Assembly (NCBI RefSeq): GCF_009846885.1
Contig: NZ_WUWM01000001.1
Span: 248,001-312,000 of the forward strand
Direction: 5' to 3'
From: Paenibacillus puerhi
GTDB lineage: Bacteria > Bacillota > Bacilli > Paenibacillales > NBRC-103111
Length of the DNA stretch: 64,000 nt
The translations under genes and the position numbers were made by a program. Under the pieces are notes generated by a model that worked only from the letters and a program-made list of their open reading frames with translations, made no database searches and was not told the origin of the DNA. Shown piece by piece: positions 1-64,000 of this stretch. Numbering within the stretch: position 1 is the stretch's first letter; every line of letters starts with the position of its first letter.

Positions 1-195
1 GCAGGGCCGATCGTGGTCAATGGCCGCCGCAAAGCGGGAGACATCGTGCGGCTGTTCATGCGGGACCGTTATCATCTGATTTACGTCCTGGACGAGCGTT
101 CGCGCATCCGTCATATCGTTCTGGAGCAGCAGCTGCTGGACTGTTATTTTGATGAGACGAAGCGAGAGAGAACCGTTGCCGAGCTTTTCGCTTGA
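1..195 (+). CDS. spoIVFB: SpoIVFB C-terminus (partial, 5' end outside window)
   Basis: The last 64 codons are present, open from base 1 to a TGA at 193-195. The residues (for example RLFMRDRYHLIYVLDE) look like the CBS-type C-terminal domain of SpoIVFB, the M50 site-2 zinc protease in the forespore outer membrane that cleaves pro-sigma-K. The catalytic membrane part with HExxH would lie upstream and cannot be seen. The assignment rests on this tail and on its place directly before rng-rplU-prp-rpmA, where B. subtilis has spoIVFB just before rplU. The family is likely; the exact paralogue is inferred. Confidence 0.7.
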   Translation, partial: AGPIVVNGRRKAGDIVRLFMRDRYHLIYVLDERSRIRHIVLEQQLLDCYFDETKRERTVAELFA

Positions 196-228
196 AGCTC
201 CCTCTAACGGGCAGAGCTAGCAAGATTA

Positions 229-237
229 TGTTACAAT
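229..237 (+). promoter_or_regulatory. Possible extended -10 promoter of rng
   Basis: TGTTACAAT is an extended -10 element (TGn plus TACAAT) about 20 bases before the rng start. No good -35 box lies at the usual distance, so this is a weak call by eye. Confidence 0.35.
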
Positions 238-258
238 AGACCCGAGGTGTTGCCGGAG

Positions 259-1500
259 ATGAAGCGAATATTGGTGAAATGCGAACAAGAGCATACTGAG
301 GTGGCTGTTGTCGAATTCGGCAAGCTCACCGAGTACTATAGAGGACATCGAAATCAGGGACAGCTCGCAGGCAATATCTACATGGGGCGTGTCGTCCGTG
401 TACTGCAGGGCATGCAGGCCGCCTTTGTGGACATTGGACTGGAGCGCAACGGTTTTTTGTATATCGATGACGTGCTTCCGGCCAATCTGGACAAACAGCC
501 CAAGGAAAAGCCGCCTATCCACGAGCTTGTGCATGTGGGCCAGTCTATCATGGTTCAGGTGGTGAAAGAACCGGTCGGCAGCAAGGGGGCGCGCATCACG
601 ACGCATTATTCCATACCTGGAAGATTCGGCGTATACATGCCGAGCGCCGACTATGTCGGCGTCTCGCGCAAGATCGAACAAGCCTCCGACCGGGATAAGC
701 TCAAGCGGATGGCCGAGCGGCAGCTTGAGCCCGGGGAGGGCTTCATCGTTCGAACGGCGGCGCTGGGCGAGCCGGAGGAGGCGCTGGCGGCCGATCTGCA
801 GGAGCTGCGGAGCCGCTGGAGGCTTCTCTCCGCCTCAGCCGGGAAGGAAGGCGCGATTCCCCGCCAGATCCACAGCGATCTGGACATGCTGCCGCGGCTG
901 GTCCGCGACGTGTTCCGCGACGACGTGCAGGAGGTGCTTGTCAGCTCCAGCGACGTTCAGGAGCTTGTCTGGAGCGTGCTGTCGGCTCCCGGCACCCGTA
1001 CGCTGGCCGATAGGGTGAGCGTGCACCGGGGAGCGGATGTCATGGAGGATTTCGGGATCGCCAGACAGCTGGAGCTGGCGCTGCGCCGCAAGGTATGGCT
1101 GGACAACGGCGGCTATCTGATCGTCGACCGGACGGAAGCGCTGACGGTGTTCGATGTCAATACGGGGAAGTACACAGGCTCGGTGAACCTGGAGCAGACC
1201 GTGTTCGATGCGAACAGGGAGGCGGCGCGCGAGATCGCCCGGCTGCTCCGGCTGCGGGATATAGGCGGCTTGATCGTCATTGATTTTATCGATATGGAGA
1301 CGCCTGAGCGCCGTCAGCAGGTGCTGGACGAGCTGAACCAGGAGGTGCGGAAGGATCGCACGAAAACCGTCGTCGTCGGATGGACGAAGCTGGGCCTTGT
1401 CGAGATGACGCGCAAGAAGGTGCGGGACAGCAAGGAAACGACGGCGCCTCAGCCTTGTTCGGCATGCGGAGGGACCGGCTTTGCGTTTCGCGGAAAATAA
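259..1500 (+). CDS. rng: Ribonuclease G/E family endoribonuclease
   Basis: A 413-residue RNase E/G-type enzyme that cuts single-stranded AU-rich RNA in mRNA turnover and rRNA processing. The N-terminus (MKRILVKCEQ, then GRVVRVLQGMQAAFVDIG) is the S1-containing start of the family. The two catalytic, magnesium-binding aspartates are visible at about D299 (FDVNTGKYTG) and D342 (VIDFIDM). The CSAC pair near C400/C403 is the zinc-link cysteine motif. ATG 259 is preferred over GTG 247 because GAGGTG sits 9 bases before it and family members begin M-K-R-I. It is shorter than E. coli RNase E and lacks its C-terminal scaffold. It probably shares transcripts with the ribosomal protein genes downstream. 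Confidence 0.93.
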   Translation: MKRILVKCEQEHTEVAVVEFGKLTEYYRGHRNQGQLAGNIYMGRVVRVLQGMQAAFVDIGLERNGFLYIDDVLPANLDKQPKEKPPIHELVHVGQSIMVQVVKEPVGSKGARITTHYSIPGRFGVYMPSADYVGVSRKIEQASDRDKLKRMAERQLEPGEGFIVRTAALGEPEEALAADLQELRSRWRLLSASAGKEGAIPRQIHSDLDMLPRLVRDVFRDDVQEVLVSSSDVQELVWSVLSAPGTRTLADRVSVHRGADVMEDFGIARQLELALRRKVWLDNGGYLIVDRTEALTVFDVNTGKYTGSVNLEQTVFDANREAAREIARLLRLRDIGGLIVIDFIDMETPERRQQVLDELNQEVRKDRTKTVVVGWTKLGLVEMTRKKVRDSKETTAPQPCSACGGTGFAFRGK

Positions 1501-1504
1501 ACCA

Positions 1505-1534
1505 TTGCACAGTCTATGTTGTTTGTGGTAGAAT
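1505..1534 (+). promoter_or_regulatory. SigA-type promoter of the rplU operon
   Basis: TTGCAC and TAGAAT are separated by 18 bases, just after the rng stop and ahead of the L21 leader. Confidence 0.55.
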
Positions 1535-1539
1535 AATTG

Positions 1540-1650
1540 GGTGTGTTGCTATAACATGCTGTAACCGCGCGAAGCGGGTATCCAAGAACTTGTCTTCATG
1601 GACAAGTCACCTGGCTTATAGGCGAGTCTGAGACATGAGGAGGTGCAACT
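1540..1650 (+). promoter_or_regulatory. Probable L21 (rplU) autoregulatory leader
   Basis: About 110 untranslated bases precede rplU. They contain a hairpin CCGC-GCGAA-GCGG (about 1563-1577) and a second stem ACTTGTC/GACAAGT (about 1588-1607). Many Firmicutes carry a structured L21 leader here that is thought to let the ribosomal protein control its own operon. The match is positional and structural by eye; it was not scored against a covariance model. Confidence 0.55.
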
Positions 1651-1962
1651 ATGTACGCAATTATTGAAACAGGCGGTAAACAATACAAGGTTTCCGAGGG
1701 CGATGTTCTTTTCATCGAGAAGCTGGAAGTCGGCGAAGGCGATGCGGTCACATTCGACCGTGTATTGGCAGTATCCGGCGAAGGCGGTCTTACTCTGGGC
1801 GCTCCGCTCGTTTCCGGCGCTACCGTTTCCGGTAAAGTCGAGAAGCATGGCAAAGGCCGTAAGATCATCGTTTACAAGTACAAAGCGAAGAAGAACTATC
1901 GTCGCAAGCAAGGTCATCGTCAACCGTACACGAAAGTCGTGATCGAGAAGATCCAAGCGTAA
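1651..1962 (+). CDS. rplU: 50S ribosomal protein L21
   Basis: A 103-residue protein starting [14 protein letters not shown], the invariant beginning of bacterial L21, and ending in the basic stretch [17 protein letters not shown] that contacts 23S rRNA. The ATG follows AGGAGGTG at good spacing. It is the first gene of the rplU-prp-rpmA operon and is preceded by a structured leader. Length is normal for the family and nothing is unusual. Confidence 0.98.
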
Positions 1963-1969
1963 GACTGAC

Positions 1970-2317
1970 ATGATTCGCATTCAGATTATCCGAGGCGAGG
2001 ACGGTCGTATCGTACGATTTCAAGTCGACGGGCATGCGCAGTACGACGAGCGGGGCAAGGATATTGTCTGCGCGGGCGTATCGGCGGTTACGGTCGGCAC
2101 GGTTAACGCTATTGAGGCGCTGGCCGGTGTGCAGTTGAATACCCGGATGAAGCACGGCTTGCTGAGCGCGGATATCCCGCCGCAGACCGATGCGGAGACG
2201 GAACGCAAGATGCAGTTATTGCTTGAAGGCATGGTCGTCATGCTGCAATCTATCCAACAATCGTACGGCGCATATATAGCAATGCAAGACAAACCATCAC
2301 CCGAAGTAAGGAGGTAG
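1970..2317 (+). CDS. prp: Ribosomal-processing cysteine protease Prp
   Basis: A 115-residue YsxB/Prp family protease. The catalytic pair known from the Staphylococcus aureus enzyme is present at the same numbers, H22 (DGHAQY) and C34 (DIVCAGVSA). Prp removes the N-terminal extension of ribosomal protein L27 so that L27 can enter the ribosome. The gene sits between rplU and rpmA, 7 bases after rplU, and the L27 encoded next door has the cleavable extension, so enzyme and substrate are co-transcribed. Confidence 0.95.
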   Translation: MIRIQIIRGEDGRIVRFQVDGHAQYDERGKDIVCAGVSAVTVGTVNAIEALAGVQLNTRMKHGLLSADIPPQTDAETERKMQLLLEGMVVMLQSIQQSYGAYIAMQDKPSPEVRR

Positions 2318-2323
2318 ACACGA

Positions 2324-2635
2324 ATGTTAAAATTGGATCTCCAGTTATTCGCATCCAAGAAGGGCGTAGGCTCCACGAAAAACGGACGTGACAGCATCGC
2401 AAAGCGCCTTGGCGTTAAGCGTGCAGACGGTCAAACCGTAACAGCCGGCAGCATTCTCGTTCGCCAACGCGGAACGAAAATTCATCCGGGCAACAACGTG
2501 GGCATCGGTTCCGACGATACCTTGTTCGCGAAAGTCGAGGGCGTTGTGAAGTTTGAGCGCCTTGGCCGTGACCGCAAAAAAGTGAGCGTCTACCCTGCGG
2601 CTGCTGCACCTGTAGCTGCTGCGGTAGAAGTGTAA
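2324..2635 (+). CDS. rpmA: 50S ribosomal protein L27 with cleavable N-terminal extension
   Basis: A 103-residue L27. The first residues MLKLDLQLF followed by [15 protein letters not shown] match the Firmicutes form whose leader peptide is cut after LQLF by Prp, exposing the mature N-terminus that reaches the peptidyl-transferase centre. AAGGAGG lies 9 bases before the ATG. The gene ends in an Ala/Val tail and is followed by a strong terminator that closes the operon. Confidence 0.97.
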
Positions 2636-2651
2636 CATCGACGAAACGTCC

Positions 2652-2690
2652 AAACCCTGGCGAACTAAGCTTCGCCAGGGTTTGTTTGTT
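2652..2690 (+). terminator. Terminator of the rplU-prp-rpmA operon
   Basis: The stem AAACCCTGGCGAA / TTCGCCAGGGTTT has a 6-base loop and is followed by GTTTGTTT. Confidence 0.9.
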
Positions 2691-2737
2691 TAAAGAAAGA
2701 AGACTTCACTTCCATTCGTGTACTTTGCATGACGTCA

Positions 2738-2746
2738 TGCTATACT
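2738..2746 (+). promoter_or_regulatory. Possible extended -10 promoter of spo0B-obgE
   Basis: TGCTATACT is a TGn extended -10 about 40 bases before spo0B. No convincing -35 box is seen. Confidence 0.4.
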
Positions 2747-2785
2747 GTTAGGGATATCGAATGATGCGGAACGGAGAGATCGAGC

Positions 2786-3454
2786 ATGGCAACGGATGCA
2801 AAAGCCGAGGATTATGAACGTCAGCCTGGGGACGAGCACAGACGGCACTCCGCCGCATCGGAAGCTGCCGGACTTGCCTCGGAGCAGGACCTGCGTACGC
2901 TTCGGCTGTTCAATCACTACCGACACGATTGGATGAACGATATTCAGGTACTGATGGGCTACGTGCAGTTAAAGAAGTATGATAAATTACCGGGTATGAT
3001 GGAGAAAATAAAAGATAAGGTCCAGCAGGAGAGTCTGATATCCAAGCTTGGTATTCCGTCTCTGATCCTGTTTATTCTGGCCTTTCAAGCGGAGGTCAAG
3101 GAGCTGCGTCTTGAGATCCGCATGAACGAAGAGATTCGGCTTGATGAGCTTCCCGGGCGTGGGGACGTGGCGTCGGGCATTCAGCGGCTTCTGGAAGGGT
3201 TTCGCGCAGAAGCGGCCTCATCGCCATATTCCGACGATAACCGGCTGGAGTTGGTATGGACCAAGGGCGACCGTATACTCAGGCTGGATATCGGATATAC
3301 GGGGGCTTTCCGGGTAGAGCGTGTTCGGCGTCTGGAGCAGGAGCTAGCCGTTCTTTGGGAGGACCAGCAAGTCCGTATCCAAGGCAGCTACGAAGAGCAG
3401 TCGGTGTGTTGGAGTGTCGAGTGGACCTTGGACGACACCGCGCTGGAACGATAA
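2786..3454 (+). CDS. spo0B: Spo0B sporulation phosphotransferase
   Basis: A 222-residue cytoplasmic phosphotransferase that passes phosphate from Spo0F to Spo0A in the sporulation phosphorelay. The H-box HYRHDWMNDIQVLMGYVQLKK places the phospho-accepting histidine at H47, matching RHDWMN of B. subtilis Spo0B. About 35 charged residues precede the four-helix-bundle region, and the C-terminal half is the weakly conserved ATPase-like domain. It is 15 bases ahead of obgE, the same pairing as in B. subtilis. The long hydrophilic N-terminus leaves some doubt about the start, but no better-placed ATG is seen. Confidence 0.88.
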   Translation: MATDAKAEDYERQPGDEHRRHSAASEAAGLASEQDLRTLRLFNHYRHDWMNDIQVLMGYVQLKKYDKLPGMMEKIKDKVQQESLISKLGIPSLILFILAFQAEVKELRLEIRMNEEIRLDELPGRGDVASGIQRLLEGFRAEAASSPYSDDNRLELVWTKGDRILRLDIGYTGAFRVERVRRLEQELAVLWEDQQVRIQGSYEEQSVCWSVEWTLDDTALER

Positions 3455-3463
3455 AGAGGGTGA

Positions 3464-4771
<1,308 letters not shown>

Positions 4772-4808
4772 AAGCTGTATAGTGGCTTACCCTTCATACT
4801 AAGACCAG

Positions 4809-4856
4809 GATCACTCTGTAGATAGGCCATTGGGACCTTGCAGGGTGATCTTTTTT
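4809..4856 (+). terminator. Terminator after obgE
   Basis: The stem GATCACTCTG / CAGGGTGATC (one G-U pair) is followed by six T. Confidence 0.8.
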
Positions 4857-4882
4857 AGTTCCTTCCCAAGGACTCGGGTTAA

Positions 4883-5203
4883 TCAGGGAAGGGTGTCCAG
4901 CCGCTTGGCTACCGACTCCAGCTTCTGCCGGATTGACCCGCGCTTGTCGCGGCGGTCGTCGAATTTTACGGAGGTGCATACCCGCTGCGCGCCGGCTCCG
5001 AAGGGAAGCTCGTGCATGCCCCGGATGACGCGGAACAGCTCATCGAGCTCTCCTTCGATAATCGTACTCATCGCGGTCATCTCGAATGCAATGCTGCCGG
5101 CCTTCTGCTCTTCGTCCAGGTAGGCGTGAAGGCCCGCGACATAGGCGCTCAAGCTTGTTGAAGCGGTGCCGACGGGGATAACGGTGATTTCTGCTATGGC
5201 CAT
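4883..5203 (-). CDS. yqgV: MTH1187/YqgV family thiamine-binding protein
   Basis: A 106-residue protein of the UPF0045 (DUF77, MTH1187) family, ferredoxin-like folds that bind thiamine or thiazole-like ligands. The start MAIAEITVIPVGT and the core AGSIAFEMTAMSTIIEGELDEL are typical. It is a minus-strand gene just after the Nudix hydrolase gene, probably in one transcript. The physiological role in bacilli is not settled; a cytosolic thiamine-sensing or storage role is inferred from the family. Confidence 0.82.
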   Translation of the reverse strand: MAIAEITVIPVGTASTSLSAYVAGLHAYLDEEQKAGSIAFEMTAMSTIIEGELDELFRVIRGMHELPFGAGAQRVCTSVKFDDRRDKRGSIRQKLESVAKRLDTLP

Positions 5204-5236
5204 CTTGTCGTTCTCCTTTCGGGGATGGTTCTCTTC

Positions 5237-5740
5237 CTACAGCTGTTGAGGGTCAACCAAAGCGGTCCAGTGTACGGTCGGGGCGCCTGAGGCCTCAAAG
5301 CCGGCTGTTCCTACCCACACATGCGGTACCGGCGGATGCTGGAAATAATGCTCGAGCAACTTGTGAAAAATAAAAGGAATCTTTCGATCCAATACCTGAT
5401 CGCGCGGAATCCAGTGCAGGGTCCCTTCATCGGACTGTACGATGTCCCGCTTGCTCGTGTTGGCGGTATAAATAAATTGCTGGCGTACCTCTTGCTCATT
5501 CAGTCGGATCAGAATGTACCTTAATCGAAGCTCATCCAGATGTTCCTCGAGCAAACCGGTTTCTTCGTGAATTTCCCGCAAGACGGCGCTACGGGGATCA
5601 TTGATCTCATGAGGCTCCAGATGCCCGCCGACTGCGGCCCATAATCCGGGGGATAAGGTACGTGTAGGCGAGCGTTTCATCATCAGCAGATCCTCATGGT
5701 TGAATAGCATGGCGGTTGCCATCATACGGGCTCGAATCAA
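5237..5740 (-). CDS. Nudix hydrolase
   Basis: A 167-residue Nudix-fold protein, likely a nucleoside-diphosphate-X hydrolase of unknown substrate. The Nudix helix region reads GGHLEPHE, then nine residues, then REIHEETG. The metal-binding REIHEE core is intact, but the spacing from the first Glu to REIHEE is nine rather than the usual seven, a small insertion in the loop. It is upstream of the YqgV gene on the same strand, 33 bases apart, and divergent from pheB. Confidence 0.85.
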   Translation of the reverse strand: MIRARMMATAMLFNHEDLLMMKRSPTRTLSPGLWAAVGGHLEPHEINDPRSAVLREIHEETGLLEEHLDELRLRYILIRLNEQEVRQQFIYTANTSKRDIVQSDEGTLHWIPRDQVLDRKIPFIFHKLLEHYFQHPPVPHVWVGTAGFEASGAPTVHWTALVDPQQL

Positions 5741-5803
5741 AGGGCTTCTCCTCTTTCCTGATGGTTAATTCTAACTTTATCATATTTGTACGCATAAAGC
5801 CTA

Positions 5804-5833
5804 TTGCCCGAAGCGGTGGGCATGCGATATAAT
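5804..5833 (+). promoter_or_regulatory. SigA-type promoter of the pheB-hom-thrB-pheA operon
   Basis: TTGCCC and TATAAT are separated by 18 bases, about 45 bases before pheB. Confidence 0.6.
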
Positions 5834-5878
5834 GTCCACTAGGTAAGAACAATCGTCTGTGCAGAGAGGACTATTGCT

Positions 5879-6349
5879 GTGCCTGATAAATATACCAAGG
5901 AAATTCCGCCGCAGAGCGAGCGATTTTTTCTCGTCCGGGAGGATATGCTGCCGGAGGCGCTTGTCAAGACGGTGCAAGCGAAAAGCCTGCTGGCCCGTGG
6001 CAAGGTAAAGACGGTCCACGAAGCGGTCGAGCAGGTGGAGCTGAGCCGAAGCGCGTTCTACAAATATAAGGACGGCATTTTCCCGCTGAGCAAGCTGGAT
6101 CGGGATCGGATCGTTACCATCTCCATGGATCTGGAGCATCGTTCCGGGATTTTGTCCAGAGTACTGGCGCTCATCGCCGGGCTGGAGGGCAATGTACTGA
6201 CCATTCACCAAACGATCCCGCTTCAGGGCATCGCCAATGTCGTCATTTCGGTGGAAACGTCGCTGATGGGCGAGAGCGTGGCCGTCCTGCTCGACAAGCT
6301 CCGCGAGCAAGATGGAGTTAGTCGGGCAACGCTCGCCGGGCAAGGATGA
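5879..6349 (+). CDS. pheB: ACT domain-containing protein PheB
   Basis: A 156-residue member of the UPF0735/PheB family. The N-terminal half has a short helix-turn-helix-like stretch (KTVHEAVEQVELSRSAFYKYKDG), and the C-terminal half is an ACT domain (about 72-150, TISMDLEHRSGILSRVL) of the type that binds amino acids. The GTG start follows GAGAGGA. In B. subtilis pheB precedes pheA; here hom and thrB lie between them. A regulatory role in aromatic or aspartate-family amino acid synthesis is inferred, not shown. Confidence 0.88.
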   Translation: MPDKYTKEIPPQSERFFLVREDMLPEALVKTVQAKSLLARGKVKTVHEAVEQVELSRSAFYKYKDGIFPLSKLDRDRIVTISMDLEHRSGILSRVLALIAGLEGNVLTIHQTIPLQGIANVVISVETSLMGESVAVLLDKLREQDGVSRATLAGQG

Positions 6350-6389
6350 TCAAGCATACTATCAAGAGCTATCGAGGAGGCAGATATCT

Positions 6390-7676
6390 ATGAAACCCTA
6401 TAAAGTCGGATTACTCGGACTTGGCACCGTCGGAACCGGTGTTGTGCGCATTGTGGAAGGACACCAGCATCATCTGATGAGCCAATCAGGCTCCCCGATC
6501 GAGATATCCAAGATTTTGGTCAAGGATAAAAGCAAGGCTCGCTCGATCAGCATTTCGGAGGAAAAACTGACGGAAAACCCTTGGGACATCATCGAAAATC
6601 CGGATATCGATGTCATCATAGAGGTCATGGGCGGCATCGATCAGACGAAGGAGCTTATTCTCGCCGCTTTGGAGCGGGGCAAGCATATCGTAACGGCCAA
6701 TAAGGATCTCATGGCGCTGCACGGACCGGAAATTTTGCTGAAGGCTGCCGAGCACGGCTGCGACGTTATGTACGAAGCGAGTGTGGCCGGAGGTATTCCG
6801 ATTATCCGCACCTTGATCGAGGGCTTCTCCTCCGACCGGATCACGAAGATCATGGGGATCGTCAATGGCACCACCAACTATATTCTTTCGAAGATGAGCC
6901 AGGAGGGAGCCGCTTACGACGACGTGCTGAAGGAAGCGCAGCAGCTCGGCTATGCGGAATCCGACCCGACCTCGGACGTGGAAGGCTTTGATGCCGCCCG
7001 CAAAATGACCATTCTCGGCACGCTCGGCTTCCATGCCAATATTGCCCTGTCCGATGTGAGCGTAAAAGGGATTTCCAAGGTAAGCAAAGAAGATATTGCG
7101 TACGGGAAGAAGCTCGGGTACGAAGTCAAACTGCTGGGTATCGCCGAGCGGCAGGACGAGCACATCAGCATCAGCGTGCAGCCGACGATGGTTAAGCAAT
7201 CGCACCCGCTCGCTGCTGTTAACGGGGTGTTTAATGCGGTATATATTTACGGCGAGGCTGTCGGGGAAACGATGTTCTACGGACCGGGTGCGGGCGAGAT
7301 GCCTACCGCTACGTCTGTCGTTGCCGATCTGGTAGCCGTGGTCCGCAACTCCAATCTGGGAATCAACGGTCGCCGCGGCTTCGTCCCTTACCAAGAAAAG
7401 AAGCTCAAGACCGACGAGCAGATCGCTTCGAAAAACTTTATCCTGCTGCATGTCGAAGACAAAGCTGGGGTACTGGCGCAGATTACGCAAGTATTCGCCG
7501 AGCATGAGGTTAGCCTGGAGTCTGTGCTGCAGCATCCGAATCAGACGAATCCGCTGGCCGAGATCATCATCATCACGCATGATGCGAACAAAGCGTCGAT
7601 GAATAAAGTGTTGAAGCAATTCGAGAGCATGGGCGCCGTTCATGCGATCAAAAGCGTGTACCGCGTAGAAGGGTAA
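6390..7676 (+). CDS. hom: Homoserine dehydrogenase
   Basis: A 428-residue NAD(P)-dependent enzyme that reduces aspartate semialdehyde to homoserine, the branch step to threonine and methionine. The Rossmann motif GLLGLGTVGTGVV is at about 7-19, the TANKDLMA active-site region at about 102-109, and NGTTNYILSKM is also seen. A C-terminal ACT domain (about 350-428, LHVEDKAGVLAQITQVF) probably senses threonine. ATG 390 bases after position 6000 (6390) is chosen because GAGGAGG lies 9 bases before it and the protein then begins MKPYKVGLLGLG. It forms an operon with thrB and pheA. Confidence 0.97.
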   Translation: MKPYKVGLLGLGTVGTGVVRIVEGHQHHLMSQSGSPIEISKILVKDKSKARSISISEEKLTENPWDIIENPDIDVIIEVMGGIDQTKELILAALERGKHIVTANKDLMALHGPEILLKAAEHGCDVMYEASVAGGIPIIRTLIEGFSSDRITKIMGIVNGTTNYILSKMSQEGAAYDDVLKEAQQLGYAESDPTSDVEGFDAARKMTILGTLGFHANIALSDVSVKGISKVSKEDIAYGKKLGYEVKLLGIAERQDEHISISVQPTMVKQSHPLAAVNGVFNAVYIYGEAVGETMFYGPGAGEMPTATSVVADLVAVVRNSNLGINGRRGFVPYQEKKLKTDEQIASKNFILLHVEDKAGVLAQITQVFAEHEVSLESVLQHPNQTNPLAEIIIITHDANKASMNKVLKQFESMGAVHAIKSVYRVEG

Positions 7677-7737
7677 TCGAGGTTAACGGAACGGGAAAGA
7701 ACGTTATGAGAAGCTTGAAGGGTAGGCGTGAGAAGGA

Positions 7738-8721
7738 ATGATACCAACCAATAAACGCAAGGTGCGGGTCCAGGTGCCTGCCAGCACGGCTAATCTCGGC
7801 CCGGGCTTCGATACGCTTGGTATGGCGTTGAACTTATATGCATGGATTGAAATGAGCGAGGCTGAGGAAACGCGGTTTACTCTGTATGGGGATCAGATGC
7901 AGGGCGTCCCGACAGATAAAAGCAATTTGCTTTACGAAGTCGCCAAGCTTGTATTTGAGCGGGCAGGCCTGGCTGCGCCCGAGCTGGAAATTGCGATCTA
8001 CAGCGATATTCCGCTGACTCGGGGACTCGGCAGCAGCGCGTCGGCGATCGTTGGCGCGCTGGCGGCTGCCAATGCCTTGATCGGCGGCAGGTTCACGAAT
8101 GAAGAGCTGTTCCAATTCGCGACAGAGCTGGAGAAGCATCCGGACAATGTCGGCGCTTCGCTCTTTGGGGGCATTGTCGTTGCGTTCTGGGACGGCTTGC
8201 GGGCGGAATATATCCGGGTCGAGCCGCATGAGGATCTCGAGGTGCTGGTGGCGATCCCGCACTTCCAGCTTGCGACGGAGAAGGCGCGGGGCGTTCTGCC
8301 GCGGGAGCAAAGTCTGGAAAACGCCGTGTTCAATGTAGGCCATTCCTCGGTATTGGTCGCGGCCTTCTGTACCGGAAGGCTGGACATGATCAGCAGGGCG
8401 ATGAAGGATGCGCTGCATCAGCCGTATCGCGCGCCGCTTGTGCCCGGGCTGTCGGCCATTCTCGAGGAGGCGACCGACAACGGCGCGCTCGGTGTTGCGC
8501 TTAGCGGCGCGGGGCCGACCATTCTCGCGCTGGTCGACCGCGGCTCGGACCGCAAGGCCGAGCTGGAGGCGTTTATGCAGGGCAAGCTCCGCAGCGAGGG
8601 CATCGAATCGACGATGCTTTGGCTGCAGCCTGACAAGGCCGGCGTCCAGGTGCAGGAAGTGCCTGCCGGTGAGGCGGAGGCCAGCCTGCTTGAAGTGGCG
8701 AGGGGAGCGAGCCGGGTATGA
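7738..8721 (+). CDS. thrB: Homoserine kinase
   Basis: A 327-residue GHMP-family kinase that phosphorylates homoserine in threonine synthesis. PASTANLGPGFDTLG opens the protein and the GHMP ATP loop PLTRGLGSSAS is at about 92-102; the C-terminal ALSGAGPT motif is also present. An in-frame TGA just upstream makes ATG 7738 the first possible ATG; its Shine-Dalgarno is weakly placed (GAAGGGTAGG, about 10 bases off). It overlaps pheA by four bases (ATGA), showing translational coupling. Threonine synthase (thrC), often next to thrB, is absent from this operon. Confidence 0.96.
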   Translation: MIPTNKRKVRVQVPASTANLGPGFDTLGMALNLYAWIEMSEAEETRFTLYGDQMQGVPTDKSNLLYEVAKLVFERAGLAAPELEIAIYSDIPLTRGLGSSASAIVGALAAANALIGGRFTNEELFQFATELEKHPDNVGASLFGGIVVAFWDGLRAEYIRVEPHEDLEVLVAIPHFQLATEKARGVLPREQSLENAVFNVGHSSVLVAAFCTGRLDMISRAMKDALHQPYRAPLVPGLSAILEEATDNGALGVALSGAGPTILALVDRGSDRKAELEAFMQGKLRSEGIESTMLWLQPDKAGVQVQEVPAGEAEASLLEVARGASRV

Positions 8722-9605
8722 AGAAGGTTGCATTGCTTGGTCCGGGCACCTACACGGAGGAATCGGCCCATCATGTACTGGGCAAGGAGGCATTCGATTA
8801 CGTAGGATGCAGCCTGATCGCGGATGTATTCCAATCGACGGTCACCGGAGCGACGGATTATAGCGTTATTCCGATTGAGAATACGTTCGAGGGCTCGGTT
8901 ACGCTGCATGTGGATTGGCTGGTACACGAGGTCGACCTGCCTATTCAGGCCGAGTGGGTGTACCCGATCTCCATTAATCTCCTTCGTCTGCCGGAAGGGG
9001 ACGATGAGTCCCTGGTAACCGACCGCGGGGCTGCGTGCTCCCGCATCCGCAAGGTGTACTCCCATAGCGTCACGCTGGCGCAATGCCAGCGTTTCCTGCG
9101 AGAGCTGCTGCCTCATGTCGAGCTGGAGCAGGTGGGCAGCAATGGCGAAGCGGCCCGACTGGTACGCGAGCTGAAGGATCCAACGGTGGCCGCCCTGGCT
9201 CCACAGGGAGCCGGTATCTTGTACAAGCTCCAGACGGTGGCGGCAGGCGTACAGGATCATCAAGACAACTTCACCAGATTCGTGCTGATCGGTCCGGAGA
9301 AGCCGGAGCTGAAGCCGTCGTCGGATACCAAGACCACGATTCTGGTTACGCTGCCGGAGGATTATCCAGGCGCGCTGCATCAGGTGCTCTCCGCCTTCGC
9401 CTGGCGCCGGATCAATCTAACGAAGATCGAATCCCGACCAACGAAGAAGAGGCTTGGCAATTATTTTTTCTACATTGACATTAAAGCGTCCATGGACTCC
9501 GTCCTGCTGCCGGCAGCGCTGCAAGAGATTGAGGCGATCGGCTGTCAGGTACGTATTCTGGGGTGTTACCCGACTTATTCCTACCAGCCGGTTCCGTCGA
9601 AGTGA
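8718..9605 (+). CDS. pheA: Prephenate dehydratase
   Basis: A 295-residue enzyme converting prephenate to phenylpyruvate in phenylalanine synthesis. GPGTYTEESAHH at the start and IPIENTFEGSV are family motifs, and the catalytic TRF triplet is at about T186-R187-F188 (NFTRFVLIG). A C-terminal ACT domain with ESRPTKKRLGNYFFY (about 237-251) is the phenylalanine feedback site. It is the last gene of the pheB-hom-thrB-pheA unit, overlapping thrB by four bases and followed by a terminator. Confidence 0.96.
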   Translation: MKKVALLGPGTYTEESAHHVLGKEAFDYVGCSLIADVFQSTVTGATDYSVIPIENTFEGSVTLHVDWLVHEVDLPIQAEWVYPISINLLRLPEGDDESLVTDRGAACSRIRKVYSHSVTLAQCQRFLRELLPHVELEQVGSNGEAARLVRELKDPTVAALAPQGAGILYKLQTVAAGVQDHQDNFTRFVLIGPEKPELKPSSDTKTTILVTLPEDYPGALHQVLSAFAWRRINLTKIESRPTKKRLGNYFFYIDIKASMDSVLLPAALQEIEAIGCQVRILGCYPTYSYQPVPSK

Positions 9606-9731
9606 TAGTTGAATATGGGCGTGTGCGGGAAGAAGGTTCCTGCTAGCTATGACGGACTTGCGCTCAGGAAGGTAAGTTTCGGTCGGTCATAGGTAAGGTT
9701 TGGCATACAGGAGCAGTATTGTTCGAGGAAA

Positions 9732-9812
9732 AGTGGAATCTAGAGCCGTATTTCATCCTAACCCCTACTTAGGGGGGAAGGGAGGATGGCGAGCTGGGTT
9801 CCGCTTTTTTTT
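9732..9812 (+). terminator. Terminator after pheA
   Basis: A branched hairpin. The outer stem AGTGGAATCT / GGGTTCCGCT (several G-U pairs) encloses CATCCT/AGGATG and CCCCT/AGGGG stems, and is followed by eight T. The bases from 9606 to about 9731 between pheA and this hairpin show nothing recognisable. Confidence 0.75.
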
Positions 9813-9850
9813 GTTTGTTTAAAAAGCAGAATTAGAATTAAAATGAGAGA

Positions 9851-9879
9851 TTGAAGTTGGATGGCGGCAGAACTATACT
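9851..9879 (+). promoter_or_regulatory. Possible promoter ahead of the CRISPR leader
   Basis: TTGAAG and TATACT are separated by exactly 17 bases. They lie just before the leader-like inverted repeat and point toward the repeats. Confidence 0.45.
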
Positions 9880-9893
9880 GAGACTATATCCTA

Positions 9894-10061
9894 GTGCGAA
9901 CCCCAAGCTCACATGAAAATCCCTGGGGATTCGCACCTCAGGCAGGACATGGGATTCGGGCGTTTTTGAAGTGATTTTGGAACGTTGTGGAGCCTAGTTA
10001 AAGTGGGTCGCACTGTTGAGGCTACAATCCCAGGCGCAATAAGGGGTTGTAAGGGGATGTT
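9894..10061 (+). promoter_or_regulatory. CRISPR leader-like region
   Basis: The 168 bases before the first repeat carry an imperfect inverted repeat GTGCGAACCCC (9894-9904) / GGGGATTCGCAC (9925-9936) and end in the G-rich AAGGGGTTGTAAGGGGATG just before the repeat. From memory this layout resembles leaders of Bacillales type I-C arrays; no alignment was made. No open reading frame of interest lies in it. Confidence 0.5.
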
Positions 10062-10159
10062 GTCGCTCCCCGTGCGGGAGCGTGGATTGAAACTACATCA
10101 GGAACACCATAGGCACCCTTACCGATGGTCGCTCCCCGTGCGGGAGCGTGGATTGAAAC
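10062..10159 (+). CRISPR. Minimal type I-C CRISPR array (2 repeats, 1 spacer)
   Basis: Two identical 32-base repeats at 10062-10093 and 10128-10159 begin GTCGCTCCCC, contain the short palindrome GCTCCC/GGGAGC and end GTGGATTGAAAC, the form typical of type I-C repeats. They flank a 34-base spacer (10094-10127). Both repeats are perfect copies, so the array has not decayed. No cas gene lies in the window. With only two repeats this rests on the repeat sequence, the standard spacer length and the leader. Confidence 0.85.
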
Positions 10160-10190
10160 GCCTGACATAAACGTTTTCCCGATTGTTCGA

Positions 10191-10218
10191 ACCCAAGCCT
10201 AACCCGCTTGGTTTTTTT
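10191..10218 (+). terminator. Short terminator after the CRISPR array
   Basis: CCAAGC / GCTTGG with a 7-base loop is followed by seven T. Confidence 0.65.
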
Positions 10219-10377
10219 ACGTTTCCGGCCAAGCTGCATTCGTTTTCCCTAACTCGCGCAGGGATGCTGGTTCAAAATATCGAATACGAGGTACTATGAG
10301 AAGTTAGTACTGTTTCCTGTATCGCTATTCGCTACAATAAAGCTAGATAGACTTTCGCGATGACGGGAGGATTCGAC

Positions 10378-11376
10378 ATGCAGAGACGCGAGGTAAAGAT
10401 TGTCGGAACAGGTAAGTATTTGCCGGCGACACAAGTAACGGCACAGGAGATGGATCAACGGCTGGGAGTACCTGACGGGTGGGTGCTGAAGAAGTCGGAT
10501 GTGAAGGTTCGTTACTTTGCGGGTGATGAGAAGGCTTCGGATATGGGGGCCCGGGCGGCTGAACAAGCGCTGGCTGCTGCAGGACTCGAGTTTGCCGATA
10601 TCGATTGTCTAGTTTGTGCGAGCGGCACGATGGAGCAGCCAATTCCCTGCACCGCGGCGCTGATTCAGCGTGCGATGGGGCAAGGCGGCTCGGGGGTGCC
10701 GGCTTTGGATATCAATACGACCTGTCTGAGCTTTGTGGCTGCTCTCGACATGGTTTCCTATATGGTAGCGGCAGGCAGGTATCGCCGAGTGCTGATCGTG
10801 TCTGCCGAAATTGCTTCGAAGGGATTGAATTGGCATCAGAAGGAAAGCACAGCGTTGTTCGGGGACGGGGCCGCCGCTGCAGTGATCGAACGCTCACAGC
10901 CCGGAGAGCCGTCCGGGATTCTTTACGCATCCATGGAAACCTATGGGGATGGGGCTTCGTTATCCGAAATTCGCGGAGGAGGAAGTGCGCTTCCGGCCAG
11001 TTTATATGAGCCTGATCAGGCTGGAGAGTTTTCATTTGATATGAACGGGTCGGGTATTTTTCGGATGGCTTCCCAACGCCTGCCTTCTTTCCTGGAGCGG
11101 CTGCTTACGGCAACGGAGCTGAAAATAAGCGACTTCAAGCTGGTCATCCCGCACCAAGGCAGCGCGATGGCGATGAGGCTGCTTGGGCGAAAGCTGGGCA
11201 TTTCCGAAGAACAGATGATGTACATTACACCTGATCACGGCAATACGATTGCGGCTTCGATTCCGATGGGACTGCACGAGGCGGTGCGCCAAGGCCGTAT
11301 AGAGCGCGGAGATCATGTGCTGCTGCTGGGCACTTCCGCTGGCTTGTCGCTGGGGGGACTGGCCTTTGTCTATTGA
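10378..11376 (+). CDS. 3-oxoacyl-ACP synthase III-like (KASIII/thiolase-fold) enzyme
   Basis: A 332-residue KASIII-fold enzyme. The Cys-His-Asn triad of decarboxylating condensing enzymes is visible at about C116 (INTTCLSFV), H259 (IPHQGSAM) and N289 (DHGNTIAAS). ATG 10378 follows GGGAGG at 7 bases and is preferred over ATG 10360. Family members join an acyl thioester to malonyl-ACP, or in secondary pathways make beta-keto acids or esters. Housekeeping FabH is less likely because the gene opens an operon of ligase, reductase, hydrolase and acyltransferase genes with no fab gene. The next ORF starts inside its last codons. Substrate unknown. Confidence 0.85.
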   Translation: MQRREVKIVGTGKYLPATQVTAQEMDQRLGVPDGWVLKKSDVKVRYFAGDEKASDMGARAAEQALAAAGLEFADIDCLVCASGTMEQPIPCTAALIQRAMGQGGSGVPALDINTTCLSFVAALDMVSYMVAAGRYRRVLIVSAEIASKGLNWHQKESTALFGDGAAAAVIERSQPGEPSGILYASMETYGDGASLSEIRGGGSALPASLYEPDQAGEFSFDMNGSGIFRMASQRLPSFLERLLTATELKISDFKLVIPHQGSAMAMRLLGRKLGISEEQMMYITPDHGNTIAASIPMGLHEAVRQGRIERGDHVLLLGTSAGLSLGGLAFVY

Positions 11377-12712
11377 ACGGGGTCGGGTACTGCTGACAGG
11401 CGGCCGGGCGCCTGCCGCACTGGAGCTGGCGAGGCAGCTGGCGTCTGCGGGCTGGAGTGTGTTTGCGGCAGAGAGTGCAGAGCGGCATTTATGCCGGGCC
11501 TCCAGGTCAGTAAGCGGCCATTTTCGTCTGCCGGAACCGATTCATGGGGCAGAGCCATATATCTCGGCGCTTGAAGAAATCGTGCGGCGTGAGGAGATCG
11601 ATTGTCTGATTCCGACTTGCGAGGAGATCTTCTACGTATCGGCAGGGCTGGAGCGTCTAAGCCGTCACTGCCGGGTGATTGCGGCTCCGCTCGGACAGCT
11701 GAAGCGGCTGCATAGCAAGTGGGACTTTATCCAGCTGGCGGAGCGGCTCGGCTTCCCTGTTCCCCAAACCTTGAAGCTGGTGCCCGGCGACCAGGCAAGC
11801 TTGGAGGCGAGCCTGAAGGCGCTGCAGCAGGCCGAATTTGCAGGGGGAGTCGTGCTTAAGCCTGAATTTTCCCGGTTTTCCTCGCAGGTGCAAAGCTTTG
11901 ACAATCCCCGAGAGGCGGTCCGGTTCATGCTCCATGTGAGTGGTTTAGAAAAGCGCAACTTCGAAGCCGCGGAGAGAGGGCGGGAGCGAAAAGCCGGGAA
12001 TGGAAACGGAATGAGAGCTTCTTTTAGAGAAGCTCAGCAGATAGATGCAGCTGGTTCCGACGACGATACCTCTGAAGCCCAAGGAACTTCTGCGGCTTGG
12101 GTCATGCAGCGATTGGTCAGAGGCCGGCAGCTATGCACCTACGGTATTGCCCATGAAGGCGAGCTTAGGGCTCATGCTGTATATGAGTCGCGTTATACGG
12201 CGGGCAGGGGTGCGACCGTATACTTCGAGGCTATTGTTCACGATGGCTTGCGTGAATGGGTAGAGCGATTCGTGCGAGCCGAACGATTCAGCGGGCAGAT
12301 TGCATTTGATTTCATCGAGGACGGACATGGCGTTCTGTATCCGCTCGAATGCAATCCCCGGGCGACGAGCGGGGTTCATTTATTCGGCCCGGGAGACGGA
12401 TTGGTTCAGGCGTTGCTCGACAATCAGGAGCGGATGGACGCTTTGGCGGAGCCGAAGCGGGGAGCAAGAGCCATGCTGGCTTTACCCATGCTGGCTTACG
12501 GCTTGCCTGCCCATCTATCCTGGCAAGGTATGAAGAGGTGGCTAGGCGACTTCCGACAAGCAAGCGATGTGGTATATCGGAGCGGCGATCCCGGGCCGTT
12601 CCTTGAGCAGGCGCGGATGCTGTGGGAGCTGAAGCGAAGGGCGGCGGCGAGCGGCATGACGATCATGGAAGCCTCTACGGCCGATATCGAATGGAATGGG
12701 GGGACAATGTGA
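11366..12712 (+). CDS. ATP-grasp domain protein (carboxylate-amine/thiol ligase-like)
   Basis: About 448 residues. The N-terminus (GRVLLTGGRAPAALELARQLASAG) is a Rossmann-like pre-ATP-grasp domain, then VIAAPLGQLKRLHSKWDFIQLAERLGFPVP leads into the ATP-grasp fold, with the metal-binding end LECNPRATSGVHLF at about 345. Such enzymes activate a carboxylate as an acyl phosphate and join it to an amine, thiol or similar group. A hydrophilic stretch of about 50 residues (about 195-245, rich in Gly, Glu, Ser, Asp) interrupts the ATP-grasp region. The TTG start overlaps the KASIII gene by 11 bases; this start is a judgement. Substrate unknown. Confidence 0.8.
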   Translation: MSIERGRVLLTGGRAPAALELARQLASAGWSVFAAESAERHLCRASRSVSGHFRLPEPIHGAEPYISALEEIVRREEIDCLIPTCEEIFYVSAGLERLSRHCRVIAAPLGQLKRLHSKWDFIQLAERLGFPVPQTLKLVPGDQASLEASLKALQQAEFAGGVVLKPEFSRFSSQVQSFDNPREAVRFMLHVSGLEKRNFEAAERGRERKAGNGNGMRASFREAQQIDAAGSDDDTSEAQGTSAAWVMQRLVRGRQLCTYGIAHEGELRAHAVYESRYTAGRGATVYFEAIVHDGLREWVERFVRAERFSGQIAFDFIEDGHGVLYPLECNPRATSGVHLFGPGDGLVQALLDNQERMDALAEPKRGARAMLALPMLAYGLPAHLSWQGMKRWLGDFRQASDVVYRSGDPGPFLEQARMLWELKRRAAASGMTIMEASTADIEWNGGTM

Positions 12713-13719
12713 TGAAGGCTCTCGTCACCGGAGGGACGGGCTTTCTGGGAGGGCATCTCGCCTTAAGGCTTCGTGATCTTGGCTGGGAGGTAACTGCTAC
12801 TGGCCGAAGCGAAGAGGCGGGGCGTCGTCTGGAGCAGGCGGAGATTCGCTTCGTCCGGGCGGATCTGGACGATGGACCGCGGATGATGCAGCTATGCGCC
12901 GGCCAAGATGCTGTCTTTCATTGCGGGGCTCTGTCGGCGGCGTGGGGCAAGTATGCGGATTTTTACGCCAGCAATGTGAAGGGAACCTCTCACGTAGCGG
13001 AGGGCTGCCTAAGGCATGAGGTTGGCCGAATGATCCATGTGTCGACGCCGAGCGTTTATTTTGGCGGTTCGCACCGCCTGAACGTGAAGGAGTGTGAGCC
13101 GCTTCCTGTCCGGCAGGCCAGTGCTTACGCCCGCACCAAACGGATGGCCGAGACGATCATCGAACAGGCGGCAGGCCGAGGGCTGCGGTCCGTCGTTCTG
13201 CGTCCGAGAGCCATATTCGGTCCGGGAGACCGGACCATCCTGCCGAAGCTGATCCAGGCAGGCGAAGGCCGAGGCGTGCCGATGATCGACGCAGGCCGGG
13301 GGCTGGTCGATCTGACCTATGTGGATAATGCGGTGGACGCGATGCTCCAAGCGTATTGGGCGCCTCAACAGGCGGTAGGCCGTGTCTTTAATATTACAAA
13401 TGGGGAGCCGATGCCGCTGGCTGAGGCGGCTGCCTTGCTGTTCGCCAAGCTCGGTATGCCGCTGCGCACGGTCAAGCTTTCGTATCCGGCGGCTTATACG
13501 CTGGCGTCGCTGCTTGAGCTCACGGCTTACTTGCGGCCGGGAGCGGGAGAGCCGCAGCTTACCCGGGCGACGGCAGGGATGCTTGGCCGCAGCCAGACGC
13601 TGGATATCGGGGAAGCGAGGCGGGTATTGGGATATGAGCCTAGAGTGAGCATAGCGGAGGGGCTGGAACGATTTGCGGATTGGTGGAGGGAGCAGCGAGA
13701 TGGACATGCCATGGTTTGA
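12712..13719 (+). CDS. NAD-dependent epimerase/dehydratase (3-beta-HSD/OleD-like SDR)
   Basis: A 335-residue extended short-chain dehydrogenase. TGGTGFLGGH (about 6-15) binds NAD(P), and the catalytic Tyr-x3-Lys is Y139/K143 (SAYARTKRMAE), preceded by HVSTPSVYFG with the catalytic Ser/Thr. It resembles the 3-beta-hydroxysteroid dehydrogenase branch that includes OleD, which reduces beta-keto acids made by the thiolase OleA. The start codon shares its A with the TGA of the ATP-grasp gene, so the two are translationally coupled. Reduction of a beta-keto product of the KASIII-like enzyme is an inference. Confidence 0.82.
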   Translation: MKALVTGGTGFLGGHLALRLRDLGWEVTATGRSEEAGRRLEQAEIRFVRADLDDGPRMMQLCAGQDAVFHCGALSAAWGKYADFYASNVKGTSHVAEGCLRHEVGRMIHVSTPSVYFGGSHRLNVKECEPLPVRQASAYARTKRMAETIIEQAAGRGLRSVVLRPRAIFGPGDRTILPKLIQAGEGRGVPMIDAGRGLVDLTYVDNAVDAMLQAYWAPQQAVGRVFNITNGEPMPLAEAAALLFAKLGMPLRTVKLSYPAAYTLASLLELTAYLRPGAGEPQLTRATAGMLGRSQTLDIGEARRVLGYEPRVSIAEGLERFADWWREQRDGHAMV

Positions 13720-14599
13720 CAAGTGGGAAAAGGGACCGCACGAACCGGGAACCCGAGTGAAGCTTCGTCTGTTCACGGCAGGCTGCTGCAAGCATCCCGA
13801 ATGGGTGACGCTGCGTGGAGGGGCGCTTGCGCCGGTGAGCATCCCCGCGATGTTCGCTTGCATAGAGCATCCGAGCCGCGGCTATATGCTGTTCGATACC
13901 GGCTATGCGAGCCGTTTCCTGGAAGCGACGGACCGTTTGCCCGCAAGGCTGTACCGGATGCTGACTCCCGTCCGGTTCCGGGAGGAGGAGGGGGCCGCGG
14001 AGCAATTGAGGCGTTCAGGCATCGATCCTGCGGAAATTGGGCTGATTATGATCTCGCATTTTCATGCCGATCATATTGCAGGCTTGCGGGATTTTCCTCA
14101 TGCGCGTTTTATCTACGAGTCCAGCGGGTATGAGGCGGTCAAACAGCTTACCGGAATGGCGGCGCTGCGGCGTGCGTTTCTTCCGGAGCTGCTGCCGGAT
14201 GACTTCGAAGCGCGCTCGGATAGGCTGTCGGCAGACCGGCGGATTATGCCTCCTGCAGAGAGCGGCTTTCCTTTTCCCTATGTAACCGATGTACTGGGCG
14301 ACGGGAGTATACTGGCTGTAGATCTCCCCGGGCATGCGGACGGACAGATCGGATTATTTCTCTCAACGGAACGGCACACTTATTTTCTATGCGCAGATGC
14401 CGTCTGGTCGAGCCGTGCTTACCGCGAGTCGCGTCCTCCGCATCCTCTTGCAGGAGTCATCATGCCGAGCCGCGTACACTATGCCCAGAGCTTCGAACGC
14501 GTCGTCTCGCTTCACAGCCGATTTCCCCATATTCGGATCGTGCCGTCTCATTGTCCCGAGGCAAGCGCCCGCTGGACGGGAGGAGGAGAGGAATTATGA
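13700..14599 (+). CDS. Metallo-beta-lactamase-fold hydrolase
   Basis: A 299-residue MBL-fold enzyme with the zinc motif SHFHADH (H120, H122, D124, H125), a later GHADGQ histidine, the bridging aspartate in CADAVW, and PSHCPE near the end. The pattern resembles lactonase-like MBL proteins (acyl-homoserine-lactonase type) more than beta-lactamases, so ester, lactone or thioester hydrolysis is plausible. ATG 13700 has GGAGGG 9 bases before it and overlaps the SDR gene by 20 bases; ATG 13706 is an alternative. It may release or hydrolyse the pathway product. Substrate unknown. Confidence 0.83.
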   Translation: MDMPWFDKWEKGPHEPGTRVKLRLFTAGCCKHPEWVTLRGGALAPVSIPAMFACIEHPSRGYMLFDTGYASRFLEATDRLPARLYRMLTPVRFREEEGAAEQLRRSGIDPAEIGLIMISHFHADHIAGLRDFPHARFIYESSGYEAVKQLTGMAALRRAFLPELLPDDFEARSDRLSADRRIMPPAESGFPFPYVTDVLGDGSILAVDLPGHADGQIGLFLSTERHTYFLCADAVWSSRAYRESRPPHPLAGVIMPSRVHYAQSFERVVSLHSRFPHIRIVPSHCPEASARWTGGGEEL

Positions 14600-15921
14600 T
14601 CACAGTCGACCAGATGAAGATTATGGCACACTATGCTCGTTGTCGCTATGGGAGACGCTGGACGGACCGCGCCGCCTTCGAGCGGTGGCAGCAAGCAAAA
14701 GTCCTCTCGCATATCGAGCGGATCCGGGAAGCTTCTCCGTTCTATAGGGAGCTATGGGCGGGGCTTTCGACTGCTGACTGGCAGGCATTCCCTATGATCG
14801 ACAAGCAGGCGATGATGGAAGCATTCGATCGTCTGAATACGGCGGGTATCCGCAAAGACGAGGCATTTCAGCTGGCCCTGACAGCGGAGCGGACTCGTGA
14901 TTTCACGCCTGCTATCGGCGATATAACCGTCGGCTTGTCCTCGGGTACTTCGGGGAGCCGGGGGTTATTTCTGGTTAGCCGGAGCGAGCGGCTTGCCTGG
15001 GCCGGACATGTATTGGCGAGGATGCTGCCCGGCTCCTTGCTCGGCACACACCGGATCGCCTTCTTCCTTCGTGCCGACAGTAACCTGTATGGGACGGTTC
15101 AAGGCGGGCGGTTAGATTTCCAATTCTATGATCTGCTAGACCCGCTGGGTCGGCATTTGACCCGGCTGGATGTCCAACGGCCGACCCTGCTCGTCGCTCC
15201 GCCCTCCATGCTTCGTCTGCTGGCAGAAGCTGTGGAAGCGGGGAGGCTTCAGATCAGACCGAAGCGGGTGATTGCGGTGGCGGAGGTGCTGGAAGAGCTC
15301 GACCGCCAGATGATCGAATCTGCATTTGGCTCAGGGCTTCATCAGGTATACCAATGCACGGAGGGCTTTCTGGGAGCCACCTGCAGGTACGGAACGCTTC
15401 ATCTGAATGAGGATATCGTTTGTGTGCAAAAGGAATATCTGGATGAGGGGACGGGGCGCTTCGTGCCTATCGTTACGGATTTTTCGCGCTTTGCCCAGCC
15501 GATAGTCCGCTACAGGCTGAATGATGTGCTGACTGAGCGGAGCAGGCCCTGTCCTTGCGGCTCTGTATATCTGCCTATCGAGCGGATCGAGGGCCGCTGC
15601 GACGATGTGTTTCACCTGCCGGCATGCGAAGGCGGAGGGACGGTCGCCGTGTTTCCGGATTCGATCAGCCGGGCTATTATTGCGGCCTCAGAGGAGGTCA
15701 AGGCTTACCATGTCGTATTGCTGGAGGAGGGCGCTATGGAGGTGGCTCTGGAAGTGGGAGTGGAGGCATCGCTGGCAGACGTGCAGGAAAGCGTCGCGCA
15801 GTCGCTCGGCGGGCTATGCGCCCGTGTCGGCTGTCGGCTGCCGGAGCTTCGGTTCAGGCCGTATGAGTTTGCGCCCGGCGCCCGAAAGCTGCGGCGTGTG
15901 GAGAGGAGGAGCGGTCCATGA
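14596..15921 (+). CDS. Adenylate-forming enzyme, F390 synthetase/phenylacetate-CoA ligase-like
   Basis: About 441 residues related to the PaaK/F390-synthetase clade of adenylate-forming enzymes, which activate a carboxylate as an acyl adenylate. The phosphate loop LSSGTSGSRG is at about 114-123, the tail of the adenylation core includes YQCTEGFLG (about 252-260) and FSRFAQPIVRYRLND, and a CPCGS zinc-knuckle-like motif follows. From memory it matches a hypothetical clade (aden_form_hyp) often found with a KASIII-like gene. It starts inside the MBL stop (ATGA) and its own stop overlaps the next start. No carrier protein gene accompanies it. Confidence 0.78.
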   Translation: MITVDQMKIMAHYARCRYGRRWTDRAAFERWQQAKVLSHIERIREASPFYRELWAGLSTADWQAFPMIDKQAMMEAFDRLNTAGIRKDEAFQLALTAERTRDFTPAIGDITVGLSSGTSGSRGLFLVSRSERLAWAGHVLARMLPGSLLGTHRIAFFLRADSNLYGTVQGGRLDFQFYDLLDPLGRHLTRLDVQRPTLLVAPPSMLRLLAEAVEAGRLQIRPKRVIAVAEVLEELDRQMIESAFGSGLHQVYQCTEGFLGATCRYGTLHLNEDIVCVQKEYLDEGTGRFVPIVTDFSRFAQPIVRYRLNDVLTERSRPCPCGSVYLPIERIEGRCDDVFHLPACEGGGTVAVFPDSISRAIIAASEEVKAYHVVLLEEGAMEVALEVGVEASLADVQESVAQSLGGLCARVGCRLPELRFRPYEFAPGARKLRRVERRSGP

Positions 15922-17087
15922 CAGGAAGCCTGAGCGGAACTGCGGCGCTGTACGACGGAAGAAAAGAGCGGATTCCTTGGCCGGACGATGAGCAGGGCCG
16001 GTATGCGCAGCGGTATTTGCAGCCGATATTGGAGCAGCCCGTCTCCTCTTATATAACGAATATCGATACCTCGCTGCGGGTGCTGGGCCTATGCGGTCAT
16101 ACGGTGCCGGTCACGGTGAACAGTACCGAGTATGACAGCTCGTATGTCTGTTCTCCTTATACCCATTATGTGACCTATGCGAAGGAAGAGCTTCGTTTGG
16201 CAGGCTTTCGCGGGCTCCGGCCGCCGCTCTCGGCACTGCTCGATACGATGGGCGTTATGCTGAAAATGTCGGGAATTAACCGGGTAGTCCAAGTAAATAA
16301 TTGGCTGCTCTCAACCAATCTGTACCCGGCAATCCCGGAGGCTGCTTGGGAGCAGGCCGTAAGCCTGCTGCTGGATGCATATCCGAGCCATGCGCTTATC
16401 TTCCGTTCCTTGAACCGGACGTTGAATGGACCGCTTATCGAACGGCTTGTCAGTCACGGATTTCGATTGGTGCCCAGCCGGCAAATTTACCTGCTGAAGC
16501 CGTCGGACGACGCTTCGGTAAGCGCCAAAGCCCGCTGGTTGGTGAAGAGGGACTACAAGCTGCTGAGCAAGCACGGCTACGAGCGGCTGGAGCCCTCGGC
16601 TCTCACTCCTGCTGATATTCCTAGGCTGACCGAGTTGTACCGTGCTCTGTATGTGGAGAAATACTCGGCCTGCAATCCGCAGTTTACGGAACGATTCTTC
16701 GCGATGGCGCTGGAGCAGGGACTTCTTCAGCTCCATGCCCTCCGCAGCATCCGGACAGGACGGATCGACGGGGTGCTCGGCTTTTTCCAAAGGGAGGGAG
16801 TCATGACGACGCCGGTATTCGGCTACGATACCTCACTGCCCCAGTCGCTGGGCCTATATCGGATGCTCTCCGCGGTGCTGCTGGAGCTTGCAAGGGCGAA
16901 CGGCTGTCTGCTGCATGAGAGCTCCGGCGCCGCCCAATTTAAGCGTAACCGCGGCGCGTGGGCCGAGATCGAATATTCGGCGGTTTACGACCGGCATTTG
17001 CCGATAAGGCGTCAACTAGGATGGGCTATGCTGGGTAGTGTTCTGAATGGATTAGGGGTTCCCTTCATTCAAAAATACAAGCTTTAG
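15918..17087 (+). CDS. GNAT/FemAB-like acyltransferase (last gene of the six-gene operon)
   Basis: A 389-residue protein whose C-terminal half (about 215-365) looks like a GNAT- or BioF2-type acyltransferase: TELYRALYVEKYSACNPQFTE, then GVLGFFQREGVMTTPVFGYDT, and HESSGAAQFKRNRGAWAEIEY near the end, the usual place of the acyl-CoA fold. The N-terminal half is unassigned. It overlaps the adenylate-forming gene by four bases. Transfer of an acyl group onto the pathway intermediate is inferred only from fold and context. No clear terminator follows before the SafA-like gene. Confidence 0.65.
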   Translation: MTGSLSGTAALYDGRKERIPWPDDEQGRYAQRYLQPILEQPVSSYITNIDTSLRVLGLCGHTVPVTVNSTEYDSSYVCSPYTHYVTYAKEELRLAGFRGLRPPLSALLDTMGVMLKMSGINRVVQVNNWLLSTNLYPAIPEAAWEQAVSLLLDAYPSHALIFRSLNRTLNGPLIERLVSHGFRLVPSRQIYLLKPSDDASVSAKARWLVKRDYKLLSKHGYERLEPSALTPADIPRLTELYRALYVEKYSACNPQFTERFFAMALEQGLLQLHALRSIRTGRIDGVLGFFQREGVMTTPVFGYDTSLPQSLGLYRMLSAVLLELARANGCLLHESSGAAQFKRNRGAWAEIEYSAVYDRHLPIRRQLGWAMLGSVLNGLGVPFIQKYKL

Positions 17088-17154
17088 CCGACGGAAAAAC
17101 AGGCGTGCAGACGGCGGCCGGAGTGCTTAGAAGGAATTTTTTCACGATACTATG

Positions 17155-17182
17155 GTCAAATGCCCAGGTTGTTGCATAAACT
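17155..17182 (+). promoter_or_regulatory. Possible SigE-type promoter of the SafA-like gene
   Basis: CATAAACT (17175-17182) differs by one base from the SigE -10 consensus CATACAnT, and a partial -35 (GTCAAAT) lies 13 bases upstream. B. subtilis safA is transcribed by SigE. This is a weak match by eye. Confidence 0.3.
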
Positions 17183-17238
17183 GTAATGTCATTTTGTTCC
17201 GGCAGGACAGAGCGCAAAACTGAAGGAGGTTTACACAT

Positions 17239-19821
17239 TTGAAAATCCATATCGTGAAGAAAGGCGATACGCTTTACGAGCTCTCCCAGAAGTATGAGGT
17301 GGAGCTCGATAAGCTGATTGCTTTCAACCCTCAAATTGCGAACCCGGATGTACTCGACATCGGAATGAAAATCAAGATTCCGAGTGAATCGAAGCCGGCC
17401 GTACCACCGAACGACTATCTGTATAAGCATATGGTGGTGCAAGGGGACACACTGTGGAAGCTGGGCAAAGCCTGGAGCGTGCCGCTGGCCGATATGGTGG
17501 CTGCCAACCCGCAGTTGAAAAACCCGAATGTGCTGATGACCGGCGATGTCGTGTACATTCCAAAGCAAAAGTCCGTCCATGCCGGTCATGGCGAGTCAGA
17601 GAACCAGGCGAACGCATCCAATCTTGCTGGAGCAGGACATAAAGCCAACACCTCGGTTCAAATGGTGGCAGAATCCGTGGAAGAGAATGCTGCCAATGAG
17701 CTTCCTCCTAAGATTGACACGTCAGCCATGCCTATGACCCCGCTGCCTGTCGAGGCAACGCCGGTGTCGGAGCTGCCGCCCGCACCGGTTGTACCTGCGC
17801 CAGTTCCTATGAAGGAGGAGCCGGTTAAAGCTCACGAGCCGGTTGTCCTGCCGAATGTAAAGTCGAATGTACCGCCCCCTGTGTTGCCGGAAATGACTAA
17901 AGCTCCGAATCTGAATATACCGTATGGCCAAACGGAAGCAGGGAATCTGCCGCCAGCCAAGGATTTGTTCGCACAGTTTCAGGTGCCTGCCACCAAAGCA
18001 GGGGATGTTCCTTTTTCCCCAGAACCCGAGCTTCCGGTTTTTCCGAATATGCCGATCGAAAATATGGAAGTGAATGCTGCCATGCACGGACAACATGCGC
18101 CTTATCCGTTTTTCCCCGGTTTGGGGGCGAATGCCCAAGTTGCGGGAGGTTGTGGCTGCGGCCAACCGAATCTTCCTTATGCGCTGTCGCCTTCGGCCGA
18201 ATACCCGAATGCAGCGCCTAATGCGTACCCGTCAAGCGCTATAAGTCCCGCGATGGGGTGGCCGAACGCCTATCAACCGAATGTGGAGTATCCGTCGAAT
18301 TTTCCGAACGTGTACCAGCCGAGCGCCGTAAGTCCAGCGTTCGAGCAACCTAATGCGTACCAGCCAAGCGCTATAAGTCCAGCGTTTGAGCATCCGAATG
18401 CATACCAGCCGAGCGCCGTAAGCCCAGCGTTCGAGCATCCGAATGCGTACAATCCGAGCGCTATAAGTCCAGCGTTCGAGCATCCGAATGCGTACAATCC
18501 GAGCGCTATAAGTCCAGCGTTCGAGCATCCGAATGCGTACAATCCGAGCGCTATAAGTCCAGCGTTCGAGCATCCGAATGCGTACCATCCAAGTGCGGTA
18601 AGCCCAGCGTTTGAGCATCCGAATGCATACCAGCCAAGCGCCGTAAGCCCAGTGTCTGAATTTCCTAATGCGTACAATCCGAGCGCGGTAAGCCCAGCGT
18701 TCGAGCATCCGAATGCGTACAATCCGAGCGCGGTAAGCCCAGCGTTCGAGCATCCGAATGCATACCAGCCAAGCGCTGTAAGTCCAGCGTTCGAGCATCC
18801 GAATGCGTACTATCCAAGCGCTGTAAGTCCAGCGTTCGAGCATCCGAATGCGTACTATCCAAGCGCTGTAAGTCCAGCGTTCGAACATCCGAATGCGTAC
18901 TATCCAAGCGCTGTAAGTCCAGCGTTCGAGCATCCGAATGCGTACTATCCAAGCGCTGTAAGTCCAGCGTTCGAGCATCCGAATGCGTACTATCCAAACG
19001 CGGTAAGTCCAGCGTTCGAGCATCCGAATGCGTACTATCCAAGCGCTGTAAGTCCAGCGTTCGAGCATCCGAATGCCTACTATCCAAGTGCTGTAAGTCC
19101 AGCGTTCGAGCATCCGAATGCGTACTATCCAAGCGCGGTAAGTCCAGCGTTCGAGCATCCGAATGCGTACTATCCAAGCGCGGTAAGCCCAGCGTTCGAG
19201 CATCCGAATGCCTACTATCCAAGCGCGGTAAGTCCAGCGTTTGAGCATCCGAATGCGTACTATCCAAGCGCCGTAAGCCCAGCGTTCGAGCAACCTAATG
19301 CGTTCAATCCAAGCGTCGTAAGCCCGGTGTCTGAGTCTCCGAACGCGTTCCAGCCAACCGCAGTGAGCCCCATGATGGAAGGGTTGAATGTTAATCAGCC
19401 TTACGAGGCCCCTCGAGCGGAGGAAAAGCGAAGTGCTGCGCCAGCGGCGAGTCAAGGAAATGCATCGTATGGTGCCGCCGCCTTACTCCCGCAATTAACT
19501 GCCCCTTTCCCCAACGGGCAGCTCGCAACCATCAATGCGTATCCGGGTGTGGGTACGCTGCCCTTCACTTCGACGGGAACGACGGAGATTCCGGCAAACC
19601 CCATTGCTCCATTGGTGGATGAGTTCGCCCCAAAGCAAAAGGAAAGTAAAGCGAAAGGAAGCGTTAAGGAAAGCTCGAAGACGGCTGCTCCCAAAAGCAA
19701 AGCCCGGAACCGTGAACGTTCCGCGTATGACGCCATCAGCAGCTTGCTTAAGCAGAACCGGCGTAAAGGGAGCGGGGGAGCAGTCCGGGCAAAAAAAAAT
19801 AACCCATGGCTGAGCAGTTAA
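17239..19821 (+). CDS. safA: SafA/ExsA-like spore coat morphogenetic protein with LysM domains and giant repeat
   Basis: An 860-residue LysM protein. Two LysM domains are seen at about 2-47 (HIVKKGDTLYELSQKYEV) and 63-112 (HMVVQGDTLWKLGKAWSV), which bind peptidoglycan at the spore cortex. A Pro-rich linker, a CGCG motif, then a repeat of 24 units of 15 residues (about 356-715, core PNAYYPSAVSPAFEH) follow, and a basic C-terminus. SafA of B. subtilis and ExsA of B. cereus direct inner coat assembly, and ExsA also has long repeats. The start is TTG after AAGGAGGT. Its place before bofC-ruvAB matches safA. The ortholog call rests on LysM plus position, since the repeat itself is not shared with B. 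subtilis. Confidence 0.82.
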   Translation: MKIHIVKKGDTLYELSQKYEVELDKLIAFNPQIANPDVLDIGMKIKIPSESKPAVPPNDYLYKHMVVQGDTLWKLGKAWSVPLADMVAANPQLKNPNVLMTGDVVYIPKQKSVHAGHGESENQANASNLAGAGHKANTSVQMVAESVEENAANELPPKIDTSAMPMTPLPVEATPVSELPPAPVVPAPVPMKEEPVKAHEPVVLPNVKSNVPPPVLPEMTKAPNLNIPYGQTEAGNLPPAKDLFAQFQVPATKAGDVPFSPEPELPVFPNMPIENMEVNAAMHGQHAPYPFFPGLGANAQVAGGCGCGQPNLPYALSPSAEYPNAAPNAYPSSAISPAMGWPNAYQPNVEYPSNFPNVYQPSAVSPAFEQPNAYQPSAISPAFEHPNAYQPSAVSPAFEHPNAYNPSAISPAFEHPNAYNPSAISPAFEHPNAYNPSAISPAFEHPNAYHPSAVSPAFEHPNAYQPSAVSPVSEFPNAYNPSAVSPAFEHPNAYNPSAVSPAFEHPNAYQPSAVSPAFEHPNAYYPSAVSPAFEHPNAYYPSAVSPAFEHPNAYYPSAVSPAFEHPNAYYPSAVSPAFEHPNAYYPNAVSPAFEHPNAYYPSAVSPAFEHPNAYYPSAVSPAFEHPNAYYPSAVSPAFEHPNAYYPSAVSPAFEHPNAYYPSAVSPAFEHPNAYYPSAVSPAFEQPNAFNPSVVSPVSESPNAFQPTAVSPMMEGLNVNQPYEAPRAEEKRSAAPAASQGNASYGAAALLPQLTAPFPNGQLATINAYPGVGTLPFTSTGTTEIPANPIAPLVDEFAPKQKESKAKGSVKESSKTAAPKSKARNRERSAYDAISSLLKQNRRKGSGGAVRAKKNNPWLSS
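18304..19383 (+). repeat. Tandem 45-bp minisatellite, 24 units
   Basis: Twenty-four in-frame 45-base units encode PNAY-x-PSA(V/I)SPAFE(H/Q). The 'x' residue changes along the array: Gln or Asn in the 5' third, Tyr in the centre, Asn and Gln again at the 3' edge. Central units are almost identical in DNA, pointing to recent expansion or homogenisation; the outer units are degenerate. Because 45 is a multiple of three, copy-number changes keep the frame. Confidence 0.95.
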
Positions 19822-19922
19822 TAAGCGCCGAAGCCGGATTGATGAAACCGGCGGAGTCCGGGGTGAATAGCTTTCAACTGAATGTGTGGCATAACGCTCA
19901 ACATGACCCGAACGTAGAAGAA

Positions 19923-19969
19923 AACAGGCCGGCCGCTCCAAGCATAAAGCTTGAAGCGGCCGGCCTGTT
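19923..19969. terminator. Bidirectional terminator between safA-like gene and lepB
   Basis: A near-perfect 21-base inverted repeat AACAGGCCGGCCGCTCCAAGC / GCTTGAAGCGGCCGGCCTGTT (shown as two arms of 20 or fewer matched bases plus one wobble) lies between convergent genes. The T-run is better on the minus-strand side, so it probably serves lepB first. Confidence 0.75.
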
Positions 19970-20009
19970 CGGCGTTCCCGTCCCGGCAGCTCCGGGTTCT
20001 CGGCCTACA

Positions 20010-20558
20010 TTAGAATTTGATGCCGAGCACATGATTATAAGGGACGAAGCCGATGGTGCGGCTATCCTTGCTGTGATTGCGGTTGTCGCCCATTACGAAT
20101 ACGTGTTCTTCAGGAACGGTCCAGATTTGCGGGGCGGAAGCCTGCATCTGTTCGTTCAGGTAAGGCTCGTCCAGCGGTTGCCCGTTGCGATACATCCGTT
20201 GATCCTTCAGCTCCAGCACGTCACCGGGCTTGCCGATAACCCGCTTCACATACATATTAGGGTCATCCACCCCGCTAATCAAACGAAGCAGCGGATGCTC
20301 CAGCAAGTCGTCCTTCAACGTGCGGGGGCGCTCGACCCTGCTGTCAATGATGACGATATCTCCATAATCCGGCGCATAACGGAACGTATGCGACAGCTTG
20401 GAGACGTATATGCGCTGTTGATCGTGGAGGGTAGGGTCCATGGAATGCCCGAGTACCTTAGTCGGCTGGAAAATAAACATACCGATCAGAATGGTCAAAA
20501 TAAAGGCTGCGGCGATGGAGCGGGTCCAAGCCCATACTTCTTTCAAAAGCGACTGCAT
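20010..20558 (-). CDS. lepB: Type I signal peptidase
   Basis: A 182-residue Firmicutes-type signal peptidase I. One N-terminal membrane segment (about 14-31) is followed by the catalytic serine S39 (GHSMDPTL), the general-base lysine K105 (YVKRVIGKPGD) and the box MGDNRNHSKDSR. It cuts signal peptides outside the membrane. The start MQSLLKEVWAW fits the family; its Shine-Dalgarno (GGAAGGAT) is about 13 bases away, a bit long, and the reading frame is open further upstream. It converges on the SafA-like gene and diverges from bofC. Confidence 0.95.
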   Translation of the reverse strand: MQSLLKEVWAWTRSIAAAFILTILIGMFIFQPTKVLGHSMDPTLHDQQRIYVSKLSHTFRYAPDYGDIVIIDSRVERPRTLKDDLLEHPLLRLISGVDDPNMYVKRVIGKPGDVLELKDQRMYRNGQPLDEPYLNEQMQASAPQIWTVPEEHVFVMGDNRNHSKDSRTIGFVPYNHVLGIKF

Positions 20559-20684
20559 TGGTTCGTCAACATCCTTCCCTGCTGCATTGAAACCATATAA
20601 CCAAGTATACACAGATTCCGTATAAACGTCGATCCCCATGGGAAAAATAGTAAAAACATAGGTGCAGACAAAGAGGGGATGCTT

Positions 20685-21407
20685 ATGAAACTTTACACAT
20701 GGTGGAATCATGTAAGAAAGCAATGGAAGCGAAGGCTTCGCATAAAGCGGAGGCTGCTGTATTTCGCTATCGTCACGCTGGTTCTAGGTTCCTTCTCGGC
20801 ATGGATTTGGCTGAGCCGTTCTGCCCAGACGGCCGATGAAGCCAGAGAGTGGCTTGAGCGCCGCAGCCAGGCGGTATTCGGACATGCCGAGCGAGCGATC
20901 AAGCAGCCCGAGGAAGAGGTGCGCAGGATGCTAACGGGGCTGGAGGGCGAACGTGAGGCCTTTTCTCGCAAAACGTATGTATGCGGTGAGGAGCTTGAGA
21001 GGCTTGGTTATATGAATGCCGAAGCTATCCTAGCCCATTACAGGCAGCATCCGGCGCTGATCGTCAGCTTGGGCGAGTCGGGCGACGTTTATTTCACCGA
21101 GTCCATTGAAGACCTGTCACCGGCCTGCAAGGAGCATGCCTACTTCGGCCTGGATGCGAAAGGGAATCTGTCCATGTTCGAAGGCGTTCCGGGGTCTGGC
21201 TCGGAAAATGTGCTGCGTACGTTTTTCCAATTGAACATTGGCCATTTGGAAAGCAGCCTGCCGAGGGAAACGGTGCGCCAGTTGTACCAAGGCATCCGCA
21301 TCCGCGACCTGGATGATTACAACAGCGTGCTTTCCACGCTTAGCGACTTTGCCGTCGAGGAGACGGAGAAGGCCATGCGGCAGACGCCGCAGGCGCCCCA
21401 GCCCTAA
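20685..21407 (+). CDS. bofC: BofC forespore regulator
   Basis: A 240-residue protein with one N-terminal membrane segment (about 25-43) and the BofC C-terminal domain (SRKTYVCGEELERLG, DLSPACKEHAYFGLDAKGNLSMFEG). BofC is a forespore intermembrane-space protein that keeps the SpoIVB signalling protease in check before pro-sigma-K activation. ATG 20685 is 6 bases after GAGGGG; ATG 20679 also exists. Gene order bofC-ruvC/ruvA agrees with B. subtilis bofC-ruvA. Confidence 0.9.
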   Translation: MKLYTWWNHVRKQWKRRLRIKRRLLYFAIVTLVLGSFSAWIWLSRSAQTADEAREWLERRSQAVFGHAERAIKQPEEEVRRMLTGLEGEREAFSRKTYVCGEELERLGYMNAEAILAHYRQHPALIVSLGESGDVYFTESIEDLSPACKEHAYFGLDAKGNLSMFEGVPGSGSENVLRTFFQLNIGHLESSLPRETVRQLYQGIRIRDLDDYNSVLSTLSDFAVEETEKAMRQTPQAPQP

Positions 21408-21434
21408 ATCCGGCCGTTCCATGCGGCTCCGGCA

Positions 21435-21484
21435 GCCCGCCCCGAGATTATCGAACGTATTCGTTCTATAATCCCGGGGCGGGC
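21435..21484 (+). terminator. Strong palindrome after bofC, probable terminator
   Basis: GCCCGCCCCGAGATTAT / ATAATCCCGGGGCGGGC form a long stem with a 16-base loop (one C-bulge). There is no clear T-run, so termination is inferred from strength and position. Confidence 0.5.
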
Positions 21485-21532
21485 CTGCTTGCGTTGACCG
21501 GATACTTTCGCGTGTTCATCGCTTCCGTTATC

Positions 21533-21541
21533 TGCTATAAT
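21533..21541 (+). promoter_or_regulatory. Extended -10 promoter of ruvCAB
   Basis: TGCTATAAT is a TGn plus perfect TATAAT, about 80 bases before the chosen ruvC start. The -35 region is weak. Confidence 0.55.
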
Positions 21542-21621
21542 GAAAGTGAATACATATGTTCGCTTCCTGCTGGCAGCGCTGGAGAGTCAGCGAAGGGACG
21601 AATAGGGGAGTTGCGGCAGCT

Positions 21622-22125
21622 TTGCGTATTTTAGGCATTGACCCCGGGATCGCGATCGTCGGTTTCGGATTTATCGATAAGCAGGGACATAAGCTGGTTC
21701 CGGTTCAGTACGGCTCTATACAGACGGAGGCGCATACGGACGACGGTCTGCGGCTGAAGCAGGTTTTCGACGCGCTCACACAGCTGATCGACAAGTATAA
21801 GCCCGACGCGGTGGCTATCGAGAAGCTGTTCTTCAACCGCAATGTGACGACGGCTATGACAGTCAGTCAGGCGAGAGGCGTACTCATGCTGGCGGCCGTA
21901 CAGAAAGGACTTCCGATAGCGGAATATACGCCGCTTCAGGTTAAGCAGGCCATTGTCGGCTACGGCAAGGCGGAGAAAAGACAGGTGCAGGAGATGGTCA
22001 AGATGTTCCTGCACCTCACTGCCGTGCCGAAGCCCGACGATGTGGCTGACGCGCTTGCGGTGGCTATCTGCCATGCGCATTCGTCAGCGCTCCAATCCAA
22101 ATTGAACGGAGTAACGAGACGATGA
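21622..22125 (+). CDS. ruvC: Holliday junction resolvase RuvC
   Basis: A 167-residue RuvC endonuclease that cuts Holliday junctions during recombinational repair. LGIDPGIAIVGFGFID holds the first catalytic aspartate (about D7), AIEKLFFNRN the catalytic glutamate, and VPKPDDVADALAVAICHAH the last two acidic residues. TTG 21622 gives the family N-terminus MRILGIDPG; GGGGAG is about 11 bases upstream. It overlaps ruvA by four bases. RuvC is absent from B. subtilis, which uses RecU, so its presence here is a family-level difference. Confidence 0.94.
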   Translation: MRILGIDPGIAIVGFGFIDKQGHKLVPVQYGSIQTEAHTDDGLRLKQVFDALTQLIDKYKPDAVAIEKLFFNRNVTTAMTVSQARGVLMLAAVQKGLPIAEYTPLQVKQAIVGYGKAEKRQVQEMVKMFLHLTAVPKPDDVADALAVAICHAHSSALQSKLNGVTRR

Positions 22126-22763
22126 TCGATTTTTTGCGAGGTAGAGTTGCCCATCGGGAGACCGATTATGTTGTGCTGGACGTACAGGGAGTCGGCTACC
22201 GGGTTTTTACGCCGAATCCGTATGCGATCGGGGCTAAGGACGGTAAGGACGCCGAGGTGACCATGTATATTCATTATCAGGTGCGCGAGGACGCTCATCT
22301 GCTGTTCGGGTTTCAGACCCGCGAGGAGCAGTCGCTGTTCCGGCTGCTGCTCGATGTGAACGGGATCGGTCCCAAGGTGGCTGTCGGCGTGATGGCCGGC
22401 GGCAGACCCGAGACGATCGCGTCGGCGATCAGACAGGAGAATCTGACTTTCCTCACTAAGCTCCCGGGGATCGGGAAAAAGACGGCCCAGCGGATGGTCC
22501 TTGATCTGAAGGACAAGCTCGGAGCCTACGCTTCCAGTGACGATGCCGCCGGCTTTATGGCAGAAGGCATTCCTTTGCATATACCGTCGGATGACACGGC
22601 CTGGGCAGAGGCGAAGGCGGCGCTGCTGGCGCTCGGTTATACCGAAGCCGAGGCCGACAGAGCCGGCGCAGCCATCAGGCCGAAGCTGACGGGACTAGAG
22701 ACGACCGACGTGGTGACCAAGCTTGCCCTGCAGGCTTTGTTCCAGCAGTCCTTGACGCGCTGA
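22122..22763 (+). CDS. ruvA: Holliday junction branch migration protein RuvA
   Basis: A 213-residue RuvA. MIDFLRGRVAHRETDYVVLDVQGVGYRV begins the OB-fold domain, two helix-hairpin-helix motifs follow (FRLLLDVNGIGPKVAVGVM and LTKLPGIGKKTAQRMVLDL), and a C-terminal domain contacts RuvB. It binds Holliday junctions as a tetramer and loads the RuvB motor. The ATG lies inside the ruvC stop (ATGA), so the genes are translationally coupled. Confidence 0.97.
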   Translation: MIDFLRGRVAHRETDYVVLDVQGVGYRVFTPNPYAIGAKDGKDAEVTMYIHYQVREDAHLLFGFQTREEQSLFRLLLDVNGIGPKVAVGVMAGGRPETIASAIRQENLTFLTKLPGIGKKTAQRMVLDLKDKLGAYASSDDAAGFMAEGIPLHIPSDDTAWAEAKAALLALGYTEAEADRAGAAIRPKLTGLETTDVVTKLALQALFQQSLTR

Positions 22764-22824
22764 TCCGAGCTCGTAAACGCGGGCATCCGGGTCGGCATCT
22801 TTAAAGGAATGGAGAGTGTACAGC

Positions 22825-23829
22825 ATGGAAGACCGGATCATTTCTGCGAATCTGATGATGGAAGACGAGACGGCAGAGTTCAGTCTGCGTCCGCGGTATT
22901 TGGCAGAGTACATCGGACAGGCGCAGGCGAAGGAAAACCTGAAAATATATATTGAAGCGGCCAAGATGCGGAAGGAAGCGCTGGATCACGTGCTGCTTTA
23001 CGGTCCTCCGGGACTTGGGAAAACGACGCTTTCCAACATCATCGCGAATGAACTTGGCGTCAATCTGCGCACGACGAGCGGTCCCGCGATTGAGCGGCCC
23101 GGCGACCTGGCGGCGATCCTGACCAATCTGCAGGAAGGCGACGTGCTGTTCATTGATGAGATCCATCGCCTTCACCGTACGGTCGAAGAGGTGCTGTATC
23201 CGGCGATGGAGGATTACGCCCTGGATATTATGATCGGCAAAGGGCCGAGCGCGCGCTCGGTGAGGCTGGATCTGCCGCCGTTCACGCTAGTCGGAGCGAC
23301 GACGAGGGTCGGACTTCTGTCCGCCCCGCTGAGGGACCGGTTCGGGGTCGTCAGCCGGCTGGAATATTATACCGTCGACGAGCTCTCGTATATCGTAAGC
23401 CGTACAGCCGACCTGCTGCAGGCGCAGATTGTCGGCGATGCCTCCTATGAGATCGGCATGCGTTCCCGCGGAACGCCGCGCATCGCGAACCGGCTGCTCA
23501 AGCGGGTCAGGGATTTCGCTCAGGTCAAGGGCGACGGTATTATTACGCGCGAGATCACGCATATGGCACTGACTAACCTGCAGGTCGATCCGCTCGGGCT
23601 TGACGAGATCGACCATAAGATGCTCCGGGCGATCATCCTGAGCTTCCAGGGAGGACCCGTCGGTCTGGATACGATCGCAGCCTCCATCGGAGAGGAGAGC
23701 CAGACCATCGAGGATGTATACGAGCCCTACTTGCTGCAGATCGGGTTTCTGCAGCGCACCCCGAGGGGCAGGATGGTAACCGAAAGCGCCTGCCGGCACT
23801 TGGGCTTGCCGATGCCGAAGCGTTCTTGA
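22825..23829 (+). CDS. ruvB: Holliday junction DNA helicase RuvB
   Basis: A 334-residue AAA+ motor that drives branch migration with RuvA. Walker [10 protein letters not shown] is at about 62-70 (the loop starts at residue 60), Walker B is LFIDEIHR, and sensor 1 is LVGATTRVG; a C-terminal winged helix follows. ATG 22825 lies 8 bases after GGAGAG and gives [11 protein letters not shown], the usual start; GTG 22816 is the alternative. It is the third gene of ruvCAB. Confidence 0.97.
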
Positions 23830-23880
23830 CAGCAGAGGGACGGCTGCATGGTTCTGATGGGTAAGGAAGGAGATATGGAA

Positions 23881-26148
23881 ATGAATGCAAGAACGACAAA
23901 GCCCGGCGGTCAACAGGCCGGGGTCTTGAGTAAGCGGTCCAATGGGCTCGCGACCTCGGCTCAAGCCTTAGAACCTGCTGCTGCAGCGGCTAGACATAAA
24001 GGAAAATGGAGCACGGCGGTCAGTCATACGTTGCTGGCTTCGCTGGGAGCAGGTGTGCTGATGATGGCACATCCTCCTCTATCGGTATACGCAGCGGCGG
24101 TCGATGCACCCGTCACGAACTCCCCGGCTGCCCCTGTGCCGGGCACGACAACGCCTCCTGCTGCCGGCAGCGAAGCGGCTTTAAGCGCCGACACGGTTCG
24201 CGTCGCTTTATTTATCGAGACGGCGCGCTTCACAAGCCGGGCCTCCGCCGTCACACTGTCAGCGGAGACCGGGATGACGCTTTCCCTGCGCGATCCGTTA
24301 GGAGTCAAACCGCTTCATGCGGCCAAGGGCAAGGAGGCTGTGCGAGCCTATACGGACGGATTCTATGTTCAGCTGCTTGCCACGCCCGACATGGCCCTCG
24401 CGACTTCCAAGGCGCAGGCGCTGAAGACAGCGGGGAAGGAAACGGGAATTCTGCAGCGGACCAAGCAAGGAAAGCCCCAGTATGTGCTGTATCAGGGACC
24501 TTACGCCACCAAGGCCGCGGCAGATGAGGCAGCCCAGGGAAGCCAGGGATCGTCGGTCGTCGGTCCTCAGCGCCTGAGCGCAGGTCTGTATGGGACGGAA
24601 GCGGAAGCTTCGGTCCAGGTTGCCGCTCTTGCCCAGGCGGGCTTCGAAGCGGACTTAGCTGTCACTTCTTCCGGCGGGTTTGCGGCATTGGTAGGGGCTG
24701 AGGCTGACGCGGCCGGCCTGGAGTCGCTCAAGGCGAAGGTGTCGGCGGCTCTCCCGGCCGTTAAGCTTGCTGCCGTCGATCCGGCGCAGGGATACATATT
24801 GAAGCGGCAAGAGCTTTCGGTGGCCGCCCAAGGAGGCGCCGAGGCTGTTGCGGCGTTTGTCACAGGGAATGGAGCCAAGCTGTGGGCCACGCCGGTTAAC
24901 CAGACAGACGGCGTGAAGGTGGCGGAACGCTCCGGCCGTTCCTACCGCGGAGGCATCGAAGTAACCGCCTATGGAGGGAAGCTTGCCGTCATCAACGAAG
25001 TGCCGATGGATGCGTACTTATACGGCGTGCTTGGCTCCGAGCTCGGTGCCTCGTGGCCGGTAGAAGCTTTGAAGGCGCAGGCGGTTGCCGCCCGCACTTA
25101 TGTCAAGAAGCAGGGCAATAAATACGACATCGCCCATGTCAGCGACACGACGCTCGATCAGTTCTACAAGGGAATCGAGGCTGAGTTTCCCGCGGCGCGG
25201 CAGGCCGTGGATGCGACCAGCGGCGAGGTGCTTACCTATAAAGGAACGCTGATCGATCCGCTTTATTTCTCCAATGCCGGAGGAATTACCGCCGATTCGC
25301 TCGAAGTCTGGGGCAATCCGGTGCCGTATCTGGTAAGTGTCCCATCTCCGGATGACGGGGCGCAGGCCGGGAAAAAGCTCTGGTACCGGATCGTACTGCC
25401 GGATGGTCTCATCGGATACATGCATTCGGATTACGCCAAGGACACGGGCCAGAAAAATACAGCGGGATTTCCCATCTACGAATCCCATACGGAGGCCGTC
25501 AATATTCGCTCGGCTCCCTATGTCGATAATACGAATAACCCCGCCATCGCCAAGGCCGATGTCGGGACACGCTTTGCCGTCATCGGCGAAGAGGTGGAGT
25601 CCAATGCCTACTCCTGGATAAGAGGGCCGTACGACGCCGTCAAACTGAAGGAGTTGCTAGGAGCTTCGCTCCCGGCTTCCGCGGCGGGCGGGATTCATAC
25701 GTTGGAGATTTCAAAACGCGGACCTTCGGGGCGGGCGCTTGAAATTTCTGTCAATGGAGAACCCGTCAAGTCTTCCTACCCGGATGCGCTGCGTTCGTTG
25801 CTGGGCGGACTGCCGAGTACCCGGTTTGATATTGAAGAATGGGGACGCTATACTATACAAGGAGCCGGCGCGTCGCGCAGCGAGAGCTCGGGACAGCCGC
25901 TGTACGTTATTGGCGGATCAGGCTCCGCCCAAGCCTACAAGGCTGAGCAGTTTTTCGTGATGAGCGGGGATGGAAGCGTGAAGACGGTATCATCCAAGCC
26001 TCAGTTTGTTTTTAACGGAAGCGGATTCGGTCACGGACTCGGCATGAGCCAGTGGGGAGCCAAGGGATTGGCCGAGCTTGGCCATGATTACGTCCGGATC
26101 CTGAACACCTACTATACCGGCGTGGCGCTAACCAAGTCCGCGCCCTAA
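23881..26148 (+). CDS. SpoIID/LytB domain protein with SPOR-like and SH3-like regions
   Basis: A 755-residue exported protein. A membrane/signal segment is at about 40-70 (TLLASLGAGVLMMAHPPLSVYAAA). A SPOR-like region (FYVQLLATPDMALATSKAQAL to YVLYQGPYATKAAADEAA, about 155-230) precedes the SpoIID domain (EVPMDAYLYGVLGSELGASWPVEALKAQAVAARTYV around 370-405, SNAGGITADSLEVWG, and the end GFGHGLGMSQWGAKGLAELG). An SH3-like insert (VNIRSAPYVDNTNNPAI) interrupts it. SpoIID is the lytic transglycosylase of forespore engulfment; this copy is about twice its length, so it may be a vegetative or sporulation paralogue. ATG 23881 fits AGGAG spacing better than 23848 or 23875. Confidence 0.82.
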   Translation: MNARTTKPGGQQAGVLSKRSNGLATSAQALEPAAAAARHKGKWSTAVSHTLLASLGAGVLMMAHPPLSVYAAAVDAPVTNSPAAPVPGTTTPPAAGSEAALSADTVRVALFIETARFTSRASAVTLSAETGMTLSLRDPLGVKPLHAAKGKEAVRAYTDGFYVQLLATPDMALATSKAQALKTAGKETGILQRTKQGKPQYVLYQGPYATKAAADEAAQGSQGSSVVGPQRLSAGLYGTEAEASVQVAALAQAGFEADLAVTSSGGFAALVGAEADAAGLESLKAKVSAALPAVKLAAVDPAQGYILKRQELSVAAQGGAEAVAAFVTGNGAKLWATPVNQTDGVKVAERSGRSYRGGIEVTAYGGKLAVINEVPMDAYLYGVLGSELGASWPVEALKAQAVAARTYVKKQGNKYDIAHVSDTTLDQFYKGIEAEFPAARQAVDATSGEVLTYKGTLIDPLYFSNAGGITADSLEVWGNPVPYLVSVPSPDDGAQAGKKLWYRIVLPDGLIGYMHSDYAKDTGQKNTAGFPIYESHTEAVNIRSAPYVDNTNNPAIAKADVGTRFAVIGEEVESNAYSWIRGPYDAVKLKELLGASLPASAAGGIHTLEISKRGPSGRALEISVNGEPVKSSYPDALRSLLGGLPSTRFDIEEWGRYTIQGAGASRSESSGQPLYVIGGSGSAQAYKAEQFFVMSGDGSVKTVSSKPQFVFNGSGFGHGLGMSQWGAKGLAELGHDYVRILNTYYTGVALTKSAP

Positions 26149-26169
26149 GCGATCGCTCCCCCGAAGAGA

Positions 26170-26206
26170 CCGTTCACAAGCCTGCATCGTCAGGCTTCCT
26201 GAACGG
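26170..26206 (+). terminator. Hairpin between spoIID-like gene and queA
   Basis: CCGTTCA-AAGCCTG / CAGGCTT-TGAACGG forms a good stem with single mismatched bases, but there is no T-run, so it may be a processing or partial termination site. Confidence 0.4.
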
Positions 26207-26252
26207 CATACGAAGGGGCAAACTATACAAGCCAAGGGAATGAGAACCGTTC

Positions 26253-28468
<2,216 letters not shown>

Positions 28469-28516
28469 TTACCATTATATAGAACTGCTACGACAGTAAA
28501 AAGGGAGGAATTGTTT

Positions 28517-28822
28517 ATGTTTCTTGCAACAGCCGAACAGGCTTCGGGCGGTATCGAGAGCCTGTTGATGACTTACGGCCCGCTCGTTCTTATGTTCGTT
28601 GTTTTGTATTTCCTGTTGATTCGTCCGCAGCAGAAGCGTCAGAAGACGCGGAATATGATGCTGGGCAACCTGAAAAAAGGCGACAAGGTGGTCACGATCG
28701 GCGGTCTTCACGGCACGATCCTCGAACTGACTGACGACACGGTCATCCTGCGCGTCAATGACGTGACCAAGCTTACGTTCGAACGCTCTGCGATCAATGC
28801 CGTCCAAACGGCTTCCGAATAA
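28517..28822 (+). CDS. yajC: Preprotein translocase subunit YajC
   Basis: A 101-residue membrane protein of the SecDF-YajC accessory complex. One membrane segment (about 18-38, YGPLVLMFVVLYFLLIRPQQK) is followed by the conserved RPQQKRQK and KGDKVVTIGGLHGTI. The ATG is 8 bases after GGGAGGA. It follows queA-tgt as in most bacteria and ends at a bidirectional terminator. Confidence 0.96.
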   Translation: MFLATAEQASGGIESLLMTYGPLVLMFVVLYFLLIRPQQKRQKTRNMMLGNLKKGDKVVTIGGLHGTILELTDDTVILRVNDVTKLTFERSAINAVQTASE

Positions 28823-28860
28823 GGAAATGTCTCCGGCGTTCCCGCCGGTGATATTGAAGA

Positions 28861-28902
28861 AGACCTGTACCGCGCTTTAGCGCCGATACAGGTCTTTCTT
28901 TC
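28861..28902. terminator. Terminator between yajC and the TIGR04086 gene
   Basis: AGACCTGTA / TACAGGTCT with an inner GCGC stem is followed by TTCTTTCG; a small CCGGCG/CGCCGG hairpin lies just before it (about 28832-28849). It sits between convergent genes. Confidence 0.75.
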
Positions 28903-28917
28903 GTTGCTAGAAGACGA

Positions 28918-29277
28918 TTACCTCTTCACATTGACGCCGATCATGCCGCCGAAAGCGCCCGCGGCGAGGGTCAGTCCCGCAATCATCCACAGCTCGCGGG
29001 TAAAGCTGCTGTCGTAGGCGAGAAAGCCGATCAGCCAAACGATGAAGGTGTAGGCAACACCAAGCAGCCCGCCGTGGTACCAGCCTCTGGACTCGCAGCG
29101 TTTGCCGGTAACGAATCCGCCGACGAGCAGGGCGAGCCCATGGATGAGCAAGGTGACGGAAAGCCAGGAATTTTCGGACAAACCGGTGCCCAGCATGAGA
29201 AGCGAAGCAAGCAGCGTACCGATAAGAGCGACCGCGGCGGAGTACGTCAGGCCGGACAAAAGCGGCGAACGATCCAT
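28918..29277 (-). CDS. yrzE: TIGR04086/YrzE family membrane protein
   Basis: A 119-residue integral membrane protein with four hydrophobic segments (about 7-32, 38-58, 69-90, 95-115), of the type B. subtilis carries as YrzE near the same locus (yajC-yrzE-spoVB). It starts with ATG after AAGGAGGT. Function is unknown. Unlike its neighbours here it is on the minus strand. Confidence 0.75.
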   Translation of the reverse strand: MDRSPLLSGLTYSAAVALIGTLLASLLMLGTGLSENSWLSVTLLIHGLALLVGGFVTGKRCESRGWYHGGLLGVAYTFIVWLIGFLAYDSSFTRELWMIAGLTLAAGAFGGMIGVNVKR

Positions 29278-29428
29278 AAGTCTGGAAACCTCCTTTATTG
29301 ATCATGTTTCATTGTATGGGCCTAGCGATGCAATTAGTACAAGTTCCGCTTACCAACATTTCACCCGAATGCCGAATCACGGCCGAGGCCAAAATACCGA
29401 ATGAACCGACAGGCGGAGGGAGTGTCTC

Positions 29429-30109
29429 ATGGTGCTGTGGACTTTGTTCATGCGAACCATTCTGATTTATCTCATCGTGTTTCTGACGATGCGGATCATG
29501 GGCAAGCGCGAGATCGGCAAGCTTTCTATTTTCGATCTGGTTATTTCCATCATGATTGCGGAAATTGCCGTATTCGTGCTTGAGGATATGGATAAGCCTC
29601 TGATCGAAGGGCTGCTGCCGATGCTCACCCTGGTGGCCGTCCAAATGATGATTGCGTATGTATCGCTGAAGAGTGAGAGGATACGCCGCTGGATTGAAGG
29701 ACGGGCGGCTCCCCTGGTGGAAAATGGAAAGCTCAACCGAGCGGAAATGAGCAAGCAAAGGTATAATCTGGACGATCTGCTGCTGCAGCTGCGTGAAAAC
29801 AAGGTGATGAATCCGGCGGATGTGGAGTTTGCCATCCTGGAGACGTCGGGAAAGCTCACGGTTAAGGAGAAGAGCAAGACTGCCGACCGTGATGAGGAAT
29901 CCGATGCCAAGCCCTCCTTCCGTTATGAGGGCCTTCCGCTTCCGCTGATCATGGATGGTAAGGTGCAGGAAGAGAGCCTGGTCAAGCTGGGGCAAACCCG
30001 GTTCTGGTTGAAAAAGGAGCTTCGATCACGGGGAATCCAGGATGTTAAGGATGTATTTTTCTGTTCGGTCGACCATCGCGGTAAATGGTTTATCGATAAG
30101 AACCGGTAA
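29429..30109 (+). CDS. yrbG: DUF421 (YrbG/YetF-type) membrane protein
   Basis: A 226-residue DUF421 protein. Three N-terminal membrane segments (about 4-22, 33-52, 61-77) with RIMGKREIGKLSIFDLVISI are followed by the cytoplasmic domain KLNRAEMSKQRYNLDDLLLQLRENKV, typical of the YetF family. A hydrophilic Lys/Glu/Asp insert (about 148-165) lies in the cytoplasmic part. Relatives affect spore membrane/germination traits in bacilli, but no activity is established. Location next to spoVB matches B. subtilis yrbG. It converges on spoVB with a one-base gap. Confidence 0.82.
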   Translation: MVLWTLFMRTILIYLIVFLTMRIMGKREIGKLSIFDLVISIMIAEIAVFVLEDMDKPLIEGLLPMLTLVAVQMMIAYVSLKSERIRRWIEGRAAPLVENGKLNRAEMSKQRYNLDDLLLQLRENKVMNPADVEFAILETSGKLTVKEKSKTADRDEESDAKPSFRYEGLPLPLIMDGKVQEESLVKLGQTRFWLKKELRSRGIQDVKDVFFCSVDHRGKWFIDKNR

Positions 30110-30110
30110 G

Positions 30111-31682
30111 CTATTTCACTATTTTTTTCCCCAGCCACATGATTCGAAAAAAATCTTGACGGTCGATCAGCTTCGTAAACAGTGCCAAGATCAGGTAGCC
30201 GGCAAAACCTGCCGCACAGGCGGCAAGAAAACGGCTGAGGCCTTCCTCGAACCAAGAAGCCTGCATGAGAAGGGCGCTGGCCCAGCCTGCTCCGCCCATG
30301 CATATTCCGGCTTTGACGAAGTCGATCACGGACATTTTGAACTGGAGCAGTCTGGCCACGCTGTAGCCGTGAAGGACAGTAACGAGCATGATATTGACGG
30401 TGATGGCAACGATAGCCCCCAATATTCCGAACTCGGGTCGACTGGCCAGCCCATAGATCAGCGACAGCTTGATGGCCGACCCTATGAGTGTATTGATCAG
30501 GGCCGCTCCCGGCTTATCCAAGGCTTGGAGCGCAGCCTGCAGCGGAGCCTGCAGATAGATGAACAAGGCGGCAGGAGCCATCAGGCGCAGCATGGCTCCT
30601 ACCTCGGGCTGGGCATACATATAGGTACAGATGGGCTCGGCTAGCACATACATGAGAACGGCGAACGGCGCCCCGGTGACAAGCGCCAGTCTCAGCGATT
30701 GCTGAAGTCTCATATGGATGGTCTTCATGTCTCCATTGGCCGCGGCCTCCGACAAAGAGGGGACGAGGGATACGGCCAGCGAATACGTCAGGGCGCTTGG
30801 CAGCATGAGGACGGGGATGACCATGCCCTGCAGCGCTCCGTACTGAGCCGTCGCCATTGCGGTCGCCACCCCTGCGGCAGCTAGACTTTGTACGATGAGG
30901 ATGGATTCCAGGAAGTACGAGCTGGAGCCTACCAGCTTGCTTCCGGTGACGGGAAGGGCGAGCTGCAGTAGCTGCTTCAGGCTGGAGCGACGCTCGGAGC
31001 CATTGCTCAAGCCCGCCTTCATGGCGATTCCGCGGCGGCTCCCTGGCTGTCTTACTTCCTGCTTGTACAGCAGAAGCAGCACAAGCATCGCCGCAATCTC
31101 GCCGGCTAGCACCCCGATCATGGCGCCAGCCGCCGCGTAGGCGATCCCATGGGGCAGCATCATATACGCGAAAGCGAGCACGGTAACGATACGTACAAGG
31201 GTTTCCGTCACTTGGGATACAGCGGTCGGAATCATATTCTGTCTGCCCTGAAAGTAGCCTCTGTATACGGCTGAGACGGCGACGAGCGGAACGATGGGGG
31301 TCATGCACAGGAACGTATAGTACACGCGCGAATCCGTGAATAGATGCTCTGTGATCCATCGCGCGCCGAACAGGATGATTCCCGTGAAGACGATGCCTAG
31401 CGACCCGGCCAGCCACAGGGCGGTACGGAAGATGCTTTTAACGCGCGCTTCGCTGCCCTCCGCTTCTGCCGCCGCTACCAGCTTGGCTACCGCTACGGGA
31501 ATGCCGCCGGTCACGATGGTCAGGATGACGACCAGAAACGGCCAGCCCATCTGATAGAGGCCTATTCCTTCCGCTCCGATGACCCGGGGGAGCGCCATGC
31601 GGGGAATAAAGCCAAGGATGCGGTTGATGATACCGGCGGCGAGAAGAATCATCGTTCCTTTGATGAAGGATTGTTTGGTCAA
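30111..31682 (-). CDS. spoVB: Stage V sporulation protein B (SpoVB), MOP-family flippase
   Basis: A 523-residue polytopic protein with about 14 membrane segments of the MATE/MurJ (MOP) superfamily. SpoVB is needed for cortex formation and is thought to flip lipid-linked peptidoglycan precursor. MTKQSFIKGTMILLAAGIINRILGF and the next residues RMALPRVIGAEGIGLYQM match the B. subtilis start. The TTG start at 31682 follows AGAGGT at 7 bases; the frame stays open upstream but is not expected to be translated. It diverges from comN. Confidence 0.93.
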   Translation of the reverse strand: MTKQSFIKGTMILLAAGIINRILGFIPRMALPRVIGAEGIGLYQMGWPFLVVILTIVTGGIPVAVAKLVAAAEAEGSEARVKSIFRTALWLAGSLGIVFTGIILFGARWITEHLFTDSRVYYTFLCMTPIVPLVAVSAVYRGYFQGRQNMIPTAVSQVTETLVRIVTVLAFAYMMLPHGIAYAAAGAMIGVLAGEIAAMLVLLLLYKQEVRQPGSRRGIAMKAGLSNGSERRSSLKQLLQLALPVTGSKLVGSSSYFLESILIVQSLAAAGVATAMATAQYGALQGMVIPVLMLPSALTYSLAVSLVPSLSEAAANGDMKTIHMRLQQSLRLALVTGAPFAVLMYVLAEPICTYMYAQPEVGAMLRLMAPAALFIYLQAPLQAALQALDKPGAALINTLIGSAIKLSLIYGLASRPEFGILGAIVAITVNIMLVTVLHGYSVARLLQFKMSVIDFVKAGICMGGAGWASALLMQASWFEEGLSRFLAACAAGFAGYLILALFTKLIDRQDFFRIMWLGKKIVK

Positions 31683-31859
31683 TGGGATAACCTCTTTTCT
31701 CACGGCAGGAGTATAGTAATGGATATGCGGGACCTGTCCGCATGCATGCACACATTTTTATACAAGCCCTGCCTGGACGAAAAAGCAGGAAAACGGGCGC
31801 AGGCAGCGAATACATACAAGCACAAGGACAGAACGGCTGCGCATCGGGAGGGATCGGAC

Positions 31860-32756
31860 ATGGAGGATGACAGCAAGCAGTTGGAGAGGCCTCGGGAGAT
31901 TTGGGCCGGACGATCGGAGCATGCGGAGGATACGGATCCGGGAAGCGAGTCCGAGCAAGGCATCGGAAGCGAGTCCGAGCAAGGCATCGGAAGCGAGTCC
32001 GAGCAAGGCATCGGAAGCGAGTCTGCGCAAGACGCCGGAAGCGAGACGGACCACGAAGCAGGCGGCCAACCGACCAAAGGCGAGGAAGCCCAGGGGGCAG
32101 GCGCCTTGGAAGCCGCCTTGGAAGAAAACGAAGCGTTAAGGGAAGCAACGGATAGGCGACCCGCAGACGAATCGGTACCGAGCTTCGGGGCGGTGGAGGA
32201 CAACCCGGACCTTCCTTACATGGAGCGGTTTTACGCTACGGACTCTGACGGCAAAGCCGGCAGCTCTTTAATGGGAAGCTGGGGAAGCAGCGAGGAGGAA
32301 ACGCCGACCGGCCATTCGGAGGAGAGCGCGGGTTCCGGCTCGGAAGAGGCGGCGGCACTGGAAGCCGCTGCAAAGGAAGCGGCCGTATTTGCTCTCGAGA
32401 CGGGCAGTCACCCGGATGAGTCAATCCCGGTACTCCCGGTTCCATCTGCATCTGTCACAGAGAATGAACAGGAGGCTGCTCTAGAGTACGCCGATGACGA
32501 AGCGGAGTCTGTGATGGATGGAGAGTCGCTTAGTCTGATGATTGAGGAGATCTGCATAAGCAAAGCTCAGGAATTCCGGATGCTGGGCTACGAGTATGTG
32601 ACCGGATCGGAGATATGGGAATGCGTAAGCGACAAGTACCGGAAGCAAGGGATGCCGGCGCTTCATCGGATAGTGAACGATATTTTGTCGCTCAAGGTAA
32701 CCAGCTTTATGAACTGGATGACGATGAGCGCATACAAGGACTCCCGCATCACGTAA
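31860..32756 (+). CDS. comN: ComN-type post-transcriptional regulator with long acidic N-terminal extension
   Basis: The last 80 or so residues (SLMIEEICISKAQEFRMLGYEYVTGSEIWECVSDKYRKQ to VTSFMNWMTMSAYKD) match ComN/YrzD, which in B. subtilis sits between spoVB and secDF and controls comE mRNA with the division-pole system. Before it are about 210 residues rich in Glu, Ser, Gly and Ala, with three perfect and one degenerate SESEQGIG repeats (about 28-59). B. subtilis ComN is about 90-100 residues. ATG 31860 follows GGGAGG at 8 bases (298 residues). An internal ATG at about 32514 with GGAG at 7 bases would give a normal-size ComN, so two starts are possible. Confidence 0.78.
   Translation: MEDDSKQLERPREIWAGRSEHAEDTDPGSESEQGIGSESEQGIGSESEQGIGSESAQDAGSETDHEAGGQPTKGEEAQGAGALEAALEENEALREATDRRPADESVPSFGAVEDNPDLPYMERFYATDSDGKAGSSLMGSWGSSEEETPTGHSEESAGSGSEEAAALEAAAKEAAVFALETGSHPDESIPVLPVPSASVTENEQEAALEYADDEAESVMDGESLSLMIEEICISKAQEFRMLGYEYVTGSEIWECVSDKYRKQGMPALHRIVNDILSLKVTSFMNWMTMSAYKDSRIT
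31942..32037 (+). repeat. 24-bp tandem repeat inside comN (3 perfect + 1 degenerate copy)
   Basis: Units at 31942-31965, 31966-31989 and 31990-32013 are identical, and 32014-32037 has a few changes. They encode SESEQGIG in the acidic extension. Length changes would keep the frame. Confidence 0.9.
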
Positions 32757-32773
32757 GCGGGTGTCTTTTTTAT
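32740..32773 (+). terminator. Terminator overlapping the end of comN
   Basis: GACTCCCGC / GCGGGTGTC (one mismatch) around the stop codon is followed by six T. Confidence 0.7.
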
Positions 32774-32806
32774 TGTCCGCCTGGTTTCCTGCGGTAAAAT
32801 GGCAAA

Positions 32807-32835
32807 TTGACTCGATTTTCACAGGTGGGTATAAT
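32807..32835 (+). promoter_or_regulatory. SigA promoter of secD-secF
   Basis: TTGACT and TATAAT are separated by 17 bases, about 30 bases before the secD ATG. This is a near-ideal vegetative promoter. Confidence 0.85.
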
Positions 32836-32864
32836 AGGACTATTGAGTGTGGAAGGAGATCCTT

Positions 32865-34097
32865 ATGGACATCAAACGCATCGTTACTTTTCTAGCGATT
32901 ATTCTGATCGTATTCACTTCGATTGGACTATCGAGCCCGGAGTTGGTCAAGAATATCAAGCTGGGTCTCGATTTAAAAGGCGGATTCGAAATCCTGTACG
33001 TGGCCGAGCCGATTGAGGCAGGCAAGCCGGTCAACAAGGATTCGCTTACACAAACGGCTCTAAGTCTGGAGCGGCGGGCGGACTCGCTGGGCGTTACGGA
33101 GCCGGAGGTTACGACGGAGGGAACGGATCGCATCCGTGTGAAATTTCCGGGGGTAAGCAATGAAGAAGAAGTTCGGAAAGTAATCAAGGAACCCGCCGAG
33201 CTGACCTTTCGCGGTCCGGACGGGACCAAGGAAATGCTCGGAAGCGATTTTGTCGAAGGCGCCGCAACGGTGCAGTTTGACCAAACTAACCGGGCTATGA
33301 TCGCCATCGAGGTAAAAGATAAAGAAAAGTTCCGCAAGGTTACAGAGAAGCTGCTCGGGCAGCCGCTTGCGATCTACCTGGATGAAGACCTATTATCGGC
33401 TCCGACTATTCAGCAGGTGCTGACGGACGGAAAAGCGACGATTACAGGCAACTTTACGTTTGACGAGGCCAAGAAGCTGGCGGATACGATTAACCTCGGC
33501 GCCTTGCCGCTCAAGCTGACGGAGAAATATTCCCAGAGCGTAGGAGCTACGCTGGGTCTGATGTCCCTGCATCAAACGGTGAAGGCCGGATTGATCGGCT
33601 CTGTGCTCGTTTTGCTGTTCATGCTTATCTTTTACCGGATCCCGGGTCTGGTCGCTTCGATCTCGATCATTACCTACGCTTGGCTGCTGCTCGTCGTATT
33701 TGAGCTGATCCAGGCGACGCTGACGTTGCCGGGTATCGCGGCCTTTATTCTCGGGGTCGGTATGGCCGTAGATGCCAACATTATTACGGCCGAACGGATC
33801 AAGGAAGAAATTCGCAGCGGCAAAAGCATTTTGTCGTCCCTAAAAGCCGGGTCCAAGCACTCGTTCCGGACGATTATGGATGCGAATATTACGAACATTA
33901 TTTGCGGCGCTGTCCTTTTCTACATCGGTAACGGCGCTATTCGGGGCTTTGCCCTTACGAATATGCTCAGCATTGCGCTTAGTGTCGTCACCAATATCTT
34001 CTTTGCGCGGCTTTTGCTTGTCTTGCTGATTCGCGCCAATGTGTTCAAGAAGCCGTCTTACTTTGGCGTAAAGGAGTCGGAAATCCGTGCACTCTAA
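32865..34097 (+). CDS. secD: Protein translocase subunit SecD
   Basis: A 410-residue SecD that pulls exported proteins across the membrane using the proton gradient, together with SecF. One N-terminal membrane segment (about 7-25), the LGLDLKGGFEI motif, the extracytoplasmic P1 domain with DEDLLSAPTI, and five C-terminal segments (about 220-400, including GVGMAVDANIITAERIKEE) are seen. The ATG is 6-7 bases after AAGGAGAT. It overlaps secF by 11 bases. B. subtilis has a fused SecDF; here they are separate. Confidence 0.97.
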   Translation: MDIKRIVTFLAIILIVFTSIGLSSPELVKNIKLGLDLKGGFEILYVAEPIEAGKPVNKDSLTQTALSLERRADSLGVTEPEVTTEGTDRIRVKFPGVSNEEEVRKVIKEPAELTFRGPDGTKEMLGSDFVEGAATVQFDQTNRAMIAIEVKDKEKFRKVTEKLLGQPLAIYLDEDLLSAPTIQQVLTDGKATITGNFTFDEAKKLADTINLGALPLKLTEKYSQSVGATLGLMSLHQTVKAGLIGSVLVLLFMLIFYRIPGLVASISIITYAWLLLVVFELIQATLTLPGIAAFILGVGMAVDANIITAERIKEEIRSGKSILSSLKAGSKHSFRTIMDANITNIICGAVLFYIGNGAIRGFALTNMLSIALSVVTNIFFARLLLVLLIRANVFKKPSYFGVKESEIRAL

Positions 34098-35034
34098 AAC
34101 TAATCATGTAACGAACACCCACGACTATTTCAAAAATTTCTTTGACTTCGTCAAGCATCGGAAATACTTCTATATGCTGTCTTTGATCATCTGCCTGCTG
34201 GGCGTGATCATGCTGTCCTGGAAGGGGCTGAACTACGGGGTAGACTTCCGCGCCGGTACTTCGATGGATATCTCTGCCTCGCAGTCCATTGATAAAGGAA
34301 AAGCGGCGGAGATCCTCGGCGCATCCGGGGCTGAAGCCGAGACGATGACGCTTGGCGGCGATAATGCGACCAGGTTGACGATGCGGTTTAGCGACATTTT
34401 GGACGACCCTACCGTACTGAGTATCAAACAAGGCTTTATCGCCGCATATGGAGACAGCGTGTCTCAAGAAGTTTACACGGTGACACCCGATATGGCTATC
34501 GAGCAGCAGAATAAGGCGCTGATGGCGATCGGAGTGGCGAGTGTGGCGATTGCGCTGTACGTGACGATCCGCTTCGAATGGCGCTTCGCGCTCGCTTCCA
34601 TTATCTCGATTTTGCATGATGCGTTTGTGGTGATCAGCTTTTTCGCCATCTTCCGGCTGGAGGTCAATCTTCCCTTTATGGCGGCCGTCTTGACCACGAT
34701 CGGGTACTCTATCAATGATAAAATTGTTATTTTCGACCGTGTCCGGGAAAATCTGCGCTTCGCCAGACTAAAGACAACGGAAGACTTGTCCAATATGCTG
34801 CATGACAGCATCTGGCAGACGATGAAACGGAACATCAATACGGTATTGACGGTATTGATCGCAGCCGTATGCTTGCTGATCTTCGGCAGCCCTGCAATCA
34901 AGCTGTTCGCGCTTGCCAAAATAATCGGCTTGACAAGCGGAGCTTATTCTTCGATCTGTATCGCCGGTCCGCTCTGGTATGAGCTGAAGAACAAGACGCT
35001 GGCTTCGAAGAAGAAAACCGCTGCGCAAGCATGA
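34087..35034 (+). CDS. secF: Protein translocase subunit SecF
   Basis: A 315-residue SecF. The N-terminal membrane segment (about 28-50) is followed by GLNYGVDFRAGTSMDI and five further segments ending TIGYSINDKIVIFDRVRENL and GLTSGAYSSICIAGPLWYELK, the RND-type core. The GTG start at 34087 lies inside secD, about 10 bases after AAGGAG. A GC-rich hairpin after the stop closes the operon. Confidence 0.96.
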   Translation: MHSKTNHVTNTHDYFKNFFDFVKHRKYFYMLSLIICLLGVIMLSWKGLNYGVDFRAGTSMDISASQSIDKGKAAEILGASGAEAETMTLGGDNATRLTMRFSDILDDPTVLSIKQGFIAAYGDSVSQEVYTVTPDMAIEQQNKALMAIGVASVAIALYVTIRFEWRFALASIISILHDAFVVISFFAIFRLEVNLPFMAAVLTTIGYSINDKIVIFDRVRENLRFARLKTTEDLSNMLHDSIWQTMKRNINTVLTVLIAAVCLLIFGSPAIKLFALAKIIGLTSGAYSSICIAGPLWYELKNKTLASKKKTAAQA

Positions 35035-35042
35035 ATATAATT

Positions 35043-35080
35043 GCCGTCGCGTCAATCAACATGCGGCGGCTTCTCTCTTT
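35043..35080 (+). terminator. Terminator after secF
   Basis: GCCGTCGC / GCGGCGGC (one G-U pair) is followed by TTCTCTCTTT. Confidence 0.6.
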
Positions 35081-35122
35081 CCATCGCTAAGAGGATATCA
35101 CTTTTCATAGAGGAGTGGCTCC

Positions 35123-36076
35123 ATGACTGAAGTTAGAACGAAACAGGCGACGGTGGGCGCCTGGACCGGGATCGGGCTTCATCTCGCACTTGCTGTGGTG
35201 AAGGGCGTCTTCGGCGTCGCGGCCCAAAGCAAAGCGCTGCTGGCGGATGCCCTGCATACAGGGGCTCATGCTGTCGGGTCGATCGCTGCTCTCTACGAAG
35301 AACGGACGGGCAAGACCGCTGCGACCCGGGAGGCTTCATCCTCCTATAACCATAGAATGAAGCCGGTTACGACGATTTTGCTGGCTGTGCTGCTGATGGT
35401 GGGCAGTGTCGAGGTCGCTCTGACGGCTATCAAAGCTTTGCTGCAGGGGGAGAGTCAGCCTCCCAGAACGGCTGCGCTCATTATCATTGTCGTCTCCCTA
35501 TTGATTAAGGAATTGTGGCGTCAGTACCGGATACGTTTCGTTCCGCAGACGGAAGTCTCGTATGCTTCGGGGGCCACTGCAAGCAATCGGGGGGATTTGC
35601 TGGCCTCTCTTATCGCATGTATCGGCATTGCCGGGGCGCTCGCGGCGAGCTACTTCGGCCTGACTTATCTGTATGTCCTCGATCCTCTGGCGGCATTGGT
35701 TATATCGGCCTCCGTTCTATGGACGGGCTACCGGCTTCTGCTGGAAGCGGCACTCCGTTCCAAGCCAAGGACGCTGCACCGGGAGGACGCCCATGATCTT
35801 CTGGAAACGGTGCAGCGGATTAAGGGAGTCATCTCGATCGATGATCTGCAGGCCAGAGAGGAAGGCCATTATGTGCAGGTTGACGTCAAAATCAGCGTAA
35901 ACCCCCGTATTACGATCCATGAAGGACATGAGATCGCCAAAACGGTTAAGCAGGTTCTGATGAAGCGATTTATCCATATCACGGATGTTAACGTAGTGGT
36001 GTTCCCTTATGATCCCGGCTATCCGTACAAAAATGGGGACGTGGACCTGGAGGATATGCCGACGCTGATCCACTAG
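35123..36076 (+). CDS. Cation diffusion facilitator family protein with altered metal site
   Basis: A 317-residue CDF-family protein with about six membrane segments (18-250) and a cytoplasmic C-terminal domain (about 205-300; VQVDVKISVNPRITIHEGHEIAKTVK) typical of the family. CDF proteins exchange Zn2+, Mn2+ or Fe2+ for protons. The membrane metal site normally is [HD]xxxD in two helices. Here the first reads H45-TGA-H49 (ADALHTGAHA) and the second S154-NRG-D158, so two of the expected ligands are changed. Metal choice or transport activity may differ. It lies between secF and recJ. Confidence 0.8.
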   Translation: MTEVRTKQATVGAWTGIGLHLALAVVKGVFGVAAQSKALLADALHTGAHAVGSIAALYEERTGKTAATREASSSYNHRMKPVTTILLAVLLMVGSVEVALTAIKALLQGESQPPRTAALIIIVVSLLIKELWRQYRIRFVPQTEVSYASGATASNRGDLLASLIACIGIAGALAASYFGLTYLYVLDPLAALVISASVLWTGYRLLLEAALRSKPRTLHREDAHDLLETVQRIKGVISIDDLQAREEGHYVQVDVKISVNPRITIHEGHEIAKTVKQVLMKRFIHITDVNVVVFPYDPGYPYKNGDVDLEDMPTLIH

Positions 36077-36106
36077 GGGCGGAAACAAATAAGGAGGCCT
36101 CACCGA

Positions 36107-38536
36107 ATGCTGCAAGGAAAAGCAAGATGGACCGTCGGTCAAGCGGAAGCATGCGCGGCCAAGGCCCAGGAGCTTGAGAAGGAACTGAATGTCTCCCCGT
36201 TTCTATCGCGGCTGCTCGCGGTTCGGGGATTGACAGACATCGGGCATGCGGCTGAATTTTTACAAGGAGGAACGGATCAGGCGCATGATCCGTTCCTTTT
36301 GGACGGCATGGAACAGGCCGTCGAGCGCATACGCCGGGCCATAGAAGCGGGAGAGAAGATTCGTATCTACGGCGACTACGATGCCGATGGCGTAAGCAGC
36401 ACTTCGTTGATGGTCAGCTTGTTCAAGCAGCTCGCATGCAGCTTCGACTACTATATTCCCCACCGTGTTCAGGAAGGCTACGGGCTCCATACGGGGGCGA
36501 TCGACGCGGCAAAGGAGCAGGGAGTCAGCCTGATCGTAACCGTCGATACCGGGATCAGCGCCGTAGAGCAAATAGCGTACGCCTCTTCACTCGGTATCGA
36601 TATTGTCGTAACGGACCATCACGAGCCGCCTGAGCTGCTTCCCCAGGCTTATGCGCTCGTCAATCCGAAGAAACCGGACTGTCCTTATCCATTCAAGCAT
36701 CTGGCCGGGGTAGGGGTAGCCTTCAAGCTGGCTCATGCGCTGCTGGGCCGTTGGCCCGAGGAGCTGCTTGAATATGTGGCGATCGGGACGATCGCCGATC
36801 TGATGCATCTGTCGGGTGAGAACCGGATTATGGTGAAGCAGGGGATCGAGCGGATGCGGAGCACGACGAACGCAGGGCTTCGGGCGCTGCTCGAAGTATC
36901 CGGGGTTGCCGTCAAGGAAGTCAATTCGACGCATATCGGATTCGCATTGGGTCCAAGAATCAATGCGAGCGGGCGTCTGCTGAGCGCGGATGCGGCTGTC
37001 AAGCTGCTTACGACCGATAACGAGCAGGAAGCGATGCAACTGGCCGATAGTCTCGACGCGTTGAATAAAGAGCGCCAACGTATCGTCGATGACATGACCA
37101 AGGCGGCGTCGGGTATGGTGGAGGCCATGAGGGATGCTGACGGCGAGCTGCCGAAGGCTCTCGTACTCGCCCAGGAGGATTGGAACGTCGGCGTGATCGG
37201 GATCGTCGCCTCCAAGATGGTGGACCGGTATTACCGTCCCACGATCGTCCTCGGAATCGATAAGGAGACGGGGCTGGCCAAAGGGTCTGCGCGTTCCATC
37301 CCGGGCTTCGACCTTTATCAGGCTCTGACGCATTGCAGCAGCCTGCTGGAGCATTACGGCGGCCACCAGATGGCCGCGGGGATGACGCTTGCGCGCGGCT
37401 CACTGCAGGAGCTGTCGGAGAGGCTGAATCGGCTTGCCTTGGAATGGCTGGGACCGGAGGAGTTGACTCCGCAGCTACAAGCGGACCTGATCTGTCCTGC
37501 AGAGGATATCACCTTGGAGAACATCCGGCAGCTGGAGCTGCTCGGACCGTTCGGCATGGGCAACCCTGTCCCGCGCTTTATCTTCACGAAGCTTGGCGTC
37601 GGTGACATGAGAACCATCGGGAAGGAACGGCAGCATCTGAAGCTGACGCTCACCGATCCCGCTGCCGAAGCCGCCGCGAGCATCGAAGCGGTCGGCTTCG
37701 GCAAGGGAGTGCTGTCCGAATGGATCTCGCCGTCAGCACAAGTCGATGTTTTGGGCGAGCTGTCGATTAACGAATGGAACGGCGTCCGCCGTCCTCAAGT
37801 ATTGATTCAGGATCTGCGCATCGAGGAGGTTCAGTTATTCGACTGGCGGGGAGCCGCCAAGCCCGAGCGCCGGGTTGCCGAGCTCCTGGACAAATGCAAG
37901 CGGATGCCCCCGGGAGAGCCGGGCGGCAAGGTGCCTCCCGCCATTATCGTCTTCGGTCGGGTTCCTCCAGCTGCTTTGAGGCCGTTCGCGGCGGCTGCGG
38001 CGATCTGGACGATCGACATTCATCTGGCCATTCGTCCGCAGAACGAGCTGGCGCGTTCCTCGCCGTTGTCGGAAGCCGAAGATATCATCGTGTTCAATGT
38101 ACCGGACAAGCTTGAACAAATCGAGGCGCTGTCAGGCGAAGCCCAGGCCGTAAGGCGGTACTATGCGGTGTTTGGAGAAACGGAGCATGACCGTCAGGCG
38201 GGAGTCGTTCCGGGACGAGAGATGTTCAAGTCCGTTTACGGTGCTGTCGCGATGATAGAGAAGCAGCAGGGAGGCGGCTCAGTTGAAGCGGATTTTTGCC
38301 AAGTGATAGCGAGGCGCACGGGCTTATCCCCTTCGCTGGTTACCTTCATGCTGGAGGTATTCAGCGAACTGGGTATCGCCGCGCCGACGCCGGAAGGCGG
38401 CTACCGGCTTGTCCCTTCTGCGGCAAAGCGGGAGCTGTCGGCTTCGATCCTGTATCAAGCCAGGATGAAACGTCCGGAGGTGGAGCAAACCTTGCTTTAC
38501 TCATCGGCCAAGGAGCTTTTGGAACGACTAGCCTGA
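36107..38536 (+). CDS. recJ: Single-stranded-DNA-specific exonuclease RecJ
   Basis: An 809-residue RecJ, a 5'-3' exonuclease for single-stranded DNA in recombination and mismatch repair. The DHH phosphoesterase core contains RIYGDYDADGVSSTSLM (about 85-100) and VTDHHEPPELLP (about 168); DHHA1 follows with GSARSIPGFDLYQAL and HYGGHQMAAGMTL. The C-terminal 200 or more residues are the extra Firmicutes domain. The ATG follows AAGGAGG. The recJ-apt-relA-dtd order is as in B. subtilis. Confidence 0.96.
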   Translation: MLQGKARWTVGQAEACAAKAQELEKELNVSPFLSRLLAVRGLTDIGHAAEFLQGGTDQAHDPFLLDGMEQAVERIRRAIEAGEKIRIYGDYDADGVSSTSLMVSLFKQLACSFDYYIPHRVQEGYGLHTGAIDAAKEQGVSLIVTVDTGISAVEQIAYASSLGIDIVVTDHHEPPELLPQAYALVNPKKPDCPYPFKHLAGVGVAFKLAHALLGRWPEELLEYVAIGTIADLMHLSGENRIMVKQGIERMRSTTNAGLRALLEVSGVAVKEVNSTHIGFALGPRINASGRLLSADAAVKLLTTDNEQEAMQLADSLDALNKERQRIVDDMTKAASGMVEAMRDADGELPKALVLAQEDWNVGVIGIVASKMVDRYYRPTIVLGIDKETGLAKGSARSIPGFDLYQALTHCSSLLEHYGGHQMAAGMTLARGSLQELSERLNRLALEWLGPEELTPQLQADLICPAEDITLENIRQLELLGPFGMGNPVPRFIFTKLGVGDMRTIGKERQHLKLTLTDPAAEAAASIEAVGFGKGVLSEWISPSAQVDVLGELSINEWNGVRRPQVLIQDLRIEEVQLFDWRGAAKPERRVAELLDKCKRMPPGEPGGKVPPAIIVFGRVPPAALRPFAAAAAIWTIDIHLAIRPQNELARSSPLSEAEDIIVFNVPDKLEQIEALSGEAQAVRRYYAVFGETEHDRQAGVVPGREMFKSVYGAVAMIEKQQGGGSVEADFCQVIARRTGLSPSLVTFMLEVFSELGIAAPTPEGGYRLVPSAAKRELSASILYQARMKRPEVEQTLLYSSAKELLERLA

Positions 38537-38586
38537 AGCCTGCGGGCGGGCTGATAAGGAAACTTAATTGTAGAGGAGATTACAAC

Positions 38587-39099
38587 ATGGATTACAAGTC
38601 TTATATCCGGGAGATCCCAGATTTTCCGCAGCCAGGCATCAGCTTTAAGGATATTACGACGCTGTTGAAGGATGGCGCGGCTTATCGCGCGGTTATCGCA
38701 GACCTGGCCGGGAGACTGAAGGGCAAGCAGATCGACTGTATCGCCGGACCGGAAGCGCGCGGGTTTGTGATCGGGGCGCCCCTCGCGGTTGAGCTTGGCG
38801 TCGGCTTTATTCCGATTCGCAAAAGCGGCAAGCTGCCGGGGAAAACGATCGAAGCGGATTACGCCTTGGAATACGGCAATGACAAGCTGGCGATGCATGC
38901 CGATGCGATTGCCCCGGGACAGAAGGTGCTGATTGCCGACGATCTGCTTGCGACCGGTGGTACGATCTCCACGTCGGTCAATCTCGTGAAGCAGCTTGGC
39001 GGCGAAATCGTCGGTGCGGCTTTTCTTATCGAGCTGCTCGACTTAAACGGCAGAGATAAGCTTGATGGCATTGAAGTGCTGTCGCTGGTTCAGTATTGA
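38587..39099 (+). CDS. apt: Adenine phosphoribosyltransferase
   Basis: A 170-residue enzyme that salvages adenine with PRPP to make AMP. MDYKSYIREIPDFPQPGISFKDIT is the usual start, and the PRPP-binding loop is VLIADDLLATGGTI (about 117-130). ATG 38587 is preceded by AGGAGAT; the frame is open further upstream through the end of recJ but is not coding there. It is followed by a strong terminator. Confidence 0.97.
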   Translation: MDYKSYIREIPDFPQPGISFKDITTLLKDGAAYRAVIADLAGRLKGKQIDCIAGPEARGFVIGAPLAVELGVGFIPIRKSGKLPGKTIEADYALEYGNDKLAMHADAIAPGQKVLIADDLLATGGTISTSVNLVKQLGGEIVGAAFLIELLDLNGRDKLDGIEVLSLVQY

Positions 39100-39115
39100 G
39101 CGGTACAGAAAGAGC

Positions 39116-39163
39116 AAAAGCGGGTAAGTTCCAGGCTGCAGCCTGGAATTTACCCGCTTTTTT
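39116..39163 (+). terminator. Terminator after apt
   Basis: AAGCGGGTAAGTTCCAGGC / GCCTGGAATTTACCCGCTT with loop TGCA is followed by TTTT. Confidence 0.92.
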
Positions 39164-39171
39164 GCGTAGTT

Positions 39172-39627
39172 CTACCTAGAACCCCGCTTGCGGCATGTAC
39201 AGCGGTTCCCGCTAATCGGCTTCGTGCGTCGAACTGGCTTTTTCCTGCACGCAGGGGACCCTTTTCCCGCCGCGCTTCCTGTACGCCTTGGGACTGTGCC
39301 TGTACGCTTGACGCAGCGGCGGACCCGCTTGCGGCAAGCCGGTCGCCGGGGATGCTTGGGCTTGCACCGATGCCCGGTTCCCGGGCCCGGTAGTCCCTCT
39401 TGCCCTGGCGGATAGTCTTCAGCAGGTGCTGCAGGCGGCGGAAGGGTCGAGTCTCCGGGTATGCCCGGGTGCTGCAGCGGCCAGCGGGAGGGGAGGCCAA
39501 ATGGATTCGCGAGGGCGTCGGTTCCTTGAGCAGGCAGTCCGTTGCGATGGCCTTCGTGAGCCGCATCCTCCGTTAGGCTTCTGACACGGAATCGCTTCAA
39601 GGCAGGTTGTGCTTTGCTGTTCGGCAT
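39172..39627 (-). CDS. Unknown Pro/Arg/Lys/Cys-rich basic protein
   Basis: A 151-residue protein of no family I recognise. The start codon has a good Shine-Dalgarno sequence (AAGGAG, 7 bases). The middle (about 60-92) is rich in Pro and Gly. The C-terminal 60 residues are strongly basic with spaced cysteines: CKPKHPRRPACRKRVRR, then CVKRTG, CRKKPVRR and CTCRKRG. There is no signal peptide or membrane segment. It stands alone on the minus strand between apt and relA. The composition recalls basic coat or DNA-associated spore proteins, but that is an inference. A CATA-rich element upstream (39655-39686) could be a sporulation promoter. Confidence 0.6.
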   Translation of the reverse strand: MPNSKAQPALKRFRVRSLTEDAAHEGHRNGLPAQGTDALANPFGLPSRWPLQHPGIPGDSTLPPPAAPAEDYPPGQEGLPGPGTGHRCKPKHPRRPACRKRVRRCVKRTGTVPRRTGSAAGKGSPACRKKPVRRTKPISGNRCTCRKRGSR

Positions 39628-39654
39628 ACAATTACTCCTTTCCATTAATCTACT

Positions 39655-39686
39655 CTATGTATATGTCCCCCTCGTCCCAAGGGTAT
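39655..39686 (-). promoter_or_regulatory. Possible SigK-like promoter of the basic protein gene
   Basis: On the minus strand CATATACATA resembles the SigK -10 (CATAnnnTA), with AC about 17 bases upstream. Weak match by eye. Confidence 0.25.
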
Positions 39687-39820
39687 AGTCGATGATCTAC
39701 CTTCACGCAACATCCGCTTCCATCCTGTCCTGCTAGCAGATAAGAGAAGCGTTTCGCGAACGGGCTGCGAATTGGATTATGCTGCGATTGACGCAAAGTG
39801 TCGGTTTGTCCCGCAAATTC

Positions 39821-39850
39821 TTGACGCAGGGCACGTTTCAAGGGCATAAT
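39821..39850 (+). promoter_or_regulatory. SigA-type promoter of relA
   Basis: TTGACG and CATAAT are separated by 18 bases, about 35 bases before relA. Nothing else is recognised between 39687 and 39820. Confidence 0.65.
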
Positions 39851-39885
39851 GGATTAAAATCGTTTTTAAGGGAATGGATAGACCA

Positions 39886-42084
39886 ATGGGGATAGAGCAG
39901 CTTCTTGAGAAGGCATCCACTTATATTAAAGAGCAGGATCTCGTTCGAATTCGGGAAGCCTATGAATTTGCTGATCAAGCCCATTATGGTCAGGTGCGCA
40001 AGTCCGGCGAGCCGTACATCCTGCACCCGTTGGCCGTAGCGGAAATATTGGTCAACATGCAGATGGATACGATCAGCATCATCGCTGCGCTGCTTCATGA
40101 TGTTGTGGAGGATACGACTGTTTCGCTGGAGTCCGTAAGGGACAAGTTCGGAGCGACCTGCGCGATGATCGTAGATGGCCTGACCAAGCTGGAGAAGATC
40201 AAATTCAAGAGCAAAGAAGAGCATCAGAACGAGAACTATCGTAAAATGTTCGTCGCCATGGCTCAAGATATACGGGTTATTCTAATTAAGCTCGCCGACC
40301 GGCTGCACAATATGCGCACATTGAAGCATCAATCCGAAGAGGCGCAGAGACGGATTGCGGACGAGACGCTTGAGATCTTCTGTCCGATCGCGCATCGTCT
40401 GGGGATTTCTGCGATCAAGTGGGAGATGGAGGACATTGCGCTCCGCTATCTGAACCCGCAGCAGTATTACCGGATTGTCAATCTGATGCAGAAGAAGCGT
40501 ACCGAGCGCGAGCAGTATATTAACGATGTGATTCATACGGTTCAGGACAAGCTGAGCGAGATGGGCATCGAGGGCGACATTTCGGGCAGGCCGAAGCATA
40601 TCTACAGCATTTATAAGAAAATGACAGCCCGCAGCAAGCAGTTCAACGAAATCTACGATCTGCTGGCTCTGCGGATTATTGTCGATAACATCAGGGATTG
40701 CTATGCCACGCTCGGTATTATCCATACGTTATGGAAGCCGATGCCCGGGCGCTTCAAGGACTATATCGCGATGCCGAAGCCGAATATGTACCAATCGCTG
40801 CACACCACCGTCATCGGGCCCAAGGGAGAGCCGCTGGAAGTGCAGATCCGGACCTTTGAGATGCACCGCACGTCCGAATACGGGGTCGCGGCGCACTGGG
40901 CCTATAAGGACGGCACTAACGTGCCCTCCGGCAGCTATGAGGACAAAATGCATTTCATCCGCGAAATTCTGGAGCTGCAGAATGAAGCGGAGGACGCCTC
41001 TGAATTCGTAGAATCCTTGAAGATGGACTTTTTCTCCGATCTTGTTTTTGTGTTCACGCCGAAGGGCGAGGTGATTGAGCTGCCGGCCGGATCGGTACCG
41101 CTCGATTTTGCTTACCGGATTCATACGGAAGTAGGCAACCGTACGATCGGAGCGAAGATCAACGGCCGCATCGTACCGCTGGACTACAAGCTGAGCACGG
41201 GGGACATTGTCGAGATTTTGACGTCTAAGCATTCGTACGGACCGAGCCAGGACTGGGTAAAGATAGCCCAGTCGTCGCATGCCCGGACGAAGATCAGGCA
41301 GTGGTTCAAGAAAGAGCGCCGTGAGGAAAACGTCGTCAAGGGCCATGAGCTGATCGAGCGCGAGCTCAAGCGACTCGGCTACGACCCTTCCCAGATGATG
41401 AAGGACGACGAGATGATGGAGGTTGCCAAGAAGTTCAACTTCAACGAGGTGGAGGATATGCTGTCCGCCGTCGGCTTCTCGGGCATCACGGCCGCTCAGA
41501 TCGTAACCCGGCTGACGGAGAAGATGCGCAAGGAGGCCGAGGAGGCTCAGCAGCAGGCGCTGCAGCTTACCTCTGAAGTGAAGGAAATGAAGGCTCCTTC
41601 GATCGATAAGGAGCGCAAAGGGCGCCCCACCAACGGCGTTCGCGTCAAGGGCGTCGATAATCTGCTGGTACGCTTCGCACGCTGCTGCAACCCGGTGCCG
41701 GGCGACGATATTGTCGGCTACATCACCCGCGGAAGAGGGGTGTCTGTGCATAGGGCCGACTGTACCAATATCCCTTCGCCGGAGTGCAGCGACGAAGGGA
41801 ACCGCGTGATCGATGTGGAATGGGCCGAGCAGGTGGAGGCTAATTATAATGTCGAGATAGAGATTACCGGACATGACCGGAGAGGGCTGCTGAATGAAGT
41901 GCTGCAGGCCGTTTCGGAAAGCAAGACCGTTATCTCGGCCGTATCGGGCCGCTCGGACAAGAACAAGATGGCGATGATTCATATGACTATTCTCATCCGC
42001 AACATTGACCATCTGCATGCGGTAGTGGAGAAGATCAAACGGGTCAAGGATGTATATTCCGTTCAGCGGATTATGCAAGCCTAG
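39886..42084 (+). CDS. relA: RelA/SpoT bifunctional (p)ppGpp synthetase/hydrolase
   Basis: A 732-residue Rel enzyme that makes and degrades the stringent-response alarmone (p)ppGpp. Domains in order: HD hydrolase (HDVVEDT, about 85-91), synthetase ([24 protein letters not shown], then [20 protein letters not shown]), TGS ([29 protein letters not shown]), the CC motif [13 protein letters not shown] and a C-terminal ACT domain. ATG 39886 gives [14 protein letters not shown] 39874 is in frame but directly abuts AAGGGA. Neither has ideal spacing. It probably shares a transcript with dtd, 23 bases on. Confidence 0.96.
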
Positions 42085-42107
42085 AGGAAGTGGGGTTCGG
42101 CGATCCA

Positions 42108-42560
42108 GTGAAGGTGGTAGTACAACGAAGCAAGGCGGCAAGCGTAACCGTCAGCGGTGAGATCGTGGGCAGCATCCCCGGCGGGCTTGTCCTTCTGGTG
42201 GGCGTGGGGGAAGGCGATACGGAGCAGGATGCACGCTACATCGCCGAGAAGGTGGCGGGCTTGCGCATCTTCGAGGACGAACACGGCAAGATGAACCTGT
42301 CGGTGCTGGATACAGGCGGCCAAGTGCTGTCGATCTCTCAATTTACGCTGTATGGCGACTGCACCAAGGGAAAGCGGCCGAACTTTATGGCTGCCGCCCG
42401 TCCGGAGAAGGCCGAGCCGCTATATGAAAGCTTCAATGAGTTTCTTCGCCAGCAGGGCTTGCATGTAGAAATCGGGCGATTCGGTGAGATGATGGAAGTG
42501 GCACTGATCAACGACGGGCCAGTCACCTTGATTCTCGAGAGCCAGGGGCGCGGAGCCTGA
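42108..42560 (+). CDS. dtd: D-aminoacyl-tRNA deacylase
   Basis: A 150-residue Dtd that removes D-amino acids (and glycine from tRNA-Ala) from tRNA. GTG 42108 gives [15 protein letters not shown], the usual start; GTG 42090 is in frame but less likely. [29 protein letters not shown] holds the SQFTL motif and [11 protein letters not shown] contains the Gly-cisPro-type motif NxGPVT. It follows relA as in other Bacillales. Confidence 0.95.
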
Positions 42561-42660
42561 CCTAAAGACCTAAGGGGTTAAAACGGAGGCTATGGGGGAA
42601 TCCTAGCAGATGCCAGTCTAACATCCGACATAGACACCTGACAGGCAAGGAGACCTCGAC

Positions 42661-42837
42661 ATGTTCCGATCCCCCAAAGAGCAGATCGCGCTTATGCCGG
42701 AGCTGTACTTGAATCTCGGGCATATGGAGGAAGCCGCTGCGCTGCTTTCGGATGAACGAGGCGCCGGCGCCTGGAGCGCCGGACATTCCTCTCCCGAGGA
42801 GCAGCGGAAGCGGACGCCGCGCAAATCATTTCGTTGA
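42661..42837 (+). CDS. Small unknown protein, 58 residues
   Basis: A short ORF with AAGGAG exactly 8 bases before its ATG. It starts MFRSPKEQIALMPELYLNLGHMEEAAALL and ends in a basic tail (EEQRKRTPRKSFR). I recognise no family; the first half could form an amphipathic helix pair. It lies 100 bases after dtd on the same strand and is followed by a terminator, so it may be the last gene of the relA-dtd transcript. The good ribosome site and terminator are the main support; conservation is untested. Confidence 0.5.
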   Translation: MFRSPKEQIALMPELYLNLGHMEEAAALLSDERGAGAWSAGHSSPEEQRKRTPRKSFR

Positions 42838-42842
42838 ATAAG

Positions 42843-42892
42843 ACGGACCGTCACTCGCCGCCTGGGCGGCATGGTGATGGTCCGTTCTTCTC
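42843..42892 (+). terminator. Terminator after the 58-residue ORF
   Basis: ACGGACCGTCAC / GTGATGGTCCGT (one G-U pair) with an inner GCCGCC/GGCGGC stem is followed by TCTTCTCT. The 230 bases after it, up to the flavoprotein gene, hold only a TATAAT-like element (43111-43116) 12 bases before the ATG. Confidence 0.7.
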
Positions 42893-43128
42893 TGTGAAAA
42901 TCACAGATAGAGGGCCAAAAGAAAGCGTGATGAAGCGACAAATGAAGTTTTATCTCATCTTTTAGGCCAAGTTGGCCGAATATTGCCGTTTTTGGACGAA
43001 ATCTGCAACTTTTTGCGGACATGAATCGTATATTCCTTTTAGGAGTCCGTTTGTGCTCGCGGTCTTAGGCTTCTGCATGGACCTAGCAGCGGATTCGCTG
43101 AACTATTCCGTATAATAAGAGGTGTGAT

Positions 43129-45084
43129 ATGGCAAGCAATTCAAGGTATGCTTCAGGCGGCAGCCTGAAGGGGTATATCGTTATTCTCGCAGCGCTCGTC
43201 CTCATCGCGGCAGCTGCAGGCGGCCTTTACGTATGGAAGACCCAATCGTTGAAGCACAGTGTAACGACAAGCAAGGCGCAAACGCTGAAGGAGATCCAGA
43301 CTGTTCAAGCGCCGAAGGGCTCCTATGACGTCATCGTGGCGGGCACCGATCCCGAAGGAGTAGCCGCAGCCGTATCGGCCGCGCGCAACGGCCAGAAGAC
43401 GCTGCTTGTAGACGGCCATGATCGCGCCATTCTGGGCGGTCTGATGACGCTGGGATGGCTGAACAGCCTCGACATGAACTACGAGCCTGATAAGGGTGTT
43501 CTACATAAGCGCGAGGTATTGAACAAGGGGATTTTTAGCGACTGGTACAGCAAGATCGAAGGCGATTCCTTCGATGTGGTCACGGCTGCCAATGCCTTTC
43601 ATGAGCTGGTAGCTGCAGAAAAAAATATTGATGTGCTTCTGAAGGTAAAGGCGATGGAACCGCTGATGCAGGCGGGCGGCGAAGGGCAGGTTGTGACCGG
43701 TCTTAAGCTTACGCTGGCTGACGGGTCGGTTCAGAGCGTCAAGGCGGGCTCCGTCATTGATGCGACGCAGGACGCCGATATTGCCGCATTAGCGGGAGTG
43801 CCTTACACAACGGGCCGCGAGGATTTGGGTGATAAGAAAGCCCGGATGGCGGTGACGCTTGTTTTCCGCTTGAAGAACATTACTCCGGACGTCTGGAAAA
43901 AGGTGCAGGAGCGCCTGGAAGGCGACGGGGATGCAGGCACGGGCGCCAATGCGATGAGCGCGTGGGGCTATAAGGATATGAAGGACTATCCTCCGGTCAA
44001 CAAAGAACGCGTGGCTATGCGCGGCTTGAATATCGGAAGACAAAATGACAATACGATGCTGATCAATGCGCTTCAGGTCTTCGGTATTGACGGTACCGAT
44101 CCCAAGTCGAAGGCTGAAGCCTTTGAGCTAGCTAAAAACGAGCTTCCTCATATCGTGGAGTACATGAAGAAGCAATATCCGGAGTTTGCGGGGATCGAGC
44201 TCGATGCGACAGCGCCTGAGCTGTATATCCGGGAAACGCGTCACATCCAGGGCGAATATCGACTAAGTATCGTCGATGTGCTGGAGAACCGGGATCAGTG
44301 GGATCGCATCGCTTTCGGCGAATACCCGGTCGATATTCAACGGATCTCGCCTGCTGATACCGGGGCGGTCGTCACTGATCCGAAGCAGTACGCAGTGCCG
44401 TTCCGCAGCATTGTACCGTTGAAGGTCGACGGCCTGCTCGTCGTCGGACGGGCCGCAAGCTTCGATACGCTGCCGCACGGCTCGGCCCGGGTTATTCCGG
44501 TCGGGATGGCTGCCGCCGAAGCGGCAGGGGCAGCGGCGAAGATCGCAGCGGACAAGAAGCTGACGTTCCGCCAGATGGCCGCCTCCAAGGAAGCGATCGC
44601 AGAGCTTCATGCTTCTCTGACGAAGCAGGGCATGGCGTTGAATGAATATACGCTGAAGCCGGAGCCTTTCATGGAGCATAAATCCTATGAAGGCTTGAAG
44701 GCCGCCGTGACGCTCGGATTGACGACGGGCGGATACGATAATAACTTCCGGCTGGATGAGAAAAGCAACCAGCAGCGAATGCTGAACATGCTGGAAGGCA
44801 TGCGCAAGTTCAAGCCTGAGGCATTGCCCGGCGCTCCGTCATCAGCGATAGCCAAGGGAGCGGATGCGAAGACGCTGCCGGTTACGCTGGACACGGCCGC
44901 TTACATGCTCGCCTTGCTGCTCAAGCAGGACGCCACGCCTGAGACAGCGGTTGAAGTGCTGCAAAGCAAGGGCTGGCTGACCAAGGCTTCTGTGGATTCC
45001 ATCGGCAACAAGCAGGAGCTGACCAACGGCGATACGTATATGCTGATTAAGGATGTTTATCAGGTACTGAGAAAAGAGAAGTAA
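43129..45084 (+). CDS. Membrane-anchored FAD-dependent oxidoreductase
   Basis: A 651-residue flavoprotein of the FAD-dependent oxidoreductase family seen in secreted or anchored proteins of Paenibacillus. An N-terminal anchor (about 14-36, GYIVILAALVLIAAAAGGLYVW) precedes the FAD-binding Rossmann start SYDVIVAGTDPEGVAAAVSAARNGQKTLLVDG (about 64-95). A second FAD region (LKVDGLLVVGRAASFDTLPHGSARVIPVGMAAAEAAGAAA) lies near 430-470, and a C-terminal domain of about 150 residues is unassigned. The substrate is unknown. It is monocistronic, with a terminator after it. Confidence 0.78.
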   Translation: MASNSRYASGGSLKGYIVILAALVLIAAAAGGLYVWKTQSLKHSVTTSKAQTLKEIQTVQAPKGSYDVIVAGTDPEGVAAAVSAARNGQKTLLVDGHDRAILGGLMTLGWLNSLDMNYEPDKGVLHKREVLNKGIFSDWYSKIEGDSFDVVTAANAFHELVAAEKNIDVLLKVKAMEPLMQAGGEGQVVTGLKLTLADGSVQSVKAGSVIDATQDADIAALAGVPYTTGREDLGDKKARMAVTLVFRLKNITPDVWKKVQERLEGDGDAGTGANAMSAWGYKDMKDYPPVNKERVAMRGLNIGRQNDNTMLINALQVFGIDGTDPKSKAEAFELAKNELPHIVEYMKKQYPEFAGIELDATAPELYIRETRHIQGEYRLSIVDVLENRDQWDRIAFGEYPVDIQRISPADTGAVVTDPKQYAVPFRSIVPLKVDGLLVVGRAASFDTLPHGSARVIPVGMAAAEAAGAAAKIAADKKLTFRQMAASKEAIAELHASLTKQGMALNEYTLKPEPFMEHKSYEGLKAAVTLGLTTGGYDNNFRLDEKSNQQRMLNMLEGMRKFKPEALPGAPSSAIAKGADAKTLPVTLDTAAYMLALLLKQDATPETAVEVLQSKGWLTKASVDSIGNKQELTNGDTYMLIKDVYQVLRKEK

Positions 45085-45093
45085 GCAGGGCAC

Positions 45094-45134
45094 GGCAAAA
45101 AGGCAGAATCCCGGGATTTCTGCCTTTTTGCCTA
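45094..45134 (+). terminator. Terminator after the flavoprotein gene
   Basis: GGCAAAAAGGCAGAA / TTTCTGCCTTTTTGCC around CCCGGG forms a long stem with a T-rich 3' arm. Confidence 0.85.
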
Positions 45135-45164
45135 TCACAGAACAACATAAAGCGCGGTGCCTGC

Positions 45165-45193
45165 TTGACTTTACCGACTTGGGCAGTTAAAAT
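45165..45193 (+). promoter_or_regulatory. SigA promoter of the T-box/hisS-aspS operon
   Basis: TTGACT and TAAAAT are separated by exactly 17 bases, just upstream of the T-box leader. Confidence 0.8.
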
Positions 45194-45204
45194 GTGAACA
45201 TTGA

Positions 45205-45553
45205 AAGTCATTGATGCGATCCATGGATGGGAAGAAGTAATCCGAACCTTGCATAGAGCAGAGAGGGAAGCCCAGGCTGCAAGCTTCCTTATGCGAATCG
45301 GACGAAAAGACCTCCCGGAGGACAGTCGGGGAACCCGGCTGCTGCCGCAATCTGAGCCGTATACGGCTGGAGATGCGAGAGCAGCTGTGCAGTAGCCGCA
45401 CTGCGTATGGCGGGCGTTATCCGCTTCAAGTGTGAGTGTGTCCTCGGGCCCGGTTGGCCGCGGCAGATGATGCATTCAAATCGCGGGTGGTACCGCGGGA
45501 GAAATCGATATGTTCTCTCGTCCCTGTCAACGACAGGGGCGGGAGTTTTTTTA
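45205..45553 (+). promoter_or_regulatory. T-box leader of hisS-aspS
   Basis: A T-box riboswitch: the leader reads uncharged tRNA and antiterminates. Stem I contains GAAGAAGTAA (AGTA loop-E element), the distal AGAGAGGGAAGCC...GGCTG...GCTTCCT, and TCCGA pairing with TCGGA. The signature GGGTGGTACCGCGG is perfect at 45485-45498. The terminator CTCTCGTCCCTGTC / GACAGGGGCGGGAG plus a T-run is at about 45515-45553. Beyond the TCGGA arm comes CGAAAAGACC; GAC (45309-45311) is the likeliest specifier, meaning aspartyl-tRNA, fitting aspS in the operon. The specifier is a reading by eye and could be wrong. Confidence 0.93.
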
Positions 45554-45666
45554 TTGGCCCGGGAATCATGCCGCATGAGGCTTGAGCCAGCTTGAGCCAG
45601 TATGTGGGGACCTCGTCAAGTTAAGAGCCGGCGGCCGCGGATAGTATAGAAAGGAGCGAACTGAAG

Positions 45667-46926
45667 ATGAGCATTCAGAAACCGAAGGGCACGCAGGATC
45701 TGCTGCCCGGCGAAATCGAGAAGTGGCAGTATGTGGAGAGCAAGGCGCGCGAGCTTTGCCAGCGGTTCAATTACCGCGAGATCCGGACGCCGGTGTTCGA
45801 GCATACCGAGCTGTTCCAGCGGGGAGTCGGCGAGACGACCGATATTGTCGAGAAGGAGATGTACACCTTCCTGGACAAAGGAGATCGCAGTATATCGCTG
45901 CGTCCGGAGGGAACGGCAGGCGTTGTTCGCTCTTATGTGGAGAATAAGCTGTACGGCGAGCCCGATGTCAGCAAGCTGTATTATGTCGGGCCGATGTTCC
46001 GCTACGAGCAGCCGCAATCCGGCCGCTACCGGCAGTTCCATCAATTCGGCATCGAAGCTATCGGCTCTGTCGATCCAAGCCTGGATGCGGAAGTGATAGC
46101 TCTGGGATACACGTTCTACCGGGAGATCGGGATTAAGGATGTAACCGTGGAGATCAACTCCGTAGGCAATCCGTCGGTCCGTGCCGCTTACCGCGAGCAT
46201 ATCCAGCAATTTTTCGCGCCGGTTAAGGATCAGCTCTGCAAGGATTGCCAATCGCGCTATGAGCGCAACCCGATGCGCATCCTGGATTGCAAGATCGATC
46301 AGAAGTATTGCGAGGGAGCGCCGACGATCGTCGAGCATCTGGATGAGGAGTGTCGCACACACTTTGCACGAGTGCAGCAGTATTTGACAGCGCTGGGCGT
46401 TCCCTTCCGTCTGAATCCGCGGCTGGTGCGAGGTCTGGATTATTATACGCACACGGCGTTCGAGTATAAGGCGGCAGGAATCGGCGCGATCGATACGATC
46501 GGCGGCGGAGGACGGTATAACGGTCTCGTCGGCCAGATCGGCGGCCAGGATCAGCCCGGGGTCGGACTCGCTCTTGGCATGGAGCGCATCCTGTTGGTGC
46601 TTCAGGCGCAAGGCGCCGATATCCCGGCCGAGAAGCCGCTGGACGTGTACTTGATCGGGCTTGGCGAAGCGGCAGAGACGCGGATTGTCGGTCTGCTGCA
46701 TGAGCTGCGCCTGGAAGGGCTGACGGCGGAGAAGGATTACCAGTCCAGGAAGCTTAAGGCGCAGATGAAATCCGCCGACCGCTACAAGGCGGCGTATGTC
46801 GGGATTTTGGGCGATAACGAGCTGGAGAAAGGCGAGATTGCTGTCAAGGCGCTCGCGACCGGCGAGCAGGAAACGCTGTCTCTGTCCGAGTTCGCCCGCA
46901 CGCTGGCAGCACGTCAGCGCGGGTAG
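45667..46926 (+). CDS. hisS: Histidyl-tRNA synthetase
   Basis: A 419-residue class II synthetase that charges tRNA-His. IQKPKGTQDLLPGE opens it, motif 2 is FRYEQPQSGRYRQFHQFGIE (about 114-133), the histidine motif is LVRGLDYYTHTAFE (about 256-269) and GGGRYNGLVGQIGG follows; the C-terminal domain binds the anticodon. The ATG follows AAGGAG at 9 bases. It is first in the T-box-controlled hisS-aspS operon. Confidence 0.98.
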   Translation: MSIQKPKGTQDLLPGEIEKWQYVESKARELCQRFNYREIRTPVFEHTELFQRGVGETTDIVEKEMYTFLDKGDRSISLRPEGTAGVVRSYVENKLYGEPDVSKLYYVGPMFRYEQPQSGRYRQFHQFGIEAIGSVDPSLDAEVIALGYTFYREIGIKDVTVEINSVGNPSVRAAYREHIQQFFAPVKDQLCKDCQSRYERNPMRILDCKIDQKYCEGAPTIVEHLDEECRTHFARVQQYLTALGVPFRLNPRLVRGLDYYTHTAFEYKAAGIGAIDTIGGGGRYNGLVGQIGGQDQPGVGLALGMERILLVLQAQGADIPAEKPLDVYLIGLGEAAETRIVGLLHELRLEGLTAEKDYQSRKLKAQMKSADRYKAAYVGILGDNELEKGEIAVKALATGEQETLSLSEFARTLAARQRG

Positions 46927-47012
46927 AGCTGAGACAGCTTCGCGCCATGACATCGATTCAACAACGAGTATCTAGATTCATCCCACTTCTAATCTGGAGG
47001 TAACATTCTATC

Positions 47013-48800
<1,788 letters not shown>

Positions 48801-48831
48801 ACTACGGTAAGCGGAAAGGAGCGAATCTTTG

Positions 48832-49584
48832 GTGCTGCATCAATTTTCACGCACGGAGCTGGCTATAGGTCCCGAAGGTCTGGAAGTCATGAAGAACAGT
48901 ACGGTTGCCGTTCTCGGTATCGGGGGCGTCGGCGGGATTGCGGCTGAAGCGTTGGCCCGTACCGGAGTAGGCCGGATCGTGATGATCGACAAGGATGTGG
49001 TGGACATCACGAACGTGAACCGCCAGGTCCATGCGCTCACAACGACCGTCGGCCAGCCGAAGGCGGAGCTGATGAAGGAACGCATCAAGCTGATCAACCC
49101 GGAATGCGACGCCATCGCGCTGCGCATGTTTTATACCGAGGAGACGTATGAGCAGCTGTTCGAGTATCCGCTCGACTACGTGCTTGATGCTTCGGATACG
49201 ATCAGCTATAAGATTCACCTGATCAAGGAATGCCGCCGGCGTAAAATCCCGCTGATCTCCAGCATGGGTGCGGCTAACAAGATGGATCCGACCCGATTCC
49301 AGGTTGCGGATATTTCCAAAACAACGGTCGATCCTCTGGCCCGCGTCATCCGTCACAAGCTGCGCAAGGAGGGCATCCATAAGGGGGTTAAGGTCGTCTT
49401 CTCGACCGAGGAGCCGATCAAGCCCCGCGAGGATGTCACCCAGAAGATCGTACCGGAGAACGCGCCGGAGATCCGCAAAGCGCAGCAGCCTCCGGCCAGC
49501 AATGCTTTTGTTCCTCCTGTCGCCGGGCTGATCATGGTCAGCGTGGCGGTCCGCGACTTGCTCGCCAAGGCCGGAATCAAGTAA
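48832..49584 (+). CDS. tcdA: tRNA threonylcarbamoyladenosine dehydratase TcdA
   Basis: A 250-residue E1-like (ThiF/MoeB-fold) enzyme that cyclises t6A37 in tRNA to ct6A using ATP. LHQFSRTELAIGPEGLEVMKNSTVAVLGIGGVGG holds the nucleotide-binding loop (about 27-34), and DITNVNRQ and DASDTISYK are family motifs. GTG 48832 gives MLHQFSR as in B. subtilis YrvM; TTG 48829 is an alternative. It follows aspS and is closed by a terminator, marking the left edge of the coat-polysaccharide island. Confidence 0.94.
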   Translation: MLHQFSRTELAIGPEGLEVMKNSTVAVLGIGGVGGIAAEALARTGVGRIVMIDKDVVDITNVNRQVHALTTTVGQPKAELMKERIKLINPECDAIALRMFYTEETYEQLFEYPLDYVLDASDTISYKIHLIKECRRRKIPLISSMGAANKMDPTRFQVADISKTTVDPLARVIRHKLRKEGIHKGVKVVFSTEEPIKPREDVTQKIVPENAPEIRKAQQPPASNAFVPPVAGLIMVSVAVRDLLAKAGIK

Positions 49585-49600
49585 ATACAGACTGTCTTTC

Positions 49601-49643
49601 AACACGGCATTTGCTCCTTAGGGGCGGATGCCGTGTTTTTTTT
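49601..49643 (+). terminator. Terminator after tcdA
   Basis: AACACGGCAT / ATGCCGTGTT followed by a run of T. Confidence 0.9.
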
Positions 49644-49652
49644 GTAACAAAG

Positions 49653-49688
49653 AGGCCCTCCGGTTAGAACAGAACCGGAGGGCCTTTT
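49653..49688. terminator. Second terminator, probably for the minus-strand operon
   Basis: AGGCCCTCCGGTT / AACCGGAGGGCCT with T-rich flanks on both sides. It lies 38 bases downstream of the stop of the minus-strand epimerase gene. Confidence 0.8.
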
Positions 49689-49725
49689 CAGGAGGGTAAC
49701 GGGGGCTCGGCGGACTAGTATGGGT

Positions 49726-50676
49726 CTAGAGGTTGTAAAGCTGCCGCAAGTTTGCGCATTCCAGAGCCAGACCTTCGCGGAGCGTCGTTTGCGGCTCGTA
49801 GCTCAGCAGCCTCTGCGCTTTGCGGATATCTGCCCATGTTTGCTTGGGTTCACCGTAAATTTTACCTATAAACTGAACATTTCCCTGGACCTCGAGGAGC
49901 TCTTCCAGGAGTGCGAGGCTTTCCAGGACCGTGGCCCGCTCTTTGCCGCCGATGTTGATGGTCTCGCCGATCACATCAGGGGCATCGAGGACGGATGCTA
50001 TCGCATGTACGCAATCCCGTACAAATGTAAAATCGCGACTCTGTGTGCCATCGCCGTATATCGTGATGGGCTCCTGATGAAGCAGCTGCCGGATAAACCG
50101 GTGGAACGCCATGTCGGTACGCTGTCTCGGACCATATACGGTAAAAAATCGGAGGATCACAACCGGAAGTCCGTCGTTGTGCGTGTACACCTTGCATAAA
50201 TGCTCGCCGGTCAGCTTGCTGACTCCATACGGAGACAGCGGACGCGTAACGGCATCCTCGCGAACCGCCCCCGCTTGCTCGCCATAGACGGAAGAAGTAG
50301 AGGCGTAGATAAATTTGGATACGGGGAACCGGCGACATCCCTCCAGCAGCCTCTGGGTTGCCAGGATATTATGGGACACGTAGGTCTGAAAGTCGGTGCC
50401 CCAGCTTGAGCGTACGCCTGGAATCCCGGCCAAATGATAAACGGCATCAACTTGAGGCAGTATGGCGGACCAGTCGATTTCCAGCAGGTCCTGCTTAAGA
50501 AACTGAAATCTCGGATGTCCAAGCAAGCCCGCCAGATTCTGTTCTCTTACCGATACAGGCGAGGCAGAAGGCACGAGGGCATCGAGTCCGATAACTTCAT
50601 GATGCGGGTCTTGCAGCAGCCTCTCGCAAAGATGGGAGCCGATGAAGCCCGCTGCGCCGGTTACTAAGATTCTCAT
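49726..50676 (-). CDS. NAD-dependent sugar-nucleotide epimerase/dehydratase
   Basis: A 316-residue extended SDR. TGAAGFIGSHL (about 6-16) binds NAD, STSSVYG holds the catalytic Ser, and PYGVSK (about 148-153) the Tyr-x3-Lys pair. LRFFTVYGPRQRTDMAFHRFI and the C-terminal GEPKQTWADIRKAQRLLSYEP are typical of UDP-sugar 4-epimerases such as UDP-glucuronate epimerases. With ugd directly upstream (four-base overlap) it probably converts UDP-glucuronate to UDP-galacturonate or a similar sugar for coat polysaccharide. B. subtilis ytcB, next to ytcA, is a plausible counterpart. The exact sugar is inferred. Confidence 0.85.
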   Translation of the reverse strand: MRILVTGAAGFIGSHLCERLLQDPHHEVIGLDALVPSASPVSVREQNLAGLLGHPRFQFLKQDLLEIDWSAILPQVDAVYHLAGIPGVRSSWGTDFQTYVSHNILATQRLLEGCRRFPVSKFIYASTSSVYGEQAGAVREDAVTRPLSPYGVSKLTGEHLCKVYTHNDGLPVVILRFFTVYGPRQRTDMAFHRFIRQLLHQEPITIYGDGTQSRDFTFVRDCVHAIASVLDAPDVIGETINIGGKERATVLESLALLEELLEVQGNVQFIGKIYGEPKQTWADIRKAQRLLSYEPQTTLREGLALECANLRQLYNL

Positions 50677-51989
50677 AGCATTCGTCCTTCCCGTGACTGC
50701 ACGATCCCCACGCCATAATAATGGAAGCCGAGGGCGGCCATGCGATTGCCGTCAAGCATGTTTCGCCCGTCAAAGCAATAATGGTCTCTCATAAGACTGT
50801 GGAGCCTCGCCCAATCCGCCTCCTTATATGTCGGCCACTCGGAGCATAGAATGACGGCATCGCACTGGGCCAGCGTCTCCTCGATCGAGCCGAATTGCTG
50901 AATTTGCGAGGAGCGCAGCGTCGAAGGCAGCGTGGCGACCGGGTCGTGAACGCGAATGGCAGTCTCTCTTGCTGCTAGTAAGGAGATCAGCTTTAGTGCG
51001 GGAGCCTCCCGTAGATCATCGGTATCCGGCTTGAACGAAAGCCCCAGTACCGCAATGGTTTTTCCGTGGAACGAGCCGATGGCCTGCTCCCAGGTGCGCA
51101 GCAGGTGGGGGATTTGCGTCCGATTCACATGGTCGGCCTGTTCGAGAATACCCAGAGTCAAGTCATGCCCGGCGGCGATGTGCAGAAGCGCCTGAATATC
51201 TTTGGGAAAACAAGAGCCTCCGTAACCGAGACCGGCGTTCAGAAAATGCGGGCCGATCCGGTGATCCATCCCTAGCGCTGCCGATACCTCGGTCACCGGA
51301 ACGTCGATTACTTCGCATAAGCGGGAAATTTCGTTGATAAAAGATATTTTTGTGGCCAAAAATGCATTTGCCGCATATTTCATTAACTCAGCGGTTCGAG
51401 GCGTCGTAACAAGTACCGGAGAATCGAGCGGGTCGTATAATTGCCGAACCTGAACGGCCGCCGAAGCATGCAGGGCACCGATCACGATACGATCCGGATG
51501 TAGCGCATCATGCCAGGCGTTGCCTTCACGTAAAAATTCAGGATTAGAGACGACGTCAAATGAAATCGGAGCGGGCTGGGCCTCGCGAATGATATGCGTC
51601 AATTGCTCGCAAGTGCCGACAGGCACTGTACTTTTCATAACGACAAGCTTATATTCTTTCGTGTGCTGGCCGATCTGGGTGGCCGCTTGTCCCATATATC
51701 GCAGATCGGCGCTTCCATCCTCGCGGGATGGGGTCCCCACGCAGATGAAGATGATGGAGTGATCGCGGATGGCTGCTGAAGCATCAGTGGTGAACCGGAT
51801 GGAACCCGCTCGGACGTGTTTCCATAGAATGCGATCCAGTCCGGGCTCGTAAAAGGTGAGAAGACCTTCGGAAAGGGTATTCACTTTCTCCCGGTCCGGA
51901 TCTAAGCCGGTGACTTGATGCCCGAGTTCTGCAAATAAGAGTCCGGTTGTCACCCCTACGTACCCCGTACCCATAATCAATATATTCAT
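50673..51989 (-). CDS. ugd: UDP-glucose 6-dehydrogenase family protein
   Basis: A 438-residue nucleotide-sugar dehydrogenase that oxidises UDP-glucose to UDP-glucuronate in two NAD-dependent steps. The Rossmann start is MGTGYVGVTTGLLFAELGH, the catalytic cysteine lies in GLGYGGSCFPKD (about 255-266) and GLSFKPDTDDLREAPAL follows. The ATG overlaps the stop of a 52-residue nucleotidyltransferase fragment (see next entry) and lies right after AGAGGAGA. It is four bases overlapping with the epimerase gene, so the two are coupled. It resembles ytcA of B. subtilis. Confidence 0.92.
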   Translation of the reverse strand: MNILIMGTGYVGVTTGLLFAELGHQVTGLDPDREKVNTLSEGLLTFYEPGLDRILWKHVRAGSIRFTTDASAAIRDHSIIFICVGTPSREDGSADLRYMGQAATQIGQHTKEYKLVVMKSTVPVGTCEQLTHIIREAQPAPISFDVVSNPEFLREGNAWHDALHPDRIVIGALHASAAVQVRQLYDPLDSPVLVTTPRTAELMKYAANAFLATKISFINEISRLCEVIDVPVTEVSAALGMDHRIGPHFLNAGLGYGGSCFPKDIQALLHIAAGHDLTLGILEQADHVNRTQIPHLLRTWEQAIGSFHGKTIAVLGLSFKPDTDDLREAPALKLISLLAARETAIRVHDPVATLPSTLRSSQIQQFGSIEETLAQCDAVILCSEWPTYKEADWARLHSLMRDHYCFDGRNMLDGNRMAALGFHYYGVGIVQSREGRML

Positions 51990-52144
51990 AGAGATTCTCC
52001 TCTTGAATCGGGCATGCTAATCGAAAGGGGACTGTAAATCGAATGAATTAGCTTATTGGCAATTGTAAGCAGCTCATTTGGGGAAGTTTTGGAAAAGGGT
52101 GTGAGTCTGTTGCCATTGCCGGCGCATAGGATGAGTCCTTTCAT
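51986..52144 (-). pseudogene. Truncated sugar-phosphate nucleotidyltransferase fragment (52 residues)
   Basis: A minus-strand ORF with a perfect Shine-Dalgarno site (AAGGAG, 8 bases). It begins MKGLILCAGNGNRLTPFSKT, clearly the N-terminus of the glucose-1-phosphate thymidylyl/uridylyltransferase family (canonical GxGTRLxPxTxxxPKxLL). Intact enzymes are about 240-300 residues; this one stops after 52. The catalytic GTR has become GNR and the lysine of the PK motif is Asn, so it cannot be active. Its TGA overlaps the ugd ATG (TATGA), so it now could act only as a translational leader for ugd. An internal deletion is the simplest origin. Coding is not proven but the ribosome site is strong. Confidence 0.75.
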
Positions 52145-52388
52145 AGCATGTTCTCCTTGTCTTATTGTATTTACTATAAATTTATGAAAAAAAAATAAAG
52201 CCGGAAGGGCGTTTACCAGAAAGGGGCGAAAATGTGTGCTGTATATGAGTTAATTTTCATAATGAAGCTTGCAGGGTCTGTAGGAAATATCCGCTTATCC
52301 ACGCTGTAAGCAGCCTACACCATATAATTGGCGGCTCATAGAATACAGGGAAACTTCTGAGCAGGTTTCGATACGAAAACTGAGAGGA

Positions 52389-52703
52389 ATGATTGAATTG
52401 TCTAAAGTTGATCAAGTAAAGGGCTGGCTGCAAGGCGATCTCGTGGCTGTTGAGGTACAGGTGGAATATGCAAACGGAGAGACGGTAGACTATGATCTGG
52501 AAGAAAACCTGACGGCTCTGTGGGATGAAGTGAATTGGGATCAGGTTGTTGAAGTCGAGATCGAGTATGAGGACGGCTCCAAGCAGAACTTTGACCTTGT
52601 AGATGAAGAGGAAGAAGAAGAGGAAGAAGAGGAAGAAGAGGACGACGACGACGACGAAGAAGAGGAAGAAGATGAAGAGGAAGACGACGAAGAAGAAAGC
52701 TGA
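52389..52703 (+). CDS. Small protein with poly-Glu/Asp C-terminal tail
   Basis: A protein of 101 to 104 residues. The first 70 look folded, with two related beta-rich segments (VAVEVQVEYANGETVDYDLEEN and VVEVEIEYEDGSKQNFDLVD), a duplicated [VI]E[VI]x[VI]EY.NG.x..[FY]DL motif. The rest (about 72-104) is almost entirely Glu and Asp. I recognise no family. ATG 52389 is one base from AGAGGA; TTG 52398 would have better spacing and remove three residues. It lies between the ugd and cotSA genes. A charge-based partner role is an inference. Confidence 0.7.
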   Translation: MIELSKVDQVKGWLQGDLVAVEVQVEYANGETVDYDLEENLTALWDEVNWDQVVEVEIEYEDGSKQNFDLVDEEEEEEEEEEEEDDDDDEEEEEDEEEDDEEES

Positions 52704-52712
52704 GTACAGATA

Positions 52713-52752
52713 GGGTTGTCTCGAAATAGCTAGTCTACTTTTGAGGCAGCCC
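52713..52752 (+). terminator. Hairpin after the acidic-tail gene
   Basis: GGGTTGTCTC / GAGGCAGCCC, ten pairs with two wobbles. It lacks a T-run. It could be a terminator or a remnant of a mobile element end, as some insertion-sequence ends resemble it. Confidence 0.4.
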
Positions 52753-52886
52753 CTTCCTTGGCAGTCCTATTCACGGCACTTGAAATAACGGCGAGACTAG
52801 GTTCGGGCATTAATCCGGTGGGACATGCCTAGATGTGCCTGTACGCCTCGCCGGGTTATCGAGTCGCAGAGAAAAATCCGCATGCA

Positions 52887-52926
52887 AGGCTTGACGGGGA
52901 GTGTAGGGTAGCTCCTCGTCAAGCCC
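52887..52926. repeat. Inverted repeat downstream of cotSA
   Basis: GCTTGACGGGGA / TCCTCGTCAAGC (one G-U pair) with a 12-base loop. It sits about 70 bases beyond the cotSA stop on the minus strand and may act as its terminator, though no T-run follows. The rest of 52753-52994 shows no gene. Confidence 0.4.
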
Positions 52927-52994
52927 TGATTCTCATGAATGAAGCCGCCGCAAAGAGGTGGTGTTTCATCACCCAATAGGAGCGACGACGGGCA

Positions 52995-54140
52995 TTATGC
53001 CCGCCGTTCCCACACCGACATAATATCCTCGGCTACGCGCTGCCAGGTGAATCGTTCTTCCGCGAGTCGCCGGCCGTGTTCTCCCATTCGCCGACAGAGC
53101 TCAGGATGGGACAAGAGCTGATTCAGCTTCTCTGCGTATTCGGATGGATTTTCGGGGTCTGTGACTAGGAGGCCGTTGCTGCTCGTGACAATCTCAGGGT
53201 TTCCCCCACGGGCCGTCGTCAAGAATGGAAGCCCGGCAGCCATCGCCTCATAATGAACGCGGGCCAGAGGCTCTTGCCATATAGAGGTACAGACGAAGAT
53301 ATCAGCCGCCGTGAACCAGCGATGCACCTGATGAGCGTCCACATAACCCGTCGTCAGGACGGGGATGGGAGATTTTAGCGCAAGCGCTCGGACGTATGCG
53401 ATATAATCGCTAACCGTATGATCGCTATACCAAGCCCCGCCGACGACAACTAACACCGCATCCGAGTGATGGATCTGATTCATCGCTTTCACGAGCACGT
53501 GCGGTCCCTTATTACGAGACAGCCGGCCGACGAATAATATGATCTTTTTATCGCTGAGTCCGTGCTCGGCTCGAAGTGCCGCGCGGTCTTGCTGGGCGGC
53601 TTGTGACTGGAACCAAGGCGCGAAGCGGGACAAATCGACGCCGGAGTAAATGGTTTTGGTTCTGCCTTCAGCCTCAGGATAGTAGTAGGCAATTTCATCT
53701 CCGATATAATTACTGATCGTAATGATTCGCTCTGTCTGCGAGATGGCGGCGATCGCTTCGCCCGGCTCGATTTTTTCGGGATTAAACATATCGTTGTGCA
53801 TGCTTAAAATAATCCGCGCATGGGGCACTAACGCTCGTACTGGCATTACCAGCCTAGGCCGGTTAAATATATGAATGATATCGTACTGAGACCCGTAGAG
53901 GCCGACGAATTCCAGCACGCCCTTGGCGTAAATGTCGAGTGTGCTCCCAGAGGGCACTCTGACATAACGTATGCCTCCTGACGTTTCGTCCTGAGGCAGG
54001 TCGGGGTCGTCTCTCCCGAGAATCGTCAGGTTATGCTTCCCTGCCAGGAAGCCGGCTACGCCGCAAATATAGGTTTGAATAGCGCCGCCGCGAATATTGG
54101 GGACAGGCAGTTTTTCTGTACAAATCATCAATACGTTCAA
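52995..54140 (-). CDS. cotSA: CotSA-like spore coat glycosyltransferase (GT4)
   Basis: A 381-residue GT-B glycosyltransferase of family 4. MNVLMICTEKLPVPNIRGGAIQTYI matches the B. subtilis CotSA N-terminus very closely. The donor-binding half includes KIILFVGRLSRNKGPHVLVKAM and the acidic motif EPLARVHYEAMAAGLPFLTT (E-x7-E). TTG 54140 follows AAAGGAGG at 10 bases. CotSA is a spore coat protein whose assembly depends on CotS; the CotS-type gene is directly upstream here. Sugar donor unknown. Confidence 0.88.
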   Translation of the reverse strand: MNVLMICTEKLPVPNIRGGAIQTYICGVAGFLAGKHNLTILGRDDPDLPQDETSGGIRYVRVPSGSTLDIYAKGVLEFVGLYGSQYDIIHIFNRPRLVMPVRALVPHARIILSMHNDMFNPEKIEPGEAIAAISQTERIITISNYIGDEIAYYYPEAEGRTKTIYSGVDLSRFAPWFQSQAAQQDRAALRAEHGLSDKKIILFVGRLSRNKGPHVLVKAMNQIHHSDAVLVVVGGAWYSDHTVSDYIAYVRALALKSPIPVLTTGYVDAHQVHRWFTAADIFVCTSIWQEPLARVHYEAMAAGLPFLTTARGGNPEIVTSSNGLLVTDPENPSEYAEKLNQLLSHPELCRRMGEHGRRLAEERFTWQRVAEDIMSVWERRA

Positions 54141-54160
54141 CTTGCCTCTTCCTCCTTTCG

Positions 54161-55999
54161 TCAAGCTGTCCGCTTGCGCTGCTTAGTCTTACCGGCGTCT
54201 GTCTTCGGCCGGGCTGCACTTTTCGGAAGGATACGTGCGGCGCCCTTCGTCTGTCCAGCGCGCCCGGACATCGCTTTGACCGGATGCTTTGCTGCCGAGC
54301 CGGATTTCCTGCCAGGGCGTATAACACGGGCAGTACGCTTGATGATTTTCGTAACTTTCGTCTTTCGGTTTAGTTGAGGACTCGTAGTCCGTTTGGCGCT
54401 GATTTTCTTTTTCCTATTGGGTTTACTGCGCCGCCTGCTTGATTTGGCAAGCTGCGGCTTTGTGATACGGATAGTTCTCTTGCGGCGTCTTCTTGCAGCG
54501 CGCGCCGGCGCAGGAGCGGCAATAGAGGGCAGCGGCACAACGATTGGAGTTTCGGCTGGCGGCTGGGCGGGCAGCTCCTGCGGCAAGCCGGCAAGCTGTT
54601 GGACAGGCTCGCTCCGGGCTTCGCCCGCACTTATGCGCTCTTGGTCCGGAAGCTGAGCTTGCCAGCCTTCTGCGGCAAGGGGTGCGGCGATGAGAGAGCT
54701 TTCCGCAACGGTCTCGGGAGTGAGAGCTTCTCCTCCCTCCGAATATACGGGGTACATCTCGGATGGGATCTGCGCCGACTGTTCCTCCGGCACGGCGGCG
54801 AACAGTCCGGGCATCGCCAGCTTGCCGGAGTCGAGCACCCGTTCCATCCAGGACGGCTTCGTCTCGACAAGCTCCGAGTAGTTGCCGGGAGCGTAGTTCT
54901 CTTTATCAAGCTCAAGCTCATGCAGTACCTGCCACTTGGTCGCTTCTCCGGTGATTACGCGCTGAAGGATGCCCTCCAGTTCCGTTTGAAGAAACAGGGA
55001 GGGCTCAAAGACAATTTCTTTAATGTGCTTGTAGAATTCATTGGGAAACGCCATATCCAGCCATAGAATCTCATAGGTTTCCCGATCAAGCGGATTGCCT
55101 TCGTGATAAGCGGCAATCATCCCGCGAAGCCAGGTAATATCCCAGTTGCCCATATCGTCCATAGTACTTGTCATCAGCTTGCGGAGGTCGCGGATAGGCA
55201 GGTCATAGGAGACGCCGTCCAAGTCGATGACCCAGATGCCATCCGGCCCCATTTGTCCATTGGACCATCCGTAGTCTTGGTGGGCAAGCCCAAAATAGGG
55301 TTCTCCCATAGCGGTCATCCGGTAGTAAGGCGATTGCTTAAACCGATCGAAAATATCGCGGGCCTGCTGCTCAAACTGATCAATGACGGAGAGCAGCGAC
55401 GCGCTTGCCGGATATTCATTATAGGCCAGGCAAATATCGCGGAACCATCCGATCTTCGCAATAATCTTTTCATAATACTTGGGCCAGCGGTACAGCCGGG
55501 ATGAGCTGGCGGCCCCGAAGGGAGGCTCATAGCCTTGAGATTTTTTATGGAACTCGCCAAGACCCTTGCATAGGGCGGCGGCTCCTTCCAAATCAATCTT
55601 CGATACGGGAGAAAGCGGTTCTATCCATTCGGTCACGATCCATAGCTTGCCGCCTGCTTCGACATATTGCTGGCCATCCAGATTCGCGATAAGTGCGGGA
55701 ACGCGCGCCCCCTGCTTAACCAAGTAATCCTGTGCGCCGATACTGAACAAACTGCGCGCAGGCCCGCGGTGCAGCACCTTAAGGCTGCGGGGGCCGTGAT
55801 TGGTGTTGATTTTCCATATGGCGCCGCCCTTATCGGGCTTCGATGTGATCAGCGTCATATCGTACACTTGCATGTCGTACTGCGCACTTACCTCTCTTGC
55901 CAATTCCTCAAGCTCGGGGGGGACATACTGTTCCAGGACAATGCCTGGGGGCAGGGTATCCGTAAGGTGATCCCACGGCCCGATTTGATACTTTTCCAC
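54161..55999 (-). CDS. cotS: CotS-family spore coat protein with basic C-terminal tail
   Basis: A 612-residue protein. About the first 360 residues are the CotS/YutH kinase-like fold (LKVLHRGPARSLFSIGAQDYL, LCKGLGEFHKKSQGYEPP, HQDYGWSNGQMGPDGIWVIDLDGVSYD, the latter holding the Brenner-type HxDxxxxN and the DLD). Known CotS proteins are about 350-370 residues. Here a Pro/Ala/Glu linker and about 115 strongly basic residues follow (RRRRKRTIRITKPQ, RRRSKPNRKKKIS). GTG 55999 with GGAG at 8 bases is preferred over TTG 56017. It is 20 bases upstream of cotSA. Confidence 0.8.
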   Translation of the reverse strand: MEKYQIGPWDHLTDTLPPGIVLEQYVPPELEELAREVSAQYDMQVYDMTLITSKPDKGGAIWKINTNHGPRSLKVLHRGPARSLFSIGAQDYLVKQGARVPALIANLDGQQYVEAGGKLWIVTEWIEPLSPVSKIDLEGAAALCKGLGEFHKKSQGYEPPFGAASSSRLYRWPKYYEKIIAKIGWFRDICLAYNEYPASASLLSVIDQFEQQARDIFDRFKQSPYYRMTAMGEPYFGLAHQDYGWSNGQMGPDGIWVIDLDGVSYDLPIRDLRKLMTSTMDDMGNWDITWLRGMIAAYHEGNPLDRETYEILWLDMAFPNEFYKHIKEIVFEPSLFLQTELEGILQRVITGEATKWQVLHELELDKENYAPGNYSELVETKPSWMERVLDSGKLAMPGLFAAVPEEQSAQIPSEMYPVYSEGGEALTPETVAESSLIAAPLAAEGWQAQLPDQERISAGEARSEPVQQLAGLPQELPAQPPAETPIVVPLPSIAAPAPARAARRRRKRTIRITKPQLAKSSRRRSKPNRKKKISAKRTTSPQLNRKTKVTKIIKRTARVIRPGRKSGSAAKHPVKAMSGRAGQTKGAARILPKSAARPKTDAGKTKQRKRTA

Positions 56000-56027
56000 C
56001 GACACCACTCCATCCAAACCGCTTATT

Positions 56028-57368
56028 TTAAGCCTCCGTACGCTTCGCTGCAGGGCTGACCTTCAACGCTTGCGAATACACCTCGATCATCTTCGCTGTC
56101 GTTTTGGCGACGGGAAACATGGAGGTTACCCATTTTTTCCCGCTCTGCACGTATTTGTGCGGATGCTCTTTATCGATATCGAGCGCTTTCTGCAGATGCT
56201 CCGCCAGTTGACTTCGAGACAATTTACGACTGCCGTCATGGTCGCCGAACCAGCTTTTCCAGGCATGTTCGTAATTGTCCGGCTTGACTACACCGAAAAA
56301 GCTCTTGCTCCCGACCGCGATTATCGGTCGTTCACATGCCATCGCCTCCAGCGCGATCCTCCCTGTGCCGATAATGCAATCGCTGACGGCATAGTACGAT
56401 TTCATATTCAGAACCTCTCCGACATAATGGATAAATGGCTTTTTCGCTCCCGCCTGTTTCAGTGAGGCGAGCTTGAACACATGCTCCTCCTGATGTCCTC
56501 CACCTGCGATGAGACATTGCAGGTCGGGATGCCCGCTCCGGCGCATCGCAGATACGGTATGAATGATCTCCGAGCAGATGTCCGCTTTCTCCCACGATAA
56601 TCGCCCGGCATACATTACGACCGGAGAGGCTGGGGGGATTCCCAGCTTCTGTCTCAGGTAAGCTCGATAAGCGGAGTTAACAGGGGAAAATTCCAGCGGA
56701 TCAATGCCGTTAGGGACAAGAAACGAATGATGACCGCCACGGCTCTGGAGCATAAGCTGGATGGAGGGGCTGACGCTGGTGAGTGTTGCTTCTTTAATGG
56801 AGTGAAGGAATTCGCGGTCGTAATAGGTGCCGTGCACCGTAAAAACCACAGGAACCCTCAATTCAGTTGCAGCTGCAAATGCGACACCACCGGAAGGAAT
56901 CTGGTGCGCATGCACAAGATCTATGCCTTGGGTTAAGATAATCGATTGAAGCATCTCTGTGTTCAAGCGTCGCTCGGGTAAATTTTCCTTGAAATTATCA
57001 AGGACAAAATCGATTTCGAAGCACGGGCAGCCAAGACCTAGAAAGCTGTCAAGCAGCTTTCCCTTTTTGCCGGCTGCCAAGACGGTGAAGCCTCTTTTCA
57101 TCAGCTCTCTGGTCAGCGTGAGGGTGTAGGTTTCCGTGCCTCCTATATTAAATTGATCGATGACCATAAGGATCCGGGGCAAGGAGGGGGGACTGCGCAC
57201 GTCGCTGGAAGCGGGGGACCCCGCAGGCAACGGTGGCTCGGCTATTGCCGAAAAGGGGAAAGGAACCGAGATAGATGGAGCTTTAGGTCTTTTAAAACGG
57301 CGGGGTACAGCTTTTCTTTTTTTCGGGTGCGCTGGCCGATTGGGGGAAACTCGTTTATTGTTCAACAT
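56028..57368 (-). CDS. Glycosyltransferase family 4 protein with basic N-terminal extension
   Basis: A 446-residue GT4 enzyme. The first 60 residues are basic and disordered-looking (NKRVSPNRPAHPKKRKAVPRRFKRPK), then the fold begins at LPRILMVIDQFNIGGTETYTLTLTREL. The donor half includes VVMYAGRLSWEKADICSEIIHTV and GTGRIALEAMACERPIIAVG (E-x7-E-type region). ATG 57368 is 7 bases after GGAGGTG. It is first in a minus-strand unit with cotS and cotSA, and resembles ytcC, the third gene of B. subtilis ytcABC, in size and setting. Confidence 0.83.
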   Translation of the reverse strand: MLNNKRVSPNRPAHPKKRKAVPRRFKRPKAPSISVPFPFSAIAEPPLPAGSPASSDVRSPPSLPRILMVIDQFNIGGTETYTLTLTRELMKRGFTVLAAGKKGKLLDSFLGLGCPCFEIDFVLDNFKENLPERRLNTEMLQSIILTQGIDLVHAHQIPSGGVAFAAATELRVPVVFTVHGTYYDREFLHSIKEATLTSVSPSIQLMLQSRGGHHSFLVPNGIDPLEFSPVNSAYRAYLRQKLGIPPASPVVMYAGRLSWEKADICSEIIHTVSAMRRSGHPDLQCLIAGGGHQEEHVFKLASLKQAGAKKPFIHYVGEVLNMKSYYAVSDCIIGTGRIALEAMACERPIIAVGSKSFFGVVKPDNYEHAWKSWFGDHDGSRKLSRSQLAEHLQKALDIDKEHPHKYVQSGKKWVTSMFPVAKTTAKMIEVYSQALKVSPAAKRTEA

Positions 57369-57548
57369 TTCTTCACCTCCAAATTCGGATATGCTGTACC
57401 TCTTCCTATGCATATGTCTTTGGAAATTCCGTTGATAGTGCACATGCGGATTTACCGCAAAATAATATGAAATGCGCCTTCGTCCCAGTATTTATAGAAG
57501 GATGTCGAATATAGTGGAGTACAACTCTAATTCTGGTGGTGGGCGCAC

Positions 57549-58127
57549 TTGAACAAGCAACAGTTCTCGCACGATGCCGTGTTAATCGGACGAGGCAAGC
57601 AAGGCGTGGTGTATCGAATTTCACCTGAACGGTGCATCAAAATATATAGGGATCGGGGCCATGCTCGTCAAGAACGAGAGGCTTATTTTCGCGCTCAGCA
57701 TTCCAAGCTGATCCCCAGGCTGTACGAGGCGGGGCCGGATTATTTGATTATGGAATATGTCCAGGGAGAAACCATGTATCGGCGCTTGAAACGGAAAAAA
57801 GTGATGACTCGGCAGGAAGCGGGAATGCTCATCGGAGTGCTTCGCGAGATGAAACGGCTCGAATTCACGAGATGCGACATCGCTTTATTTCATATCCTGA
57901 TTCCCGAAGAGGGGGGGGCCAAAATTATTGATTTGGTCCATGCCTATGTGAAGACAAGCGATGTGCCCCGATACTTGTTCAAAGAGCTCGAACGACTCCG
58001 GCAGTTGGACCGGTTCGTTGATTATGTGAAAGAGATGGATCCTGAGCTGCTCAGAGATTGGCACAATTATTTTTTGAAGAGGAGCGAACGGTATGGGCGT
58101 CTCGGGATCGTTCAGTCTGAACGATGA
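57549..58127 (+). CDS. Divergent protein-kinase-like protein
   Basis: A 192-residue kinase-fold protein. A Gly-rich loop (GRGKQGVVYRI, about 14-24) and K31 (CIKIYRD) are present, and RCDIALFHI (about 108-116) keeps the catalytic-loop aspartate D110, but the usual Asn is H115. DFG is replaced by DLV (D128), so metal binding may be altered. TTG start with no good Shine-Dalgarno. It overlaps the next gene by 35 bases and is divergent from the GT4 gene. It could be a weak or inactive kinase. The exact family is not certain. Confidence 0.65.
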   Translation: MNKQQFSHDAVLIGRGKQGVVYRISPERCIKIYRDRGHARQEREAYFRAQHSKLIPRLYEAGPDYLIMEYVQGETMYRRLKRKKVMTRQEAGMLIGVLREMKRLEFTRCDIALFHILIPEEGGAKIIDLVHAYVKTSDVPRYLFKELERLRQLDRFVDYVKEMDPELLRDWHNYFLKRSERYGRLGIVQSER

Positions 58128-59103
58128 GTTCATTTTGGACTTTATTTGTCAACGTTTTCGTTTGGGCAGCATCCGACATATCGACGGCCCCATCGGGGGG
58201 GCCTATAACGTAAATATCAAATTGCAAACGAGTGAAGGAGAGTTCGTCGTTCGTGTATTAAATAGCTCCAATACGGCCGAGCATTTGAGATGTCTTCATA
58301 AGGTGCTTATCGCTGCCCGGGAAGCGGGAGTGCCTGTAGTGCTTCCGCTGCTCTCCATAGAAGGCGACTCTTTTATTCTTTGTATGGGGAAGCTGATTCA
58401 GGTTACGCGTTTTGTGGAAATGGGACTGTTTCAAAACAGGCAAGGCCAGGTATTGGCCAGCGGGCGCAAGCTTCGGGAATTTCATGATGCCCTGCAGACG
58501 ATGCCGGTCGCTCCGAAGCCGGAATGGTCCTTCAACCGCGGAAATGATTATTTCACGAACGCGCTGAGCACGCTGGAGACGGTATCGGGCATCCCGGAGC
58601 ATCAGCTCGCCGATGCCCGGCAGCTCAGCGAGAAGATCTTGCAGCTTATCGCTTCCGCAGAAGCGGGGCTTGAGCGTTCTATCCTTCACGGAGACTGGCA
58701 CTTCTGGAATCAAGGCTATGCCGATGACGAGGTTGTGTGTGTGCTGGATTTTGATTTCGTCGAGCAGGGCTATCGTATTCATGATGTCGCCTATGCCTTG
58801 TGGGTTATCTATATGCTGCTTCCTGCATATGCCAGATCGTTCGACGAGGACTTCCTTAAGGGATATGGTCCGTTAACCGATGCGGAAGCGAATATATTGC
58901 CGGTCGCAGTAGCCAAAACCGCATTGTTTTTCTTATGTCATGCCGCGTATTCCGACAATCCGCGGGATAAATGGCGCAGACACTATAGGAAGCAGATGCC
59001 GTTGATCCGCTGGCTTCTGGACGACGGCGGCCAGCGGCTGCATGACTTAACGAGCGGGAAGCAGGGAGCTGCCAGGAACGGGGACGAGGAGGATGCCGGA
59101 TAG
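58093..59103 (+). CDS. Phosphotransferase (APH/CotS-like) family protein
   Basis: A 336-residue protein of the aminoglycoside-phosphotransferase-like fold. The catalytic Brenner motif is ILHGDWHFWNQGY (about 198-210) and the metal aspartate lies in CVLDFDFVEQGYRIHDVAYAL. These enzymes phosphorylate small molecules; CotS, YutH and similar spore proteins share the fold. The ATG is 8 bases after GAGGAG. It overlaps the kinase-like gene, which suggests a two-protein unit. Substrate unknown. Confidence 0.8.
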   Translation: MGVSGSFSLNDEFILDFICQRFRLGSIRHIDGPIGGAYNVNIKLQTSEGEFVVRVLNSSNTAEHLRCLHKVLIAAREAGVPVVLPLLSIEGDSFILCMGKLIQVTRFVEMGLFQNRQGQVLASGRKLREFHDALQTMPVAPKPEWSFNRGNDYFTNALSTLETVSGIPEHQLADARQLSEKILQLIASAEAGLERSILHGDWHFWNQGYADDEVVCVLDFDFVEQGYRIHDVAYALWVIYMLLPAYARSFDEDFLKGYGPLTDAEANILPVAVAKTALFFLCHAAYSDNPRDKWRRHYRKQMPLIRWLLDDGGQRLHDLTSGKQGAARNGDEEDAG

Positions 59104-59231
59104 CAGTTCTGCCAGGAGAACTCCCCTGCGGCATGCGCATACAGATGCGGAGGCGGGCCCGGCAAGCGCACAAATCGTTAAATCCCCGCGGGCCGCGCAG
59201 GGGCAACATTTAGATTCCTCTGTGTGTTATG

Positions 59232-59240
59232 TGCTACAAT
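59232..59240 (+). promoter_or_regulatory. Extended -10 promoter of rarA
   Basis: TGCTACAAT (TGn plus TACAAT) about 36 bases before the GTG. No strong -35. Confidence 0.45.
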
Positions 59241-59275
59241 ACAACTAGATTACATGATGAAGAAGGTAGATACAC

Positions 59276-60541
59276 GTGGACTTATTCGATTATAATCAGC
59301 AGTCCTCTGCGGAAGAGTACATGCCGCTTGCCGAGCGGATGAGACCGCGGAATCTGGACGAATATATCGGTCAAACCCATCTGGTCGGCAAAGGCAAGAC
59401 ACTGCGCCATCTGATCGAGGCGGACAAGGTGCCCTCGATGATCCTGCAGGGGCCGCCGTCGAGCGGCAAGACGACGCTTGCCACGATCATCAGCCATCTC
59501 AGCGACGCTGAATTCATCAAGCTGAACGCCGTATCGCTGTCGATCGCGCTGCTCCGCGACACGTTCGAGAAGGCGAAGGATATGAAGAAGCTGTACAACA
59601 AGCGTACCCTCGTATTTATCGATGAGATACACGCGATGAAGAGCAACATCCAGGAGTCGCTGCTGCCCGTCGTCGAGAACGGTACGATCACCCTGATCGG
59701 CTGTACAACGGAGAGCATCCAGCACGATATCATCCCTCCGCTTGTATCGCGCTGCCGGGTATTTCAGCTGCAGCCGCTCACCGATCAGGAGATCCGGTCG
59801 GCCTTGCTGCAGGCGCTTTCGGATACGGAACGCGGGCTTGGCAAGCTGAAGGTGACGATTGCTCCGGATGCGCTGGCCTATCTCGCGGATATATGCAACG
59901 GGGACTTGCGAAACGCGCTCAACGCGCTGGAGGCTGCCGTCTTCTCGACATTCGATTCGGACGTCGTCGAGCTTCCGGCCGTTCAAGAGGCCTACGCGAC
60001 AAGAATTAATACGATCAGCACGAACGATATGTACAACCTGACCTCGGCGCTATGCAAAAGCATGCGGGGCGGCCACACCGACGGGGCGCTGTACTGGCTG
60101 GCCCGTTTGCTGGACAGCGGGGTCGATCCGATGTACATCGTGCGCCGCGTCATCGTCCATAGCTGCGAGGATGTGGGGATGGCGAACCCGAATGCTCTTC
60201 AAGTGGCGGTGGCGGCGAAGGAAGCGATCCAGTTCGTCGGCATGCCGGAGGGGAGATTGCCGCTGGCCCAAGCCGTTGTGTATGTGTGCGAAAGTCCGAA
60301 GTCCAACAGCGTATATAAAGGAATCAACGCCGCATTGCAAACGGTCCGCGATCATCGGGCCTACGAGGTGCCTGCGCAGATAAGAGACGGCACCAAAACC
60401 TATGTCAATCCGATCGACAATCCGGGCGCCGTCATTCAGTATCTGCCGAATGAGCTGAAGCATACGAGGTTCTACATCCCTCAGAATGCCGGAGTCGAGG
60501 GGAAAATATTTACGAAGTATCATGATAAGCGTTCCAAATAA
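59276..60541 (+). CDS. rarA: Replication-associated recombination protein RarA (MgsA/YrvN)
   Basis: A 421-residue clamp-loader-like AAA+ ATPase that acts at stalled replication forks. Walker A is GPPSSGKTT (59-67), Walker B is LVFIDEIHAM, the arginine-finger-type motif is TESIQHDIIPPLVSRCR, and the C-terminal domain PLAERMRPRNLDEYIGQ through NPIDNPGAVIQYLPNELKHTRFYIPQNAG matches the family. GTG 59276 gives MDLFDYNQ. In B. subtilis it (yrvN) lies directly after tcdA (yrvM); here the island separates them. Confidence 0.95.
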   Translation: MDLFDYNQQSSAEEYMPLAERMRPRNLDEYIGQTHLVGKGKTLRHLIEADKVPSMILQGPPSSGKTTLATIISHLSDAEFIKLNAVSLSIALLRDTFEKAKDMKKLYNKRTLVFIDEIHAMKSNIQESLLPVVENGTITLIGCTTESIQHDIIPPLVSRCRVFQLQPLTDQEIRSALLQALSDTERGLGKLKVTIAPDALAYLADICNGDLRNALNALEAAVFSTFDSDVVELPAVQEAYATRINTISTNDMYNLTSALCKSMRGGHTDGALYWLARLLDSGVDPMYIVRRVIVHSCEDVGMANPNALQVAVAAKEAIQFVGMPEGRLPLAQAVVYVCESPKSNSVYKGINAALQTVRDHRAYEVPAQIRDGTKTYVNPIDNPGAVIQYLPNELKHTRFYIPQNAGVEGKIFTKYHDKRSK

Positions 60542-60568
60542 GCCGAAGACGGAGTGTGACTGGAGCTC

Positions 60569-61090
60569 ATGTATCTCATGGGGAAGCGAATGAAACAGTT
60601 AAAACGAATGAAGCCGCTGCTGGCGCTTGTGCTGCTTGCATCCATCGCAACGGCATGTGCGCCGAAGCCGGAAGCCGCCACCTCGCATGCCGGACATGAG
60701 CAGCATCAGGGCAGCGGCGACATCCAGGAAACGACGGCTTCCGCTACCGTACTGCCGAAGTTTCTGGACAAGCAGTCGGAAGAGATCCGTCTGGTATACC
60801 AAGCGGCCGGTCAGGCAACGGAAATCCTCAAGTGGATGCCCTGCTACTGCGGCTGCGGGGATAGTGTCGGTCATCAGAGCAATATGAATTGCTTCATCCA
60901 GGAGGTTAAGCCGGGCGGCTCGGTCGTGTGGGATGACCATGGCACGCGGTGCGGCGTCTGCCTCCAAATCGCGGTGAAGTCGATCAAGCTGACACAGGAC
61001 GGCAAGTCGCTCCGTGAAATACGTCAGACGATCGATCAGACGTACAAGCAGGGCTACGCCAAGCCAACCCCAACCCCTATGCCGACATAG
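60569..61090 (+). CDS. PCYCGC motif-containing lipoprotein
   Basis: About 173 residues. A signal segment and lipobox (ALVLLASIATAC, lipid cysteine at C30) precede a His-containing linker and the PCYCGCG motif at about 91-97, plus CGVC further on. Cysteine-rich PCYCGC proteins of Bacillales are of unknown function, possibly metal or redox related. The start is unclear: ATG 60569, 60581 and 60590 are all possible, giving the same mature protein. It follows rarA. Confidence 0.82.
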   Translation: MYLMGKRMKQLKRMKPLLALVLLASIATACAPKPEAATSHAGHEQHQGSGDIQETTASATVLPKFLDKQSEEIRLVYQAAGQATEILKWMPCYCGCGDSVGHQSNMNCFIQEVKPGGSVVWDDHGTRCGVCLQIAVKSIKLTQDGKSLREIRQTIDQTYKQGYAKPTPTPMPT

Positions 61091-61125
61091 GGATGAGAGC
61101 CGCAGGTACAAGAGGATTTTGGGCA

Positions 61126-61180
61126 TTGCACAAAGGGCGCGGGCTGAAGGCCAGCGTCTCTTTGTGCTGTTCTTTTCTGT
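61126..61180 (+). terminator. Terminator after the lipoprotein gene
   Basis: TGCACAAAG / CTTTGTGC enclosing GGCC-type stems, followed by TGTTCTTTTCT. Confidence 0.65.
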
Positions 61181-61328
61181 CAACGTGAATGACGCTCTTC
61201 GTGGCTGTAGCTTCACCGATTACCGTTCTAGGCCAAACTCCGGATGTATAAGGTATTAATAGAATCTTAATATCGGAGGTCCGGACCGGACTTCCAGACA
61301 TCCAGGGTGAGGAAGGTGGGTATGGGGC

Positions 61329-62693
61329 TTGAACGGCGATCCGTTATCCTTCTGGGTATGCATCGTGTTGGTTGTCCTGTTGATTGGATTAAACGGGCTG
61401 CTCGCTGCCGCTGAGTATGCGCTTGCCAGGGCTTCTTCCGGCGAGGGAATGAAGGCCGTGACGGCGGAAGGCACACCATGGGCCCGCAAGCCGTTAAGGG
61501 GTGACGGGCAGCCGCACTTGGCTGGCGAGGCCCCGCGGCGCGGGCCGGAGCTGTATGCAGGAGCCATCAAGGCCGGCATCACCCTGGCGACGCTGGGTCT
61601 CGGATGGCTCGGGGCTTCCGGCTTGACGGTGCTGCTCGGGCCGTCGTTACGTCCGCTCGGGCTATCGGAGGAAGCAGCGCACGCCGTAGCCGCCGCAGCC
61701 GGGTTTGCGGCGCTGACGCTGCTGCAGCTGACGCTGGGCGAGCAGCTGCCGCGGGCTTACGCTCTACGCAGAAAGGAACGCATCGCCTGGCTGTTTGCCG
61801 GCCCCGCGATGTGGCTGGGGCGTTTGCTCTACCCGCTGTTGAAACTCTCCAACGCCGTGTCGAATGCGCTGCTGAGGCTGGCCGGGATTGAACCGGCGGA
61901 GGAGAGGGAGACGGCCCATACCGAGGATGAGATTCGCTCCCTGATGAAGGAAAGCAACCGGCGGGGATTTATCGCGAATACGGAGATGACGCTGGTTGAC
62001 AATATATTCGAGTTCGCGGAGACGAATGCCAGGGAGATTATGATACCGAGAACGGAAATGGTTTGCTTGTATGCGCAAAGATCTTATGAGGACAACAAGC
62101 TGCTGGCCATCAGCGAGATGCATACGCGTTACCCGCTATGCAAGCCGGATAAGGACAATATCATTGGGTTTGTGCACATCAAGGATCTGCTCAAGCTATC
62201 GGATGGAGAAGGCGATATGCAGGAGATTGTGCGTCCGATCCTGAAGGTGCCGGAATCGATGCAGATCAGTGCCTTGCTGAAGCTGATGCAGAAGAGAAAG
62301 ACCCAGATGGTGCTGCTCATCGATGAGTTCGGGGGTACGAGCGGGCTGGTTACTTTCGAAGACATCATCGAGGAGATCGTTGGCGAAATTCAGGATGAAT
62401 TTGACGAAGAACGCCCTCAGATCGAACGAAGAAATGAATGGGCTCATTCAATAGACGGCCGGCTGCTGATTGAAGAAGTCAATTCCTTCTTCGGTTTGTC
62501 GATTGAGACCGACGATTATGACACGATCGGGGGCTGGATCTATTCGCAGGTGGAGATGCCTCCCGCCAGTCAGCAGCAGGTGAGGTGGGGAGAGGAGTGG
62601 ACCTTCACGATTGAGGAGATCGATCATCTGCGGATAACAAGGATCATCATTGCCCGGTCCATGCCCGGCGTAAACAGGGAGTCGTCGCGGTAG
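61329..62693 (+). CDS. Hemolysin-like CNNM/CBS transporter-associated protein
   Basis: A 454-residue protein of the HlyC/CorC-type family: an N-terminal CNNM membrane domain (about 1-190, with three or four segments and TLGLGWLGASGL), two CBS domains (about 220-345, REIMIPRTEMVCLY and VLLIDEFGGTSGLVTFEDIIEEIVGEIQDE) and a C-terminal CorC/HlyC domain. Relatives act in Mg2+ or Co2+ homeostasis. The N-terminal cytoplasmic loop (about 36-75) is Gly/Pro/Arg-rich and unlike typical members. The TTG start is a best guess and lacks a clear Shine-Dalgarno. Confidence 0.85.
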   Translation: MNGDPLSFWVCIVLVVLLIGLNGLLAAAEYALARASSGEGMKAVTAEGTPWARKPLRGDGQPHLAGEAPRRGPELYAGAIKAGITLATLGLGWLGASGLTVLLGPSLRPLGLSEEAAHAVAAAAGFAALTLLQLTLGEQLPRAYALRRKERIAWLFAGPAMWLGRLLYPLLKLSNAVSNALLRLAGIEPAEERETAHTEDEIRSLMKESNRRGFIANTEMTLVDNIFEFAETNAREIMIPRTEMVCLYAQRSYEDNKLLAISEMHTRYPLCKPDKDNIIGFVHIKDLLKLSDGEGDMQEIVRPILKVPESMQISALLKLMQKRKTQMVLLIDEFGGTSGLVTFEDIIEEIVGEIQDEFDEERPQIERRNEWAHSIDGRLLIEEVNSFFGLSIETDDYDTIGGWIYSQVEMPPASQQQVRWGEEWTFTIEEIDHLRITRIIIARSMPGVNRESSR

Positions 62694-62786
62694 GCGAGGC
62701 GCTATCCCCCTGCCCAGTAACGAAATTGCCCGAGACATGGTATACTTGCTCTAACATTCGTATGAGAGCAGGGAGTTGGGTAAGAA

Positions 62787-64000
62787 TTGTCCCGTTTATT
62801 CAAAGGTTTCAAGCTGACGCCTCCGCGCGTCTTCGCGATCGGTTTTGCGTTAATTATCGCGGCAGGCACCCTGCTGCTGTCACTTCCGGCTGCAGCACAG
62901 AGCGGCAAGCATACGCCATTCATCGATGCGCTATTCACGGCGACGTCCGCCACCTGCGTGACCGGGCTTGTCATCGCGGATACCGGCACCTATTATACAA
63001 CGTTCGGACAACTGGTGATTCTGGGACTGATCCAGCTGGGCGGACTGGGCTTCATGACGACGGTGACCTGGTTTGCCATAGCGCTTCGCAAGCGCATCTC
63101 GCTGCGCGACCGGATCATTCTCAAGGAATCGCTGAACTTGTCGGGTATCGAAGGAGTTGTGCGCCTGATCTTGAAGGTATTGCTCTACTCGGCGACGATC
63201 GAGGGCGTAGCTGCCCTATACTTTACGTATCGCTGGTCCTTCGAGATGCCTCTGCCCCAAGCCGCTTACTATGGCGTTTTCCATGCGATCTCCATATTTA
63301 ATAACGCGGGCTTCGAGCTACTGGGCGGATATAGGAGTTTGACGCCTTATGTGGATGACTGGGGGATCAACATGATCTCCATGCTGCTGATCTTGCTGGG
63401 CAGCATAGGGTTTATCGTGCTTGCCGAGCTGGTGGATTACCGCCGTTCCCGGAAGCTTTCCCTGCACAGTAAAGTGGTGCTGTCGGCAACGGCCGTGCTG
63501 ACGCTGGTCGCGGCGCTGCTCATTTTTATTTTTGAATTTACCAATTCCAGATCGCTTGGTCAGCTCGGTTGGGACGGCAAGCTGCTCGCTTCGTTGTTCC
63601 AATCCATCAGTCTCCGCTCGGCGGGCGTTAACACGCTGGATATTAGCCAGCTTCGTTCGGCCACCCTGTTTCTGATGATCATCATGATGTTTATCGGTGC
63701 CGCCCCCAACTCGACCGGCGGCGGAATCAAGCTGACGACCTTCGTTATTCTGGTCGGGGCTTTGCTCGCGATGATCAGGGGCAAAGAGGATGTCGTGCTG
63801 TTTCGCCATCGCATCGCCAAAAGCGATATTTACAAGGCGACTACCTTTTGCTTCATCGGCTTGTTTTGCGTCGTAGCCTCGACGATGGCGCTCTCCACGG
63901 TGCAGCAGCAGGATTTTATCATTATTCTCTTCGAAGCGGTGTCCGCCTTCGGGACCGTGGGGCTTAGCGGAGGCCTAACCTCGGAGCTGGGGACCGCTGG
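62787..64000 (+). CDS. ktrB: Potassium uptake protein KtrB/TrkH family (partial at 3' end)
   Basis: At least 404 residues run to the window edge. The four-fold pore pattern is visible: filter regions near ATSATCVTGL (about 55-64), FHAISIFNNAGFEL (about 167-180), FQSISLRSAGVNT (about 272) and FEAVSAFGTVGLSGG (about 384). GAAPNSTGGGIKLTTF precedes the last repeat. It is the ion-conducting subunit of a K+ (Na+-linked) uptake system and needs a KtrA/TrkA partner, which is not in the window. TTG 62787 is preceded by GGGAG at about 11 bases. No c-di-AMP or other riboswitch is seen in the 93-base gap before it. Confidence 0.92.
   Translation, partial: MSRLFKGFKLTPPRVFAIGFALIIAAGTLLLSLPAAAQSGKHTPFIDALFTATSATCVTGLVIADTGTYYTTFGQLVILGLIQLGGLGFMTTVTWFAIALRKRISLRDRIILKESLNLSGIEGVVRLILKVLLYSATIEGVAALYFTYRWSFEMPLPQAAYYGVFHAISIFNNAGFELLGGYRSLTPYVDDWGINMISMLLILLGSIGFIVLAELVDYRRSRKLSLHSKVVLSATAVLTLVAALLIFIFEFTNSRSLGQLGWDGKLLASLFQSISLRSAGVNTLDISQLRSATLFLMIIMMFIGAAPNSTGGGIKLTTFVILVGALLAMIRGKEDVVLFRHRIAKSDIYKATTFCFIGLFCVVASTMALSTVQQQDFIIILFEAVSAFGTVGLSGGLTSELGTA

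Follow-up and report, generated by a model that had tools for sequence, protein, structure and literature searches.

What does a six-gene operon make that combines a ketosynthase, two ligases, a reductase, a hydrolase and a transferase, and does it belong to any pathway already described? The question is raised by a stretch of Paenibacillus puerhi DNA of 64,000 nucleotides (hereafter the window), for which an analysis of the letters alone proposed an undescribed metabolite pathway of Ole-type logic. A phrase search of openly licensed PMC papers found no study of this cluster, and NCBI names its families only, so the description as undescribed holds within that literature. Sequence comparison shows the operon to be a variant of a mobile cassette of four enzymes, conserved across phyla.

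Operon layout and conserved core

An ORF check of the window places six intact, co-directional genes with nearly overlapping ends at 10378-17087 (Table 1), as had been proposed. The catalytic motifs reported earlier are likewise present: C116/H259/N289 in the ketosynthase, CNPRATSG, Y139-x3-K143, HFHADH (MBL residue 120) and LSSGTSGSRG. Between 9600 and 17400, terminator-like matches occur at about the frequency of shuffled sequences (10 versus a mean of 7.6, sd 2.7), and the sole match that has a long stretch of T, at 10193-10211, is upstream of the first gene, in agreement with the claim that no internal terminator exists. No riboswitch or other Rfam element was found up to E 0.1. A carrier protein and a megasynthase had also been declared absent, and a search detected no PP-binding carrier domain on the contig holding the window. 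The reading of the six genes as a single dedicated metabolic operon, with neither carrier protein nor megasynthase, is supported. Common cluster-finding rules would probably miss the cassette, because it has neither of the two.

Table 1. Genes of the operon, with positions in the window
Gene product and role	Position	Strand	Evidence
KASIII-type ketosynthase (PRK07204 family), grouping with MxnB/CorB in the KASIII tree; core gene	10378..11376	+	NF005541 score, PDB relatives, tree, triad
ATP-grasp ligase (PRK06849-like), TTG start, probable carboxylate-amine ligase; tailoring gene	11366..12712	+	PRK06849 score, fold matches
Extended SDR / 3-beta-HSD-like reductase; core gene	12712..13719	+	Pfam Epimerase, 3Beta_HSD; nearest curated family OleD, below cut-off
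MBL-fold hydrolase, complete two-metal site; core gene, though a few loci lack it	13700..14599	+	PF00753
Adenylate-forming enzyme, TIGR02304 F390 synthetase-related, PaaK-like; core gene	14596..15921	+	TIGR02304 score, invariant motifs
Tandem-GNAT transferase, predicted Sbb17/FemX/MprF-like fold; tailoring gene	15918..17087	+	Predicted fold

Conservation was counted over 100 dereplicated loci, with the core defined as the KASIII, the extended SDR, the MBL-fold hydrolase and the F390-synthetase-related ligase. All four genes are kept in 94 of the loci, so the genes are conserved together, and their separation in relatives, which the original prediction named as evidence against itself, was not observed. 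Conservation of the set in about 100 other loci excludes a chance origin. Since the flanks differ between loci, the unit moves as a block; pairwise distances of the cassette genes correlate (r 0.87-0.93), that is, the genes diverge together. The MBL gene is missing in three loci (L064, L067 and L091), which argues that its enzyme is not essential. The ATP-grasp and tandem-GNAT genes are variable extras of the core: 55 loci carry both, 34 the ATP-grasp alone, one the GNAT alone and 10 neither. A classical SDR gene, distantly KdsR-like, follows many Paenibacillus operons and is found downstream on the same strand in 57 loci, at a median gap of 29 bp; the window operon is without it, and the closest homologue that its genome has (62% identity) sits on another contig.

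The core occurs in 672 of 5,426 complete E. coli genomes (about 1 in 8), including E. coli Nissle 1917, and also in Fusobacterium, Rhodobacterales, Burkholderia, Pseudomonas and rhizobia, with Rhizobium and Paracoccus among the carriers. A phage origin was rejected, as phage records gave weak partial matches only. From the neighbouring safA it had been suggested that the product might be a spore-related lipid or pigment. This suggestion fails on two counts: in seven relatives pheA and safA are direct neighbours with no operon between them, although one of these seven has the operon at another place, and the non-sporulating E. coli, Fusobacterium, Rhizobium and Paracoccus carry the core. Neither a conserved link to safA nor a restriction to spore formers is therefore seen.

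The enzymes and their nearest relatives

The ketosynthase scores 444 bits against NF005541 (PRK07204 beta-ketoacyl-ACP synthase III), above the curated cut-off of 402. Its best solved relatives in a PDB search are MxnB (4v2p) and CorB (4yuc), the enzymes of myxopyronin and corallopyronin, with which it shares CLSF and GGGS features; in a tree of 25 rows with few outgroups the three form a joint clade (support 100/100) apart from FabH and from the KASIII paralogues of the same genome. The triad C116-H259-N289 is invariant in the alignment. The position of the OleA/PpyS glutamate is occupied by an aliphatic residue, Ile89, and the base Glu117/Glu105 of OleA/PpyS corresponds to Val94 in MxnB (PMC4578411). 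MxnB fuses two long acyl chains delivered as beta-keto thioesters (PMC5724707). However, MxnB and CorB act on chains from large PKSs with carrier proteins, whereas the operon has neither PKS nor carrier, and its ketosynthase is accompanied by an SDR, a ligase and an MBL enzyme. Chain fusion in malleicyprol was dropped as a parallel because the published mechanism differs. Three further KASIII paralogues elsewhere in the genome rule out the operon enzyme as its sole housekeeping FabH, and the idea that each gene is a known housekeeping enzyme, also named beforehand as contrary evidence, is not borne out.

The ligase scores 509 bits against TIGR02304 (curated cut-off 251.9) and keeps SSGTSG, T255-E256-G257, Y306-R-L-x-D310, G333-R-x-D-D and a C-terminal Lys431 invariant; its nearest solved relatives are PaaK-type ligases, and phenylacetate-CoA ligases and AjiA1 are among these neighbours. 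The SDR carries GGTGFLG in addition to its Tyr-Lys motif. In the MBL protein, H120, H122, D124, H125, H212, D233, H284 and W236 are invariant among 13 diverse sequences. AHL lactonases of the AttM/AiiA type have a catalytic Tyr three residues past the bridging Asp; here the two-metal ligands are present, but the residue three past D233 is the invariant Trp236, and the AttM score is 77 bits against a cut-off of 390, so the protein does not fit the AHL lactonases.

The ATP-grasp protein is probably a carboxylate-amine ligase. Its predicted model (pLDDT 90.4) matches 2pn1 (Z 27.5), PurD (25.5) and PylC (24.9), and a Rhizobium homologue lies above the ATP-grasp_3 cut-off and just below that of PylC-like_N. 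TIGR02304, PRK07204 and PRK06849 are the NCBI families used to annotate such clusters; the operon ligase and ketosynthase exceed their cut-offs, the ATP-grasp protein misses its own (372.7 bits, cut-off 406), and the three families come without an assigned pathway in the tables compared.

The last gene had been called a GNAT acyltransferase. The GNAT part of this name stands, in that the protein is predicted to be a tandem GNAT of FemX/MprF-like fold, and an acetyltransferase is not evident. Its sequence has no match in Pfam, NCBIfam, PHROGs or PDB, and hhalign detected no similarity to two FemAB proteins. A search with the predicted model (pLDDT 92.9) gave Sbb17 (Z 17.5), FemX (16.7), MprF (15.3) and N-myristoyltransferase (13.4), and a plain acetyltransferase identity was rejected on this basis. 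The predicted fold is closest to the aminoacyl-tRNA-dependent transferases Sbb17, FemX and MprF, and double-GNAT enzymes of this type use aminoacyl-tRNA (PMC12945691). The protein resembles the FemABX/MprF/Sbb17 group in its tandem fold (Z 14-17.5) and in an F341-K342 pair, invariant in the second GNAT domain, that recalls F328-K329 of DhpH and the catalytic Lys motif of DhpH/FemX, and differs from it in lacking FemAB sequence similarity detectable by hhalign.

Proposed pathway and competing readings

We consider it about an even chance (roughly 0.5) that the operon encodes a complete, horizontally mobile route to a small acyl (lipid-like) metabolite and has no carrier protein for it. The PaaK-like ligase would charge a carboxylic acid to an acyl-AMP or acyl-CoA, and the MxnB/CorB-type ketosynthase would join this unit to a second thioester, either a beta-ketoacyl or a malonyl donor. 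Reduction of the new ketone to an alcohol would fall to the extended SDR, and the MBL-fold enzyme may hydrolyse a thioester or lactone along the way. In the lineage of the window, the ATP-grasp ligase and the tandem GNAT would then attach one or more amino acids to the scaffold, with aminoacyl-tRNA as the probable donor for the GNAT, while other lineages may decorate the same core with a sugar, sulfate or hydroxyl. The order of these steps is inferred from enzyme families only. Some observations run against this reading: an MxnB-type reaction, in which two carrier-bound beta-ketoacyl chains condense, leads to an alpha-pyrone, with no obvious need for an SDR, and a decarboxylative condensation as in FabH would suit equally well; the GNAT is without a sequence-level FemAB link, and its fold also matches the acyl-CoA-using N-myristoyltransferases; and three loci do without the MBL gene.

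The accessory genes of other lineages fit a hydroxylated lipid scaffold. They include glycosyltransferases in Fusobacterium (GT21, the family of ceramide glucosyltransferases) and in a 2.1-Mb Bacilli genome, an EryCIII/GT28-like glycosyltransferase, a sulfotransferase in Rhodobacterales, and an FA_hydroxylase, an FA_desaturase and a PAP2 phosphatase in E. coli; as they stem from different lineages, their products may differ. The distantly KdsR-like classical SDR of many Paenibacillus operons is a further accessory gene of lipid type. More tentatively, and as something possible rather than probable, the KAS-SDR-MBL-TIGR02304 core may be a mobile cassette for lipid building that has gone unrecognised in several bacterial phyla. 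Its shared hydroxylated scaffold would be capped with an amino acid in Paenibacillus and rhizobia, a sugar in Fusobacterium and some Bacilli, and sulfate in Rhodobacterales, and some E. coli would oxidise it further. If true, well-studied bacteria, among them E. coli Nissle 1917 and about one in eight complete E. coli genomes, have a whole pathway for a small molecule or lipid that has escaped notice, and the E. coli version puts the question within direct test in a tractable strain.

Among the alternatives, the one that survives best, although unlikely, is a small aromatic signal instead of a lipid: the ligase would form an aryl-CoA, the ketosynthase would extend it with malonate, and the MBL protein would be a PqsE-like thioesterase. 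The pqsABCDE operon for alkylquinolone signals combines stand-alone KASIII proteins, an adenylating CoA ligase and an MBL-fold thioesterase, the same enzyme types as here, and the full Cys-His-Asn triad and the phenylacetate-CoA ligases and AjiA1 near the operon ligase are in keeping with such chemistry. But the window operon has a single KASIII, an added extended SDR and other tailoring genes; PqsC-type entries are distant from its ketosynthase, for which MxnB and CorB are closest, and the PDB matches to the MBL protein do not include PqsE. Aryl supply genes were not seen adjoining the operon, and the accessory genes of other lineages are of lipid type.

A membrane aminolipid, sphingolipid-like or ornithine-lipid-like, is quite unlikely. 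The core product would be a long, hydroxylated chain, with the tandem GNAT as an N-acyltransferase that uses acyl-CoA, not aminoacyl-tRNA, as its N-myristoyltransferase match would allow; FemX and Sbb17, however, match its fold better. The Fusobacterium GT21 points the same way, as do the downstream classical SDR (202 bits against 3-ketodihydrosphingosine reductase) and the E. coli hydroxylase with its weak similarity to OlsE, but the KdsR and OlsE scores are well under their cut-offs, and the annotated neighbourhoods inspected show no gene resembling serine palmitoyltransferase.

The Ole parallel drawn by the original prediction is very improbable: a thiolase-fold enzyme, an extended SDR and an adenylating enzyme do share one operon, as in OleABCD olefin and beta-lactone synthesis, and OleD (NF042422) is the nearest curated family of the SDR, but at 250.7 bits against a curated cut-off of 580, while the operon has a PaaK-like TIGR02304 ligase and an MBL enzyme and no alpha/beta-hydrolase OleB, and it is not an Ole pathway because its ketosynthase lacks the OleA/PpyS glutamate and groups with MxnB and CorB.

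An intact operon and its patchy distribution

The six co-directional genes of the original prediction are all intact, their ends touch or overlap, and the encoded proteins carry the catalytic motifs listed for them. Four genes form the core, namely the KASIII-type ketosynthase (KAS), the extended SDR, the MBL-fold hydrolase and the TIGR02304 ligase, while ATP-grasp and GNAT are tailoring extras. A GGGAGG box lies directly 5' of the KAS start; no sigma-70-like promoter was found between KAS and the terminator-like stem upstream, and an Rfam search found no Rfam elements. Terminator-like matches occur in the operon region at about the frequency seen in shuffled sequence. No PP-binding carrier domain was found on the window's contig; many occur elsewhere in the genome.

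Coordinates of the operon and of other features
Feature	Sequence	Position	Strand
Operon	window	10378-17087	+
KAS	window	10378-11376	+
ATP-grasp	window	11366-12712	+
SDR	window	12712-13719	+
MBL	window	13700-14599	+
Ligase	window	14596-15921	+
GNAT	window	15918-17087	+
CRISPR-like mini-array	window	10062-10159	
Terminator-like stem and seven T	window	10193-10211	
SafA-like gene	window	17239-19821	
45-bp repeat tract	window	18303-19322	
Second ATP-grasp gene	locus L075	10459-11643	
Second ATP-grasp gene	locus L153	10356-11633	
Megaplasmid regions (pMPPla107, pBASL58)	loci L160, L169	9001-12565, 1-9263	

TIGR02304 is above cut-off in 36/100 relatives, and a profile built from aligned ligases detects the ligase in 126/346 genomes of the order and in 49 of 300 genomes sampled class-wide, so the cassette belongs to the patchy accessory genome. 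Neighbourhoods were read in 20 fetched regions and 80 named loci, the latter spanning Paenibacillus, Saccharibacillus, Brevibacillus, Cohnella, Thermoactinomycetaceae, Bacillus and others. The genes are indeed conserved together: all four core genes occur in 94 of 100 dereplicated loci, related loci not being independent. Among these loci, ATP-grasp and GNAT are both present in 55, ATP-grasp alone in 34, GNAT alone in one and neither in 10. The six proteins have pairwise distances that correlate at 0.87-0.93, as would be expected if the genes travel together, and shared ancestry also contributes. Some Paenibacillaceae clusters carry a second ATP-grasp gene between ligase and GNAT, as if there were two couplings.

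The core beyond Bacillota

In E. coli, the core lies on the chromosome between narI and tyrosine tRNA genes (672/5,426 genomes, Nissle 1917 included); genes for PAP2, a fatty-acid hydroxylase and a desaturase come after it. It adjoins a TetR regulator and a sulfotransferase in Ketogulonicigenium and Paracoccus, is preceded by a classical SDR and a GT21 glycosyltransferase in Fusobacterium and by a different glycosyltransferase in a 2.1-Mb Bacilli genome, and also occurs in Pseudomonas and Burkholderia. ATP-grasp and GNAT accompany it in Paraburkholderia, and GNAT, a Rieske protein and ATP-grasp in Rhizobium and Shinella; since lineages outside Bacillota share the six-gene set, it is no Paenibacillus peculiarity.

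The KAS proteins of the 2.1-Mb Bacilli genome (L077) and Fusobacterium (L159) are sisters (support 100/100), and both loci have the altered order SDR-MBL-ligase-KAS, which suggests transfer between the two lineages. On the Pseudomonas megaplasmids pMPPla107 and pBASL58, a TIGR02304 gene is present and other core-like genes are scattered or were not detected in its vicinity; the cassette may have decayed or been rearranged there.

Ketosynthase type and proposed pathway

KAS exceeds the PRK07204 cut-off, and its top-ranked PDB matches are MxnB and CorB, with FabH well behind. In a tree of 25 rows with few outgroups, cassette ketosynthases group with MxnB/CorB, and the genome's own paralogues (three elsewhere, 27-33% identity) with FabH (100/100). 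PpyS, like OleA, requires a glutamate where MxnB has Val94 (Kresovic et al., PMC4578411); the aligned residue in KAS is Ile89, aliphatic as in MxnB, which argues against an Ole-type reaction. MxnB condenses two beta-ketoacyl chains (PMC5724707), so a two-chain condensation by KAS is possible by analogy.

The ligase exceeds the TIGR02304 cut-off and keeps its adenylation motifs and C-terminal Lys. OleD is the family nearest to the SDR, yet the score is far under its cut-off. The MBL protein, described as lactonase-like, shows a weak likeness to AttM; it keeps seven metal ligands but has an invariant Trp at bridging Asp +3, where AHL lactonases have Tyr. The ATP-grasp protein falls slightly under the PRK06849 cut-off, and its predicted model (pLDDT 90) resembles 2pn1, PurD, PylC and PurK. 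The GNAT protein has no match in Pfam, NCBIfam, PHROGs or PDB sequences; its model (pLDDT 93) is a predicted tandem GNAT nearest to Sbb17, FemX and MprF, with an N-myristoyltransferase match about 4 Z units under the best. Double-GNAT enzymes of this type use aminoacyl-tRNA (review, PMC12945691). No sequence relation to FemAB was found by hhalign, so it is the fold, together with a single F-K motif, that links the protein to aminoacyl-tRNA users.

Gene content, motifs and conservation were observed, and from them we infer every reaction of the pathway: the ligase would activate an acid, KAS would condense, the SDR would reduce, the MBL protein would hydrolyse a thioester or lactone, and ATP-grasp and GNAT would couple an amino acid. 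Rival readings are a Pqs-like pathway with an aromatic product, a sphingolipid-like aminolipid and, disfavoured by Ile89, the Ole reading. We call the cluster a variant among the stand-alone KASIII condensation pathways. NCBI already has names for the families; no paper on the cluster was found in the open-access literature.

The pheA-safA site

Among the loci read, only the window's genome and a single close relative have the operon between pheA and safA. Seven other relatives have pheA next to safA without the operon, and one of these (genome G003) carries it on a different contig. The insertion site accounts for the proximity to safA, and the suggested spore-related product finds no support.

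In the pheA-operon gap, the terminator-like stem lies just past a CRISPR-like mini-array, which consists of two identical 32-nt repeats (GTCGCTCCCCGTGCGGGAGCGTGGATTGAAAC) and one 34-nt spacer; three near copies occur on contig C12 of the same genome. In the SafA-like gene, a 45-bp repeat encoding a 15-residue unit around SAVSPAFEHPNAYYP occurs about 23 times.
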